This document shows, one piece after another, positions 1 to 64,000 of a stretch of 64,000 nt of DNA. The DNA is from Bacteroidota bacterium (GTDB lineage Bacteria > Bacteroidota > Bacteroidia > Flavobacteriales_D > Crocinitomicaceae): NCBI GenBank assembly GCA_030148165.1, contig JASBTZ010000003.1, positions 310,001-374,000 of the forward strand. Reading direction: 5' to 3'. A program made the translations under genes and the position numbers. The first letter of the stretch is position 1, and each line of letters begins with the position of its first letter. The notes beneath the pieces are model-generated. The model saw nothing but the letters and a program-made list of their open reading frames with translations. It did no database searches and was not told the origin of the DNA.

Positions 1-2
1 TC

Positions 3-797
3 CCGGAAGAAGTAAAGAAACAACCTATTTCAGAACCAGAAATCAAGGTTAACAAGGATTTTAACCCATTCAGCAGCGGTGCTTCATCGGGCGGAAACAA
101 ACAGAAATCATTCACGGGAGCAATCAACAAAGAGGGCTTTGGCGATATTCAACCTAAAAAAGAAGACTGGGCAAACTTTTACTCCATTGAAGAAGAAAGT
201 GAGGCGGAACAAAGCTCGCTTGATCTGGAATCCGAACTAAATTCCGGTGCAAATTACCTTTTTAAGGAGCCTTATTTATTTGTTCCTTCGAAGTCCGGCA
301 TTATGGTCATCCATACATCTCGAGCTATTGAACGTATTGTTTATGATCAATCGATTAATTCATTTGTTTCCAGCCCAATACCTTCTCAAAAACTTTTGTT
401 CCCGATGAGTCTGGAAGTTTCTGTTCAGGACGCTAACGCCTGGTCGGATAACATGTCCATTCTCAGACAAGTTGGTTTTGACGGAACATGTGAAAATGGT
501 GAGCTGGAATTATCTGCTGCGCCCGCAGTCGTTGAAGAGGAAAATATTGTGGGAACTGTAGAAAGGGTTCTAATGACCATTGCTCATAGCGAGATTGATA
601 AAGGAGAAATAGCACATGAACTGATCCTGTCTATTTCTGTTGCAGCTTCGCTTAAGAAGATTGATCTTCGTGGCAAAGAAAGTCAGGAACAACTGATAAA
701 CGATCTCTTTCAGTGTGAGGACCACAGTTTTTCGCCTAGAAAGAAAAAAATCATAACTACCATCACAAGCGATGAGTTAATAAAGAAATTTGAATAA
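3..797 (+). CDS. mutL: DNA mismatch repair protein MutL, C-terminal part (5' truncated by window edge)
   Basis: Frame is open from base 3 (PEEVKKQPISEPE...) through the track ORF at 303. Regulatory/dimerisation domain text 'FVIHTSRAIERIVYDQ...QKLLFP...LEVS' type, and linker 'DWANFYSIEEE', fit the Bacteroidota MutL C-terminus. Confidence 0.85.
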   Translation, partial: PEEVKKQPISEPEIKVNKDFNPFSSGASSGGNKQKSFTGAINKEGFGDIQPKKEDWANFYSIEEESEAEQSSLDLESELNSGANYLFKEPYLFVPSKSGIMVIHTSRAIERIVYDQSINSFVSSPIPSQKLLFPMSLEVSVQDANAWSDNMSILRQVGFDGTCENGELELSAAPAVVEEENIVGTVERVLMTIAHSEIDKGEIAHELILSISVAASLKKIDLRGKESQEQLINDLFQCEDHSFSPRKKKIITTITSDELIKKFE

Positions 798-799
798 GT

Positions 800-1561
800 A
801 TGTTAAGGAATTTACCGCAGGTAACTAAGAATCTACTACTTCTCAATATCACGGTTTACATCATGGCCATGGTACTTGTTTCCAATCAGATTCCCCTTGG
901 CGCTGAGCTAGGAAGTCACTATGTCAATTCGATGTTCTTTAAGCCATACCAGATTGTTTCGCACATGTTTATGCACAGCTTGAGTGACCCATTTCATATT
1001 TTCATGAACATGTTTCTGCTGGTCATGTTTGGTGGTCATTTGGAACGAGTCTGGGGAGCAAAACGCTATTTTATTTTCTATATATCTTGCGGATTAGGAG
1101 CTTTCGTAATGTACAATTCAATAGGTGTTTGGCAGTTGTACAATGTGAAAAATGAATTAATTAGTCAAGGAGTTGATCTTCAATATTGGAATAGTTATAT
1201 CAATGATATTCATCAGCAAACACTATACCTGGAAAGATATCGCTTGCCAAATTTGCCAACAGATGCATTGACTGACTATATGAGTTTGAATATAGCTCAA
1301 ATGGCAGGTGCATCGGGTGCTATTTTCGGGTTACTAGCAGGATTTGCTATGCTTTTCCCTAATACACAACTATTTTTAATTTTCATTCCGATCCCCATTA
1401 AAGCAAAATATTTAATTGGAGTCTATTTACTATATGAAGTTTACAATAGTATTATCAATATTTCTGATGGAATCGCCCATCTCGCCCATGTCGGTGGTGC
1501 AGTTGTAGGAATCATTTTTATATTAGTCTGGCGAAAAAGGGATCGAAGTAATTTTTTCTAG
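800..1561 (+). CDS. Rhomboid family intramembrane serine protease
   Basis: GASGAIFG Ser motif, HLAHVGGAVVG His motif, H..FMN motif in TM2. Confidence 0.9.
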   Translation: MLRNLPQVTKNLLLLNITVYIMAMVLVSNQIPLGAELGSHYVNSMFFKPYQIVSHMFMHSLSDPFHIFMNMFLLVMFGGHLERVWGAKRYFIFYISCGLGAFVMYNSIGVWQLYNVKNELISQGVDLQYWNSYINDIHQQTLYLERYRLPNLPTDALTDYMSLNIAQMAGASGAIFGLLAGFAMLFPNTQLFLIFIPIPIKAKYLIGVYLLYEVYNSIINISDGIAHLAHVGGAVVGIIFILVWRKRDRSNFF

Positions 1562-1565
1562 GTAA

Positions 1566-2468
1566 ATGCAGGGACAACGAAGTATTCTTGATGATCTGAA
1601 ACACCAGTTTAAACATGGTGGTGCTACGATTAGATTGATCTTTATCAATGTGATCATATTTCTGGGGATCACGGTCTTTTTGGTTTTTGGTCGACTAGCA
1701 GGTGCTGAGCCAAGTGTTCAATCATATGTAGATGCTGTGTTTACATTAGACACCTCTATCAAAGGATTCATAACACATCCATGGGGGTTGATCACAAGTG
1801 TATTCGCGCATTTTAGTATCATGCATATACTGTTCAATATGGTGTTCCTGTACTTCTCCGGAAGGATCTTTGAACAGTTATTTGATAACCGAAGATTGAT
1901 TCACACTTATGTTCTGGGAGGAATTGGAGGTGGATTATTCGAGATTCTTGCTCATGTATTGTTTCCTGCCTTACAAGAAACGAGCGTGGTAATCGTAGGT
2001 GCATCCGGTTCAATCATGGCCATTTTCTTTGCGATTGCTTTTCATCAGCCTAAACTAAAGATAAATCTCTTTGGAGTGCTCCCCGTTCAAATGATCATTC
2101 TGGCAGCTGTGTTCTTCCTATTGGATTTTATCAATCTTGGAAATAATGATGGTACTGCCCACTTCGCACACATAGGTGGTGCAGTAATAGGTATGATAAG
2201 CATTCAGGGACTGCAAACCAGTGGCAACCTCATAACCCGTTCTCAAAACATCACAGATGCTGTTCTCAGTATGTTCAAAAGTAAGCGGACAAGAAAAATG
2301 AAAGTCTACAAAAATCCTGTTCGTCAACAAACGGATGAAGAGTACAATGCGTCTAAAAAGAACGATCAGGAGGAAGTAAACCGAATACTGGATAAAATAT
2401 CCAAATCGGGATATGAGTCACTCACAAAAAAAGAGAAGGACTTTTTATTCAATCAAAGTCAGAAATAA
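1566..2468 (+). CDS. Rhomboid family intramembrane serine protease (second, tandem)
   Basis: VGASGSIMAI and AHFAHIGGAVIG motifs, HILFN motif; 4 bp after the previous gene. Confidence 0.9.
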   Translation: MQGQRSILDDLKHQFKHGGATIRLIFINVIIFLGITVFLVFGRLAGAEPSVQSYVDAVFTLDTSIKGFITHPWGLITSVFAHFSIMHILFNMVFLYFSGRIFEQLFDNRRLIHTYVLGGIGGGLFEILAHVLFPALQETSVVIVGASGSIMAIFFAIAFHQPKLKINLFGVLPVQMIILAAVFFLLDFINLGNNDGTAHFAHIGGAVIGMISIQGLQTSGNLITRSQNITDAVLSMFKSKRTRKMKVYKNPVRQQTDEEYNASKKNDQEEVNRILDKISKSGYESLTKKEKDFLFNQSQK

Positions 2469-3593
2469 ATGCTGGAACGGATCAAAAAGATCTTTGCGCT
2501 AAAAAATCTGCTACATGCACTTGGCATCATAGGTGTCACCTCTTTACTTCTCTCCTATTTGAGTCCATTGATCCACCCGGATACGTCTAGCTTGTTTCCG
2601 CTTCTGGGCCTTGCATACCCCATCATTCTTTTAGCCAATTTGCTTCTGCTGATCGTATTTATAATCCTGCGCAACCGGTGGGGATGGATTCTCGGTTTAA
2701 TTCTCCTTCTTGGCATCAAGCTTCATCTGCGAATCTTTTCGTTGTCAATGGACAATGACCCCGGAAGTCAGGAAACGATCAGCGTGATGAGCTACAACGT
2801 GCGTTTGTTTGGTTTGTACGACACAGACTTTAAAGAGGCTACGATTATTCGCAATCAAATATTTGATTTTCTGACAAAGAACAAAACGGATATCATTTGC
2901 TTTCAGGAATTTTATCACCAGGATCCTCCCACCGTTTTTAAAACGAGAGACACCCTGTTGCATTTTCTCGATTTTAGAGATCATCACGAACGATTTAGTC
3001 GACACTTAAAGAGTCGTCAGAATTTTGGAGTAAGTATTTATTCGAGATTTCCATTCATTCGAAAAGGCAACGTCATCTTTGATAATGCAGGAAGCTCGAA
3101 TAACTTTTGCGTATTTGGTGATTTTGTTGCCCTGGGTGATACCTTTCGTATTTACAATGCCCACCTGCAATCCATACACTTTAAAAAAGATGATTACGCT
3201 GTTTTTGAGGATGAAACGGGTGACATCAGCTCTCAATCAAACGGATTTCTCAATGCCTTAAAAAAGGTCCGGGAGGCATTTCCGGTTAGAGCAAAACAAA
3301 GCGAAATTATTGCCGAACATATCAAGGGAAGCCCCTATCCGGTGATCCTATGCGGTGATTTCAATGACACACCCCTCTCCTACACATACAATCAATTCAA
3401 TTCAATCCTGATCGATGCATTTCGTAATTGTTCCAGTGGCTTAGGTTCTACTTATGCAGGAAAAACTCCCGCTGGAAGAATCGATTATATTTTCCACGAT
3501 GCCTCACTTGAATCGGCACATTTTAGAATTCAACAAAGGGAACTAAGCGATCATTATGCGATCAGCTGTAAAATATATAAAGCAAAAACATAG
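2469..3593 (+). CDS. Endonuclease/exonuclease/phosphatase family protein with N-terminal TM segments
   Basis: MSYNVRLFG, CFQEFY, ILCGDFNDTP, RIDYIFHD, SDHYAI motifs of the EEP superfamily. Confidence 0.9.
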   Translation: MLERIKKIFALKNLLHALGIIGVTSLLLSYLSPLIHPDTSSLFPLLGLAYPIILLANLLLLIVFIILRNRWGWILGLILLLGIKLHLRIFSLSMDNDPGSQETISVMSYNVRLFGLYDTDFKEATIIRNQIFDFLTKNKTDIICFQEFYHQDPPTVFKTRDTLLHFLDFRDHHERFSRHLKSRQNFGVSIYSRFPFIRKGNVIFDNAGSSNNFCVFGDFVALGDTFRIYNAHLQSIHFKKDDYAVFEDETGDISSQSNGFLNALKKVREAFPVRAKQSEIIAEHIKGSPYPVILCGDFNDTPLSYTYNQFNSILIDAFRNCSSGLGSTYAGKTPAGRIDYIFHDASLESAHFRIQQRELSDHYAISCKIYKAKT

Positions 3594-3594
3594 C

Positions 3595-3602
3595 TATCTT
3601 TG
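3595..3602 (+). promoter_or_regulatory. Bacteroidota -7 box TATCTTTG, 5 nt before the ATG
   Basis: Exact match to TAnnTTTG at 3595-3602; ATG at 3608. Confidence 0.6.
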
Positions 3603-3607
3603 CCAGC

Positions 3608-4225
3608 ATGATCATTTCCATTAATCCCGATAATATTGACGATCGACTGATCGACCAGGCTGTCAGCACTCTTCAGAAGGGAGGCTTAATTATTTTCCCT
3701 ACAGACACGGTCTACGCAATTGGATGTGATCTACACAACAAGAAAGCTGTACACGAATTGGCTCGATTCAAAGGCTTAAAGCTAAAGAAAACACAGTTCG
3801 CCATTATTTTTGAAGACCTTAGTAGCTTATCAGATTACGTAAAGCACATTGATCGGCCAACATTTAAGTTGTTAAATAAGAACCTGCCTGGCCCCTTCAC
3901 CTTCATTCTAACAGCAAACAACAACGTATCACGTTTATTTGACACGAACAGAAAGGAAATAGGGATTCGGATTCCTGATAACAAGATCATATTGCGAATT
4001 GCAGAGTTGTTGGGAAATCCAATCGTTACTACCTCCCTGCACAACGACGAAGATGATATTCAACAATACTATATTGATCCAGGTGTTATCTATGAGGAAT
4101 ACGACAATCAGGTTGCTTTGATTATTGATGGTGGTCTGGGAACGCTCGATGCTTCAGCAGTTGTTAATTGCATTGGAACTGAACCTGAAATTATCCGTGA
4201 AGGAGTAAAAGAACTGGAACTATGA
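3608..4225 (+). CDS. tsaC: L-threonylcarbamoyladenylate synthase (Sua5/YciO/YrdC)
   Basis: GGLIIFPTDTVYAIGCD, KKTQFAIIF, GNPIVTTSLH, IIREG motifs. Confidence 0.88.
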   Translation: MIISINPDNIDDRLIDQAVSTLQKGGLIIFPTDTVYAIGCDLHNKKAVHELARFKGLKLKKTQFAIIFEDLSSLSDYVKHIDRPTFKLLNKNLPGPFTFILTANNNVSRLFDTNRKEIGIRIPDNKIILRIAELLGNPIVTTSLHNDEDDIQQYYIDPGVIYEEYDNQVALIIDGGLGTLDASAVVNCIGTEPEIIREGVKELEL

Positions 4226-4773
4226 TTCTCATTATTGATTGCGGCTCTAATAAAACACGATTTATCGAAGAAATCGTCGATCATCACGTCAACCACCGAA
4301 CAGTCCCTTTACTTGACATGACGCTTGCTGATCTCGAAGGTGCTGTTGGAGTAATAATTTCGGGAGCTCCCATCCTGGTAACAGAAGTTGACACGACCTT
4401 GCATCAGGAAAAGCTGGAATGGATTAAGGAGACAGAGCTTCCGGTATTAGGAATTTGTTTTGGCCACCAATTGATCGGACTCATTTTTGGCGCAAGTGCA
4501 AACCGAATGATGGATGAACGCGATTGGCAAACTATTGAAGCTTTTGAAGAATGCATATTATTTCGCAGTCTTCCACATGAAGTTAGAATGATGGAAGATC
4601 ATTGTGAATCAATATCTATCCCTACAGGCTTCAAATTAATAGCTTCTTCTGACGCCTGTATCAACGAGGTCATGCAACACGAAAAGCTTCCGATCTACGG
4701 CGTTCAGTTCCATCCCGAAGTATCCGGAAATCACGGAGCAATGATGATTGAGAATTTCATTGCTTCCTGCTAA
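4222..4773 (+). CDS. Class-I glutamine amidotransferase domain protein, GuaA-GATase-like
   Basis: GICFGHQLIG nucleophile motif, VQFHPEVSG motif; ATGA overlap with the previous gene. Confidence 0.85.
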   Translation: MILIIDCGSNKTRFIEEIVDHHVNHRTVPLLDMTLADLEGAVGVIISGAPILVTEVDTTLHQEKLEWIKETELPVLGICFGHQLIGLIFGASANRMMDERDWQTIEAFEECILFRSLPHEVRMMEDHCESISIPTGFKLIASSDACINEVMQHEKLPIYGVQFHPEVSGNHGAMMIENFIASC

Positions 4774-4855
4774 CAAGCGGGTTATCCCTATTCGTTTGTG
4801 GAAAGTTCATTTAATGAGTTCTGACAGCAGTCTCTTTTATTTGGATATTTGAGAC

Positions 4856-6088
4856 ATGGCCTTAAATCGAATCTTTGTCGGAATGTTCATCATTTCCATT
4901 GTTGTAGCAGCATGTAAGCTGATCTTTTGGTATGATGTCAACCTGATGAAGGGAATGATCGACAGTCTTTCCTCCTCCGCTAAAACCGGATTTGAATATG
5001 CCTTATTTCTAACGGGAACCATGTGCCTTTGGCTTGGAATCATGAAGGTTGGAGAACACGGCGGATCATTAAAAGGGCTTACCAGAATGGTTTCTCCGCT
5101 ATTCAGTAGATTATTTCCAAGTGTACCGAAAGATCATCCATCGATTGGATCGATGATGATGAATTTCAGTGCCAACATGCTTGGGTTGGACAATGCAGCG
5201 ACCCCACTAGGACTTAAAGCCATGGGGGAATTACAGGAACTCAACACCGAAAAAGATAAAGCTTCTGACGCACAGATCATGTTTCTCGTGCTTAATACGT
5301 CAGGACTCACCATAATACCTATATCCATATTCGCATATCGATCTGCAGGTGGAGCGGAATCACCAACCGAGATTTTTCTCCCTATTTTAATTTCAACGTA
5401 TTTCGCGACACTTGCAGGATTGATATTCGTAGCGATTCGACAACGGATCAACCTATTTAATAAGGTTGTGATCGCCTATGTCGGAACGCTAACTGCGCTA
5501 ATCTGTTTACTGCTGTATTATGTCGTCATGCATCCTGATCAGGGAGAAGCAATATCTATAATCGTTGGAGGAGGAATCATGTTTGGTATCATTTTACTTT
5601 TCATGATTATGGCATTAAGAAAGAAAGTAAATGTATATGAATCCTTTATTGAGGGATCAAAAGAAGGCTTTGAAGTTGCTGTCAGTATCATTCCTTATCT
5701 GATCGCCATGTTAGTAGCAATCGCATTATTACGGTCATCCGGAGTGCTTGGAGATGTAATCGAAGGAATGAAATGGCTGGTGATTCAGATCGGTATTACA
5801 ACCACAGAGTGGGTGGACACCTTACCTGTAGCCTTTATGAAGCCATTGAGTGGCAGCGGTGCGCGAGGAGCATTCCTGGAGATCATGAATAATTTTGGTC
5901 CGGGATCCATGCAAGAGCGCATTGCAGCAACGATGCAAGGAAGTACCGACACCACCTTATTTGTGGTTGCGGTTTACTTCGGATCAGTAGGCATTAAAAA
6001 AGCTCGATACTCCGTCGCTGCGGGATTATTTGCGGACCTTGTTGGTTTAATAGCCGCAATATTCGTATCTTATATATTCTTTGGATAA
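4856..6088 (+). CDS. Nucleoside recognition (Gate) domain protein, SpmA/SpmB fusion-like
   Basis: Duplicated Gate architecture; MNFSANMLGLDNAATPLGLKAM (SpmA-like) and QGSTDTTLFVVAVYFGSVGI (SpmB-like). Confidence 0.85.
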   Translation: MALNRIFVGMFIISIVVAACKLIFWYDVNLMKGMIDSLSSSAKTGFEYALFLTGTMCLWLGIMKVGEHGGSLKGLTRMVSPLFSRLFPSVPKDHPSIGSMMMNFSANMLGLDNAATPLGLKAMGELQELNTEKDKASDAQIMFLVLNTSGLTIIPISIFAYRSAGGAESPTEIFLPILISTYFATLAGLIFVAIRQRINLFNKVVIAYVGTLTALICLLLYYVVMHPDQGEAISIIVGGGIMFGIILLFMIMALRKKVNVYESFIEGSKEGFEVAVSIIPYLIAMLVAIALLRSSGVLGDVIEGMKWLVIQIGITTTEWVDTLPVAFMKPLSGSGARGAFLEIMNNFGPGSMQERIAATMQGSTDTTLFVVAVYFGSVGIKKARYSVAAGLFADLVGLIAAIFVSYIFFG

Positions 6089-6569
6089 TATGCGAAATTG
6101 GTTTAAAATAAAGCGGCAGGTCAAACCCGAGGACCTGGAGATAGCCAAGCTCAAACCTATCGATTATCCTGCTAAGATAATTCTGGCCTGGGCTAAAGCG
6201 ATTGAAGGGAACGCTGAGTTTGTCAAATGGCTCAAGGAAAACGGATATCCGGAGCTAAGCATGGCAACATATGCAATCTTTTTAAAGGATGAAGCTCGCG
6301 ATTGGCTGCATGCGAACGGATATGCTCACCTTTTGGCAATGATCAATGCCGCTGAAGGAAACGAACGAGCACAGAGATGGTTACTCGCTCATCAATTTGA
6401 CTTGTTATATCATATCGCGATGGCGGTTGAGGCTGAAGAAAGTAGCTGGAAGTGGCTGGGAAAAAACGCGCCTGCCGACATTTTTATTTTAGCCCAAAGT
6501 ATTAAGAAGACGAAAGACAAAATCGAAGAGAATCACAATGATATCCACACCTTTCGTAAAGACTACTAG
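6081..6569 (+). CDS. Small helical tandem-repeat protein, hypothetical
   Basis: Four ~25-aa degenerate repeats ending in WLKENGYPEL / WLHANGYAHL / WLLAHQFDLL / WLGKNAPADI; 8-bp overlap with SpmAB-like gene. Confidence 0.65.
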   Translation: MDNMRNWFKIKRQVKPEDLEIAKLKPIDYPAKIILAWAKAIEGNAEFVKWLKENGYPELSMATYAIFLKDEARDWLHANGYAHLLAMINAAEGNERAQRWLLAHQFDLLYHIAMAVEAEESSWKWLGKNAPADIFILAQSIKKTKDKIEENHNDIHTFRKDY

Positions 6570-6616
6570 TCGTGTGTAAAAATCTTTAATTAGTTTTGCA
6601 TCAAACGTAAAGACAC

Positions 6617-7363
6617 ATGATCAAAGGCAAAAAATTAGTGGTTATCCTTCCGGCATATAATGCTGAAAAGACCCTAAAAAAGACCTATGACGAAATTCCT
6701 TTCGATATTGTTGACGAAGTCGTCCTCGTGGATGATAAGAGTAGTGACAACACAGCAGGACTAGCCAAAGAGATCGGGATTCAACACGTAATTATTCATG
6801 AGAAAAACAAAGGATATGGTGGTAATCAAAAGTCTTGCTATAACAAAGCACTTGAGCTGAATGCCGACATTGTTGTCATGCTTCACCCCGATTACCAATA
6901 TACACCGAAGCTTATCGAAAGCATGGCGCATCTAATTGCCAACGACGTTTATCCGGTAGTGATTGGATCAAGGATTCTGGGTAAGGGGGCGCTAAAAGGA
7001 GGCATGCCAATCTACAAATATATAGCCAACCGAATTCTAACCCTCACGCAAAATATTTTGATGAATCAAAAGCTCTCTGAATACCATACCGGTTATCGAA
7101 TGTTCAGCGGAGAAGTACTCAAAAGCATCAATTACAATATTAACTCAGATGATTTCATTTTCGACAATCAAATGTTGGCTCAGATCTTTTACGAAGGATT
7201 CGAGATCGCGGAAATTACTTGTCCTACAAAATACTTTGAGGAAGCCTCTTCAATCAATATACAGCGCAGCTCGAAATACGGGCTCGGTGTACTCTGGGTA
7301 TCATTTATCTACTTTATGAACAAGGTCGGATTATTGAAATCTAAGATTTTTCACAAGAAGTAG
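6617..7363 (+). CDS. Glycosyltransferase family 2 (dolichyl-phosphate mannosyltransferase-like)
   Basis: VILPAYNAEKTL, VDDKSSDNT, NKGYGGNQ motifs. Confidence 0.9.
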   Translation: MIKGKKLVVILPAYNAEKTLKKTYDEIPFDIVDEVVLVDDKSSDNTAGLAKEIGIQHVIIHEKNKGYGGNQKSCYNKALELNADIVVMLHPDYQYTPKLIESMAHLIANDVYPVVIGSRILGKGALKGGMPIYKYIANRILTLTQNILMNQKLSEYHTGYRMFSGEVLKSINYNINSDDFIFDNQMLAQIFYEGFEIAEITCPTKYFEEASSINIQRSSKYGLGVLWVSFIYFMNKVGLLKSKIFHKK

Positions 7364-7375
7364 CACATACAATAA

Positions 7376-9019
7376 GTGGAAACACTATTCTATACCATAG
7401 CACGAAACAAACGACGGAGCATGATCTTGCTCGCTCTGTTGTCGCTCTTTTTCTTTGTTGGGTTAGGCCATGTGCATCTATTCGACTGGGATGAGATCAA
7501 TTTTGCTGAATCGGCAAGAGAAATGATCGAGAGTGACAATTATTTGCGTGTGCAGATCAATTACCAGGCATTTTGGGAAAAACCTCCTTTCTTCTTCTGG
7601 CTGCAAGTTGCTTCTATGAAACTCTTCGGAATCAATGAGTTCGCTGCACGTTTCCCGAATGCGGTTTTTGGTTTTCTGTACCTGATCACCTTTTATCTCA
7701 TCGGAAGAAAACACTATAACGGTCGGTTTGGACTGATATGGGCCCTGTGTTTTTTCGGATCTCTCCTACCTCATTTATACTTTAAGTCCGGTATTATTGA
7801 CCCGGTTTTCAACTACTTTATTTTTCTCTCAGTATACTTCATGATCCGAGTGATCAACTCACCCAATAAAGAAAAGCTGGTGCAATTTGCGATTCTATCT
7901 GGTGTTTTCAGCGGACTTAGCGTCATCACGAAAGGTCCTGTCGGATTTTTATTGCTGGGGTTGACCTTACTGGGATATCTGGTGGCTAAACGATTCAAAC
8001 CATTCCCTTCGATCAAGAGCATTCTATTGTTCTTCCTGGGTTTTGCAGTAATAATAAGCGCCTGGTTGAGCATGGAAGTGTATCAAAACGGATTCGATGT
8101 ACTTGGAAAATTTATTGCTTATCAGATTGAATTGTTCAATTCACCGGTAGCTGGACACGAACAACCATTTTATTATCATTTTGTGGTGGTGTTCCTGGGT
8201 TGTTTCCCTATGTCAGTCCTTGCACTTCCTCAATTTTGGGCTTCATACGATGATGCACCTTTGAACCTGAAAAAATGGATGCTAAGCCTGTTTTGGGTAG
8301 TATTGATACTGTTCAGTATTGTCACCACGAAGATCATTCATTACTCTTCCATGACTTACGCTCCACTCTCCTTTCTGGCAGCGTTGAGTATCTACAAGAT
8401 GGCTTCGGAAGGATTTATTCGCAATTTGATTAAAGTAATACTTCCAATCATTGGAATTGTCATTGGCATCGCCATCACAGCGGTCCCAATCGTAGTCTAT
8501 AACAAGGAGGCGCTTTATTCTTCCATTAACGATCCCTTCGCTGTAGCCTCTTTAAAATATGCGGTTCAATGGAGCGGAATGGAATTTTTGGTAGGGGTAT
8601 TTTTCATTTTGGCTTTGTTGGTTTCGATCATATACCTTTTCCGGGGAAAAATCTATTCTTTCCTGATTATTCAAACCTGCAATCTAGCGATCACACTCTT
8701 GCTCGTGCAATACACTATTTTGCCTAAAATCGAACAATTCACGCAAGGACCAATGATCGAATTTTGTAAATCCCTTCAAGGAAAGGATTATTACGTGGAG
8801 ACCTATGGATTCAAGTCCTACGCCCATTATTACTACGGCAGGGTTCCGTATGGCTTAAGCGAGAAACGTCTCGATCAGCAGTGGTTATTGAATGGCGATG
8901 TAGACAAATCCGTCTACATGATATCCAAAATCACGAATAATGAACTGAATGATCACCCTAACTTTGAATTGATCGAAACTCGAGGCGGATTTAATTTTTA
9001 CCTGAGAAAGCTTCCTTAA
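7376..9019 (+). CDS. Glycosyltransferase family 39 / ArnT-like, GTG start
   Basis: WDEINFAESAREMI, FWEKPPFFFWLQ and multi-TM pattern. Confidence 0.85.
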   Translation: METLFYTIARNKRRSMILLALLSLFFFVGLGHVHLFDWDEINFAESAREMIESDNYLRVQINYQAFWEKPPFFFWLQVASMKLFGINEFAARFPNAVFGFLYLITFYLIGRKHYNGRFGLIWALCFFGSLLPHLYFKSGIIDPVFNYFIFLSVYFMIRVINSPNKEKLVQFAILSGVFSGLSVITKGPVGFLLLGLTLLGYLVAKRFKPFPSIKSILLFFLGFAVIISAWLSMEVYQNGFDVLGKFIAYQIELFNSPVAGHEQPFYYHFVVVFLGCFPMSVLALPQFWASYDDAPLNLKKWMLSLFWVVLILFSIVTTKIIHYSSMTYAPLSFLAALSIYKMASEGFIRNLIKVILPIIGIVIGIAITAVPIVVYNKEALYSSINDPFAVASLKYAVQWSGMEFLVGVFFILALLVSIIYLFRGKIYSFLIIQTCNLAITLLLVQYTILPKIEQFTQGPMIEFCKSLQGKDYYVETYGFKSYAHYYYGRVPYGLSEKRLDQQWLLNGDVDKSVYMISKITNNELNDHPNFELIETRGGFNFYLRKLP

Positions 9020-9084
9020 TTATTCGGAACGCTGAAATATCCGATCATCTTCTTATATTGCATTCACGTTAGAACTACCTATTT

Positions 9085-9780
9085 ATGTTACGTGGAATCA
9101 TTATTCTTATAAGCTTCTGTATTTCAGTGAATTCCTTTTCACAGCTTAGCATTTCCCCTTTTGCAGGAGCTCATTTTTCATTTACCTCTTATTTGGATTA
9201 TGATGGTGAAGGAGAATGGACGAGCAATAATTTAGCTCTTCAACTAGGAGCTGCCGTGAACGATCAATTTCGTGTTTGGACCTCAGTCATGCAAATGAAC
9301 AATGTAGCTTTTGACAGTAAGTCTTCGAACAATAAGGTTCTGCTAAACAATTATGGCGTAAGTTATCGATTCCTTCCGACAGAAAAGATAGCCAGCGGAG
9401 TCGTGGAAATGAGCGGAGGATTTGGATTGGGATCCAATCTGGAAAATGAAGACATCAACCAGACTTACACCAAACTGGATACTTCTGACAACTATTACGT
9501 GTACAACGGAAACTTTAAGAAATACAAGAACTTGTTTCGCCTGGGATTTAAGGCGGATATTTACTGGAAAGGCCTGGAATTATTAGTAGGGCCAACCTAT
9601 GGCGCATCTTATATCGGACGAAGCTTTACCGATCCTGAAACCGGTGAAACAACAGAATTCAATGACCTTGTGCGCGGCTGGAATATTGAGTTTACACTAC
9701 TCTACCGCTTTAACAAGAAAAAGGCTAAGTCAGAAGGTGATGACGAAAACAGCGAAGACGAAAGTGCCTTGCGATTGTAG
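9085..9780 (+). CDS. Secreted/outer-membrane beta-barrel-like protein, hypothetical
   Basis: Signal peptide, alternating hydrophobic strands, terminal YRF. Confidence 0.55.
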   Translation: MLRGIIILISFCISVNSFSQLSISPFAGAHFSFTSYLDYDGEGEWTSNNLALQLGAAVNDQFRVWTSVMQMNNVAFDSKSSNNKVLLNNYGVSYRFLPTEKIASGVVEMSGGFGLGSNLENEDINQTYTKLDTSDNYYVYNGNFKKYKNLFRLGFKADIYWKGLELLVGPTYGASYIGRSFTDPETGETTEFNDLVRGWNIEFTLLYRFNKKKAKSEGDDENSEDESALRL

Positions 9781-9844
9781 TTAGCATCCGTTTATTCCTT
9801 TCAATTCCTTAACCTGGATCAATTATTAAATCCTTATTCGAAAC

Positions 9845-9852
9845 TATCTTTG
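9845..9852 (+). promoter_or_regulatory. -7 box TATCTTTG upstream of photolyase
   Basis: TAnnTTTG match. Confidence 0.5.
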
Positions 9853-9880
9853 ACCCGAATATTCTCAAAGAAAAGAAAAC

Positions 9881-11173
9881 TTGAGTGAGGCAAGGATAAA
9901 TATATTCTGGTTTAGACGTGACTTGCGGCTGGATGATAATGTGGGGCTATCAAAGGCCTTGTCTACAGATGTAGCCACACTTCCCCTATTCATTTTCGAT
10001 GCAAATATTCTCGACGAGCTTGAATATGATGATGCAAGAGTAACTTTTATCTATGATAAACTAATCGAGATACAAGAAGAGCTCACGAAATTAGGTTCCG
10101 GAATCCTGATTAAGGTTGGTGATCCAATAAAGGTGTTTGAAGAGCTGTGTGGCCAATTTGCGATTGACAGCTTATACTGTAATCGCGACTACGAACCATA
10201 TGCTCGTGAGCGAGATGAATCCATCAAACAATTATTACAGCGCAAAGGCATCGATTTTAAAAGCTTTAAAGATCAGGTCATTTTTGAAGCAGATGAGATA
10301 CTGAAGTCGGATGGGAAACCATATACCGTATATACTCCTTATAAGAATGCCTGGCTGAAAAAATTCGAAGTCCCGGTAAATATTGTTGAAAGTGGCAATC
10401 ATTGGTTCATACATCAGTCGAGATTTCCTAAACTGGAAGAGATCGGGTTTAAAAGAAGTTCGGTTAACGTTGAAGCATATGATTTATCCGTTTTAGATAA
10501 ATACGTTCAATCAAGGGATATTCCTTCTCTGGATGCAACAAGCAAATTAGGACCACACTTGAGGTTTGGAACAATTGGCATCCGTCAATTAATTAATGAA
10601 ATACTTAAAACCGAACACAATAATGACGTATTCTTAAGTGAATTGATCTGGAGGGAATTCTTCTTTCAGATTCTTTATCATTTCCCTCATGTAGTTGACC
10701 AAAATTTCCGTTCGAAGTACAACGGAATTCAATGGCGCAATAATGAAGGAGAATTTAAGAAATGGTGTGATGGCGAAACCGGTTACCCTTTGGTGGATGC
10801 AGGAATGCGACAACTCAATCAAACAGGATATATGCATAATCGGGTGCGTATGATAACGGCAGGATTTCTCTGCAAACACCTTTTGATCGATTGGCGTTGG
10901 GGTGAAGCCTATTTTGCTCAAAAACTACTAGACTATGAGCTTTCTTCCAATAATGGTAACTGGCAGTGGGCTGCAGGGACAGGGTGTGACGCAGCACCTT
11001 ATTTTCGGGTATTTAATCCAACTGAGCAGGTAAAAAAGTTTGATCCGAAACTTTCATATATTCAACGGTGGGTGCCGGAAGTGGACTCATTGAATTATCC
11101 GAAGCCAATGGTAGAGCACAAGTTCGCAAGAGAGCGAGCTATTAATACTTATAAAGCAGGAATTATAAATTAA
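9881..11173 (+). CDS. phr: Deoxyribodipyrimidine photolyase / cryptochrome family (TTG start)
   Basis: FWFRRDLRLDDN, GPHLRFGTI, WREFFFQ, GYPLVDAGMRQLNQTGYMHNRVRM, NNGNWQWAAGTGCDAAPYFRVFNP. Confidence 0.93.
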   Translation: MSEARINIFWFRRDLRLDDNVGLSKALSTDVATLPLFIFDANILDELEYDDARVTFIYDKLIEIQEELTKLGSGILIKVGDPIKVFEELCGQFAIDSLYCNRDYEPYARERDESIKQLLQRKGIDFKSFKDQVIFEADEILKSDGKPYTVYTPYKNAWLKKFEVPVNIVESGNHWFIHQSRFPKLEEIGFKRSSVNVEAYDLSVLDKYVQSRDIPSLDATSKLGPHLRFGTIGIRQLINEILKTEHNNDVFLSELIWREFFFQILYHFPHVVDQNFRSKYNGIQWRNNEGEFKKWCDGETGYPLVDAGMRQLNQTGYMHNRVRMITAGFLCKHLLIDWRWGEAYFAQKLLDYELSSNNGNWQWAAGTGCDAAPYFRVFNPTEQVKKFDPKLSYIQRWVPEVDSLNYPKPMVEHKFARERAINTYKAGIIN

Positions 11174-11177
11174 TCAC

Positions 11178-11636
11178 ATGACACGTAGAATCATTCTTTT
11201 TCTGATCCTGAACTTCGGCGCACTAGGTATCGGTGGATTTCTAATGGGCAATGGACCTCTCGGAGATTGGTATTCAAATCTTAATCAGGCTCCCTGGACT
11301 CCTCCGGGTTGGGTCTTTGGTGCAGCCTGGACAAGCATTATGCTGTGCTTTAGCTTTTATATGGCAAAGGCATACGAGTTGATTCTAAACAAAAAGCTAT
11401 TGATCATTTTGTTCATTACTCAGTGGATGCTGAATGTAAGCTGGAATCCGGCTTTCTTTTATTTCCACCAGGTGTTGATCGGCTTGATGATCATAATTGT
11501 GCTTACGCTCCTTATAGGGATTTTCATCGTGCTTTATTCTAAAAAATTAGGAATTTGGTCGATTCTCATTCTGCCCTATTTCATCTGGTTGTGCATCGCG
11601 ACATCATTGAATTACTTCATCTACTTATACAACTAG
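11178..11636 (+). CDS. TspO/MBR family tryptophan-rich sensory protein
   Basis: APWTPPGWVFGAAWTSIM, LNVSWNPAFF motifs. Confidence 0.9.
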   Translation: MTRRIILFLILNFGALGIGGFLMGNGPLGDWYSNLNQAPWTPPGWVFGAAWTSIMLCFSFYMAKAYELILNKKLLIILFITQWMLNVSWNPAFFYFHQVLIGLMIIIVLTLLIGIFIVLYSKKLGIWSILILPYFIWLCIATSLNYFIYLYN

Positions 11637-11676
11637 CTGACGAAAAACTAAGTATTTACTAATGAATGTTTGAGTT

Positions 11677-12240
11677 TTAATAACTATACCTCAGAATAAC
11701 CTGTGTTGCTCCACCTCCATACTCTTGATAGTCAGCGTCCAGGTATTCGGCTCCTTCGATTTGATTCAAATACGAACGCACCTCAGATCGCAAGACACCC
11801 TCCCCAAAGCCATGTATGATCACGACATTCCTTATTTTCTTATCCTGGGCTTTCTCGATAAATTGTCGGCAAGCTTCTAATTGAGTTTGCACAATCTTCC
11901 TATTGGACCAACCCTGATGTGAATCAACAAGGGATTCAATGTGAAGATCGATCTCCCACAACTCCCCTCTTCTCTGCTTTTTATAGCGAATGGCCTTGTC
12001 CACTTCATTGCCCGATCCTTCTTCGTCTTTCGGAATAAAATCATCGAGCTGATAATCCTCGCCTCTCACATGGGTAATTGAGTTGATGTTGTATTTGCGT
12101 TCGAATCCGTCATCACAAAGCACAATCACATTATGGGAATCCGGTATTTGAGTAATAACTCCGCCACCCGGCTCATGCAGAAAAACGATTTTTTGTCCTT
12201 CGCTGTACATGGTTAAAACATCAGAACTGACCTTAACCAT
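11677..12240 (-). CDS. Smr-domain protein (start ambiguous: 12240 or 12210)
   Basis: LHIESLV...VVIIHGFGEGVLRSEVRSYL is an Smr domain; N-term GGGVITQI... resembles the DUF2027/Smr family. Confidence 0.8.
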   Translation of the reverse strand: MVKVSSDVLTMYSEGQKIVFLHEPGGGVITQIPDSHNVIVLCDDGFERKYNINSITHVRGEDYQLDDFIPKDEEGSGNEVDKAIRYKKQRRGELWEIDLHIESLVDSHQGWSNRKIVQTQLEACRQFIEKAQDKKIRNVVIIHGFGEGVLRSEVRSYLNQIEGAEYLDADYQEYGGGATQVILRYSY

Positions 12241-13160
12241 GGGAAGTCCAGCGTAAAATAAAGTAAGAATGGGACAGCGAAAGAAGCTACCCAGAGAAAG
12301 AGCATTAACACTTTAAACAGCATGGATGCATCTCGTTCAATCGGGGTAATCAAGACGTTGTTGACCTGACTAGCAATAATCGGATCTGACTCTTCACTTG
12401 GAACAGCATCTATGAACTTTTTAAGCTGTGGCGTATGTGCAAGAACCACATTTTTAATTTTGACAAAGTCCTTATTACTCAGAAATTTATAGTTAACTGC
12501 GATTTCTACATCTTTGCCTCGTAATTCCCGATGCATCTGGTATTGCTTTTGAAGCGCCCGAACACGAAAGGCCATGAAAAAGCCAAATAACATGATTATA
12601 TAACTGTTGAGCAACCAACCAACACCAATGATCAAAAGTGATGATATCAAGGCAAAAATCATCAGGAACAATTCATAGTTCTTGTGGACATATAATTTAA
12701 ATAACTGTCCACCATCTAAAGGGTCAAGCGGTAGCAAATTAATCAGGTTAAGTAAGAGGAAGAGCGAGCTCAATTCCACCATCCAATACGAGTGTACGAC
12801 GTTGCCGTACCACATCAAAACCGCGCCAATTATCACTCCTGGAATCGGACCCATTATTGTGACTATAAAGCTCTGTTTTTGAGAGTAGTTAGACTTCTTG
12901 CCTTGAACAAACGCTCCCATCAAAGGAATGAACAACATTCGCACATTCCGATAGCCAAAAAGTTTCATCATAGCAAAATGACCAAGCTCGTGAATCAGAA
13001 GTACAACCAGTAGATAAATGATGAAGTTGAGCATGTCCCCAAAAAGCAGGATAAAAACCAATACGAACATAACAATAGAGAAGATTGTCAGCGCTAAACT
13101 ACTTTTAGGCTGATGCTCTATAAGTTCGGGTTTTTGAGGATAAAAATCGTGATCTTCCAT
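12213..13160 (-). CDS. M50 site-2 protease-type membrane metalloprotease
   Basis: LLIHELGHFAMM (HExxH) and LLPLDPLDGGQL. Confidence 0.88.
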   Translation of the reverse strand: MEDHDFYPQKPELIEHQPKSSLALTIFSIVMFVLVFILLFGDMLNFIIYLLVVLLIHELGHFAMMKLFGYRNVRMLFIPLMGAFVQGKKSNYSQKQSFIVTIMGPIPGVIIGAVLMWYGNVVHSYWMVELSSLFLLLNLINLLPLDPLDGGQLFKLYVHKNYELFLMIFALISSLLIIGVGWLLNSYIIMLFGFFMAFRVRALQKQYQMHRELRGKDVEIAVNYKFLSNKDFVKIKNVVLAHTPQLKKFIDAVPSEESDPIIASQVNNVLITPIERDASMLFKVLMLFLWVASFAVPFLLYFTLDFPWLRSVLMF

Positions 13161-13198
13161 TCCTGCACTTCGTTTAAATGAAGGTACGGATTTTATCT

Positions 13199-14170
13199 TT
13201 ATTTGTTTTGCAACGCGGCAAAATCTTTGGCAAAATATGTTAAGATACCGTCTGCTCCTGACCGACGAATACTTAAAAGCATTTCGGACATTGCAGCTTC
13301 ATAGTCGAGCCAACCATTGGCAGAGGCCGCATAGATCATAGCGCACTCACCACTAACGTTGTAGGCTGTAATCGGTACTTCACAGTTTGACTTTAGATCG
13401 CTAATCACATCCAGGTAACACACTGCCGGCTTCACCATTAACATGTCCGCTCCTTCTTCTATATCCAGGAAAGCTTCTCGCAAGGCTTCCTTGCGGTTTG
13501 CCGGATTCATTTGATACGTCTTCTTGTCACCTCCTTTTGGTGCACTATCAAGTGCATCGCGGAAAGGTCCATAAAAAGCACTGGCGTATTTTGCTGAATA
13601 GGACATGATGCTTACATCCTGAAAATTATGTGAATCCAGTGCTTCACGAATAAACGCAACACGTCCATCCATCATGTCGCTTGGTCCGATGATATCTATA
13701 CCGGCCTGCGCTTGTGCGATAGCCATTTTTCCTAATATTGGGAGCGTCTCATCATTTAAGATTAAACCGTTTTCAACCAGACCATCGTGTCCATCTGTAG
13801 AATACGGATCCATGGCTACGTCACTCATCAATGAGACTTCAGGAAAATGCTTCTTGATCTCAGAGATAGCTTTCAGGTAGAAGTTATCTTCGGCGTAGCT
13901 ATAACTCGCAACCTTGTCTTTTTTATCTTCCGAAACAACCGGAAACAGTACATATTTATCTATTCCCAACTTGATACAGCTGTCTATCTCGGCCAAAAGC
14001 AGGTCCAAAGACCACCTGTAATTACCCGGCAACGAGCTGATCTCATCTTTAATTCCCGAACCTTCAATAAGGAATAAGGGATAAATCAAATTTTCAACCC
14101 CTAAATTGGTCTCACTTATCATGTCCCGAATAGCGGCACTTTTTCTGTTTCGTCTTGGTCTGATATTCAT
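13199..14170 (-). CDS. hemB: Delta-aminolevulinic acid dehydratase (porphobilinogen synthase)
   Basis: RPRRNRKSAAIRDMI, DIIGPSDMMDGRV, MLMVKPAVCYLDVI, AYNVSGECAMI. Confidence 0.95.
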   Translation of the reverse strand: MNIRPRRNRKSAAIRDMISETNLGVENLIYPLFLIEGSGIKDEISSLPGNYRWSLDLLLAEIDSCIKLGIDKYVLFPVVSEDKKDKVASYSYAEDNFYLKAISEIKKHFPEVSLMSDVAMDPYSTDGHDGLVENGLILNDETLPILGKMAIAQAQAGIDIIGPSDMMDGRVAFIREALDSHNFQDVSIMSYSAKYASAFYGPFRDALDSAPKGGDKKTYQMNPANRKEALREAFLDIEEGADMLMVKPAVCYLDVISDLKSNCEVPITAYNVSGECAMIYAASANGWLDYEAAMSEMLLSIRRSGADGILTYFAKDFAALQNK

Positions 14171-14261
14171 ATTCTGCTTGACTTACAAACAAAATTAACA
14201 ATTCACTTGATATATCTCTATTTTTACTATTTTTACATTTCGTAAACGAAGACGACACTTT

Positions 14262-15152
14262 ATGAAAAAGACAAAACTTAACCCTTATCTTTTTAGCATT
14301 GCATTGGGCGCATTGATGGTATCGTGCGGTCCTACAGAAGAGGAAACTCCTGTAGATCAGGATGTTTTCGATCCTAACAGTGCGTTAAACACCGTATTCG
14401 ATGGGAAGATCTTCAGTATTCCGTCACCGGTACAAACGGCTTACCTGATCAAGAATCTCGACCTTTCATTCGATAAAAGCCTCTTGAATAGTGATGCTGC
14501 TGTTAACGACTATGTAACTGAATATCAGCAGGCCCTGAATTTGGGTATATACGGAACTGATTTGGGTTATTCGGCTCTTTACAATCAGAAGAATACATCT
14601 TTAAAATATTTGAATGCAGTTGAAAAGTTAACTGCTCAACTTGGGCTTGACGCTGCATTTGATTCAAGCTTTATTTCCAGATTCGAGGCAAATAGCAATG
14701 ATGAAGATTCGATGATTATTTTAATGTCAGATGCATTTAAGAAGTCGGACAACTTCCTTAAGAATGCGAATCGTAAATCAACTTCAGCATTAATTCTTAC
14801 AGGTGGTTGGGTTGAATCAATCTACATTGCTTGTGAACTAAATGCCAAAAAGGACAGTGAAGAGATCAAACGAAGAATAGGTGAACAAAAGCAGTCGCTT
14901 AATTCGATCATTGACCTTCTAAACACGTACAATAAATCAGGAGCTAACGATGAATTAATAGCAGGGATGGAAGAACTGAAAGTGTCGTTCGATAAGATCC
15001 AATTCAACTATGAATATTCTGCACCTGAAACAGATGAAGAAGCTAAGCTTACGACTTTCCATCACGAACTTGAAGTGGAGTTTACAGAAGAAGTAATGGA
15101 AGAAATTGTAACGAAGCTAAGAGAAATTAGAACTAACATTATAAAAGCCTAA
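14262..15152 (+). CDS. Lipoprotein, hypothetical
   Basis: Lipobox MVSCGP; mostly helical; precedes and is collinear with the ABC transporter. Confidence 0.7.
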   Translation: MKKTKLNPYLFSIALGALMVSCGPTEEETPVDQDVFDPNSALNTVFDGKIFSIPSPVQTAYLIKNLDLSFDKSLLNSDAAVNDYVTEYQQALNLGIYGTDLGYSALYNQKNTSLKYLNAVEKLTAQLGLDAAFDSSFISRFEANSNDEDSMIILMSDAFKKSDNFLKNANRKSTSALILTGGWVESIYIACELNAKKDSEEIKRRIGEQKQSLNSIIDLLNTYNKSGANDELIAGMEELKVSFDKIQFNYEYSAPETDEEAKLTTFHHELEVEFTEEVMEEIVTKLREIRTNIIKA

Positions 15153-15156
15153 TCTG

Positions 15157-15582
15157 ATGAAATTATTCCTTATCGCCCTTATAACAGCTGTTAGTGTAAA
15201 CGTAGGATTTGCGCAAGATTGTGAGCGTATCGTAAAAAATACAGAAGAGCTTTTGAATACTGAAACAGGTGGATCAGAGTTTATTTCCGATGGTCAGGTT
15301 TATACGGCTTTTCTAGATCGGGAGAAAGCTGAATTTAAGACAACATTCTTTGGTAGTTCTACCTATAGAATTGCAACTAGTGCAGGATCTGATGAGAATT
15401 ATGTAATCTTCACGATCAGGGATCTTGAAGGAAACATCCTTTTCTCTAACAAGAACTACAAAAACGCACCTTATTGGGATTTCAAAGTAGTTGAAACTCT
15501 TCCCGTTACCATAGAAACAGAGCTTGACATGGACCTGAAAGTTACGGGTTGTGTCGTAATGCTGATCGGTTTCAAAAAATAG
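15157..15582 (+). CDS. Secreted protein, hypothetical
   Basis: Signal peptide MKLFLIALITAVSVNVGFAQ. Confidence 0.7.
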   Translation: MKLFLIALITAVSVNVGFAQDCERIVKNTEELLNTETGGSEFISDGQVYTAFLDREKAEFKTTFFGSSTYRIATSAGSDENYVIFTIRDLEGNILFSNKNYKNAPYWDFKVVETLPVTIETELDMDLKVTGCVVMLIGFKK

Positions 15583-15596
15583 TATTAAGCAATTGA

Positions 15597-18500
15597 ATGA
15601 GTGAAAGAATTCTTCGTGCCTTAATGCAACTCTTTGCGATTGTTGCAAAGGTTGACGAAGTTTCTTTTGATGACAATTCTGACGAGTCCCTTTCCATCCA
15701 GAGTACGAAAGGCAAGGAGATCATTGAAGCTTACCTCAAATCTGAGCTCAGTTCTGCCGATGTAAACAAGTACCTCAAGATATTTGATGACTTCCTGAAC
15801 ACCACACGTGGGAAGCTTTATTCTAAATCAGGTGGCGAAAAGCGCACCTCACTGCAGTCCGTAAAGGTTTTAAGAATCTGCGAACAAATCAACAAGGAGT
15901 TGACGCAACGTCAGAAGTTCCTCGTGCTGATTCGCATTATCGAGTTTATCAATGCTGACAATATTAAGACGGAACGTGAAATCGAATTCGTTAACACGGT
16001 GGCAGACTCCTTCCATATCGAACATGATGACTTCAATCAGATCAGTCGCTTTATTGATTCAAACAAAGACGAGATTGTAGATGAGAAGAATCACGTGTAC
16101 TACACCGATTCAAAGGATCTAGAGCTTGAAAAGGGAATTTCAGCTTACGCTGAAGGACTCGACGCTCCCATTCATGCGATATTTGTCCCAACGATTAAAG
16201 CTATCTTCTTTAAGTATTATGGCCTAGATGAATTGTACATCAATGGTCAGATCGTTGCTAACGACAAAACTCATGTCTTTAACGTTGGATCTACCGTAAG
16301 AACAACCAAGAGTAGTCAGATCTTCTACTCTGACATCGTTTCGAAGGTCAATAAAGTTGAAGATCACCAGCGAATTAGCTTCAAGATGAATAACGTCATC
16401 CACTCCTTTAAATCAGGAAAGGAAGCGGTTCGAAAATTATCCTTTAGCACAAACGAAGGCAAGTTGATTGGTATCATGGGTGGTTCAGGAACAGGTAAAA
16501 CAACCCTGTTGAACATCATGAATGGTAAGATGGAGCCCACATTTGGTTCTGTTGAGATCAACGGCATCAATCTTCACGAAAACCCGGAACTACTGGAGGG
16601 TATTATTGGAAACGTTAGTCAGGACGATATTTTGATCGAAGAACTCACTGTTTTCGAAAACCTATTCTATGGTGCGCGCCTATGTATGGGCCATTTAACG
16701 GATCAGCAGCTGGCTAAAAAGGTAATTGAAGTATTGAAGTCCCTCGGCTTATATGAAGCCCGAAGACTCAAGGTTGGATCCGTTCTTGAAAAAGTGATCT
16801 CCGGTGGACAGCGTAAGCGTTTGAACATTGCCCTGGAACTCATACGTGAGCCTGCAGTACTCTTTGTTGACGAACCAACATCAGGACTTTCAAGTAGAGA
16901 TTCTGAAAACATCATGGATTTGCTTAAAGAGTTATCATTAAATGGTAAGCTCGTTTTTGTCGTTATCCATCAGCCATCATCAAACATTTTCAAATTATTT
17001 GATCGTCTGATTATCATGGATGTGGGAGGATACCCGATTTATGATGGTATTCCATTAAATGCAGTAGCTCACTTTAAGACTTTCTCATTTCATGGTAACT
17101 CGCATGAAAGGGAATGTAGTCTCTGTGGTAATGTTAATCCGGAACAGATCTTTAATATTATCGATGCTAAAATTGTCGATGAATACGGAAATGAAACCAA
17201 TTATCGTAAACGCGAACCCAAGGATTGGCACGAGTTGTATCTACGCCACAAAAATAAATACAATACTGATCTCATAGATAAGCCGCCTCAGGTGAGAGCG
17301 AAATTACCTTCACGGATGAGGCAGTTTATGACCTACTTAAAAAGAGATACCCTAAGTAAGATCTCTAACATGCAGTATGTCATGGTGAATCTACTGGTCG
17401 CCCCTGCCCTGGCATTAGTACTTTCGTTTTTTATTAAGTATTTCGATTGGGCACGCGGCATTGACGACTATATCTTTTTCAAAAATCAGAACATTCCGCA
17501 ATATGTTTTTATTTCGGTAATTGTCGCCATCTTTCTGGGACTAACAGTTGCCGCTGAAGAAATCAATAAAGACAAGAAGATACTAGCTCGAGAAAAGTTC
17601 CTGAATTTATCGAGGAACAGCTATTTGGGATCGAAGGTATTAATCATGTTCACTATTTCAGCCATCCAGTCCTTAAGTTTTGTACTGATTGGAAACCTGA
17701 TTCTTGAAGTTCCAGGAATGTGGTGGCAATACTGGCTTATTCTTTTTTCTACCTCCTGTGTTTCAAATCTGGCAGGCCTGAACATCTCCAGCGCTTTCAA
17801 CTCGGCAAAGGTAATTTATATAATTGTACCACTGTTAATCATTCCTCAGTTGTTATTCAGTGGAGTGATCGTCAAATTCGATAAGCTACACCCCTCTCTT
17901 TCAGCATCTACGAAAGTTCCATGGGTAGGTGAAATGATGGTGTCCAGATGGGCATATGAGGCTATCACTGTTGAACAACAAACAAATAACAGTCTTGAAA
18001 AGAACTACTTTGTTCACAAAGCTGCAAAGTCAAAAGCTACCTGGAAAAAAGATTTCTGGGTTCCTGAAATGGAAACGAATGTTACGACAATGATCGACCC
18101 ATCTTCTTCTGAAAAAGCTAAAGAAAACGCCCGTCTGCTTTTGATTAATGAGATTGAAAAAGAAGATGCCAGGATCAGTGGATTAGATTGCTATAATTGT
18201 ATTGAAGACCTCAAGAACAAGGAGATGGATTCAGACGCTGACTTCAAGGCTATCTGGGGCTTTCTTGACACCCTTCACATGCATTTCAATTCAACCGCCA
18301 ATAAGATGAACGACAGCATTCAATCTTTCATTGACAAGCTTGGTCCGGATAAATACAAGGAGTTGAAAATGAGAATTACTAATGAAGCATTGGAAGACCT
18401 GTTAACCAATCGACTTGAAGAAAACAAAATCCTAACCATCGATCATGAGATTTATCAGAACGATGATCCCGTTTACAACGATCCTACGGATAAGGCTTTC

Positions 18501-18701
18501 TTCGAAACGCATTTTTATGCACCTTACAAATACCCGTTTGGATTGAAGGTTAGAACCTATTGGGCGAACCTGGTATTCATATGGTTGCTCTCCGTAATTT
18601 CCTATTTCGTTCTGTATTATGATTTACTGAAGGCCATTATGGATAAAGGAGCAACCATTATCAATCGGCTTAAAATAAAAAAGACCCCTATCATTCGTTA
18701 G
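15597..18701 (+). CDS. ABC-2 type transporter with fused ATPase and permease and long N-terminal TerB-like/regulatory domain
   Basis: Walker A GGSGTGKTT, signature ISGGQRKRLNIA, Walker B VLFVDEPTSGL, C-terminal TM domains; N-term ~170 aa helical (TerB-like). Confidence 0.88.
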   Translation: MSERILRALMQLFAIVAKVDEVSFDDNSDESLSIQSTKGKEIIEAYLKSELSSADVNKYLKIFDDFLNTTRGKLYSKSGGEKRTSLQSVKVLRICEQINKELTQRQKFLVLIRIIEFINADNIKTEREIEFVNTVADSFHIEHDDFNQISRFIDSNKDEIVDEKNHVYYTDSKDLELEKGISAYAEGLDAPIHAIFVPTIKAIFFKYYGLDELYINGQIVANDKTHVFNVGSTVRTTKSSQIFYSDIVSKVNKVEDHQRISFKMNNVIHSFKSGKEAVRKLSFSTNEGKLIGIMGGSGTGKTTLLNIMNGKMEPTFGSVEINGINLHENPELLEGIIGNVSQDDILIEELTVFENLFYGARLCMGHLTDQQLAKKVIEVLKSLGLYEARRLKVGSVLEKVISGGQRKRLNIALELIREPAVLFVDEPTSGLSSRDSENIMDLLKELSLNGKLVFVVIHQPSSNIFKLFDRLIIMDVGGYPIYDGIPLNAVAHFKTFSFHGNSHERECSLCGNVNPEQIFNIIDAKIVDEYGNETNYRKREPKDWHELYLRHKNKYNTDLIDKPPQVRAKLPSRMRQFMTYLKRDTLSKISNMQYVMVNLLVAPALALVLSFFIKYFDWARGIDDYIFFKNQNIPQYVFISVIVAIFLGLTVAAEEINKDKKILAREKFLNLSRNSYLGSKVLIMFTISAIQSLSFVLIGNLILEVPGMWWQYWLILFSTSCVSNLAGLNISSAFNSAKVIYIIVPLLIIPQLLFSGVIVKFDKLHPSLSASTKVPWVGEMMVSRWAYEAITVEQQTNNSLEKNYFVHKAAKSKATWKKDFWVPEMETNVTTMIDPSSSEKAKENARLLLINEIEKEDARISGLDCYNCIEDLKNKEMDSDADFKAIWGFLDTLHMHFNSTANKMNDSIQSFIDKLGPDKYKELKMRITNEALEDLLTNRLEENKILTIDHEIYQNDDPVYNDPTDKAFFETHFYAPYKYPFGLKVRTYWANLVFIWLLSVISYFVLYYDLLKAIMDKGATIINRLKIKKTPIIR

Positions 18702-18730
18702 AGGTCTTATATCTATAAGTTTTTTTGTTG
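18687..18730 (+). terminator. Intrinsic terminator overlapping the end of the ABC transporter gene
   Basis: AAGACC...GGTCTT stem with downstream T-rich tract (gtttttttg). Confidence 0.55.
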
Positions 18731-18731
18731 C

Positions 18732-19478
18732 TTACATGAGCATACCACCGCAAACCTGAATGGTTTGGCCCGTGATGTACCCTGACATATCTGAACCCAG
18801 GAATACTGTAAGGTTTGCTACATCCAACGGTGTCCCGCCTCTTTTTAACGGAATCGCGTTTCTCCATTCATTCACTACCTTTTCATCCAGAGCGTCTGTC
18901 ATTTCAGTCTCGATGAATCCGGGTGCGATAGCATTACATCTGATATTTCTCGATCCCAGCTCTTGCGCCACTGATTTAGTGAACCCAATTAATCCAGCTT
19001 TAGAGGCTGCGTAGTTCGCCTGACCTGCGTTACCGCTAACTCCTACAACAGATGACATATTAATGATCGATCCACTGCGTGCCTTTAGCATAGGTCGCTG
19101 CACAGCCTTGGTCAAATTAAAGGCCGATTTCAAATTCGTGTTAATGACTTCATCCCACTGCTCTTCCGTCATTCGCATCAACAAGGTGTCTCTGGTGATT
19201 CCCGCGTTGTTAACAAGGACATCGATCGTTCCGTAAGCTTCCACAACCTGGTCCACAAGTGCTTGTGCATCGTCAAACTTAGATGCATCCGATTTAAATC
19301 CTTTTGCTTCTCCTCCATTGGCAGTTAATTCCTGCTCAAGAGCTTTCGCTCTTTCTTCAGAAGAAAGATATGTGAAGGCCACTTTCGCCCCCTGATTAAC
19401 ACATTCTTCGGCTATTGCTTTTCCAATTCCTCTTGATGCCCCTGTGATCAGCACCACTTTATTTTCTAATAATCCCAT
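18732..19478 (-). CDS. fabG: 3-oxoacyl-ACP reductase; start moved from 19499 to ATG 19478
   Basis: VLITGASRGIG, NNAGITRD, YAASKAGLIGFTKS; TATATTTG promoter box at 19497-19504 overlaps the track start. Confidence 0.93.
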   Translation of the reverse strand: MGLLENKVVLITGASRGIGKAIAEECVNQGAKVAFTYLSSEERAKALEQELTANGGEAKGFKSDASKFDDAQALVDQVVEAYGTIDVLVNNAGITRDTLLMRMTEEQWDEVINTNLKSAFNLTKAVQRPMLKARSGSIINMSSVVGVSGNAGQANYAASKAGLIGFTKSVAQELGSRNIRCNAIAPGFIETEMTDALDEKVVNEWRNAIPLKRGGTPLDVANLTVFLGSDMSGYITGQTIQVCGGMLM

Positions 19479-19496
19479 TGATTCTGAATTTGGCTT

Positions 19497-19504
19497 CAAA
19501 TATA
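19497..19504 (-). promoter_or_regulatory. -7 box TATATTTG for fabG
   Basis: TAnnTTTG on the minus strand, 18 nt before ATG 19478. Confidence 0.6.
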
Positions 19505-19668
19505 ATGAAAGGTTCTAAACAACATGCAGAGCACCGATTTATATGGCGAAAACTATCTAAAATTCATTGGGAACTGCAATTTGCTCATTAACCCGTCTGA
19601 ATTTTGGATTTGACCCTACTTGCTTCTAAATTTAGTGTAGGTTTAGTTGTAAAAGGTAGGTTAGGTAT

Positions 19669-19696
19669 AGAAGCAGTCAATAAGTTGACTGCTTCT
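19669..19696. terminator. Perfect 12-bp hairpin AGAAGCAGTCAA-TAAG-TTGACTGCTTCT
   Basis: Perfect inverted repeat 19669-19680 / 19685-19696; T5 tract only on the + strand side (19700-19704). Confidence 0.75.
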
Positions 19697-19702
19697 GTCT
19701 TT

Positions 19703-21433
19703 TTAGTTATAGAAGTCCCAGGTGATACCCACACGCAATCGCTGACCAGCTAGCGGATAATTATCCATCACATATGTCGTTTGATCATTCCAGAAATAGC
19801 CGATATTTTCATATCGAACATAGAATCGGAATTCATCCAGTTTAAAACCTAAGAATGCATGCAGGTTAAATAGTGAGCCGGTTTCACTGGATTCATCAAA
19901 CCAATACATCATATCTGCATACGGCAGATAAACTCTTTGACGATAAGAAGCTGACCACTGCGGCTCTGCACCAACCAACAGTTCAAGTTTTTGAGCTTTA
20001 AACACCTTGCGTTTCAGGTATATTCTAGAATAGGACTGCATTTTAGGAAGATAACCCCCAGGGTCACGTGCAAATACGAGCCTTGTTCGAATATTCAAAG
20101 CCTTGATAGATAAGCCAAGATTTATGGAAGCGCTGTAAAAAGAGTATCCTTGCAAGGTATCATTCCGCCATGAACTTCCATCAAACAAATAGTACTTATC
20201 CAGTTGATGCATATTAAAGTCAGCCCCAACAAACAGGATTGAATCTACTAAGTTCAATTTCCCGCTGGCAGACGCACTCAGGATCTGGTTTTGCTGAATG
20301 TTTTTAAGGTCATATGCATAGTTATTGGCAAAATGATAACGATTCATTACATCCGGAGCAGCAGCATCGTAGCTAAGTCTCCCTGACACTTTAAATGCTT
20401 TTCTGTTGAAATCAAATGCTATTCCTGATTGAACACCCTGGTATGCACCGGTTAGGTTGATATCAAAATCTGCTGATAACCTTAAGTCATTTAAGGCAAA
20501 CGTGGCATTGCCGGAGGCATAAGTTTCGTTCGTATCACTATTAACTCCTAGATTTTGATATCGCCAATAACGATGATCGAATGACACATCGGCATAGAAA
20601 TGATTCCCAAGACTTCCAAACAAACCTATACCGTTTCGAATCGCAGGAATATTGTACTGGTCCCGCGTAGAAAGACTATCAATGTTGACTTCGCTATAAA
20701 GTCCGTAAAGCGTATCACTTTCTGTAAACTCTCGGTTTGATATATCATAGCGATGCTTTGTGATCAGTCCCAGCTGCCTGGTTGAATCTCTTATCACATC
20801 CAGGTAATTGTTAACATTGACAAGTGCTGTTTTATAGAGACTATTTGAACTTGCCTTATTCACGGGCGTGAAAATCAAACCGAAATCCTCAATTAATGAA
20901 TCAGTAGTCACTCCTCCGTTATGAGTTACATCTGTTGTATAATAGAAAGCACTAAGCTTCGTACTATAAATATTCCCGGAATGTTGAAAAGCTATATTCA
21001 GCTGACTATTATCGTAAGATCCATTTCGGAGATAACCTTCTTCCCTGTTTTTAACAATGTCAATGTTAAGTAGTGTGCTTTGCGTGAATGCTTGTTGATA
21101 CTCGGCTCGCAGGAATTGAGAGCTTTGTCCACCGAAGGAGTATGCGAAACCAATATGAGGCAGCGCTGAAAAACGCATCTGTTTCATCTCTGTTTTACGA
21201 TCAAACACCCTGCGCGTCCGATCATGAAGTAAGTTTTCAGTTGTCGCGCCTGAGGGTCCCCAAATAGCTCTACCGCCGTTAAATGAGGTTGGTGTTAGTG
21301 CATTCGCGATGTCTACCGAATCGAGCCTTCCTCCTATGCGATCGAAATACGTCAATGTATCTGCATAGAACTGTAGTTGTCCCATCGCGCAATGGAAAGC
21401 CAAAAGAAATATGATGCTTAAAAAGGATCGCAT
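19703..21433 (-). CDS. Putative porin / large outer-membrane beta-barrel (start 21433 or 21442, not 21496)
   Basis: Signal peptide MRSFLSIIFLLAFHCAMGQ, beta-strand-rich, terminal VGITWDFYN. Confidence 0.75.
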   Translation of the reverse strand: MRSFLSIIFLLAFHCAMGQLQFYADTLTYFDRIGGRLDSVDIANALTPTSFNGGRAIWGPSGATTENLLHDRTRRVFDRKTEMKQMRFSALPHIGFAYSFGGQSSQFLRAEYQQAFTQSTLLNIDIVKNREEGYLRNGSYDNSQLNIAFQHSGNIYSTKLSAFYYTTDVTHNGGVTTDSLIEDFGLIFTPVNKASSNSLYKTALVNVNNYLDVIRDSTRQLGLITKHRYDISNREFTESDTLYGLYSEVNIDSLSTRDQYNIPAIRNGIGLFGSLGNHFYADVSFDHRYWRYQNLGVNSDTNETYASGNATFALNDLRLSADFDINLTGAYQGVQSGIAFDFNRKAFKVSGRLSYDAAAPDVMNRYHFANNYAYDLKNIQQNQILSASASGKLNLVDSILFVGADFNMHQLDKYYLFDGSSWRNDTLQGYSFYSASINLGLSIKALNIRTRLVFARDPGGYLPKMQSYSRIYLKRKVFKAQKLELLVGAEPQWSASYRQRVYLPYADMMYWFDESSETGSLFNLHAFLGFKLDEFRFYVRYENIGYFWNDQTTYVMDNYPLAGQRLRVGITWDFYN

Positions 21434-21466
21434 ACTGTACATAACGTAGATGCGCGATAAAAGTAT

Positions 21467-21487
21467 AAAAAAAGGGGGCATTGCCCC
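21467..21487 (-). terminator. Terminator of rpsT
   Basis: On minus strand GGGGGC-AAT-GCCCCC followed by TTTTTTT. Confidence 0.85.
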
Positions 21488-21512
21488 CTCAATCACTTAT
21501 TTGTGAAGTATC

Positions 21513-21764
21513 TTAAAGGTTATTCACGTAAACTTGCAACTTCGACTTCAAGTTAGCTGCTTTATTCTTGTGAATAATGTTCTTTTTAGCCAATTTATCG
21601 ATCATGTTGAATACGGACGGCAGCTTCTTTTCCGCGTCTTTCTTCTTTGTTTCAGCACGAAGGTCACGTATCGCGTTACGCGTTGTCTTATGCTGATACT
21701 TGTTGCGAAGTCTTTTTACTTCACTTGATCTGATTCTTTTTAAAGCTGACTTATGATTCGCCAT
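21513..21764 (-). CDS. rpsT: 30S ribosomal protein S20 (start moved to ATG 21764)
   Basis: [24 protein letters not shown]; typical S20. Confidence 0.95.
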
Positions 21765-21789
21765 TTTTCTTTGTTTAAAATTATTATTG

Positions 21790-21861
21790 CAGCCCATAGG
21801 AGAATCGAACTCCTGTTTCCAGGATGAAAACCTGGCGTCCTAACCACTAGACGAATGGGCC
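21790..21861 (-). tRNA. tRNA-Glu (anticodon TTC)
   Basis: Minus strand GGCCCATTCGTCTAGTGGTTAGGACGCCAGGTTTTCATCCTGGAAACAGGAGTTCGATTCTCCTATGGGCTG; cloverleaf, anticodon loop TTTTCAT. CCA is not encoded. Confidence 0.97.
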
Positions 21862-21873
21862 AAAAAAATTTAG

Positions 21874-21945
21874 CAGCCCATAGGAGAATCGAACTCCTGT
21901 TTCCAGGATGAAAACCTGGCGTCCTAACCACTAGACGAATGGGCC
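21874..21945 (-). tRNA. tRNA-Glu (anticodon TTC), identical second copy
   Basis: Same 72-nt sequence, 12 nt from the first copy. Confidence 0.97.
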
Positions 21946-21997
21946 TCAAATTATTTCAATTCTCCAAACAGGAGCCTATCTACCGCATAGGCGGGTG

Positions 21998-22028
21998 CAA
22001 ATATAATTTGAATTTATTTAACGACAAA
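21998..22028 (-). promoter_or_regulatory. Full Bacteroidota promoter TTTG-N19-TATATTTG for tRNA-Glu/tRNA-Glu/rpsT
   Basis: Minus strand TTTG (22028-22025), 19-nt spacer, TATATTTG (22005-21998). Confidence 0.75.
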
Positions 22029-22044
22029 CAAGATGACTATTTTT

Positions 22045-22725
22045 TTAGCCGATATCCGGGTTCTCACTTCCGAATCTGAATCCCAAACGCTTGCCGGTTG
22101 CCACCTGCAATTCAGAGCTAATCGCCTGAATTTCCAGTACACTAGCTTCTGCAATCAGATCATATGGTGGTGTAATTAGATCGAATTCGATAGCAAATTG
22201 AATAGAGCATTGGATAATGTGCCGTATCTGATCATCTGTAATAATGCTATTTTCGAGATCGCGGAATAAGAATCCGAGCTGACCTTTCCCTTCCACCATG
22301 AAGTGTTCATTGTGATTCATAAAGATCCGCCCAATCAGATAGCCAGCATCATTCGATCTGTTTTGTTCAAATGACTCCGCAAGGAAATTGTAGATGTTTA
22401 TAATGGCAAAGTAGCCATTCGCACCATTTTCCTTCAAATAGGGTGTATTCCACATCGGGTTTTCATCCGGAAGTCGAAATATGTTTCGATGTAATTGAAA
22501 AACGAGCACATCACTTCCTACATAAATAACAAACTCGTGCTGTCCTTTATCATCGAATCGAAGTCTAACACGTTTATCATTAATAACTTTTCGAAGTTCA
22601 CTCAACTCGTCTTTCGCAACTTCTTTAAACCGTTCCAATACGCCCTCTGAGTAATCAGCAACATCCTGCTTTACTGCTGCCTTGTTGATAAGCAGATCGA
22701 CGATTTCATCTCTTAACTCTTCCAT
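22045..22725 (-). CDS. Conserved hypothetical protein (start probably ATG 22725)
   Basis: Long ORF directly behind proS; MEELRDEIVDLLINKAAVKQD start. Confidence 0.65.
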   Translation of the reverse strand: MEELRDEIVDLLINKAAVKQDVADYSEGVLERFKEVAKDELSELRKVINDKRVRLRFDDKGQHEFVIYVGSDVLVFQLHRNIFRLPDENPMWNTPYLKENGANGYFAIINIYNFLAESFEQNRSNDAGYLIGRIFMNHNEHFMVEGKGQLGFLFRDLENSIITDDQIRHIIQCSIQFAIEFDLITPPYDLIAEASVLEIQAISSELQVATGKRLGFRFGSENPDIG

Positions 22726-22726
22726 A

Positions 22727-24205
22727 TTAATAAGCTTTTGCGAAGATGACACGTCCTTTAGAAGGCTTGCCGGTCACCATACATACTCCCTCCTCTTCAT
22801 CCCTTTCCAAAGGAATACAGCGGATAGTCGCTTTTGTTTCTTCTTTGATCTTCTCTTCCGTTTCTTCCGTGCCATCCCAATGCGCTAAATAGAATCCGCC
22901 TTCTGCTTCCAGACGCAACTTAAATTCATCGTATGAATCGACGACGTGTGTATGTTCTTCTCTGAATTTTACTGCTCGATCGTAAATATTCTGTTGTATT
23001 TCTTCCATCAAGCCCTCAATAACATCTGCAACACCTTCGAATGGTATAACTTCTTTCGTCTTGTTGTCTCGTCTGGCAACTTCGACATTGCCATTCTCCA
23101 GATCACGTGGACCCATTGCCAGGCGCACCGGTATACCTTTTGCTTCGTACTCCGCAAACTTCCATCCCGGGCGTCGGTTATCGTCGTCATCAAACTTGAA
23201 GCTTATACCCTTTGCTGCTAATTCTTTCGATAACTGATCGAACTTCTCCGTAATCGCCTTCAACTCCTCTTCTGTTTTATAGATTGGTACCGCAACAACC
23301 TGTAACGGAGCAAGGCGAGGAGGAACAATCATTCCATCATCATCTGAATGCGTCATAATCAATGCACCCATCAGGCGCGTCGAAACACCCCAGGAAGTAG
23401 CCCACACATACTCCAGTTTTCCTTCCGCATCGGCAAACTTCACGTCAAATGCTTGTGCAAAATTCTGTCCCAAAAAGTGAGAAGTACCTGCTTGAAGCGC
23501 CTTTCCGTCCTGCATCATTGCTTCTATGCAATATGTTTCTTCTGCACCCGCAAATCGCTCACTAGGTGATTTCAATCCCTTAATTACAGGAACAGCCATA
23601 TAGTTTTCAGCGAAATCCGCATAAACATCACACATTCGTTCTGTTTCTTCAATCGCTTCTTCCTTAGTCGCATGCGCAGTATGTCCTTCTTGCCAAAGGA
23701 ACTCTGCCGTACGGAGAAATATTCTTGTTCTCATTTCCCATCGAACAACATTAGCCCACTGGTTAATTAGGATTGGCAAATCACGATATGATTGTATCCA
23801 TCTCTTATAGGTGTTCCAAATAATAGCCTCGCTGGTGGGGCGCACAATGAGTTCCTCTTCCAGCTTTGCTTCCGGATCGACCATGAGCTTTCCTTTTTGA
23901 TTTGGATCTGCCTTAAGTCTATAGTGAGTAACAACAGCACATTCCTTAGCAAATCCTTCCGCATTTTTCTCTTCTGCCTCAAATAAACGCTTTGGAATAA
24001 AGATCGGGAAGTAAGCATTGGAGTGACCGGTCTCTTTGAACTTAACATCGAGAACATCTCTCATGTTTTCCCAGATTGCGTAGCCATAAGGTTTGATTAT
24101 CATGCACCCCTTTACATCCGAATGCTCGGCTAGGTCTGCTCTCGCAACCAATTCGTTATACCATTTGGAATAATCTTCTGCTCTAGTCGTGTATTTCTTT
24201 GCCAT
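22727..24205 (-). CDS. proS: Prolyl-tRNA synthetase
   Basis: [59 protein letters not shown]. Confidence 0.96.
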
Positions 24206-24271
24206 TCAATAAGAAATTTGGAACACAAAAATAGCAATTAAAGTGAAGGTCTGTCTGGATAATCAACAGCT

Positions 24272-25813
24272 TTAGTTGACACGTTCGCTTATAAGATCCT
24301 CTACAGCATCCGTAAATGAAATCTTCATCAATTTACTTCGAATCCATGCTTCGATATCAAAATATTCAAGAATTACACGCTCGTTGTGATCTTTAAGTAA
24401 GCCTCCTATTTCCTGCTCCATTTTCTCGAATAGTTCTATTCGATTAACTCTGGATGGCGTCTTAGCGAGTTTTTTGATGTATTTAATACAAATCTGCTCT
24501 ATCTCATAGTCCCTCTCGTGCTTACTCAGATAGCGATTAGCTGATTTCACGACATATTCCAGGAATTCGTAGTTTTCCAGTTCAAAATGAATGACCAGGT
24601 TGAAGAGGCGAGCGAAGCTATAGATATCCTGTCGTAACTTCTGCTCGTTATCATTCAAGACCTCGTTAATATATGATAAGGCAGTCTTATAATCACCTAT
24701 TCCGAAATAGCTGTACGCCTTGTTATACGTGAACAAGACTTCCATCTCTTTACTTACTTTCTCTCCAAACTCAACCTGCTTCTTTTCAATTACCGGAATA
24801 AGTTTTACGCTCTTGTCAAAATTACCGATCTTATGTAATAAGACCAGTTCCTGATTATAGGTGTTGGCAAATATTCGCACAGAAATGTCAATGGAATTAA
24901 ACCCTTTCGTCCCTTGCAAAGCACGTATTTCCTTTATAAGACTTTCAGCTTCTTTAAAATCACCACTATCGATGTAACAGCGCAATAAGTGGATCAGTGT
25001 CATTACGTAACGCTGACTTACATCTACTTTGATGGACGGGTTATTGTCCAGAATTTCTCTTGTCCGGTTAAAGAACTGAAAACTATCCTCGTAATTTCTG
25101 TTCGTAGCTGCACAGAGACCCTTGATGTAATAACAAATAGATGCTGCCTTAGTAGAAAGTGCGGTGTTTTTGCCTTTAATCAAATGGTAGTCAGCAATAT
25201 CGGAAACAACCTGTCTTTCTTTTTCATTTCGCGTAAATCCACCCGATCGGAAAACTAAGTTGATCTTTGAGTAAATGACTTGATATTCGGCCAGGTTTCT
25301 TAGACGAGCGATCACCATTTCCTCTTCTTCAATCAACTTATCCAGGTCTGTTCCAAATTCACCTGATTCGTATGCAGATTCTAATAACTGCTTCTCCCAA
25401 TTGATCAATTCAAACCAGTAATAGAACTTTTCATATTTCTTTGCAATCGATTTTGCACGTGATACAAACTTTTCACATTCCTTGTATAGCGCTTTGTTGT
25501 ATAGTATTTCGACGTTTTTAATTTCCTGCTTTAGCGAACTGCTTACACTCTGTTCAGAGTAATATGACCTCAAACTTTTTAAGATCAATTTGTACAGATG
25601 ATTTTTCTCTGATGGCAGGTGTTTGATGAAAGTTTCATCCTTATAGGCCTCTTTTAATGCAATTTCATCATATTCAGCCTGTGCTTCAATAAAATCGAAT
25701 ATCTTGAGATAGTTTTTCTCTCCTGACTGCAAAGATGAGCTGAGCTTGAAAAATCGTTTTTCAGACTTTGTGAGCGATTTGATCAGTTTAAATAATTCCG
25801 TTGACGGTTTCAT
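24272..25813 (-). CDS. Helical-repeat (TPR-like) hypothetical protein
   Basis: 513-aa clean ORF, amphipathic helical repeats, start MKPSTELFKLIKSLTKSEKRFFKL. Confidence 0.65.
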   Translation of the reverse strand: MKPSTELFKLIKSLTKSEKRFFKLSSSLQSGEKNYLKIFDFIEAQAEYDEIALKEAYKDETFIKHLPSEKNHLYKLILKSLRSYYSEQSVSSSLKQEIKNVEILYNKALYKECEKFVSRAKSIAKKYEKFYYWFELINWEKQLLESAYESGEFGTDLDKLIEEEEMVIARLRNLAEYQVIYSKINLVFRSGGFTRNEKERQVVSDIADYHLIKGKNTALSTKAASICYYIKGLCAATNRNYEDSFQFFNRTREILDNNPSIKVDVSQRYVMTLIHLLRCYIDSGDFKEAESLIKEIRALQGTKGFNSIDISVRIFANTYNQELVLLHKIGNFDKSVKLIPVIEKKQVEFGEKVSKEMEVLFTYNKAYSYFGIGDYKTALSYINEVLNDNEQKLRQDIYSFARLFNLVIHFELENYEFLEYVVKSANRYLSKHERDYEIEQICIKYIKKLAKTPSRVNRIELFEKMEQEIGGLLKDHNERVILEYFDIEAWIRSKLMKISFTDAVEDLISERVN

Positions 25814-26002
25814 AATGTTTATATGGTCGAATGCTCTAAAATAGAGATAAGAATTTAATAATTAAGCTAAAAAAAGGAGTATTTTATTAAAGTCCCTCTA
25901 TGATTGATTCAACTATATACATCTGATATCCAATAAGCTAATATTGTCAATTATTTGAATCCTATTATGCAGAATAAGAGATCTGAGATTTCAATAATAA
26001 AA

Positions 26003-26029
26003 GAAGGGTTCCGCTAACTGGAACCCTTC
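26003..26029 (-). terminator. Terminator for the glucosaminidase gene
   Basis: GAAGGGTTCC/GGAACCCTTC perfect 10-bp stem, then TTTTATT on the minus strand. Confidence 0.8.
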
Positions 26030-26073
26030 AACAAACAACAACAAACTAAAAACCTCACATGGAAAATCCCATA

Positions 26074-26994
26074 TTAGCGGAGGGTTATCGTTTCACCTTT
26101 CTGCAACACGTCGCTGCTATTGGTGAGTTCGTTTAATCTCATTAATGATCTTTCATTGATAGCGAAAACCTGAGAGGCTTCTCGAACACTCATATCTGAT
26201 GAAAGAGTTGTTTTTTCCTGTTTAAATAAATTTCTTCTGCGCTTTGGCTGGATGTACACAATGTCTCCCGGAGTAAGTACATCCTTTTGCTCCGAAAAAT
26301 CATTGAATCGATGCAATTGAGCCAAATTCAACCCAAATTCCTGTGCTATTTGATAAAAAGTATCTCCTTTTTTCGCGACAACATATTTCACACCGTATTC
26401 ATGATTGATCACATCATGCGTATTTGTAAATTGCTGGGGTGCATTAGTTTCTTTCGTCTCAGCAGTGAGTTCTGGAAAGTTATTTGAATCTCCGATCTCG
26501 TCGTAGTTGTAAAGCTCAAGATCTTCAATAATCTTAATTAAGAGTGATGGATACTTTGGATTAGTAGCATATCCCGCCTTCTTTAGACCATGAGCCCAAG
26601 ATTTATAATCAGTTTTGTCATACGTAAATAGAAAAGCGTATCGCTCATATTGTCTTAGAAAATCACTGTGGTCGATGAATGAACTTTCAGCGTTCTTGTA
26701 TACACGAAAACATTCGTTTGCTTCATCATCATCTTTATACATCTTCTTCCCTTCCCATCCATGACACTTAATACCAAAATGATTATTGCCTTTTTGAGCT
26801 AATAAAGAATTACCGCTTGAACTTTCCAGAATTCCCTGGGCAAGTGTAATACTTGCAGGGATACCGTGATCAATCATCTCGCTTATTGCCACGGACTTCC
26901 ACATTTTCACATATTCGTCTTTGGAAATATTTGCTTCGTTGGCTAACAGATTGCCTGAAATGAGCAATCCTATTAGAATTAGTTTTGTATTCAT
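26074..26994 (-). CDS. Glucosaminidase (FlgJ/lysozyme-like) with LysM repeats
   Basis: IPASITLAQGILESSSGNS, KGNNHFGIKC; YVVAKKGDTFYQIAQEFGL LysM. Confidence 0.88.
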   Translation of the reverse strand: MNTKLILIGLLISGNLLANEANISKDEYVKMWKSVAISEMIDHGIPASITLAQGILESSSGNSLLAQKGNNHFGIKCHGWEGKKMYKDDDEANECFRVYKNAESSFIDHSDFLRQYERYAFLFTYDKTDYKSWAHGLKKAGYATNPKYPSLLIKIIEDLELYNYDEIGDSNNFPELTAETKETNAPQQFTNTHDVINHEYGVKYVVAKKGDTFYQIAQEFGLNLAQLHRFNDFSEQKDVLTPGDIVYIQPKRRRNLFKQEKTTLSSDMSVREASQVFAINERSLMRLNELTNSSDVLQKGETITLR

Positions 26995-27224
26995 GTCAGT
27001 TGTTTGTTTGGACTCATTATTACGTCGTTAAGACTAAATGGTTACGATTTTTGTTAATAACCTGACATTTTTCTGTTAATAAGCCCTGAGACGCCATGAT
27101 ATCAGTCAATTTGGCGCTATTTACAAACAGATACTGTCAAAATTTCTTGATAATTCATGAATATGGACTTTGGTGTGTGATTTGTTCGTAACAAAGCGAA
27201 TTAATCAACTAAATCATACCAGAG

Positions 27225-29846
27225 ATGGACGCAAATAAATTTACCATAAAAACACAGGAGGTTTTTCAGACTGCTCAGCAATTGGCTACTGAAAACCAGC
27301 ATCAGACTATTGAGTCAGGTCACATCCTTAAAGCAATACTAGAGGTGGATCACGACGTTACTCCTTACCTATTTAAGGAATTAAATGCCAATATCAAGAT
27401 GATATCGATGGCGTTAGACAAGATTATCGACAGCTATCCGAAAGTTTCGGGTGGCCAGATGTATTTGTCGAATCAGATGAATCAGACGCTTAGTAAAGCG
27501 ATGACTGAAATGAAAAAGCTGAACGATGAGTACTTGTCCGTCGATATTCTATTATATGCATTATCAGATTCCAGCGATGCAGTTGGACAACTTTTAAAGG
27601 ATAATAAAATCAATAAAAAGGAGCTGAAAGCAGCCATTGATAAACTTCGTAAAGGAGACCGTGTGACTTCGCATAGTCACGAGGGAAGCTACCAGTCGCT
27701 CGATAAGTTTGCTAAAAACCTCAATGAATTAGCAAGAAGTGGAAAACTTGATCCCGTAATTGGTCGTGACGAAGAAATCAGACGTGTTCTACAGATTCTT
27801 ACACGAAGAACGAAAAACAATCCAATCCTAATTGGTGAGCCAGGGGTTGGTAAAACAGCTATTGCAGAAGGTATTGCACATCGTATCATAGAAGGAGATG
27901 TTCCGGAAAACCTACAGTCGAAAGTAGTTTACTCACTCGACATGGGTGCATTAATCGCGGGAGCGAAATACAAAGGAGAGTTCGAAGAGCGATTAAAATC
28001 GGTTGTTAAAGAGGTCATTGCGGCTGAAGGTGAAATCATATTGTTTATCGATGAGATCCACACACTGGTAGGTGCCGGAGGTGGTGGTGAAGGAGCAATG
28101 GATGCAGCTAATATTCTAAAACCTGCATTAGCCAGAGGAGAATTAAGAGCTGTCGGTGCTACAACACTAAACGAGTATCAAAAATATTTCGAGAAGGACA
28201 AAGCACTCGTTCGGCGATTCCAGACAGTAATGGTTGATGAGCCTTCGACTGAAGACGCTATTTCAATTCTTCGAGGGATCAAAGAGAAGTACGAGAATCA
28301 CCACAAGGTATTAATTAAAGACAGTGCAATCATCAGTGCAGTGGAATTATCACAGCGATACATTACTGAACGTCAATTGCCTGACAAAGCAATCGACCTT
28401 ATAGATGAGGCGGCTTCAAAGCTCCGAATGGAGATTAACTCGAAACCGGAAGAACTGGACGAAATCGAACGAAAGGTAATGCAACTCGAAATTGAAAAAG
28501 AAGCGATCAAAAGAGAGAAAGACGACAAGAAACTTGCTTCTATTGATAAAGAATTAGCTGAACTCAACGAGAAACGCGATGCCTTTAACGCTAAATGGCA
28601 AAGTGAGCGAAACGTTGTCGATGCAGTTCAAAACATAAAAGAAGAGATTGAAAACCTCAAACTTGAGGCGGATCAAGCAGAAAGATCCGGCGACTATGGT
28701 AAAGTGGCTGAAATACGCTATGGTAGGATCAAAGAACTGGAAGAGCAACTTGAGAAATCAAAAGAAGAATTGATCGAACTTCAGTCGAAGTCTAAAATGA
28801 TCAAAGAAGAGGTTGACTCAGAAGAGATCGCTGAAGTCGTTTCTAAATGGACCGGTATACCGGTTAACAAAATGCTGGAAAGCGAGCGCGAAAAGCTCTT
28901 GAATCTGGAAGACGAACTTTCTAAAAGAGTCGTAGGTCAGAAAGAAGCCATCATAGCACTCTCAGATGCCGTGCGCAGATCCAGAGCCGGATTACAGGAT
29001 AGCAAGAGGCCTATTGGTTCGTTTATATTCCTTGGTACGACTGGTGTCGGAAAAACGGAGTTAGCAAAAGCATTAGCTGAATATCTATTCAACGATGAAA
29101 ATGCTATGACGAGAATTGACATGAGTGAATTCCAGGAGAAACACTCCGTGAGTCGTTTAGTCGGGGCACCTCCGGGATATGTTGGCTATGATGAGGGTGG
29201 CCAATTAACGGAAGCTGTTCGTCGCAAGCCCTACTCTATTGTATTGCTCGACGAAATTGAGAAAGCACACCCGGATGTCTTCAACGTTTTACTTCAGGTT
29301 CTTGACGACGGTCGATTAACTGATAACAAAGGTAGGACCGTAAACTTCAAGAATACGATAATCATTATGACATCCAACCTGGGTTCTCATATGATCCACG
29401 AAAAATTCGAAGGTGTTAAACCATCCGAGTTTGCAAATGCAGCAACAGTGGCGAAAATCGAAGTTATGGGTCTTTTAAAGCAGACCATTCGCCCTGAGTT
29501 TCTTAACCGAATTGACGAAACTATTATGTTCCTTCCATTAACCGAGGAGGATATTGTAGAAATCGTTAAAATTCAGTTAGATCAATTGAAAAGCAAATTG
29601 AAAGAACAGGATATCGATCTATACGTTACAGCGGAAGCTGAAGAGTGGATTGGAAAAACCGGGTACGATCCGTTCTTTGGTGCAAGACCGATCAAACGGG
29701 TGATACAGAAGCAAGTTATGAATGAACTTTCAAAAGCTATTCTGTCCGGCAACATCGATAAATCGCAGAATGTAGTTATGGATGTCTTCGACGATAAGAT
29801 CATCTTCAGAAAACCAATTAATGAAGAAGAAGAAGTTTCCTTATAG
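27225..29846 (+). CDS. clpB: ATP-dependent chaperone ClpB
   Basis: Two AAA+ modules ([18 protein letters not shown]), long coiled-coil middle domain. Confidence 0.95.
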
Positions 29847-29871
29847 GTGTTTAATAGTTAATACGATTCAA

Positions 29872-29897
29872 GGCAGACATCTACGTCTGCCTTTTTT
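29872..29897 (+). terminator. Terminator after clpB
   Basis: GGCAGAC-ATCTAC-GTCTGCC-TTTTTT. Confidence 0.9.
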
Positions 29898-29905
29898 GTT
29901 TTTAC

Positions 29906-29913
29906 TATTTTTG
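29906..29913 (+). promoter_or_regulatory. -7 box TATTTTTG, 5 nt before the ATG at 29919
   Basis: TAnnTTTG match. Confidence 0.55.
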
Positions 29914-29918
29914 AACGG

Positions 29919-30434
29919 ATGTTTGGATCGAAAAAAATATTAAATCTATTATTGGTGATAGTTGCCGCTCTGTGTGGATTTTTGGTCTATCGAGTAATTA
30001 CAGGTGATCTATTCCCAATTAAGAACATGATTAATCTTGTTTTCGGATCATTGGTCTTTCTTACACTGCTTACTTATCGGTTTACTCTAGCTATTAAGGA
30101 GAAAGCAGATTTCGTTAATAACTTGTTACTCGTCTTCATAGTCGGTTTCACGACCTTGATGTATCTTCAACGGAGTACCGTCGATTCCCTGTGGGGTCTT
30201 ACGATTTCACTGTTCGTTGTACAGGAGGCCCGATTACTTTTTTCTTTAATTCACGACAACAAATCGACTTCCATTTTGACCAAATGGCTAATTCTACTAT
30301 CAACTTTGTATTTGGCTACTCTGCTTATTTTCAAGCTTGGTGAACCGATTCTCTATACAATCGGAATATACAGTTTCGGTCTGTTAAGCCTTGCAGTGCT
30401 GATCTCAACGCTCATGCGACAAAAGACTACTTAA
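29919..30434 (+). CDS. Integral membrane protein, hypothetical
   Basis: Multi-TM ORF with clear promoter. Confidence 0.65.
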   Translation: MFGSKKILNLLLVIVAALCGFLVYRVITGDLFPIKNMINLVFGSLVFLTLLTYRFTLAIKEKADFVNNLLLVFIVGFTTLMYLQRSTVDSLWGLTISLFVVQEARLLFSLIHDNKSTSILTKWLILLSTLYLATLLIFKLGEPILYTIGIYSFGLLSLAVLISTLMRQKTT

Positions 30435-31332
30435 CGTAAGTCCCGTAACCGTGAAGTCTTTTTAACCAATACTCCGAAGCAGAAACGTTCGTCAGTATTA
30501 TCCCCTTACTGGAACTTGAATGGATCATCGTCAACGGTTCGCCAGGCTGAGAAACAACAATGCCAACATGTGATATTCCCGAACCGTTATTGAAGAAGAC
30601 CAAATCCCCGGGTTTAACATTTTTCTCTTTTATTTTTGTAGCGGAATCGTACTGATCAGATGCTCTGCGAGGAAGACTTTGTCCATGTTCTCCCATGACA
30701 TAACTCGTAAATCCACTACAGTCAAATCCATCTGGGGTATTGCCTGCCCATACATAGGGCACGCCCAATTGCTTTTTGGCTGTTGAAACGATTTCAGCGC
30801 GAATTCCTTTAATATTTGTTGTGTTAATCGCCGAATCTACATGATCAACATTTTCTTCTTTTACAATGTCACGAATCTCCACATTAGAAAACATGTAATC
30901 GATCAAATCCTGAACCTTTACAAAAGTTTCATCGTCTCCTTTAAGTTTTAAATCAGATGCCCATTGCATCATATCCTTTTTAAGCCAGGAAAGTTCTGAA
31001 ACGTGTGCTTCAAGTAGTTTGGGGCCGTCCGGATGAACTTTTACATCCTGAAAGAGGTCTCCCGCCACTGAAATGGAATTGTAGTGTTTCTCTAACCAGA
31101 AATCATTCTGACATAGCTGGATCAAACTGATACTCTTGTAATATGTTGGAACAATTGAATAATCGTATTCCGGTAAATCCAGCAGCTTATTAGCCTTTCT
31201 ATGAACTTTTTGATAGTGACCTTGCGCATACCACATCTCCAGCCGATCTAGCTTTGGATTTTGTGCATGTACTCCGAAACTCCAAAACAGAATAATAAAG
31301 ACAATATGTATTCCTAAAAACTTTTGCATCAT
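30427..31332 (-). CDS. C40 (NlpC/P60) family peptidase
   Basis: GVPYVWAGNTPDGFDCSGFTSYV, KPGDLVFFNNGSGISHVGI. Confidence 0.9.
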   Translation of the reverse strand: MMQKFLGIHIVFIILFWSFGVHAQNPKLDRLEMWYAQGHYQKVHRKANKLLDLPEYDYSIVPTYYKSISLIQLCQNDFWLEKHYNSISVAGDLFQDVKVHPDGPKLLEAHVSELSWLKKDMMQWASDLKLKGDDETFVKVQDLIDYMFSNVEIRDIVKEENVDHVDSAINTTNIKGIRAEIVSTAKKQLGVPYVWAGNTPDGFDCSGFTSYVMGEHGQSLPRRASDQYDSATKIKEKNVKPGDLVFFNNGSGISHVGIVVSQPGEPLTMIHSSSSKGIILTNVSASEYWLKRLHGYGTYVK

Positions 31333-31498
31333 TCTTGTGAACTAAATAACGGATTATCTGTACGCTTTTAACATCGGATTGCATATTTCATTCCACAGTT
31401 ACGTGTTCATTCGTTTATCAGCGATGATTAACATAAATTAAAACCTGTAATCGTTACTAAATTGAAATTATTTCCGTTATTTAATAATAGATAAGAAA

Positions 31499-33109
31499 AT
31501 GAAGGATATGAGGATTATTACTGCCCTGAGTTTTATCAGTTTCATCTTTATTGGTTTTGCCCAGGTAGATGAAGATAAAATAGCAACAACCCAAAAATTT
31601 GACGAAGTACTTACATACATAAATAAGCTCTATGTTGATGATGTGAATGATGAAGAGCTGACCGATGCTGCCATAGTAGCCTTGTTAGAAAAGTTAGACC
31701 CCCACTCCACTTTTATTTCCAAAGAAGAGGTGGATGAAGCCAATCAACGTATCAATGGAAATTTCGTAGGAATAGGAATTCGATTTCAGATCCTAAAGGA
31801 TACTTTACACGTTGTTGCCACCATCCCGGGTGGTCCTTCTGAAAAATTGGGGATACTTCCCGGAGATAAGATCGTAACGATTGAAGATGAAAATGTAGCT
31901 GGAATTGGACTAAAGAATTCAATGGTCCGTGACCGTTTACTCGGTGACAAAGGCTCTAAAGTTAAAGTGATTATTAAGAGAAAGAAAGTTACTGAGCCAA
32001 TCGCGTTTGTGATCACAAGAGATATCATTCCGATCAATTCAGTGGACGCCTCGTATATGGTCACGCCTGAAACGGGCTATATCAAACTAAATTCTTTCTC
32101 CAGATCTAGTCTGGAAGAGGTACAAACTGCTATACGCAAGTTAAAGAAGAGTGGAATGGAAAATCTGATTTTTGATCTTCAAGGTAATGGTGGTGGACTT
32201 TTATATGCGGCGAAATTCCTCGCGGATGAATTTTTGTCCGATGATAAATTAATTGTTTATTCAGAAGGGCGCGCGCAGCCACGTCACGACTTGAAAGCTG
32301 GAAATCATGGATCCTGGGAAAAAGGAAAGCTCGTGATACTGACAGATGAATATTCTGCTTCTGCCAGTGAGATCCTATCAGGAGCGGTTCAGGATTGGGA
32401 TCGTGGATTAATCGTTGGACGTCGGACTTACGGTAAAGGACTTGTTCAGCGTCCAATTGATCTGACGGATGGCTCGCAAATTCGCTTGACAATTGCTCGA
32501 TATTACACACCAACAGGTCGATGGATTCAAAAGCCATATGATGATGCTGATGAGTATGATTCGGATTTAACAAGAAGATATGAGCATGGGGAATTCATGC
32601 ACCAGGATTCGATTAAATTCCCTGATTCACTCAAGTACACTACCAAGCTCAGCAAGCGCACTGTTTATGGTGGAGGTGGCATCATGCCGGATGTATTCGT
32701 TCCATTAGATACGAATGAGATCACTGATTTTTATTCGGATCTCATCCGATCAGGTTACGTCAATGCATTCTCGCTCGATTACGTTGATAAGAATCGTGAA
32801 GATATTCTTGCTAAATATGCGGAGTTTCCAGAATTCAAGGAAAACTTTGAAATGGATAAGAAGTTCATGGATGAATTCTTCGAGTACGTAGCGAATGAAA
32901 ATGAAGATTGGGAAATGAATAAAGAAGAATACGAAGAGAGTAAACACCTGCTCCAACTTAGGCTGAAAGCTAAAATAGCTCAGGATCTTTGGGGATACAA
33001 TGAATTCTTCCAGATCTATAACGAGACGAATGAAATTCTTCAGAAAGCTATTGAGGTCATTGAATCCGAATCATATGACCAGGCCGGATTAAGCGAAATC
33101 AAAAATTGA
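31499..33109 (+). CDS. S41 family C-terminal processing peptidase
   Basis: PDZ region plus LTDEYSASASEILSGAVQDWDRGLIVGRRTYGKGLVQ. Confidence 0.92.
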   Translation: MKDMRIITALSFISFIFIGFAQVDEDKIATTQKFDEVLTYINKLYVDDVNDEELTDAAIVALLEKLDPHSTFISKEEVDEANQRINGNFVGIGIRFQILKDTLHVVATIPGGPSEKLGILPGDKIVTIEDENVAGIGLKNSMVRDRLLGDKGSKVKVIIKRKKVTEPIAFVITRDIIPINSVDASYMVTPETGYIKLNSFSRSSLEEVQTAIRKLKKSGMENLIFDLQGNGGGLLYAAKFLADEFLSDDKLIVYSEGRAQPRHDLKAGNHGSWEKGKLVILTDEYSASASEILSGAVQDWDRGLIVGRRTYGKGLVQRPIDLTDGSQIRLTIARYYTPTGRWIQKPYDDADEYDSDLTRRYEHGEFMHQDSIKFPDSLKYTTKLSKRTVYGGGGIMPDVFVPLDTNEITDFYSDLIRSGYVNAFSLDYVDKNREDILAKYAEFPEFKENFEMDKKFMDEFFEYVANENEDWEMNKEEYEESKHLLQLRLKAKIAQDLWGYNEFFQIYNETNEILQKAIEVIESESYDQAGLSEIKN

Positions 33110-33136
33110 TTATAAATTTGAATTCAAATTAAACGT

Positions 33137-33658
33137 ATGAAACGAATTTATTTATCCTTATTTACACTTAGTACTATACTTGTTGCCTGTGGTGGTTCAG
33201 GCTCCGATATTGAAGTCAAAAAAAATGATGGTGAAGTTACTTCTTCCATTGCTGCTGACGCAGATACAGACTCTGAATCACAAAAAGAACTGGAAGAACT
33301 GCAGAGACTCGAAGAAGAGCGTATTGCTAAAGAGAAGGCCACTTCAACTACACTTGAATTTAATGAGCTACGACACGAATTTGGTGATGTGAAGGCCGAT
33401 ACAGATAATAAAACGGAGTTTATCGTGACGAACACTGGTAATATGCCGTTGATCATTTCGGATGTTTCTGCGAGCTGTGGTTGTACCACACCAAAGAAAC
33501 CGGAAGGTCCAATTGCTCCTGGAGAAAGTGATGTTATAGCGGTTAACTTTCATCCAAAGGCTAATCAGCTAGGTGATAACACCAAGACTGTAACGGTAAC
33601 TGCCAACACCATGGAGAAGGTCCATAAACTTGAAATTCACGCTAACGTATTAGAATAA
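33137..33658 (+). CDS. DUF1573 lipoprotein
   Basis: Lipobox VACGG; HEFGDVKADTDNKTEFIVTNTGNMPLIISDVSASCGCTTP. Confidence 0.88.
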   Translation: MKRIYLSLFTLSTILVACGGSGSDIEVKKNDGEVTSSIAADADTDSESQKELEELQRLEEERIAKEKATSTTLEFNELRHEFGDVKADTDNKTEFIVTNTGNMPLIISDVSASCGCTTPKKPEGPIAPGESDVIAVNFHPKANQLGDNTKTVTVTANTMEKVHKLEIHANVLE

Positions 33659-33727
33659 AAAAAACTCGTAAGAAGATTTAAAACTTACTCGAACGAGAAA
33701 AGAAAATAATTACAAATCTTTAAAATT

Positions 33728-33755
33728 AAAGCCCTTTCATTCGAAAAGGCTTTTT
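33728..33755 (+). terminator. Terminator after DUF1573 gene
   Basis: AAAGCC...GGCTTTTT. Confidence 0.7.
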
Positions 33756-33824
33756 CTTTCTCCCTACTTCAATCATTAGTAACTGGACGATTTTGGTTAT
33801 TATTGTAGCAACAAACATTTTAGT

Positions 33825-34520
33825 ATGGCAAACAAGGAAGAGGTAGAAGAATTTTATGACGAATTTGTTGACAAACAGAAGAATATAGGTGTTTCCGTTA
33901 GACATCGCTTAATTCATAAAAAACTCAAATCTTTAGGACTCAATCCCAATTCGAACGTACTGGAAATTGGTTGTGGTATTGGAACGGTTAGTAGCCTAAT
34001 CATTAAATCAATTCCAAGCGGAAAGTTTGTTGGAGTTGATATTTCACCTGAAAGCATTGAGACCGCAAAAAAACTTTTCGGAAGTTCAAATGCCACCTTT
34101 CTAGTTGACGACATGTCAGATTTCACATCTGACATTAAATTTGATTTCATTGTTTTTCCTGATGTATTGGAACATATTCCAGTAGAACAACATAGCAGAC
34201 TGTTTGAAAATGTAGCTAGAGTTTGTAAACAAGATGCTATAGTTCTAATAAACATTCCTGAACCTAACGCGTTAAACTGGACCAGAGAACACAATCCTGA
34301 AGTCTTACAGATAATAGATCAATCTCTTTCCATGCAGGATTTACTCAACAACACCTACCCTCACGGATTTCAGGTTCACAGTATTATACCGTATGCGATA
34401 CATACGAATCGTGACAATTATCTGAGTATAGTTTTGAAACGGGACCCATCAGTTAAAGATTTGAGATTAAAAGGAAAATGGTCTCAATTGTTTCAGAACC
34501 TGAAGGTTAAATACCTTTAA
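33825..34520 (+). CDS. Class I SAM-dependent methyltransferase
   Basis: VLEIGCGIGTVSSLI, DVLEHIP. Confidence 0.88.
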   Translation: MANKEEVEEFYDEFVDKQKNIGVSVRHRLIHKKLKSLGLNPNSNVLEIGCGIGTVSSLIIKSIPSGKFVGVDISPESIETAKKLFGSSNATFLVDDMSDFTSDIKFDFIVFPDVLEHIPVEQHSRLFENVARVCKQDAIVLINIPEPNALNWTREHNPEVLQIIDQSLSMQDLLNNTYPHGFQVHSIIPYAIHTNRDNYLSIVLKRDPSVKDLRLKGKWSQLFQNLKVKYL

Positions 34521-35572
34521 TGAAGCGTGTTAAAATTCTATATATTCATGTAGGGCGCTCTTCCTTTGTAAAAAAGGATATTGCCATCCTGTCCGACTCT
34601 TTTGACCTCTCCGAGTCTTATTTTAATCTTCGATCCAAAAGACAATTACCTTTTTCTCTTATCAAACAGTTCTTCTTCCTTCTATTTAATATTTGGAGGT
34701 TTAGAGGTGTTGTCGTTCAGTTTGCAGGTTATCATTCTTATTTACCAACAATATTCGGGAAATTAACGGGTAAAAAGGTTGTTATCATTCTTGGCGGGAC
34801 CGATACAGTAAGTTTTCCTTCAATTCAATATGGATGTTTTTACAATCAGAAGTTAGCCGGCTTCACCAGGCGAAGTTTAAAAAAATCGACGCTGCTATTG
34901 CCTGTATCCGAAACACTTGTTAAATACGCCTATACCTATTCAGATGACGACTTCGAATACCAGGGTTATTTGGCTCACGCTCCGGATGTTTCAACGCCAT
35001 ACGAGGTTATTTATAACGGATATAGTGCATCTAAATGGTATATAGCAGAGCCGAAGGAGAAGAATTCATTCTTAACTGTCGCAGCTGATCTCGGATCAAG
35101 ATTTGGTGTCAAACTAAAGGGAATAGACCTCATTTTAACAATTGCGCCACGATTTCCAGAATACACTTTTTACATTGTTGGCGGAACCAAACTCTCACAA
35201 GAACTTCCTAAAAATGTTACTGCTATCGAAAACATGTCGCACGACAAACTTGTAGAATTTGTTTCCGATAAACAGTTCTATCTACAACTCTCCATGAGTG
35301 AGGGATTTCCAAACTCACTTTGTGAGGCCATGTTGTCGGGCTGTATCCCGATTGTATCCGGTGTTGGCGCTATGCCTGAAATAGTAGGTGATCTTGGTTA
35401 TATATTGCAGAGGAAGGATGAAAAACAACTGGAATCGATCATCAAGTCTGCTGTCACAAATAGTGGATCAACTGACTTAAATGCTATTAGATCCAGAATT
35501 GAAAATGACTTTAGTTTGGAAAGAAGAGAAAAGTTATTGACAAATGCCATAGCAGCTCATTTAAAAAACTGA
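34520..35572 (+). CDS. Glycosyltransferase (family 4-like)
   Basis: MSEGFPNSLCEAMLSGCIPIVSGVGAMPEIVG. Confidence 0.85.
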   Translation: MKRVKILYIHVGRSSFVKKDIAILSDSFDLSESYFNLRSKRQLPFSLIKQFFFLLFNIWRFRGVVVQFAGYHSYLPTIFGKLTGKKVVIILGGTDTVSFPSIQYGCFYNQKLAGFTRRSLKKSTLLLPVSETLVKYAYTYSDDDFEYQGYLAHAPDVSTPYEVIYNGYSASKWYIAEPKEKNSFLTVAADLGSRFGVKLKGIDLILTIAPRFPEYTFYIVGGTKLSQELPKNVTAIENMSHDKLVEFVSDKQFYLQLSMSEGFPNSLCEAMLSGCIPIVSGVGAMPEIVGDLGYILQRKDEKQLESIIKSAVTNSGSTDLNAIRSRIENDFSLERREKLLTNAIAAHLKN

Positions 35573-35644
35573 TGCACCATTCAGATATGGTATTTCGAGT
35601 AGTTATTATAACTTTGTCTTGCTTGATCAAAAGCAACATTCTAC

Positions 35645-36298
35645 ATGAACTATCACAAGTTTAGACACTTCTTTTTCAACAAATATGTTTTAAGCATATT
35701 CGTCAGGAGAAAGTATCACCTTTCTTATGACTACAAGCACAAGGCGCTTTGGTTTAGAACTTATAAAGTAGCTTCAAGAACAATTAACAGTGCGCTGCGC
35801 GAAGGATCTAATGACGGTTCTTACATCTATGGATCAGAAATGCCTTACATTCGACGCTCTTTCCGCAAATATTTCAAGTTTGCCTTTGTGAGGAATCCGG
35901 AAGATCGGTTTTTAAGTGCCTGGCGAGATAAAATATTCAAACGTAATCACTTTAACCTCGATGAAGAAACGAGGAATAAGATGAAGAATATTGAGAATTT
36001 TGTGGCATGGGTAGAAACGTTTGATCTGAAAAATTGCGATGAGCACTTGCGAGTACAATCCGCATTGATTGACATGAACAATATTGATTTCATAGGTAGA
36101 TTCGAGTATTTTGATCGCGACTTCGCTATACTGGCTGAGAAACTGAACCTAAAGGTTAAAACTCCTGAAAGATTGAATCCTACTTCAAAATCAGATGTGA
36201 ATTTGACTCCTGATATTCGTAAGCGAATCTACAGGCTTTATCGTAAAGATTTTGAGATCTTTTATCCGGATCACTATTCTTCGATAGACTCTGATTAA
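35645..36298 (+). CDS. Carbohydrate sulfotransferase family protein
   Basis: YKVASRTINSAL (5'-PSB-like) and FKFAFVRNPEDRFLSAWRDKI (3'-PB-like). Confidence 0.82.
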   Translation: MNYHKFRHFFFNKYVLSIFVRRKYHLSYDYKHKALWFRTYKVASRTINSALREGSNDGSYIYGSEMPYIRRSFRKYFKFAFVRNPEDRFLSAWRDKIFKRNHFNLDEETRNKMKNIENFVAWVETFDLKNCDEHLRVQSALIDMNNIDFIGRFEYFDRDFAILAEKLNLKVKTPERLNPTSKSDVNLTPDIRKRIYRLYRKDFEIFYPDHYSSIDSD

Positions 36299-36371
36299 CG
36301 TTCTAAATACAATTTTTCGTTTTAAACTCGTTGATTTAGAAATAAATGTAATTTTAAGCCACCACACCCGA

Positions 36372-37847
36372 ATGGGATTTGTCCAGAGAGATACCGTTAT
36401 TACCACTATTCTATCCTATATCGGATTGGTGCTTGGATATATTAATAAAGGGGTTCTCTTCATTATATTCTTATCTACCGAACAAATCGGACTGATTAGC
36501 ATTGTTACTGCGATCGGGGTCATGTTCGCCCAACTAGCCAATCTGGGAACAGTTAATTCCATTTGGAAGTTCTTCCCCTTTTTTAGATCAGGCGACCGTA
36601 GAGACAGAGGTTTATTGTTGTTCAACATTATCACAGCACTTATCGGTATCGTACTTTTCGGTAGTCTTTACATCCTATTTCGAGATCAGATCAGTTCCCT
36701 TTACATTGAGAAGTCTCCGTTGTTCGTTGAATATTATTTCTGGGTATTGATTATTGGTGTACCTATGGTCTACTATTTCATCATTGATGTATACCTGAGA
36801 AGCATGTATAAGAACATTGTAACCGTATTTACGCGTGATGTATTTCTAAGAATAGTTGTCACGATTTTGTTAATCTTATTCTGGCAGAACATCATTTCTT
36901 TTGAGCTTATGTTAGAAATGATATGCTTTTCGTATGTAGCGCAAACACTACTTCTTCTGATATACTTGAACTATCTGGGATTAACTAAGAATCTCTTAAC
37001 TAAGATTACGATCCCCGGAAAAATGAAACAAATCATGTGGTCTTTCTCGCTTTATAGCTACATGAACAGTATTGGTCGCGTATTTGTCATGACACTGGAC
37101 GTAATGATGATTTCAAGCATGATTGGCCTGGGCGGCACTGGAGTCTATTCCACCATCATTTATTTCACTAGTGCTTTGATGATCCCGTATCAATCATTAT
37201 TGCGAGTCACAAGCCCTTTAGTTGCTGAATACTGGAAGACGAAGGCCATGGGTGACATGAAAGAACTTTATGCAAAGGTCAGCTCGATTAGCGTCCTGGT
37301 TGGCCTGTATTTATTCGCGCTGGTCTGGACAAACAGAAATGAAGTGTTTTCTTTATTACCGGACGAGTTTGCTGATGGAGTTTATGTTTTCTTATTCCTA
37401 ATGATAGGTCGCTTATTTGACATGTATATGGGGTTAAACGGTAATATTCTCGCCACATCAAAAAAATACAAGTATGATATACTTTTCACGAGCATACTAA
37501 TTCTTCTGGTTTTTGTACTAAATCTGTTGCTCATCCCTGACTATGGCATTGTAGGTGCATCGCTGTCAACCATGATCGCTTATATCGGGTTCAATCTTGC
37601 CAGGTTCATTTTTGTATGGGTTAAATTCAGACTTCAACCACTCCGTAAAAGCCAGCTTTATTCTATTCTAATTGGCGGATCCTTAATCGTTTTTGTAGAA
37701 TTTGCTTTTCCTGCCATCGACAATATCTGGATGAGTTTGATAGCCAAATGTTCAGTCATCACTCTATTGTTCCCTGTGGTTGTTTACGCTTTTAAACTGG
37801 AACCTGAGATTGTCGAATACGTCAATAAAATCCTTAAGAGAAAATAG
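36372..37847 (+). CDS. Oligosaccharide flippase / polysaccharide biosynthesis protein
   Basis: 12+ TM, Wzx-like N-term VQRDTVITTILSYIGLVLGYINKGVLF. Confidence 0.85.
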   Translation: MGFVQRDTVITTILSYIGLVLGYINKGVLFIIFLSTEQIGLISIVTAIGVMFAQLANLGTVNSIWKFFPFFRSGDRRDRGLLLFNIITALIGIVLFGSLYILFRDQISSLYIEKSPLFVEYYFWVLIIGVPMVYYFIIDVYLRSMYKNIVTVFTRDVFLRIVVTILLILFWQNIISFELMLEMICFSYVAQTLLLLIYLNYLGLTKNLLTKITIPGKMKQIMWSFSLYSYMNSIGRVFVMTLDVMMISSMIGLGGTGVYSTIIYFTSALMIPYQSLLRVTSPLVAEYWKTKAMGDMKELYAKVSSISVLVGLYLFALVWTNRNEVFSLLPDEFADGVYVFLFLMIGRLFDMYMGLNGNILATSKKYKYDILFTSILILLVFVLNLLLIPDYGIVGASLSTMIAYIGFNLARFIFVWVKFRLQPLRKSQLYSILIGGSLIVFVEFAFPAIDNIWMSLIAKCSVITLLFPVVVYAFKLEPEIVEYVNKILKRK

Positions 37848-37848
37848 A

Positions 37849-40824
37849 TTACTCTTTGGGATCAACAACAGTCACTTCTTCTTCATCCTTGATCTTCCAG
37901 AATCCAAAGATGATTAGTCCAATTAATACAATGGTACCTGCAACAGCCATCTTATTCGAGCTATGAAGTTTCGGTAAATCGAAGATAAATTCGATCTTGT
38001 GCTTACCTCCATCAACTTCCAATCCTCTCAATAGATAATTGACCTTAAGAATTTCCTGTTCTTTACCGTCAACCTTTGCAGTCCATCCATCTGGATAGTA
38101 TACCTCAGAAAAGACGATCAGTTGTTTGCCTTTCACATCAGCTTCATAAGTGATCTTATTGGCTTTGTAACTCGTCATGTTCACTTTCCCATCTGCGGTA
38201 TAAGCATCCGTCGATAACTTCTTTGCTTCTCTTTCTAACATAACCGCATCTTTCCCAGGATTGAAATCATCCATAATCTGTATAGACACGAATGTATTGT
38301 AAGAGTTAGCCGTATCTGCCTTAAGCGTCATTTCTGGAATCAGATTTGTTGTTCCATTTACATCTGCAACGAAATAAGCCACTAAGCCCTGACGTAAACC
38401 ATTGGACAACGGCACTTCCAGCGTATCTCCATTGGCTTGAAGATATTGAAGCTTCTCACCGCCGTAGACCTGTTTGCTAGTAACAAATTCATCGTTGACA
38501 ATCAGTTTTCCGGATCCAACATTCTTGAGTTCAAATTCTTTGCCAAGCGACTGAATTTCCTCATCGGGTGAAGCTACTTTCTTCACTTCCTTCACCAACC
38601 AGGCATTACCCATCGCTGTCATATTCGGCCTAACAGATTCACCCTGTATGAAGTACTTGACATTCATCATGTCAAAAATCTTGTTGTTCGATCTCGCAAT
38701 GTGAAATTCAAATACATTCTGAATGCTACGCAGTTTGGCTCCGTGGTAACCCCCGAGTGACTTATGGAAGAATGAAGCTCTACTGCTTTGCCATCCGCCA
38801 TTGTAATCAAACACACGATAATTGGTTTTTCTGTTTAATGCCTGGAATCGATATGAATTGATTACTCTTCTTTTAGCCACGCCATTGTATTCCAATTCTG
38901 CTGCCTTTTTCTCGCCAAGCTTTTTTCCTTCCGCTATGACTTGCTCTAATTCCGGATGAGCTGCTACTTCTGCCTCCAGAATCTGATTATCTGCCATTGT
39001 AGGCTGGAATGGGTATAGAGACTTCCATCGTTCTGTCCATTGCAGGTAGTTTCCTCTGCTATCTTCAGCTGTACCCAGATAATTCCGATCCACCATCACA
39101 AGATCGATCAATAGAATTGCAGTTGCTCCCACGGCAATAACCGGTAGTGAAACCGATGAATAGAAATACAAGGCCAATACCAACACGGCAAGCAAACCAA
39201 AGCCAAATGATCTCAGCATGGAAGAGCGATAAACCTGCTTTCGTACTTTCTTAATACCGTCCAGTCCTTGATAGACCGGCTCCATCTGAGCCTCAACAAA
39301 TTGATCAACCTGTGCTGTATTGTTGATATCCAACTGATATTGTTCACTTAATACCTTAGGGTCCATATTGCTGATCTGATTCAACATATTTGAGCGATAT
39401 CGATCTAAGCGTTCATAGTCCTGAGAAGAAACATATCCGTCTTTCAATCCAACAAAGGTCATTATTAAAAGAAACAGCATGAAAGCACCCGAAGTATAAA
39501 GGAATGCTTTCTTTCGTTCTTTGATCTCCTCGCGATTCTCATACATTCGCTGCAGCGTATATACAGCTAATAATGGGACGCACAGCTCGATGAGCACCAG
39601 AATAATCGTAACTGTTCTGAACTTGTTATAACCTGGTACATAATTGATAAAGAAATCAGTCAATCCCATAAAATTCTTCCCCCAGGATAACATCAAAGCC
39701 AGTACGGTAACGCCAAAAATGACCCATTTGATTCGATCCTTTAGTAACACCAGTCCGAGCAAGGCAATAAAAATGGCTATCACCCCTAGATAAACAGGTC
39801 CTGAGGTCATCGGCTGTTCTCCCCAATACAACGGCATGTCCATAGCTGCCTTTCTTTCAGCTGTTGGCATATCTACATCAAGCGCTATTTCCGCAAATGT
39901 CGTTGAGCTAAGTGGCGCAGAATGAGATCCTTTGACGTATGGTGAAATGAGTGTGAAAGACTCTCCTTTTCCATAACTCCAATTGGTGATATAATCCGCA
40001 TCCAATCCGTCTTCCTGATCTAACGGAGTTCCATCCGGGTTAATCGTCAGGTCCTGTTGGCCGCGGATCGTATGTTTAGCATAATCATTGGTCATAGAGA
40101 TGTTACCCCAATTGATTAAAACTGCCAGTAAATAGCCTGCTATGATTCCCGCAGAAGTAATTCCAAATTGTTTGATCTTTTTATTCTTTACAGCAACAAA
40201 AAGTTCATATGCCCCTAAAAAGAATAGCAGAATTGCCATGTAGTATGTTACCTGCAAGTGATTCGCAGATAATTGCCAGGTCATGAAGAAAGCGGATAAT
40301 ATGACACCCCATTTCCAGTTACGCCGATAGGACATAATAAATGCTCCGACAACAGGGGCCATCAATGCCATAGCTACAGCCTTGGAATTGTGACCCGCCT
40401 GCAATATGACTATTTCGTAGGATGCAAGACTATAAGCAACTGAACCGAAGACGGCAATAATTGGTTTGATGCGCATGCACATCGCCATGATGTAGAATCC
40501 AAGTAAGTGAAGCATAAAGATTCCCGATGGTCCACCCATCAAAGAATTGAAACCTGCTTTGAGCGATTGAAATATATTTCCTTTGTATAACATTGAGATC
40601 TGAATCGCTGGCATTCCGCCGAACATCGAATTCGTCCACATTGGTTCTTCTCCATAGATTTCTCTATGTTGAATTATTTCGTTGGCCATTCCTTTGTGCT
40701 GCTCGACATCGTGCTGCTTAATAGTATATCCCTCGTATATAGGCGAGAAATACGTCATTGTTAGAATTAAGAAAAATGCCAGAACAGCAAAATGAACCCA
40801 GTTCTTAGACCAAAAAGATTTCAT
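37849..40824 (-). CDS. YfhO family membrane protein
   Basis: PDGWTAKVDGKEQEILKVNYLLRGLEVDGGKHKIEF C-terminus, multi-TM. Confidence 0.9.
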   Translation of the reverse strand: MKSFWSKNWVHFAVLAFFLILTMTYFSPIYEGYTIKQHDVEQHKGMANEIIQHREIYGEEPMWTNSMFGGMPAIQISMLYKGNIFQSLKAGFNSLMGGPSGIFMLHLLGFYIMAMCMRIKPIIAVFGSVAYSLASYEIVILQAGHNSKAVAMALMAPVVGAFIMSYRRNWKWGVILSAFFMTWQLSANHLQVTYYMAILLFFLGAYELFVAVKNKKIKQFGITSAGIIAGYLLAVLINWGNISMTNDYAKHTIRGQQDLTINPDGTPLDQEDGLDADYITNWSYGKGESFTLISPYVKGSHSAPLSSTTFAEIALDVDMPTAERKAAMDMPLYWGEQPMTSGPVYLGVIAIFIALLGLVLLKDRIKWVIFGVTVLALMLSWGKNFMGLTDFFINYVPGYNKFRTVTIILVLIELCVPLLAVYTLQRMYENREEIKERKKAFLYTSGAFMLFLLIMTFVGLKDGYVSSQDYERLDRYRSNMLNQISNMDPKVLSEQYQLDINNTAQVDQFVEAQMEPVYQGLDGIKKVRKQVYRSSMLRSFGFGLLAVLVLALYFYSSVSLPVIAVGATAILLIDLVMVDRNYLGTAEDSRGNYLQWTERWKSLYPFQPTMADNQILEAEVAAHPELEQVIAEGKKLGEKKAAELEYNGVAKRRVINSYRFQALNRKTNYRVFDYNGGWQSSRASFFHKSLGGYHGAKLRSIQNVFEFHIARSNNKIFDMMNVKYFIQGESVRPNMTAMGNAWLVKEVKKVASPDEEIQSLGKEFELKNVGSGKLIVNDEFVTSKQVYGGEKLQYLQANGDTLEVPLSNGLRQGLVAYFVADVNGTTNLIPEMTLKADTANSYNTFVSIQIMDDFNPGKDAVMLEREAKKLSTDAYTADGKVNMTSYKANKITYEADVKGKQLIVFSEVYYPDGWTAKVDGKEQEILKVNYLLRGLEVDGGKHKIEFIFDLPKLHSSNKMAVAGTIVLIGLIIFGFWKIKDEEEVTVVDPKE

Positions 40825-40886
40825 ATTAGTGGTGTATTAATAATCAGGTGTGAAGATAATCAAAGATGTTTGCCTTTGAAAGAAAA

Positions 40887-41144
40887 CTAATCAAGCTCTT
40901 CAAAATCGACATCTTCAATGTCATTATTAGAATTATCGTTTCCCAGCACATTTGTTTTACCTGCCTCCTTCTCCTTCCTACGTTTTTCTTTCTCAAGTTT
41001 TTTGTGTTCAGCAGCTATTCTTTCCTGCTCAGCAGCGTAATTCTTGTTGCTAATGAACTGTGCGAGTAAGCGTAAAAGGAAAATCACACCCAGTATGATC
41101 AATAGCATACGCAATAACCCCGTTAAGCTTGCTACAACCACCAT
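40887..41144 (-). CDS. Small membrane protein, DUF4834-like
   Basis: N-terminal TM plus charged KKLEKEKRRKEKEAG tail; start abuts carB stop. Confidence 0.6.
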   Translation of the reverse strand: MVVVASLTGLLRMLLIILGVIFLLRLLAQFISNKNYAAEQERIAAEHKKLEKEKRRKEKEAGKTNVLGNDNSNNDIEDVDFEELD

Positions 41145-43960
41145 TATTTAGAAAGGTGCATGTTTCGTTCAGAATAGATCTTCATGAAGTAAGGGTCCTT
41201 CAATGAATCAATAAATCGAATTGCCTCTCCTGTTGACTTCATTTCCGGTCCGAGCTCTTTCTTCACGTCCGGGAACTTTTCATACGAAAACACCGGAATT
41301 TTGATCGCGTAACCTATTTTCTTTGGTGAGAACTTGAAATCCTTCACTTTTTTCTCCCCTAACATCACCTTGGCAGCATAATTTACATATGGTTCATCAT
41401 ACGCTTTAGCAATAAAAGGTACTGTTCTGGAAGCTCTCGGATTGGCCTCAATCACGTAAACCTTGTCATCTTTGATGGCAAACTGAATATTGATCAATCC
41501 AACCGTTTTGAGTTCCACCGCAATCTTTTTCGTGATATCCTCAATTTGCTGCATTACAAAGTCACCCAAATTGTATGGCGGCAATACGGCATAAGAATCT
41601 CCCGAGTGAATGCCTGCCGGTTCAATGTGCTGCATAACGCCAATGATATAGACATCTTTCCCGTCACAAATTGCATCCGCTTCCGCTTCGATCGCTCCTC
41701 CTAGGAAGTGATCAAGCAAGATTTGATTATTAGGCATATCTCTGAGGATGTCTACTACATGATGTTCCAGTTCCTCCTTATTGATGACGATCTTCATCTT
41801 TTGTCCACCCAATACGTAAGAGGGTCTCACGAGTAACGGAAATCCAAGTTCATTTGATAGTTCTATCGCTTGTTCTGCTGATTCAACCACACCGAATTTT
41901 GGATAAGGAATATTGTTTTCTTTCAAAACGTTTGAGAATCGTCCTCGATCTTCTGCAATATCAAGTGCCTCAAAGCTGGTTCCGAAGATCTTGATTCCAT
42001 AGCGCTCCAGTTTCTCCGCAAGTTTAAGCGCTGTTTGACCACCCAGTTGGACAATCACTCCTTCGGGCTTCTCATGCTTGATAATATCATAAATATGCTC
42101 CCAGAATACGGGCTCGAAATAAAGCTTATCTGCCGTATCAAAGTCTGTAGATACTGTTTCGGGATTACAATTAATCATGATCGTCTCGTATCCACACTCT
42201 TTGGCCGCAAGCACACCATGAACACAGCTGTAATCAAACTCGATTCCCTGCCCGATCCTGTTCGGTCCGGAACCAAGCACAACGACTTTCTTCTTATCAG
42301 AGACTTCACTCTCATTTTCATATTCAAAAGTCGAATAGTAATAAGGTGTTTGCGCTTCAAACTCAGCGGCGCAGGTATCTACGAGCTTATAAACACGGTT
42401 AATTCCCATCTCTTCGCGCTTCGCGTAGACTTCTGATTCAAGACATCTCAACAGGTGAGCAATCTGACGATCCGCATATCCTTTCTGCTTCGCTTCGAAC
42501 ATGAGCTCTTTAGGAAAATCATCCAAATGATGCTTTTCAATTCGATCTTCCAGTTTAATCAAGTCTTCTATCTGACGAAGGAACCAAAGATCGATCTTTG
42601 TCTTCTCAATGATCGTCTTGAACGGAATACCAAGCTTTATCGCGTCATATATGTGGAATAATCGGTTCCAACTCGGATGTTCAAGGCTATCCAGGATCTT
42701 ATCCTGATCGGTCAACTCGCGACCATCAGCTCCTAAACCATTTCGATTGATCTCGAGGGATTGACAAGCTTTTTGCAAGGCTTCCTGGAAAGAACGCCCA
42801 ATACCCATCACCTCTCCTACAGCTTTCATTTGAAGTCCTAACTCGCGATTCGTGCCAGGAAACTTATTAAAATTCCATCGGGGAATCTTAACGATTACGT
42901 AATCCAGTGTTGGTTCAAAGTATGCGGATGTCGTCTTGGTAATTTGATTATTTAGCTCATCCAGGTTGTAACCTATAGCCAGCTTAGCAGCTATCTTGGC
43001 AATTGGATATCCTGTTGCTTTAGATGCTAGTGCTGATGATCGTGACACTCGTGGGTTAATCTCGATCGCGATGATGTCTTCTTTATCATCCGGAGATACT
43101 GCAAACTGAACATTACAACCGCCTGCAAAGTTTCCGATTGAACGCATCATGTGGATTGCCATATCACGCATCCTTTGGAAAGTCGTATCCGAAAGTGTCA
43201 TTGCCGGAGCTACTGTTATTGAGTCTCCTGTGTGGATACCCATTGGATCAAAGTTCTCGATTGAACAAATGATCACAACGTTGTCATTGTTATCTCTTAA
43301 AAGCTCAAGCTCGTATTCTTTCCATCCTAGAAGGGCTTTGTCAATCATCACTTCGTGAATCGGTGATAATTGAAGACCACGTTCTAAAAGGGTATCGAAT
43401 TCTTTCGGGTCATGAACAATAGATGCACCTGCTCCCCCCAGCGTATAGGATGCTCGAACACATAACGGAAATCCAAATTCCTGCGCAATCTCCTTTCCTT
43501 TTAAAAAAGACTTGGCTGCTTCCTGCGGTGCCATTGGAATACCAATCTCATTCATCAAATCGCGAAAGGCTTCTCTGTTCTCCGTAATCTCGATTGCATT
43601 AATATCAACACCAACGGTTTTTACATTGTATTGATCCCAGATGCCCATTTCTTCGCACTTGATGCATAAGTTCAATCCGGTCTGACCTCCCATCGTAGGC
43701 AAAACAGCATCAATGTCATGCTTTTCAAGAATTTCAATAATGCTCTCGGGCTCTAAGGGTTTCAGGTATACATTATCCGCTACAACCTTATCCGTCATAA
43801 TGGTTGCCGGATTTGAATTGATTAACGTTACTTCTATACCTTCTTCTCTGAGTGATTTTGCAGCCTGCGATCCGGAGTAATCAAATTCGCATGCCTGTCC
43901 TATAACAATTGGCCCACTTCCTAAGATAAGAATGGACTTAATTGATTCGTTTTTTGGCAT
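41144..43960 (-). CDS. carB: Carbamoyl-phosphate synthase large subunit
   Basis: LILGSGPIVIGQACEFDYSGSQA, duplicated ATP-grasp halves, VLGSGPNRIGQGIEFDYSCVH. Confidence 0.96.
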   Translation of the reverse strand: MPKNESIKSILILGSGPIVIGQACEFDYSGSQAAKSLREEGIEVTLINSNPATIMTDKVVADNVYLKPLEPESIIEILEKHDIDAVLPTMGGQTGLNLCIKCEEMGIWDQYNVKTVGVDINAIEITENREAFRDLMNEIGIPMAPQEAAKSFLKGKEIAQEFGFPLCVRASYTLGGAGASIVHDPKEFDTLLERGLQLSPIHEVMIDKALLGWKEYELELLRDNNDNVVIICSIENFDPMGIHTGDSITVAPAMTLSDTTFQRMRDMAIHMMRSIGNFAGGCNVQFAVSPDDKEDIIAIEINPRVSRSSALASKATGYPIAKIAAKLAIGYNLDELNNQITKTTSAYFEPTLDYVIVKIPRWNFNKFPGTNRELGLQMKAVGEVMGIGRSFQEALQKACQSLEINRNGLGADGRELTDQDKILDSLEHPSWNRLFHIYDAIKLGIPFKTIIEKTKIDLWFLRQIEDLIKLEDRIEKHHLDDFPKELMFEAKQKGYADRQIAHLLRCLESEVYAKREEMGINRVYKLVDTCAAEFEAQTPYYYSTFEYENESEVSDKKKVVVLGSGPNRIGQGIEFDYSCVHGVLAAKECGYETIMINCNPETVSTDFDTADKLYFEPVFWEHIYDIIKHEKPEGVIVQLGGQTALKLAEKLERYGIKIFGTSFEALDIAEDRGRFSNVLKENNIPYPKFGVVESAEQAIELSNELGFPLLVRPSYVLGGQKMKIVINKEELEHHVVDILRDMPNNQILLDHFLGGAIEAEADAICDGKDVYIIGVMQHIEPAGIHSGDSYAVLPPYNLGDFVMQQIEDITKKIAVELKTVGLINIQFAIKDDKVYVIEANPRASRTVPFIAKAYDEPYVNYAAKVMLGEKKVKDFKFSPKKIGYAIKIPVFSYEKFPDVKKELGPEMKSTGEAIRFIDSLKDPYFMKIYSERNMHLSK

Positions 43961-43989
43961 TATATGCGCTTATTTAGGGGTTCAACTTC

Positions 43990-44022
43990 GCGTAATTACG
44001 CAACAAATTGAGAGCAAATTTA
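43990..44022 (-). promoter_or_regulatory. carB promoter region: -7 box TAAATTTG (44022-44015) and perfect palindrome GCGTAATTACGC (43990-44001)
   Basis: TAnnTTTG on minus strand; 12-bp perfect palindrome just downstream. Confidence 0.5.
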
Positions 44023-44267
44023 ACTAAAAACCATCAGCTTCCTTCGCTTCTTATTGGCTTATCTCAAGATGTTTTTAACAATCATCGTGAATAACTCCTG
44101 AATGTCAATATTAATAGGTGAAACACAATGTTAGCTACCTTTTTGAAGCCATTATATTATGCAAGCCCAGTTAATTTGTAAAATACCGTACTACACTTTG
44201 AGTCTGAGCATTTTAACGCCAGGGCTCTTAATTGCCTATTTAATTATCTCTGCCAAAACGGAACCTT

Positions 44268-44381
44268 ATGCGGAACGTATCGCAAGGTAATTACGTGCAA
44301 GCTCGTTATTATTACAAAGAGATCATTAAATTAGACCCCGGAAATAATTGGGCGCTGACGCAAGTAAAAAAATTACCTTAG
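44268..44381 (+). pseudogene. Probable remnant of a TPR-protein C-terminus
   Basis: In-frame MRNVSQGNYVQARYYYKEIIKLDPGNNWALTQVKKLP*; upstream frame closed by TAA at 44241. Confidence 0.5.
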
Positions 44382-44385
44382 CAAC

Positions 44386-44880
44386 ATGCAACAGATACTG
44401 GATAGTACTCAAATAGATCAGAAGATTAATCGGCTAGCCTATCAGATTCTTGAAAACAGTTTTCAGGAAAATAAGATATTCATTGGTGGTATCCAGGGCA
44501 ACGGTTTTATTCTGGCAAAAAGAATTGCCGACGTTATCGCGTCCAACTCAGATCTTAAAATCGAAGTTTTTCAGGTTAACATCAACAAAGACGAACCATG
44601 GTCAGAAGATATAACACTCTCTCTGCCCACAAAAACGCTGAAGAATGGATTCATTGTGCTGGTTGACGACGTATTGAATTCCGGAAAAACAATGCAATAC
44701 GCACTAACTGAACTATTGAGGTTTCCAACAAAAGCTATCAAAACCGTCACCCTTGTTGATCGCAAACACAGACGTTTTCCTGTAAAAGCAAACTTTGTTG
44801 GCTTAAGTCTATCTACCACGCTTAAAGAGCACGTAAAGGTTGATCTTAAAAGTAAAAAAACAAAGGCCTATCTAATATGA
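44386..44880 (+). CDS. Phosphoribosyltransferase family protein
   Basis: FIVLVDDVLNSGKTMQYAL PRPP motif. Confidence 0.88.
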   Translation: MQQILDSTQIDQKINRLAYQILENSFQENKIFIGGIQGNGFILAKRIADVIASNSDLKIEVFQVNINKDEPWSEDITLSLPTKTLKNGFIVLVDDVLNSGKTMQYALTELLRFPTKAIKTVTLVDRKHRRFPVKANFVGLSLSTTLKEHVKVDLKSKKTKAYLI

Positions 44881-45680
44881 CGCAACGAATTACGGAGTCA
44901 TCATCAAATCATGACGATCTGGATAAAATGACAACCCGGGAATTGCTCGAGGGAATCAATTCAGAGGATCAAACCGTACCAAGTGCCATTCAAAAAATTA
45001 TTCCGGAAATTGAAGCGTTTATAAATGATTGCTATGATCGTATGGCTTTGGGAGGTAGACTCTTTTATATTGGAGCCGGAACGAGTGGTCGCTTAGGTAT
45101 TGTTGACGCTAGTGAGTGCCCACCGACGTTCGGGGTGGAGCATGATCTCGTAATCGGCTTGATCGCAGGTGGTGATTCAGCTATTCGAAAGGCAGTTGAA
45201 TTTGCGGAGGATGATCGCTCACAGGGATGGAAAGATCTTGAAGCATACAACATTAATGAGCTAGATACGGTCGTAGGTATTGCCGCCTCCGGAACAACTC
45301 CCTATGTTTTGGGCGCCCTGGAAGAAGCAAACAATAAGAACATTCTGACGGCAGGTATAACCTGTAATCCGGGCTCTCCACTTGACACCCTGGCTCAACA
45401 TTCTCTTGTCGCTGTGGTAGGTCCTGAATTTGTTACGGGAAGTACTCGGATGAAATCAGGCACCGCTCAGAAATTGATTCTGAATATGATCAGCACTTCA
45501 CTTATGATCAAATTAGGTCGTGTAAAAGGCAATCGAATGGTTGATATGCAGCTTAGCAACAATAAGCTTGTGGATCGCGGAATTAAAATGGTTCAGAACG
45601 CACTTGGAATTACTTACCAGGAAGCGGAAGCTCTTTTAAAAGAACACGGTAGCGTCAGAAAAGCAATAGATAGTCAATAA
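44877..45680 (+). CDS. murQ: N-acetylmuramic acid 6-phosphate etherase
   Basis: LFYIGAGTSGRLGIVDASECPPTFG, TGSTRMKSGTAQK. Confidence 0.94.
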   Translation: MTQRITESSSNHDDLDKMTTRELLEGINSEDQTVPSAIQKIIPEIEAFINDCYDRMALGGRLFYIGAGTSGRLGIVDASECPPTFGVEHDLVIGLIAGGDSAIRKAVEFAEDDRSQGWKDLEAYNINELDTVVGIAASGTTPYVLGALEEANNKNILTAGITCNPGSPLDTLAQHSLVAVVGPEFVTGSTRMKSGTAQKLILNMISTSLMIKLGRVKGNRMVDMQLSNNKLVDRGIKMVQNALGITYQEAEALLKEHGSVRKAIDSQ

Positions 45681-45681
45681 A

Positions 45682-45707
45682 AAAAGGACCTCTTTCGAAG
45701 TCCTTTT
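45682..45707. terminator. Bidirectional terminator between murQ and clpC
   Basis: AAAAGGAC...GTCCTTTT between convergent genes. Confidence 0.8.
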
Positions 45708-45711
45708 ATAT

Positions 45712-48282
45712 TTAATCCTCTTTTTCCTCTTTCGGATTTTCTTCTTTCGTTTCTTTATCCGCTTTTGTGACTTTTCCTTTACCTTTCTCGATCTTTACAG
45801 CTAATTCCTCGCTGCCTTTTTTATAATCGATTTTGATCTTGTCTCCTTCTTTCAGGTTCGACTTAACGATCTCCTCTGCTAAAGGATCTTCAATCAGCTT
45901 TTGAATAGCTCTCTTAAGCGGACGCGCACCGAATTTTTCATCGTATCCTCTATCGACGATAAAATCTTTTGCACCTTTCGTAATATCAATCGAATAACCC
46001 AAATCAACAATTCTATTTACAAGGCTTTCAATTTCAATATCGATAATCTTGTAAATATCCTCTCTTGTTAAGGATCGGAACATGATCATATCATCCACTC
46101 TATTCAGGAATTCCGGCGCAAATGCTTTACGTAATGCGTTTTGAATAACTGACTTCGCTTCTTCAATTTTCTGCTCTTCTTTGGCTTTGGTTCCAAATCC
46201 AACACCGGTTCCGAAGTCTGCTAATTGTCGCGCTCCAATATTCGATGTCATGATCAGGATCGTATTTTTAAAATCGATCTTTCTACCAAGACCATCAGTC
46301 ATATGACCATCATCCAATGCTTGTAGCAATAGATTGAATACATCCGGGTGTGCTTTCTCAATTTCATCCAGCAAAATGATCGAGTAAGGTTTTCTTCTAA
46401 CCTTCTCGGTCAACTGACCACCCTCTTCGTATCCTACATATCCTGGAGGTGCTCCAACTAGTCTTGAAATAGAGAACTTCTCCATATACTCGGACATATC
46501 GATTCGAATCAATGCATCCTGAGAATCAAATAGCTGTCTCGCTAAGACCTTTGCCAGCTGCGTTTTACCAACACCTGTTGGCCCCAGGAAGAAGAATGAA
46601 CCAATCGGTTTATTCGGATCTTTCAATCCTGCACGGTTTCGTTGAATAGCCTTTACAACCTTTTCAACAGCTTCATCCTGACCGATTACTTTTCCTTTGA
46701 TCTGATCTCCAAGATTTGCCAGTCTTCCTGTTTCAGACTCAGAGATTCTAGTAACAGGCACTCCGCTCATCATCGATACAACTTCAGCTACATGTTCTTC
46801 AGTAACCTCCACTCGATTTTGTTTGGACTCCTCTTCCCACTTCTTTTTAGCGCTTTCAAGCTCTTCCTGAAGTTTTCTTTCGTTATCTCTTAGCTCTGCA
46901 GCTTTTTCATACTGTTGAGACTTGATGACCTCGTTCTTCTCATCCTTTAGAACCTCGATTTTTTCTTCGATGTCCAGAATTTCCTGTGGCACATTAATAT
47001 TGGTCAGGTGAACTCTTGAGCCCACCTCATCCATCGCATCAATAGCTTTGTCCGGTAAGTGACGATCCGTAATGTAGCGCTCCGTCAACTTTACACATGC
47101 TGCAAGCGCTTCATCGCTGAAGTGAACCATATGATGGTCTTCGTAACGCTCTTTAATATTGATTAATATCTGAAGCGTCTCATCAATAGTCGTCGGTTCA
47201 ACTATGACTTTCTGGAATCTTCTTTCCAGTGCCCCGTCTTTCTCAATGTATTGTCTGTATTCATCCAGAGTTGTCGCTCCAATTGCCTGAAGCTCACCTC
47301 TTGCCAGCGCCGGTTTGAACATATTGGAAGCATCCAGCGATCCCGATGCGCCACCCGCACCAATGATCGTATGGATCTCATCAATAAATAAGATCACATC
47401 CGGATTCTTTTCAATCTCCTGCATAACAGCTTTCATACGCTCTTCAAACTGACCACGGTATTTTGTACCGGCTACCAAAGAAGCCAGGTCAAGAGATATG
47501 ATTCGCTTATTAAATAGAACTCTAGAAACTTTGCGTTGGACAATTCGAAGTGCCAATCCTTCAGCAATTGCACTTTTACCAACTCCTGGTTCACCTATTA
47601 GTATAGGGTTGTTCTTTTTTCTTCTGGATAAGATTTGACTTACGCGTTCAATTTCTTTTTCACGTCCCACGATCGGATCCAGTTTTCCTGCTTCCGCAAG
47701 TTTAGTAAGATCCCTACCGAAGTTATCCAGGACCGGAGTCTTGGATTTGGAATCAGATTTTCGTTGTGCCGAAAAAGATTCTTCTCCGCCCCCACCTTCT
47801 TCTTCCGTTCCACCTGGGAATTCAGCTCGCGGAGTTATATTGTCGTCTGTCATTGCTTCTAGTTCGTCTTTTACATTTTCGTATATCACACCATACTTAT
47901 TCAACACACTACAAGCGAAGCTATCTTCATTTTTAAGAATAGAAAGCAATAAATGCTCGGTGCCAATCATTGGACTCTTGTAAAGTTTAGCCTCCAAATA
48001 GGTTAGCTTTAAAACTTTCTCCGCCTGTTTCACGAGAGGAATATTCGCTTGATTTTTGTTGACGGTAGAGGAATTGCTCAACAAATTCTGTTCGATCTCC
48101 TTTCGAATCATTTGCAGATCCAAATGGAACTCTTTAAGAATTGTAATTGCCTTCCCATCTCCCTCACGGATCATCCCCAACAGCAAATGCTCTACTCCGA
48201 TAAAGTCATTACCGAGTCGAAGAGCTTCTTCTCTACTGAAGCTGATCACATCCTTTACTCTTTGCGAAAATTTTGCCTCCAT
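45712..48282 (-). CDS. clpC: ATP-dependent Clp protease ATPase subunit ClpC
   Basis: Two Clp_N repeats, GEPGVGKSA, GPTGVGKTQ, UVR-like middle region. Confidence 0.94.
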   Translation of the reverse strand: MEAKFSQRVKDVISFSREEALRLGNDFIGVEHLLLGMIREGDGKAITILKEFHLDLQMIRKEIEQNLLSNSSTVNKNQANIPLVKQAEKVLKLTYLEAKLYKSPMIGTEHLLLSILKNEDSFACSVLNKYGVIYENVKDELEAMTDDNITPRAEFPGGTEEEGGGGEESFSAQRKSDSKSKTPVLDNFGRDLTKLAEAGKLDPIVGREKEIERVSQILSRRKKNNPILIGEPGVGKSAIAEGLALRIVQRKVSRVLFNKRIISLDLASLVAGTKYRGQFEERMKAVMQEIEKNPDVILFIDEIHTIIGAGGASGSLDASNMFKPALARGELQAIGATTLDEYRQYIEKDGALERRFQKVIVEPTTIDETLQILINIKERYEDHHMVHFSDEALAACVKLTERYITDRHLPDKAIDAMDEVGSRVHLTNINVPQEILDIEEKIEVLKDEKNEVIKSQQYEKAAELRDNERKLQEELESAKKKWEEESKQNRVEVTEEHVAEVVSMMSGVPVTRISESETGRLANLGDQIKGKVIGQDEAVEKVVKAIQRNRAGLKDPNKPIGSFFFLGPTGVGKTQLAKVLARQLFDSQDALIRIDMSEYMEKFSISRLVGAPPGYVGYEEGGQLTEKVRRKPYSIILLDEIEKAHPDVFNLLLQALDDGHMTDGLGRKIDFKNTILIMTSNIGARQLADFGTGVGFGTKAKEEQKIEEAKSVIQNALRKAFAPEFLNRVDDMIMFRSLTREDIYKIIDIEIESLVNRIVDLGYSIDITKGAKDFIVDRGYDEKFGARPLKRAIQKLIEDPLAEEIVKSNLKEGDKIKIDYKKGSEELAVKIEKGKGKVTKADKETKEENPKEEKED

Positions 48283-48509
48283 AAAACTAAGTTGTTGTTC
48301 TGTGGTACATGGTAAAAATCGACATTTTACACCACATACAAATATATAACGTTCAAAATTGTTAATAAGTAGCCGAAATTGTCAATTTTCCACAGATTTT
48401 TGTTAGTAAATAGGAGTTTTTAACGCTCTGCTAATCCTCCTTAATTGACTAAATTCGTTGCTTGCTTTTTAACATGCACAAACCGTGCTAAAAATTAATT
48501 TGTGACAAG

Positions 48510-51059
48510 ATGGCAGATGGCGAAAAAATAATTCAAATTAACATTGAGGACGAGATGAAATCGGCCTACATCGATTATTCGATGTCGGTAATCGTTTCAA
48601 GAGCTTTACCTGATGTTCGGGACGGATTCAAACCTGTTCACCGTAGGGTTCTATATGGAATGCAGGACCTTGGAGTTTATTCTAACAGACCTTATAAGAA
48701 ATCAGCGAGAATTGTCGGTGAAGTACTTGGTAAGTATCACCCGCATGGAGACAGTTCCGTGTATGATACCATGGTACGTATGGCGCAGCCATGGTCGCTT
48801 CGCTACCCACTGGTAGACGGTCAGGGTAACTACGGATCAGTTGACGGTGATAGCCCGGCAGCAATGCGTTATACGGAAGCTCGACTGAAGAAGATCGCTG
48901 AGGAAATGCTCGGTGATCTGGATAAAGAGACTGTTGACTTTGCTCCGAACTTCGATGATAGCATGGAAGAGCCGACAGTTTTGCCAACGAAAATACCAAA
49001 CCTGCTAGTGAATGGATCAAGTGGAATCGCCGTTGGTATGGCAACGAATATGGCACCACACAACTTGTCAGAAGTCGTGGACGGTACAATTGCTTATATC
49101 GCAAATAGAGACATTGAAGTCGAAGAATTACTTCAGTATGTCAAAGCACCGGATTTCCCAACAGGAGGTGTTATATATGGTTACGAAGGAGTGCGGGATG
49201 CACTAATGACGGGTCGTGGTCGTGTCGTTATGCGTGCCAAAGCTGAAATCATCGAACAAAAATCAGGCAGGGAAGCAATCATTGTTACGGAGATTCCATA
49301 TCAGATCAATAAGGCTGATATGATCCGTAAGACGGCAGAACTTGTCAACGATAAAAAGATAGATGGCATATCAGATATTCGTGATGAATCCGATCGTAAC
49401 GGTATGCGTATCGTTTACGAATTGAAACGTGATGCTATACCGAATGTTGTTCTAAATAAATTATTCAAGTACACGTCGCTACAGAGTTCATTCTCAGTCA
49501 ATAACATATGCTTGGTTCAAGGTCGTCCTAAGCAATTAAACTTAAAAGAACTGATCTCGCACTTCGTCGATTTCAGACACGAAGTTGTTGTTCGACGCAC
49601 CAAATATGAATTAAAAAAGGCTGAAGATAGAGCTCATATATTAGAAGGACTCATAATCGCTTCGGATAATATTGATGAAGTGATCGCATTGATTCGCGGA
49701 TCGAAGAGTCCGGACGAAGCACGTGAGAAGCTGATGTCGCGTTTTGAACTGTCTGACCTACAAGCACGTGCGATTGTTGAAATGAGATTGCGTCAGCTTA
49801 CCGGTCTGGAGCAGGATAAACTTCGCGCTGAATACGAAGACCTTATTAATCTCATTACTGATCTAAAGGATATTCTGGCAAATGAAGACCGCCGAATGCA
49901 AATCATCGTTGATGAATTAACGGAGATTAAAGAAAAGTATGGTGACGAAAGAAGGTCTACTATTGAATATTCTGCCAGTGAAATGCGAATAGAAGACTTG
50001 ATTCCGGATGAAGAAGTAGTTGTTACTATTTCACACGCGGGATATATCAAACGTACTAGCTTATCTGAATATAAAGTACAGAATCGCGGAGGAATGGGAT
50101 CAAAAGGATCCTCTACGCGAGATCAGGACTTCCTGGAAGAGATTTTTGTGGCGACTAACCATAATTATCTCTTGATCTTTACTGAAAAAGGGAAATGTTT
50201 CTGGATGCGGGTATTTGAAATTCCGGAAGGAAACAAAACAAGTAAAGGACGAGCAGTTCAAAACCTTCTAAATATAGAACAAGACGATAAGATCAAGGCA
50301 TATGTTAAGGTGACTGATCTGACCGATGAAGATTATGTAAACAATAACTTCATCATCATGGCGACAAAGAATGGAGTTATTAAAAAGACTTCGCTGGAGG
50401 CTTACTCTCGCCCACGTTCGAACGGTATTAATGCGATTACCGTTAAAGACGGAGATGAATTGCTTGAAGCTAAATTGACGAATGGTTCTAATGAAATCGT
50501 TCTGGCTTCTACCAAAGGTAGAGCTATCCGATTCAACGAATCAACGGTAAGACCTATGGGTCGAAATGCTGCAGGTGTAAGAGGACTGAAACTGGATGGC
50601 AAGGATGATGAAGTTGTTGGTATGGTGTGCGTAGAGGACGTCTACTCTACCATCCTTGTAGTTTCTGAGAATGGATTCGGTAAACGTACTTTCCTGAATG
50701 ATCCGGAAGACGAAGAACCGATCTATCGCATCACGAACCGTGGAGGTAAAGGAGTTAAGACGCTGAACGTTACGGAAAAAACCGGAAAACTAATTTCCAT
50801 CAAGAATGTTACTGACGATGATGACTTAATGATTATCACTCGAAGCGGTGTAACAATTAGAATGCATTTGGATACTGTTCGTACGATGGGCCGTGCTGCA
50901 CAGGGCGTTAAACTGATCAACCTGAAGAAAGGAGGAGAGATCGCAGCTGTTGCAAAAGTTCCTAAATCCGATGAGGAAGATGACCAGTTAGGACTAGATC
51001 AAATTGATGATTCTAACGAAGAAAATGGCACGAATGTTGACAATTCGGGTGTGGAATAA
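48510..51059 (+). CDS. gyrA: DNA gyrase subunit A
   Basis: [33 protein letters not shown], GyrA box [11 protein letters not shown]. Confidence 0.96.
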
Positions 51060-51067
51060 TTAATTTT

Positions 51068-52372
51068 ATGCATCTAAAGAAAAACATGAATATGAAACTA
51101 GTTAAACAATTCAGCCTGATTTTAGGGGTTTTGATGATCTCTTCTGTAGTCATGGCTCAGAAGAAAAACGAGACGAGTGCTGCAGTAGAATACAAAAATA
51201 ACTATCTGAAAGCCTTTATGACTGGTGATATGGACGCGGCTAAGAAAGCATTGCGCTCAGCAAAGGAATTTATTGACCTTGCTGCTGCTCACCCAGAAAC
51301 TCAGGACAGCGAAAAAACGCTTTGGCTCAAGGGAGAGATCTACTCGAGTTATATGACCGTCGGGATTATGAGTCAGGACACGAGTTTTATCAAGGAGGCA
51401 GGTGAAGATGCTATCGATGTTGCAATTGCAGCATTTAAGAAGGGATATCCTAACAGCAAGAAGTACAAAAAGGACTACGAAAACTCTGTCGCGCAAAAAG
51501 CGGGTCAGATGGATCAGTACGCCAATATGATGTACCAGGCTGAAATGTTTGAAGAAGCAGCAGAAATTTATCATACGATGTATCGCTATTTTGATGCAAT
51601 TAACGTATTAGATAGCACTTCCCTATTCAATGCTTCTTTATGCTTTGAAAAAGCTGCACCTAAATATGCCTCTAAACTTGCTGAAGCAACTAATGCTGAA
51701 GACAGCACAATATATGCAGAGGGGTACGAAAGAATGTACACGAAAGCAGCAGAAGGATACAGTAAGTTGGCTGAAGTTGGCTACAAAGGGACATCGAGTG
51801 CGGTCTATGCAGCACGGGCTTATCAGGAGTTAGGAGAATACGACAAAGCTATCGAAGTGATTAATATGGCTCGTAAAAATGATCCAACAGACAAAAGCCT
51901 GTTACTGGAGCTCGTTAATACGAATATAGCCGCTGGAAATGCAGAAGGTGCTGAGAAAGCGCTTACGGATGCCATTGAAGCGGACCCCAATAACAAACAG
52001 TTATTCTATACGATTGGTACGATATACATCGACCTAAAGAAGAATGCAGAGGCACAGGAGTCACTTGAAAAGGCTTTAGCAATCGATCCGGATTACGTAG
52101 ATGCTCAATATCAATTGGGAGCTCACCTGTTTAACTGGGCGAACGACATCATGCTTGAAGCAAACAACCTGAAGATCGGAGATCCACGCTTCAATGAGTT
52201 GAAAGCTCAGAGTGAAGAAAAAATGAATCAAGCGGTTGTGCAGCTGGAAAAATACATCCTGAACGACCCGAACAACAAAGCGATCTTAACTATTTTGTAT
52301 CAGGCGCATCATAAGGCCGGTAATACGGAGAAAGCATTAGAATACAAGAAAAGAGCTGAAGCAGCTGAATAA
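51068..52372 (+). CDS. Secreted TPR-repeat protein (probable start at one of the downstream Met codons)
   Basis: Signal peptide MKLVKQFSLILGVLMISSVVMAQ, TPR repeats. Confidence 0.82.
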   Translation: MHLKKNMNMKLVKQFSLILGVLMISSVVMAQKKNETSAAVEYKNNYLKAFMTGDMDAAKKALRSAKEFIDLAAAHPETQDSEKTLWLKGEIYSSYMTVGIMSQDTSFIKEAGEDAIDVAIAAFKKGYPNSKKYKKDYENSVAQKAGQMDQYANMMYQAEMFEEAAEIYHTMYRYFDAINVLDSTSLFNASLCFEKAAPKYASKLAEATNAEDSTIYAEGYERMYTKAAEGYSKLAEVGYKGTSSAVYAARAYQELGEYDKAIEVINMARKNDPTDKSLLLELVNTNIAAGNAEGAEKALTDAIEADPNNKQLFYTIGTIYIDLKKNAEAQESLEKALAIDPDYVDAQYQLGAHLFNWANDIMLEANNLKIGDPRFNELKAQSEEKMNQAVVQLEKYILNDPNNKAILTILYQAHHKAGNTEKALEYKKRAEAAE

Positions 52373-52392
52373 GATCAAAACGGATTTTAAAG

Positions 52393-52420
52393 AGGGCATT
52401 TCAAGGAATGCCCTTTTTTT
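52393..52420 (+). terminator. Terminator between TPR gene and rpsA
   Basis: AGGGCATT-TCAAGG-AATGCCCT-TTTTTT. Confidence 0.9.
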
Positions 52421-52430
52421 GTGCTGCTGC

Positions 52431-52459
52431 TTGACAATTAAATAATTTAGCTATCTTTG
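52431..52459 (+). promoter_or_regulatory. rpsA promoter: TTG-N18-TATCTTTG
   Basis: TTG 52431-52433, TATCTTTG 52452-52459. Confidence 0.75.
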
Positions 52460-52463
52460 CAAC

Positions 52464-52573
52464 CCCAAATGTAATTTGGGAACGAGAACTGCTCAACCTA
52501 TTGAAAAGCAGTTATTTATAAACAACTTTCGGAGTAGTATAGGTTTTCCGAAATACAAAACAAACGCCAAATT
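52464..52573 (+). promoter_or_regulatory. Structured rpsA leader: three hairpins with kissing-loop complementarity
   Basis: HP1 52464-52480 (7 bp), HP2 52487-52513 (7 bp, 13-nt loop), HP3 52527-52553 (7 bp, 13-nt loop); loop2 AACCTAT pairs with loop3 ATAGGTT. Confidence 0.7.
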
Positions 52574-54343
52574 ATGGCTAATACAAAAGAAAGAACTCAG
52601 GGAACTGGGGAATTTGACTGGGAAAAGTACGAACAGGATGGTTACTCTGCTCAAGAACGTGACGACCTATCAACGAAGTACGAAGAAACACTTAACTCTG
52701 TAGCAGAAAGAGAAGTAGTAAAAGGAACAGTCGTTTCAATGAACAAGAAGGAAGTTGTAATCAACATCGGATCTAAATCTGAAGGTGTTATTGCAACAAA
52801 TGAATTCCGTTACAATCCGGACCTTAAAGTAGGTGACGAGGTTGATGTTTATGTTGAAACACAAGAAGATAAATACGGACAGCTTGTGATCTCTCACAAA
52901 ATTGCTCGTATGCACTCTGCTTGGGACAAAGTAAATGAAGTCCTTAAGACAGGTGAAGTTATCACAGGACATGTTAAGTGTCGTACAAAAGGTGGATTGA
53001 TTGTAGATGTATTCGGTTTGGAAGCATTCCTACCTGGATCACAGATCGATGTGAAGCCAATTCGCGATTACGACATGTACGTTGGTAAAAACATGGAGTT
53101 CAAGGTAGTGAAGATCAACCAGGAATTTAAGAACGTGGTTGTTTCTCACAAAGCGCTTATCGAAGCAGAACTTGAAGAACAGAAAAAACAAATTATCTCT
53201 GGTCTTGAAAAAGGTCAGGTACTTGAAGGAACAGTTAAGAACATTACTTCTTACGGTGTATTCATCGATCTTGGAGGAGTTGATGGTCTTATCCATATCA
53301 CAGATCTTTCATGGGGACGTGTTAATCACCCGGAAGAGATAGTTGAACTGGATCAAAAACTTAACGTGGTAATTTTAGACTTCGATGATGAGAAGAAAAG
53401 AATTGCTTTGGGTCTGAAACAACTACAAGCGCACCCTTGGGATGCTCTTGATGAAAAGCTTAACGTTGGTGACAAGGTTAAAGGAAAAGTTGTTGTAATG
53501 GCTGACTACGGTGCATTCGTTGAGATTGCTCCGGGTGTTGAAGGATTGATTCACGTATCAGAAATGAGCTGGTCACAGCACCTTCGTTCTGCACAGGACT
53601 TCCTGAATGTAGGCGACGAGGTAGAAGCTGTTATCCTTACATTGGATCGAGAAGAGCGCAAGATGTCTCTTGGTATCAAACAATTGGTTCCGGATCCATG
53701 GGAGGGAATTGAGACCAGATATCCTATCGGATCTCAGCACAGCTCGAAAGTACGTAACTTCACTAACTTCGGTGTTTTTGTAGAATTGGAAGAAGGGATT
53801 GATGGATTGATTCATATCTCTGATCTTTCATGGCAAAAGAAGATCAAGCACCCGTCTGAATTCTGTAAAGTAGGAGACGAATTGGATGTAGTCGTTCTTG
53901 AGATCGACCGTGATAACAGAAGAATTTCTCTTGGACACAAACAATTGGAAGAAAATCCTTGGGATGCTTTCGAAGATACATTCAAAGAAGGTACTACTCA
54001 CCAGGGTACAATCATCGAACAAAAAGACAAATCAGGAATTGTTGCACTTCCTTACGGACTTGAAGCAATCTGTCCTGCACGTCACATGAGAAAAGAAGAC
54101 GGTTCCAACTTGAAAGTTGAAGACGCTGCTGATTTCGTTGTAATTGAATTCAACAAAGACGCACGTAAGATCGTTGTTTCTCATACACGTACGTTCGAAG
54201 AAGGTGACGACAGAAAGCCGAGCAAAAAGCAAGGTTCTAAAGGTGTAGATCAGGTTAACAAAAGCGCAGAGAAATCAACGCTTGGTGACCTTGACGCACT
54301 GGCAGAACTTAAAGAGAAAATGGACAAGGGAGACGACGAGTAA
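52574..54343 (+). CDS. rpsA: 30S ribosomal protein S1
   Basis: About six S1 domains (GVFIDLGGVDGLIHITDLSW, GAFVEIAPGVEGLIHVSEMSW etc.). Confidence 0.95.
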   Translation: MANTKERTQGTGEFDWEKYEQDGYSAQERDDLSTKYEETLNSVAEREVVKGTVVSMNKKEVVINIGSKSEGVIATNEFRYNPDLKVGDEVDVYVETQEDKYGQLVISHKIARMHSAWDKVNEVLKTGEVITGHVKCRTKGGLIVDVFGLEAFLPGSQIDVKPIRDYDMYVGKNMEFKVVKINQEFKNVVVSHKALIEAELEEQKKQIISGLEKGQVLEGTVKNITSYGVFIDLGGVDGLIHITDLSWGRVNHPEEIVELDQKLNVVILDFDDEKKRIALGLKQLQAHPWDALDEKLNVGDKVKGKVVVMADYGAFVEIAPGVEGLIHVSEMSWSQHLRSAQDFLNVGDEVEAVILTLDREERKMSLGIKQLVPDPWEGIETRYPIGSQHSSKVRNFTNFGVFVELEEGIDGLIHISDLSWQKKIKHPSEFCKVGDELDVVVLEIDRDNRRISLGHKQLEENPWDAFEDTFKEGTTHQGTIIEQKDKSGIVALPYGLEAICPARHMRKEDGSNLKVEDAADFVVIEFNKDARKIVVSHTRTFEEGDDRKPSKKQGSKGVDQVNKSAEKSTLGDLDALAELKEKMDKGDDE

Positions 54344-54362
54344 CCCCTCCACTCTATACATT

Positions 54363-54395
54363 AAAAAAGGCGTCTCTAATTGAGGCGCCTTTTTC
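54363..54395 (+). terminator. Terminator after rpsA
   Basis: AAAAAGGCG...CGCCTTTTT. Confidence 0.85.
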
Positions 54396-54415
54396 CTTAT
54401 TGTATGTAATAGGTA

Positions 54416-54895
54416 TTAAATAACAGTCTGCGCGAGAGCAAGCAATCGGTCCTTTGTCTGAAAACCAACAATGCTTTTTACCAGATTGCCATCGCCATCA
54501 ATAAATAAAAGTGTAGGATAAGCTCTAACCCTATACTTCATTGCTACAGCGGGTCCTTCCGGATCTTTCTCCATTTCAATTTTAATATTGATAAATTTTT
54601 CGTTGAACAACTCTCCTACTTCTGCATCTTTAAAGGTTGTTGCTGCCATTTGCTTACATGGACCACACCAGGAAGTATACGCATCAACAAATACCAGTTG
54701 ATTCTTCTTTTTGGCCAGCTCTTTAGCTTCCTCCAGCGTCATTTTCTTAAAGTCGATGCCGCTACCACCCTTCTTCTCGCTTATCACAGCATTGCCATCC
54801 TCAACCTTCGTTCCTGCATCCGGTGCAGAACAAGTTGAACTAAGGCCAATGACAGCAATGATCGCTAAGCCGGTTATTCTAATAAATCCCTTCAT
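54416..54895 (-). CDS. Thioredoxin-fold lipoprotein
   Basis: Lipobox GLSSTCSAP; VFVDAYTSWCGPCKQMAATTF. Confidence 0.9.
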   Translation of the reverse strand: MKGFIRITGLAIIAVIGLSSTCSAPDAGTKVEDGNAVISEKKGGSGIDFKKMTLEEAKELAKKKNQLVFVDAYTSWCGPCKQMAATTFKDAEVGELFNEKFINIKIEMEKDPEGPAVAMKYRVRAYPTLLFIDGDGNLVKSIVGFQTKDRLLALAQTVI

Positions 54896-54997
54896 AATTT
54901 CTAAGTTTGAGTTGTTTTGTCAGTTAGACGTTAAGTTATGAACTAAATTACAATTCCACAAAACCTATAAACGTCAATACTTGTATTTCAAAGTTGC

Positions 54998-55005
54998 TAT
55001 TTTTG
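54998..55005 (+). promoter_or_regulatory. -7 box TATTTTTG upstream of menE-like gene
   Basis: TAnnTTTG; overlaps the track start at 54994. Confidence 0.55.
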
Positions 55006-55026
55006 AATCAAATTCCATTCCAAAGA

Positions 55027-56034
55027 ATGTTTGAGATATTGTACCAAACGAATAATGCCACTATTCACCAGGAAATTGAGCAATTTCTGAAGGAATGGAA
55101 TGACGATCAGAATGATGTTTTCGTCAAGACGTCAGGGAGCACGGGAGAACCGAAGCAAATAACACTTAACAAGGAACATATGCGAGCTTCTGCCCGCATG
55201 ACTATTGAATTCCTGAATCTAAAGAAAAACGGAACTTCCTTACTTTGCCTCTCTCCTACTTCCATAGCCGGGAAAATGATGATCGTTCGGTCCATGCTAA
55301 ACGACATGAGGCTACTTGTCGTGGATCCAAGCTCAAATCCACTGGATACGTTAAGTGATCCAATTGACTTTTGCGCCATGGTTCCATTGCAGGTAAAAGC
55401 ATGCCTGGAGCAGTCCGGAGAAAAACTCAAAAATATAGGCACCCTGATCATCGGAGGCGCGCCCATAAATAATGCACTGCGCAACGATATAGTTAATAGT
55501 GAGATGAATGCTTATCAAACATTTGGAATGACGGAGACTATTTCTCATATCGCTATGCGTAAAGTGAATAAGGAAGATTTAAGTTACGAACTGCTGCCCG
55601 GCATTTCAATGGAATCCGTAGATCACGCGATGAAAGTTAACGCTCCTCATCTTGGTGTTCACGGTCTTCAAACCAATGATCTGATTGAAGTAATCGACCA
55701 AAAACACTTTGTCTGGCTGGGGCGTAGAGATTTTGTAATCAATAGCGGAGGCATCAAGATTCATCCTGAACAGGTCGAAGCTAAGATCGGAGGATATCTG
55801 CAGATGCCTTTCTTTTCATATGGAATACATGATGAAAAGCTGGGTGAAAAGCATATTTTGTGCATCGAGGGAAAAGATTCCCTTGATAAACAAGTACTCG
55901 GTGAGCTCTTGAATAAATATGAAATTCCGAAAGAAATTTACTTTTTTAAGAACTTCAATTATACATACACAGGTAAGATCGATCGAAAAGCAACGATCAG
56001 CCGCCTGAATGATGCAGAAAAGGAAATTCTATAG
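55027..56034 (+). CDS. menE: AMP-binding enzyme, o-succinylbenzoate-CoA ligase-like; start moved to ATG 55027
   Basis: KTSGSTGEPKQI, MTETISHIAMR, GRRDFVINSGGIKIHPEQVE. Confidence 0.82.
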   Translation: MFEILYQTNNATIHQEIEQFLKEWNDDQNDVFVKTSGSTGEPKQITLNKEHMRASARMTIEFLNLKKNGTSLLCLSPTSIAGKMMIVRSMLNDMRLLVVDPSSNPLDTLSDPIDFCAMVPLQVKACLEQSGEKLKNIGTLIIGGAPINNALRNDIVNSEMNAYQTFGMTETISHIAMRKVNKEDLSYELLPGISMESVDHAMKVNAPHLGVHGLQTNDLIEVIDQKHFVWLGRRDFVINSGGIKIHPEQVEAKIGGYLQMPFFSYGIHDEKLGEKHILCIEGKDSLDKQVLGELLNKYEIPKEIYFFKNFNYTYTGKIDRKATISRLNDAEKEIL

Positions 56035-56851
56035 AACCCTGGGCTTAAATGAATCTGCTTCTGATTTACAGGTCAGAAGGGCTTATCGCAAGCTGGTGAT
56101 GGAATATCATCCGGATAAAAACCCAACACCTGAAGCTGAAAAGAAGTTTATTGAAATCACAGAAGCTTATGAGATTCTAACGGGCAAGACCAAGCTTTCA
56201 ACAGGGCAATTCCAGCCGGTAAAGACCAAGGAAGAAGAATTTGAAGAGCGTGTCGAAGAGGCTAAAAAGCGATATGCTGAACAACAGTACCGGAATTATC
56301 TCGATAATGAATTGTACTACCGGCGTCTGACTTCAGGTGTAAGATGGAAGGTTTTTAAGTGGATCATGGCCGCAGGGATTGTCATGAATTTACTTTTCCT
56401 GGGTGACTTGACACTTCCCAGGCATTACGAACCGGAAACTGTAGTTAAGTATAAGATCAATGCTGCCAACGGAACAGATGGAAATAATATCAGTCTGATT
56501 GAACTGTCTTCGGGAAGAAGATTCTGGATCAATGATATCAACTACAAGATATATGCAGCACAACCGGACGTTTTAATTGAAACCAGTTGGTTCTTTCATA
56601 ACCCGATTAATATTGTTTCCACGTATGGCATGGAAATTCAACGATTTAGCGTGGATTTTCATTACTACCGACTTCAGTGGATCTTTATTATCATCTTTTT
56701 CCTCCCACTCTACACTTACTGGTATAAAAGGAAAAATATGACCTTCACGCTTATCTATCATTTATCGTATTACTTCACAAGTGCGGTGATGATCTATTAC
56801 CTGCTAACAAGTGAACGCTGGGCACACGTACTCACACTAGGGATTCTCTAA
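56012..56851 (+). CDS. J-domain protein with C-terminal transmembrane region
   Basis: RKFYRTLGLNESASDLQVRRAYRKLVMEYHPDKNP; hydrophobic segments after residue ~115. Confidence 0.85.
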   Translation: MQKRKFYRTLGLNESASDLQVRRAYRKLVMEYHPDKNPTPEAEKKFIEITEAYEILTGKTKLSTGQFQPVKTKEEEFEERVEEAKKRYAEQQYRNYLDNELYYRRLTSGVRWKVFKWIMAAGIVMNLLFLGDLTLPRHYEPETVVKYKINAANGTDGNNISLIELSSGRRFWINDINYKIYAAQPDVLIETSWFFHNPINIVSTYGMEIQRFSVDFHYYRLQWIFIIIFFLPLYTYWYKRKNMTFTLIYHLSYYFTSAVMIYYLLTSERWAHVLTLGIL

Positions 56852-57300
56852 TGCCCTTTCATGGCACGATCAATTGACCTTTTGTCGTCTTTATCTTTGA
56901 GCGATTGTCGCTTATCGTGTAACTTTTTACCTTTTGCTAAAGCGATCTCAATTTTTGCCCATCCTTTATCGGAGATAAATACTTTGAGCGGAACAACAGC
57001 ATTCCCTTTGTCCTTCAAATGTTTTTCAATCTTACGAATCTCTTTTCGGTTGAGGAGTAACTTGCGATCTCCCTTCAGTTTGTGATCGGAAAAAGAACTG
57101 TTTGCATAAGCCGCTACATGCATGTTTCGAATGAAGACCTCACCATCGATTACCACAATATAAGCCTCGGTAATACTCGCTTTCCCGTCGCGAATACTCT
57201 TGATCTCTGTGCCCACCAACTTGATACCAGCGACGAACTTATCACTAAGCTGATACTCGAAGCGCGCACGCTTATTTTGTATGTTAATTTGGTTCTTCAT
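56848..57300 (-). CDS. smpB: SsrA-binding protein SmpB; start moved to ATG 57300
   Basis: IQNKRARFEYQLSDKFVAGIKLVGTEIKSIRDGKASITEAY, LHDKRQSLKDKDDKRSIDRAMK. Confidence 0.95.
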   Translation of the reverse strand: MKNQINIQNKRARFEYQLSDKFVAGIKLVGTEIKSIRDGKASITEAYIVVIDGEVFIRNMHVAAYANSSFSDHKLKGDRKLLLNRKEIRKIEKHLKDKGNAVVPLKVFISDKGWAKIEIALAKGKKLHDKRQSLKDKDDKRSIDRAMKGH

Positions 57301-57375
57301 CTTTTTAAGACTCAAGTATGCAAAAGTAATACTTCCACCTGAATAGCCTATGTGATATTTGAATACCTTTATGTC

Positions 57376-57981
57376 GTGAAATTGCACTCCAAATACATTG
57401 AAGCAGCGGTCGATCAAATGGCCTCCCTCCCTGGAATCGGACGACGAACGGCGTTGCGACTTGTATTAAACATGCTCAATCGAGACGAAGAAGAGGTTAA
57501 AAAGTTTGCCGAAGCGTTTACCGAAATGAAGGCACACGTTAACCAGTGTCAACAATGCGGAAATATTTCGGATGCTGAACTTTGTCGAATTTGCGATGAT
57601 CATCGAAGAGACCAGTCAACGATTTGTGTCGTTGAAGACATTCGGGATATACTGGCAATCGAATCGACGGAAAGCTATCAGGGAGTATATCATGTTTTAG
57701 GAGGGATTATTTCTCCTATGGATGGCATCGGTCCAAATGATTTAAACATCGGCGACCTAATCAAAAGAGCTAATGAACCAAATGTCCATGAGATCATCTT
57801 TGCCCTAAGTGCTACGATGGAGGGAGATACTACGAATTACTTTTTATACAGAAAACTCAAAGATCTCGATATTCAAATCTCCGCTTTGTCCCGTGGTGTC
57901 GCTGTTGGAACAGAACTTCAATACACGGATGAGACAACCTTAAGTCGATCGCTTATGAATCGACAACCCTTTGCAGGTTAA
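57376..57981 (+). CDS. recR: Recombination protein RecR; start probably GTG 57376
   Basis: LPGIGRRTALRLVL, CxxC zinc motif CQQCGNISDAELCRIC, ICVVEDIRDILAIE Toprim. Confidence 0.95.
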   Translation: MKLHSKYIEAAVDQMASLPGIGRRTALRLVLNMLNRDEEEVKKFAEAFTEMKAHVNQCQQCGNISDAELCRICDDHRRDQSTICVVEDIRDILAIESTESYQGVYHVLGGIISPMDGIGPNDLNIGDLIKRANEPNVHEIIFALSATMEGDTTNYFLYRKLKDLDIQISALSRGVAVGTELQYTDETTLSRSLMNRQPFAG

Positions 57982-58147
57982 TCATTTCATTGTTTTTTAT
58001 GAAGATCGATGAAACTGGTTCAATGTTCATTTCTTAGACGTATTTACATAACTGTGTGAAAAAAATCGGTTAAGTAGTTTTTATTAATGATTTAACTTCC
58101 TTATTTTTAAAGGTGTTATCAGTTTGGTAACTTAAATGATTACTACA

Positions 58148-58156
58148 TATTTTTTG
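58148..58156 (+). promoter_or_regulatory. -7-like box TATTTTTTG, 4 nt before ATG 58161
   Basis: TAnnTTTG with one extra T. Confidence 0.45.
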
Positions 58157-58160
58157 CACG

Positions 58161-58523
58161 ATGAAAAACACCCTGCTATTAGTCTTATTTGCCCTCTTTT
58201 TAAATGGCGTTTTTGGACAAAACAATTTGGCCGATCCAATCAAGGATGGAGCTCAATATGCCAATTACGTTTTGGGCGTTGGCGATAAAGATTATTCATC
58301 CTTTGAATCGTTGAAAGCTTTTCTGGATGCAGAAGATGGAGTGAAAATCCAAAAATCTTGTCCTACTCATCAGGTTCTTTTAGTAGAAGTAAACAATGCA
58401 GAGTACAAGAGCTATGATGTTCTTGAAAACACCATACTTTCACAATTCCCTCTGATTAACCTACACCGCAAATCTGAAGACATATTCGATATGGAGTGTA
58501 ATCAGGAATCACTAAAACCATAA
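58161..58523 (+). CDS. Small secreted protein, hypothetical
   Basis: Signal peptide MKNTLLLVLFALFLNGVFGQ. Confidence 0.65.
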   Translation: MKNTLLLVLFALFLNGVFGQNNLADPIKDGAQYANYVLGVGDKDYSSFESLKAFLDAEDGVKIQKSCPTHQVLLVEVNNAEYKSYDVLENTILSQFPLINLHRKSEDIFDMECNQESLKP

Positions 58524-58526
58524 GCA

Positions 58527-60656
58527 ATGAAATTATTAAAGGTCGTAAGTTTTATTTTTCTTTCCTTAACAGCTTTTGGTCAGCCTGTCAATGATAACCC
58601 ATGCGGTGCGATCACTTTACCGGTTAACGCTGGTGGCTGTACATTTCAAACGCACGTTCTGCCTACTACAACGACGAACACAGGAGGTGTCCCGGCACCC
58701 GGATGTGGATCAATGGGACCAGACATTTGGTTTCAGGTAACGGTTCCGGCAAGTGGAGCATTAATCATCGATTTATCTTCTAATGGTGGTCCAACTGATA
58801 TGTGTATGGCTTGGTATACGGGACCAAATTGTGGTAACCTGAATACTTTAATCGAATGTGATGATGACGATAGCCAGAATGGTTTGATGCCTATGATCTG
58901 TCACGCAGGATCAGGTTGTACGATACCGGGCGATTGCCAACAAAACTCTACACTCACTCCGGGAATGACGGTTTGGGTGCGTATATGGGAATATGGCGGA
59001 GGAACATTTGGTGGATTTGATATATGCGCTTATGAGCCACCACCATCGACAGGACCAAGTACTTGTGCAACTGCCACAAATATTCCTTCATTGCCTTTCA
59101 CAGGCTCGGGAACAACATGCTGTTCAACCAATAACTACGGACAAGCAGTTGGATGTGGCGGAAGCTACCAGACAGGAGAAGATTATCTATACCAGTATAC
59201 ACCGTCAGTAAATCAGGTTGTTGATATCAACCTAACAGGAACTTTATCATATACCGGTCTTCATGTGACGGCTGATTGTCCTGGCTGGGGAACATGTGTT
59301 GGTCAGGCTACTGCGACAGGTGGTAACCCTTCCTTGTGCGGAATCAACATGACAGCAGGCACCACGTATTACATTATGATTGATACCTGGCCTTCACCAC
59401 CATGTACACCATTTAATATTAGCATTACGGAATCTTCGGCGCCAACCTGTAATTTGAACTACTCATTCAGTTCAATACCATACAGCCCGGATCCAAACGC
59501 TGGCACATCGATTCCAATGTCTATTGACGACCGATTCAGTAGCTATATTCCTATTGGCTTTGACTTCTGCTTTGATGGTACACCTTATACGCAGTTCCTG
59601 GTTTCGTCAAATGGTTATTTGATCTTTGACCCGGTTGGATGTTCAACGAATTTACCAACGACAAACGCTTCTCCGGGAGCATATTCAGGCTGGCCAATTA
59701 ACACTACAATCCCCAACACAACAGAAGCACCGCGTAACGCGATTATGTTCCCCTGGCAAGATATTGACCCTTCTGTGGGAGGAACATTGAGATATCAGGT
59801 TTTGGGCGTTGCACCAAACAGACGATTGGTAGTCACTTTCTTTAATGTACCTTATTTCAGTTGTAATAATTTGTTATTCACCGGTCAGGTAAAATTGTTT
59901 GAAACAACGAATAATATTGAAATACATTTAGGCAATAAGACGATTTGTTCAACCTGGAATGGAGGAAATGGAATTTTGGGATTACATAACTACAATGGAA
60001 CGCAGGCAGTTCTGGGAATCCAAAGTGGTATTACAGGCGGATCAGATTGGACAGCTTCGAATCAGGCAGCTCGTTTTACCTATAACTGTGGTCTATGTCC
60101 TAATCCACTACCGGTTGGATTAAGTAGTTTCGATGGTCATCCGGAAGAAGGATACAACATTCTTGAATGGAATACGGAAAGTGAGCAAAATAATGCATAC
60201 TTCATTCTCGAGTCAGCTTCCGATGGTGTTAACTTTGAGGAGCTGGCGTACATCACAGGAGCGGGCACCACAACTGAAAAACAAAATTATAGTCACCGTC
60301 ACGAGAATCCGGAAGAGCTGGTTTATTATAGACTCAAGCAAGTGGATTATGATGGAGAATATGAATATTCGAACATTATAGCGGTAAGTTCAAGAATTGA
60401 GAACGATATCAATTTCTTCCCGAACCCTGCTGAAAATGCATTGTTCTTCAATCTTAACGAAGAACTTGAGGGAACTTATATTGTCGAATACACGGATGTA
60501 TTAGGAAACACAATTCGCGATGAAGTCACATTCAATAAAATGAATCTGTCTTACGAAGCGAAAGCATTTAAGGGATTATCTTCCGGTGTATATATCATTA
60601 GTATACTCGATCAGGACGGCCAGGCTCTAACCGTTCAAAAGGTGATCAAAAAATAA
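58527..60656 (+). CDS. Large secreted Cys/Gly-rich adhesin-like protein with T9SS type A sorting domain
   Basis: Signal peptide; C-term FFPNPAENALFF...SGVYIISILDQDGQALTVQKVIKK. Confidence 0.85.
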   Translation: MKLLKVVSFIFLSLTAFGQPVNDNPCGAITLPVNAGGCTFQTHVLPTTTTNTGGVPAPGCGSMGPDIWFQVTVPASGALIIDLSSNGGPTDMCMAWYTGPNCGNLNTLIECDDDDSQNGLMPMICHAGSGCTIPGDCQQNSTLTPGMTVWVRIWEYGGGTFGGFDICAYEPPPSTGPSTCATATNIPSLPFTGSGTTCCSTNNYGQAVGCGGSYQTGEDYLYQYTPSVNQVVDINLTGTLSYTGLHVTADCPGWGTCVGQATATGGNPSLCGINMTAGTTYYIMIDTWPSPPCTPFNISITESSAPTCNLNYSFSSIPYSPDPNAGTSIPMSIDDRFSSYIPIGFDFCFDGTPYTQFLVSSNGYLIFDPVGCSTNLPTTNASPGAYSGWPINTTIPNTTEAPRNAIMFPWQDIDPSVGGTLRYQVLGVAPNRRLVVTFFNVPYFSCNNLLFTGQVKLFETTNNIEIHLGNKTICSTWNGGNGILGLHNYNGTQAVLGIQSGITGGSDWTASNQAARFTYNCGLCPNPLPVGLSSFDGHPEEGYNILEWNTESEQNNAYFILESASDGVNFEELAYITGAGTTTEKQNYSHRHENPEELVYYRLKQVDYDGEYEYSNIIAVSSRIENDINFFPNPAENALFFNLNEELEGTYIVEYTDVLGNTIRDEVTFNKMNLSYEAKAFKGLSSGVYIISILDQDGQALTVQKVIKK

Positions 60657-60679
60657 TTGAGAGATTTTTATCAATAACA

Positions 60680-60706
60680 GGCAGCAAGAAATTGCTGCCT
60701 TTTTTA
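60680..60706 (+). terminator. Terminator after T9SS cargo gene
   Basis: GGCAGCAA-GAAA-TTGCTGCC-TTTTTT. Confidence 0.9.
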
Positions 60707-60833
60707 TTAGGTCTGTAACTAAATCAATTCGATGAGTTATTCCTCTGGATGCGAATCCAAACTTTAACCAACTTCCTGTACGTTGAAAAGGCGTGAAATT
60801 CAATCTTTTGCGCCTTTCAGCGTCAACTTAAGC

Positions 60834-61814
60834 TTATTCCTTCAGAATCTTAAATTCGCGACCAGCACAGTTGATGAAATAATATCCATTATCCAGTTGA
60901 CTGATATCCAATTGTGCCCCAAGAATTCCTTCCAGCACTACCCGGCCATTCAAGTCGACCATTATGTATTTTTCACCTATTAATTCAGGTACATCGTGAT
61001 TCAATAAGCCATTAGTGGGATTCGGATAAAACACAGTTGTGAGATCATTCGACTGTTCTTCTAATCCAGCTGCACCATACGCTTTCACCAATCCCTTGCA
61101 TGAGAAATTGAAATTCATTGTATCGATCGCGGTAACATTACCTGACAGGTCTATGTCATAGAACCTCTCCCATGAAGCGAGCACGAAGCTACCACTCCCT
61201 CTATAGACCATGGCAGTTGCTTCATCATAATAACTTCCGGATATAGGAATATTCGTCACTGCATAGATTACGTTTAATCGCTCAAACACCCTTCCAACAT
61301 CAATGCCTGATGCATGATAATAAAGATTGTTATTCGGATCGTAGGAAATTACTTCGCCATCATCACCGTTTCCGAGCGTAGCCACCAGCGTTGTAGCAGC
61401 TGTAGTTGTATTGATCGTATATAAGCTCTCCGGGACAGCAGCTCCATCACCGGTTATGCCGTGTAAAACGCCCGCGTTATTAAAAACGATTCCGGCAAAG
61501 CGATCACCCAGATCACCTATAAGCGTGGCAACAGCTGTATTGGTATCTAAAATAGCCAGATGTCGGTTTTGAAAACCATTAAGATGAAGTAAACAATAAA
61601 TGTCATTGGTAGCCGGGTGTCTGGCTAACCCGTTCGCTTTATTCACAAGCTGACCACTAACAGTGATGGGTATGCTGTTGAGGACGACACCATTTGTCAA
61701 ATCGATCGTCCTTAACATGTTATCATCCGTGGAAACAGCATAATAAGTCTCCTGCGAGAAAACGATGTTAACAGACAGGAGTAAAATGCTAGTCAATAAA
61801 AGTCTGAGTATCAT
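60834..61814 (-). CDS. Secreted beta-propeller-like protein with T9SS sorting domain; start moved to ATG 61814
   Basis: Signal peptide MILRLLLTSILLLSVNIVFSQ; C-term VFYPNPTNGLLNHDV...GYYFINCAGREFKILKE. Confidence 0.8.
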   Translation of the reverse strand: MILRLLLTSILLLSVNIVFSQETYYAVSTDDNMLRTIDLTNGVVLNSIPITVSGQLVNKANGLARHPATNDIYCLLHLNGFQNRHLAILDTNTAVATLIGDLGDRFAGIVFNNAGVLHGITGDGAAVPESLYTINTTTAATTLVATLGNGDDGEVISYDPNNNLYYHASGIDVGRVFERLNVIYAVTNIPISGSYYDEATAMVYRGSGSFVLASWERFYDIDLSGNVTAIDTMNFNFSCKGLVKAYGAAGLEEQSNDLTTVFYPNPTNGLLNHDVPELIGEKYIMVDLNGRVVLEGILGAQLDISQLDNGYYFINCAGREFKILKE

Positions 61815-61905
61815 AATAGTAGTTTGTTGATGAAAAGTACGAATTATTACGGAATAAGCACCATACAGACATTTTGACACGCTAGGACTGCGGAATGATT
61901 TTTGC

Positions 61906-61913
61906 TACCTTTG
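61906..61913 (+). promoter_or_regulatory. -7 box TACCTTTG of ssrA
   Basis: TAnnTTTG, 30 nt before mature tmRNA 5' end. Confidence 0.65.
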
Positions 61914-61942
61914 TAGTGTTGCAGTAATGCAAAAAGTTCTTT

Positions 61943-62342
61943 GGGGTCGTTTTTGGATTTGACAGCGTTGAAAGTTGTTAAGTGTAAGCATGTCGAGCCA
62001 TGTGGTGAGTCTCGTTAAACTCTGGTCACAAACGATAATTGACAATACGTCATTTAACCTCGCAGCTTAATAAACCGAGTGTTTATAGGCCTAATTCCAG
62101 CTGAAGTATAGTAAGCGGAACGAGTCTCCTCTCCTGTTCTCTACCTGTTAGAATGGGAATCAGAGGGATCATCTTATCAGGTTAGCATCTGCGATGCTTC
62201 TAAGCAGGTGTGAAGCTTTAGAAGCTAAGCACAGTTTTGGGTGTCTTTGTCCGGGCCTGTGTCGAAAACCAATCAGAGACTAAGCATGTAGAAGCCTTAC
62301 CGGCTCAGCGTTTGGACGAGGGTTCGAATCCCTCCGACTCCA
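61943..62342 (+). ncRNA. ssrA: Transfer-messenger RNA (tmRNA)
   Basis: 5' GGGGTCGTTTTTGGATTTGACAGCG, 3' GGTTCGAATCCCTCCGACTCCA; 7-bp acceptor pairing; tag ORF ending GCA GCT TAA at 62062-62070. Confidence 0.96.
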
Positions 62343-62350
62343 CTCTGATC

Positions 62351-62385
62351 AAAGCACCAGCCGAAAGGCTCGGTGCTTTTTTTAT
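62351..62385 (+). terminator. ssrA terminator
   Basis: AAAGCACC-AGCC-GAAA-GGCT-C-GGTGCTTTTTTT. Confidence 0.9.
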
Positions 62386-62463
62386 GGCGCGACTCTGAGC
62401 TTGCTCAAGGGAGGGCAATAAAAAAGCACCGAAAGCAGCGAAGCTGATGGTGCTTTGATCCAC

Positions 62464-62510
62464 TGCACGTTAGTTTTTAGGGATCATGACCGAAGGGAGT
62501 AATCCTTCAA
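62464..62510. repeat. Dispersed repeat copy A (TGCACGTTAGT..TAGGGA.CA.GACCGAA.GGAGTAATC)
   Basis: Near-identical to copy at 63729; partial third copy at 63058. Confidence 0.75.
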
Positions 62511-62570
62511 TAACATTCATTAACATTCTGATAAGATTATTGTCATTATCTTGACCGTAATAATCTGACC

Positions 62571-63050
62571 ATGAGAATACTACTACTTTGCGTCTTACTG
62601 GGTTCTAATTGCTTTGGACAAAAGGAATTTGAGATAAAGGATAAGACTTATAGTCTCGGATTATTTGCTCAAGCAAGTTTTGATTACAACCCAGTAGGAT
62701 TAGAAGTTGGCATTCAATATCAGAAACACTGGCTCAATATTGCTCTGGGTTATCTTCCAACTAGGTTTTCAGAAAATTATACCTTGGGAGTAGATTATAA
62801 TTATTTTCCAAATACTTATAAGAATAGATTCAATTTATTCTTTGACGCAAACATACTTTTCGTTTCTGGGTTCACGAGATGGTCAATGGATGAGTCGATA
62901 TCTGCTGTCGGTGGATTCGGATTTAACACCAATTTTTCTAAGCATTTGTTCTTCAAAACAAGTGTGCTCGGAGGATGGACTTATGAAATTGATGATACTA
63001 TGCCTTATCGAACTTTTCAATTCAGAATTGGCTTCGGCTATCGCTTTTAG
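62571..63050 (+). CDS. Small outer-membrane-like protein, hypothetical
   Basis: Signal peptide, beta-rich, terminal FRIGFGYRF. Confidence 0.6.
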   Translation: MRILLLCVLLGSNCFGQKEFEIKDKTYSLGLFAQASFDYNPVGLEVGIQYQKHWLNIALGYLPTRFSENYTLGVDYNYFPNTYKNRFNLFFDANILFVSGFTRWSMDESISAVGGFGFNTNFSKHLFFKTSVLGGWTYEIDDTMPYRTFQFRIGFGYRF

Positions 63051-63057
63051 CTCCAGC

Positions 63058-63084
63058 AAACACGACTGATGGTAGTAATCCAGA
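63058..63084. repeat. Dispersed repeat copy C (degenerate: AAACACGACTGATGGTAGTAATCCAGA)
   Basis: Matches the core ACACGACYGAWRGKAGTAATC of copies A and B. Confidence 0.5.
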
Positions 63085-63116
63085 CTTTTTCGTAAATTGC
63101 TGTAAACTACTATTAA

Positions 63117-63719
63117 TTGAAACAAATTTTTCTATCAATATGTGTTGTGATTGTCAGTGGCTCCTTTGCCCAGGAATCAGACGAAAAGACAAGACTCGGA
63201 GTTCAGATAATCGAGCAAGGACGCTTTTACTATGGGTGGGATAATTTAGGTCTTTCAATAACTCCACAAATAACCTTTACCAAAAAGAAACACCAATTTG
63301 AATTAGGACCAAGCTGGTTCGTTTTTAATGATCCAAGAGAGACAAAACTAGGAGCTTTCGGGGGCTATAGATTATATCCAAATGGATTTGAAAATCGCTT
63401 GAACACCGTACTTTCTCTAACGATGCCAATAAACTACTATAAGAGAGAGCCAACAAGCTACTCTCCCGCCTCATACATTCCATATCCCGATAGTGTAATT
63501 TCATTCAGTTATTTATCTACTACTTTACAATTTGGCTATGGAGTGAATGTTGCTGTAACTAAAAAGTTCTATTTGGCCTCCGATTTTAGCATGGGTTTTG
63601 GCAATATTTTCAGCAAAACAAGATACATTTCATCGCAGGAAGTTAATTACAGGACTAAAAGTGGCTATACTTTATCTTTATATTTTGTTTTCAGTCTATA
63701 TCTGGGCTTTAGGTTTTAA
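63117..63719 (+). CDS. Small outer-membrane-like protein, hypothetical (TTG start)
   Basis: Signal peptide MKQIFLSICVVIVSGSFAQ, beta-rich, terminal LYLGFRF. Confidence 0.6.
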   Translation: MKQIFLSICVVIVSGSFAQESDEKTRLGVQIIEQGRFYYGWDNLGLSITPQITFTKKKHQFELGPSWFVFNDPRETKLGAFGGYRLYPNGFENRLNTVLSLTMPINYYKREPTSYSPASYIPYPDSVISFSYLSTTLQFGYGVNVAVTKKFYLASDFSMGFGNIFSKTRYISSQEVNYRTKSGYTLSLYFVFSLYLGFRF

Positions 63720-63728
63720 GCAATCGCC

Positions 63729-63775
63729 TGCACGTTAGTCTCTAGGGAACACGACCGAAAGGAGTAATCACTCCA
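63729..63775. repeat. Dispersed repeat copy B
   Basis: TGCACGTTAGTCTCTAGGGAACACGACCGAAAGGAGTAATCACTCCA. Confidence 0.75.
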
Positions 63776-63817
63776 ACGCAGCGACTTGTGTTCACCTTTT
63801 TTCGTTAACTTGATACA

Positions 63818-64000
63818 GTGAAGCACCTGATTTTCATATCCTTGTTATTTATAATGTCCTTTCTTTCATCGTGCTGTTCTCACAACGATGAATTAGATGA
63901 TAAAGCGGTATTAGATCCTTTTGAAGTTACCATTCAAGAAATGGAAGATGATAATTGGAAAGAAATAGAGCTTCAAATTGACGAATCATATTGTTTTGCT
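63818..64000 (+). CDS. Lipoprotein, hypothetical (GTG start, 3' truncated by window edge)
   Basis: Open frame MKHLIFISLLFIMSFLSSCCSHNDELDDKAVLDPFEVTIQEMEDDNWKEIELQIDESYCFA with lipobox. Confidence 0.6.
   Translation, partial: MKHLIFISLLFIMSFLSSCCSHNDELDDKAVLDPFEVTIQEMEDDNWKEIELQIDESYCFA

Follow-up and report, generated by a model that had tools for sequence, protein, structure and literature searches.

The gene for ribosomal protein S1 (rpsA) in the window, the whole 64,000-nucleotide stretch of Bacteroidota DNA analysed here, is preceded by an RNA leader in which two hairpins, HP2 and HP3, are predicted to be joined by a 7-bp helix between their loops. Judged by comparison with relatives, the shape of this element is maintained by evolution while its letters change. 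We consider the leader to be probably a cis-acting translational operator of rpsA, to which free S1 would bind as a repressor. The features of the site are as follows.

52394-52420, plus strand: putative intrinsic terminator of the upstream TPR-protein gene, GGGCATT/AATGCCC followed by T7 (from sequence; function inferred).
52431-52459, plus strand: predicted Bacteroidota-type promoter, with TTGACA at 52431-52436 and the -7 box TATCTTTG at 52452-52459 (from sequence).
52464-52480, plus strand: HP1, CCCAAAT (52464-52470), GTA loop, ATTTGGG (52474-52480), 7 bp, near the expected 5' end (from sequence and an arm-swap test).
52487-52513, plus strand: HP2, AACTGCT (52487-52493), 13-nt loop, AGCAGTT (52507-52513), a 7-bp stem with compensatory changes at 5 of 5 modelled pairs.
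52495-52501, plus strand: 5' half of the kissing helix, AACCUAU, 1 nt past the 5' stem of HP2 (from loop-swap tests and partial column counts).
52514-52526, plus strand: linker AUUUAUAAACAAC, A/U-rich, joining HP2 to HP3; relatives have the related UUUAAC(C) (from sequence and comparison).
52527-52553, plus strand: HP3, TTTCGGA (52527-52533), 13-nt loop, TCCGAAA (52547-52553), a 7-bp stem with compensatory changes at 7 of 7 pairs.
52539-52545, plus strand: 3' half of the kissing helix, AUAGGUU, 1 nt ahead of the 3' stem of HP3 (from loop-swap tests).
52554-52558, plus strand: UACAA pentamer immediately 3' of HP3, invariant in 38 of 38 model matches, though it also served as a search anchor.
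52566-52578, plus strand: predicted start-codon mini-hairpin, GCC(A) at 52566-52569 with (U)GGC at 52575-52578, the AUG lying partly in the loop (RNAalifold, RNAfold).
52574-54343, plus strand: rpsA, ribosomal protein S1, 589 aa with six S1 domains (NCBIfam, Pfam).

The coordinates and letters that the first-pass annotation gave for HP1, HP2, HP3 and the 7-nt loop-loop complement are all correct in the window sequence: the three stems are perfect over 7 bp, and AACCTAT at 52495-52501 is the exact reverse complement of ATAGGTT at 52539-52545. Its further view, that such a hairpin pair has a low chance of arising at random, is upheld by a scan for two perfect 7-bp hairpins no more than 40 nt apart with 7-nt complementary loops, in which the leader is the one plus-strand site of the window (the minus-strand match being the leader DNA itself read backwards) and 60 first-order random sequences of 64 kb with the window's dinucleotide make-up yield none. 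The RNA from 52464 to 52573 is more stable than its shuffles (z -2.5). A pseudoknot-blind fold forms a UCAA/UUGA pair within loop 2, a competitor of the kissing helix.

The downstream gene is rpsA, as had been proposed, with 912 bits to NCBIfam NF004953 (cut-off 720) and six Pfam S1 domains. Upstream, the TPR-protein gene stops at 52372, ahead of a terminator-like hairpin that bears seven T. TTGACA together with TATCTTTG has the form of a Bacteroidota promoter, and a TAnnTTTG box stands immediately upstream of HP1 or HP2 in nearly all relatives. Transcription of rpsA is expected to start at about 52463-52466, some 4-7 nt past the -7 box. Since the terminator is followed by a Bacteroidota promoter belonging to the S1 gene, rpsA in the window is apparently a separate, monocistronic transcription unit. 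Elsewhere the window holds a tmRNA gene (61943-62345, plus strand) and two tandem tRNA genes (21790-21945, minus strand).

S1 is present in every genome searched, from genus through family, order and class to phylum, and the regions upstream of the gene were gathered. A parser anchored on TACAA found HP3, HP2 and the loop-loop helix in 83 leaders at a joint score of at least 20. The paired loops differ widely in sequence: AACCTAT/ATAGGTT in the window is replaced by ATCTATC/GGTAGAT (L020), GCGGCA/TGCCGC (L032), TTGAACGGG/CCCGTTCAG (L040, with one G-U), TTACAGC/GCTGTAA (L048) and ATTCGACA/TGTCGAAT (L107). Because loop lengths vary, plain MAFFT misplaced the arms of HP2 and HP3, and a covariance model was used instead, seeded with five leaders having HP2, HP3 and the start-codon hairpin, blind to loop-loop pairing and widened in two rounds. 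Among its 73 matches, 96.1% of cells are paired and both sides change at each of the five HP2 and seven HP3 pairs; cells with double changes number 300 against 80 +/- 14 in shuffles, and the covariation score is 0.709, compared with at most 0.148 when the partners are slid.

The stems are partly fitted by the covariance model, so the swapping of loops between leaders is the cleaner test. With the 73 leaders aligned without loop pairing, cognate loops score a mean of 14.84 and swapped loops 8.91 (z 20.0); z is 17.5 in a thinned set of 71 leaders with HP2 defined without looking at HP3, and 13.8 in another version, all of these values overstating the number of events, as sequences that share descent are not independent of one another. 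Loop complementarity is also kept (p 1e-4) in eleven Flavobacteria-like leaders whose HP3 is longer, with pairs such as GGTTTGAA/TTCAAACC, GAGTTTC/GAAACTC and CAAGAAAC/GTTTCTTG. Counted in fixed columns, 60-72% of kissing pairs are paired, an undercount due to shifts of register, for which reason the alignment-free swap test was used. G-U pairs fill 59 of 1064 cells, which points to an element acting as RNA, not DNA. HP2, HP3 and the loop-loop helix all covary in relatives, so that the lack of covariation which the first-pass annotation named as grounds for refutation is not seen. The structural half of its reading is thus strongly supported, and by this comparative evidence HP2-HP3 is a kissing-loop structure, i.e., two hairpins in cis whose complementary apical loops are kept by compensatory change.

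In the 83 leaders the kissing segment begins a median of 1 nt past the 5' stem of HP2 and ends a median of 1 nt ahead of the 3' stem of HP3, and the distance of TACAA to the start codon has a median of 14 nt. In such an arrangement HP2, the kissing helix and HP3 would be stacked nearly end to end, with the stack ending about 20 nt 5' of the AUG. HP1, counted in the first-pass annotation among the three hairpins of the leader, covaries within the window's family (arm-swap test on 21 leaders, z 8.4, p<=5e-5) but falls outside the widely conserved structure: on the sequences compared it is restricted to that family, and in most others the promoter-to-HP2 gap is just 5-20 nt, leaving little space for it.

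The description of the remaining leader as single-stranded up to the AUG needs correcting, since HP3 is followed by the invariant UACAA and the AUG lies in a small conserved hairpin, GCC...AUGGC. GCC is found in 52 of 67 motif leaders that start with AUGGC, versus 13 of 57 neighbouring AUGGC open reading frames. Covariation of this hairpin is weak because its pairs hardly vary; the exceptions still pair, by GGC...GCC in L042, a displaced GGC in L046, TTCAGA-ATG-TCTGAA in L088 and ATCTG...CAGAT in L098. Longer start-codon hairpins, of which TTCAGA-ATG-TCTGAA is an example, occur in Flavobacteria-like leaders. Two other regulatory devices were rejected or down-weighted: an attenuator, as the pattern of an intrinsic terminator or attenuator (a hairpin and a U-run before the gene) is absent at HP3, which is followed by UACAAAAC instead of a U-run; and a thermometer, as the AUG is not covered by the kissing element.

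In the window's genome the covariance model matches the rpsA leader alone. Across 446 genome scans, it gives matches at E<=0.1 in 93 of the 150 order genomes, the window's own family contributing 58 of its 59 listed genomes, and at E<=0.01, under stricter filters, in 31 of the 296 class genomes. At all loci returned by the order and class searches the match is adjoined by an S1 gene or its start, and all but one of the context-checked matches at E<1e-3 lie upstream of an S1 gene. Going by these searches, the association is specific to one ribosomal protein gene, rpsA. A 42-bit match in another genome (L257), antisense in an A/T-rich coding region and without UACAA, was set aside as chance, and a second window match of the first model (29870-29955) as a terminator. 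Parts of the class have S1 without the kissing leader, and the kissing model finds no match in 62 S1 loci from Bacteroidales, families with Shine-Dalgarno (SD)-type leaders and other classes (best E 0.68).

None of the 83 kissing leaders has an SD sequence; an SD-like word is present in 20 of 839 control open reading frames. Fourteen rpsA leaders without the kissing element (L080, L081, L086, L096, L100, L134, L137-L141, L214, L218 and L224), which represent eight or more families of the class and three named records, are 27-46 nt long and bear a strong SD such as TAAAAGGAGGACATTAAACTTG or AAAGGAG(GA), in a class where SDs are rare. The rpsA leaders of Bacteroidales (L150-L226) carry a conserved ATAATGTCTAACTTATTAATT 20-80 nt upstream, without HP3; it resembles the UUUAACC linker ahead of HP3 in kissing leaders. 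In Bacteroidia, SD pairing is normally blocked and yet is used for feedback by bS21 (PMC9976891), which suggests that lineages may have switched between two modes of S1 control, kissing-type and SD-type. A wider picture, though doubtful, is that Bacteroidia possess alternative rpsA leaders (SD-free kissing with the AUG mini-hairpin, short with a strong SD of a sort rare in these genomes, and a UGUCUAAC-type in Bacteroidales), and that the kissing complex might structurally stand in for the SD by docking on the 30S platform, enabling S1 to sense its occupancy of ribosomes. That kissing and SD-type leaders exclude each other leads to a direct prediction on SD use in the phylum.

We infer autoregulation by S1 from the exclusive linkage to rpsA, the lack of an SD (0 of 83) and the precedent of E. 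coli, by analogy with which the binding of S1, its competition with 30S and the repression are all proposed for the window. In E. coli, S1 represses rpsA specifically: free S1 competes with 30S-bound S1 at a folded initiation region without a canonical SD, and introduction of a canonical SD abolishes the repression (PMC10931766). Pseudoknots are avidly bound by S1 (PMC7708055), and 30S-bound S1 melts the rpsO pseudoknot (PMC3858243). S1 of Flavobacterium johnsoniae has little effect on the ribosomal protein mRNA rpsU (PMC9976891), so that control by S1 cannot be assumed.

In the proposed mechanism the mRNA would start near HP1, and HP2 and HP3, joined by the 7-bp loop-loop helix, would form a compact, roughly coaxial element of 7+7+7 bp ending about 20 nt 5' of the AUG, at the place of the 30S platform and S1. 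The initiation region would consist of UACAA, an A-rich spacer and the weak AUG hairpin; as this region has no SD, initiation is proposed to need ribosome-bound S1 to dock on the RNA and open it. Once S1 exceeds the 30S subunits, free S1 would occupy the kissing element and the A/U-rich linkers (that between HP2 and HP3, 52514-52526, being a possible S1 contact), docking would be blocked and S1 synthesis would fall. Two points weigh against the operator reading: the usually loose sequence preference of S1, which makes the conservation of shape over sequence puzzling, and the occurrence of S1 without this leader in parts of the class.

The main rival to the S1 operator is a purely enhancing docking element, i.e., a constitutive initiation element whose kissing structure docks on the 30S platform as an SD substitute or standby site and sets or raises S1 translation with no feedback. 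We think this rather unlikely, even though it would fit the median distance of 14 nt between UACAA and the start, the mutual exclusion with SD-bearing rpsA leaders and the behaviour of tisB mRNA, which requires a pseudoknot for binding of both S1 and 30S (PMC7708055). A pure enhancer need not stay at one gene, whereas the checked significant matches lie at rpsA save one chance match. Nearly all analysed ribosomal protein leaders are, to our knowledge, feedback elements, which counts against it as well.

A further alternative keeps the operator and changes the ligand: another ribosomal protein (e.g., uS2, bS21 or bS18) or factor would bind the kissing complex and tune S1. The autoregulation of bS21 through SD and anti-SD in Bacteroidota (PMC9976891) speaks for such control, and the element's place on the platform would presumably be close to bS21, bS18 and uS2; we nevertheless find it distinctly improbable, as rpsA is apparently monocistronic in the window and as, where a leader precedes just one ribosomal protein gene, the product of that gene is regarded as its likely ligand (PMC7247131). 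Still less can be said for an element of mRNA stability or processing, in which rpsA mRNA would be shielded from nucleases by HP1, at its 5' end, together with the compact fold of HP2-HP3. HP1 does start about 4-5 nt past the promoter box and covaries in its family, but the kissing pair is kept where HP1 is absent, in most other families, and UACAA, the spacing and the start-codon hairpin would be left unexplained, so that we rate this explanation very improbable. The arms are also inverted repeats in the DNA, yet a DNA-level feature (repeats for a DNA-binding regulator, or a cruciform) or mere chance is hardly credible, given that complementarity alone, not sequence, is conserved in arms and loops, with those 59 of 1064 cells G-U, and that the loop-swap test and the random-sequence scan exclude chance.

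Ribosomes of Bacteroidota mask their anti-Shine-Dalgarno sequence, which raises the question of how they select start sites and keep S1 in balance. A covarying, S1-gene-specific kissing leader offers a concrete, mutable element with which a possible recognition by S1 of its own mRNA through shape could be addressed. If the S1-operator reading is true, there would be two structurally distinct S1 operators, this leader and the gammaproteobacterial one.

Rfam 15, applied to the window at gathering score and to the leader down to E<=10, gives no family match for the leader; four rows at E<=10 fall far short of their gathering scores, without any of them covering HP2-HP3. At gathering score, no family falls on the leader in 20 relatives, the sole match being Flavo-1 RNA (RF01705) in the Flavobacteriaceae-like L089 (L089:1191-1276), roughly 210 nt 5' of the start codon of rpsA; it lies clear of the kissing leader of L089 and has no match to the window. 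None of 20 new ribosomal leaders, including those of Bacteroidia and Flavobacteria, is for S1 (PMC7247131), rpsA is unmentioned in two later leader surveys, and no description of a kissing rpsA leader was found in open-licence papers. Its kind is known, for on comparative grounds it is a covarying RNA structure in the 5' leader of a ribosomal protein gene, like ribosomal protein leaders in general; the kissing S1 leader itself appears to be undescribed, a distinct variant by virtue of its loop-loop helix.

Like the gammaproteobacterial rpsA operator (E. coli; Boni et al. 2001, reviewed in PMC10931766), the window leader precedes the S1 gene and combines several hairpins, A/U-rich single strands, the lack of a canonical SD and a folded initiation region. 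For the E. coli operator that review describes neither a kissing helix nor UACAA nor a start-codon mini-hairpin, and S1 binding, putative for the window leader, is demonstrated for it. With the leaders of Eckert and Weinberg 2020 (PMC7247131; S4, S15, S16 and L13 of Bacteroidia/Flavobacteria) it shares covariation, a ribosomal protein gene and the phylum; their table has none for S1, and the window leader differs in having the loop-loop helix. The pseudoknots bound by S1 (a SELEX ligand, tisB and rpsO mRNA; PMC7708055, PMC3858243) likewise have loop-paired helices and A/U-rich single strands 5' of the start codon, but are of the H-type or similar, in contrast to the two-hairpin kissing complex of the window, whose S1 binding is putative. 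Finally, rpsU (bS21) of Flavobacterium johnsoniae (PMC9976891) is, like rpsA, a gene of Bacteroidia for a protein of the 30S platform with feedback at translation initiation (putative for rpsA); rpsU uses an extended SD paired to the freed anti-SD, whereas rpsA in the window has a folded leader in place of an SD.
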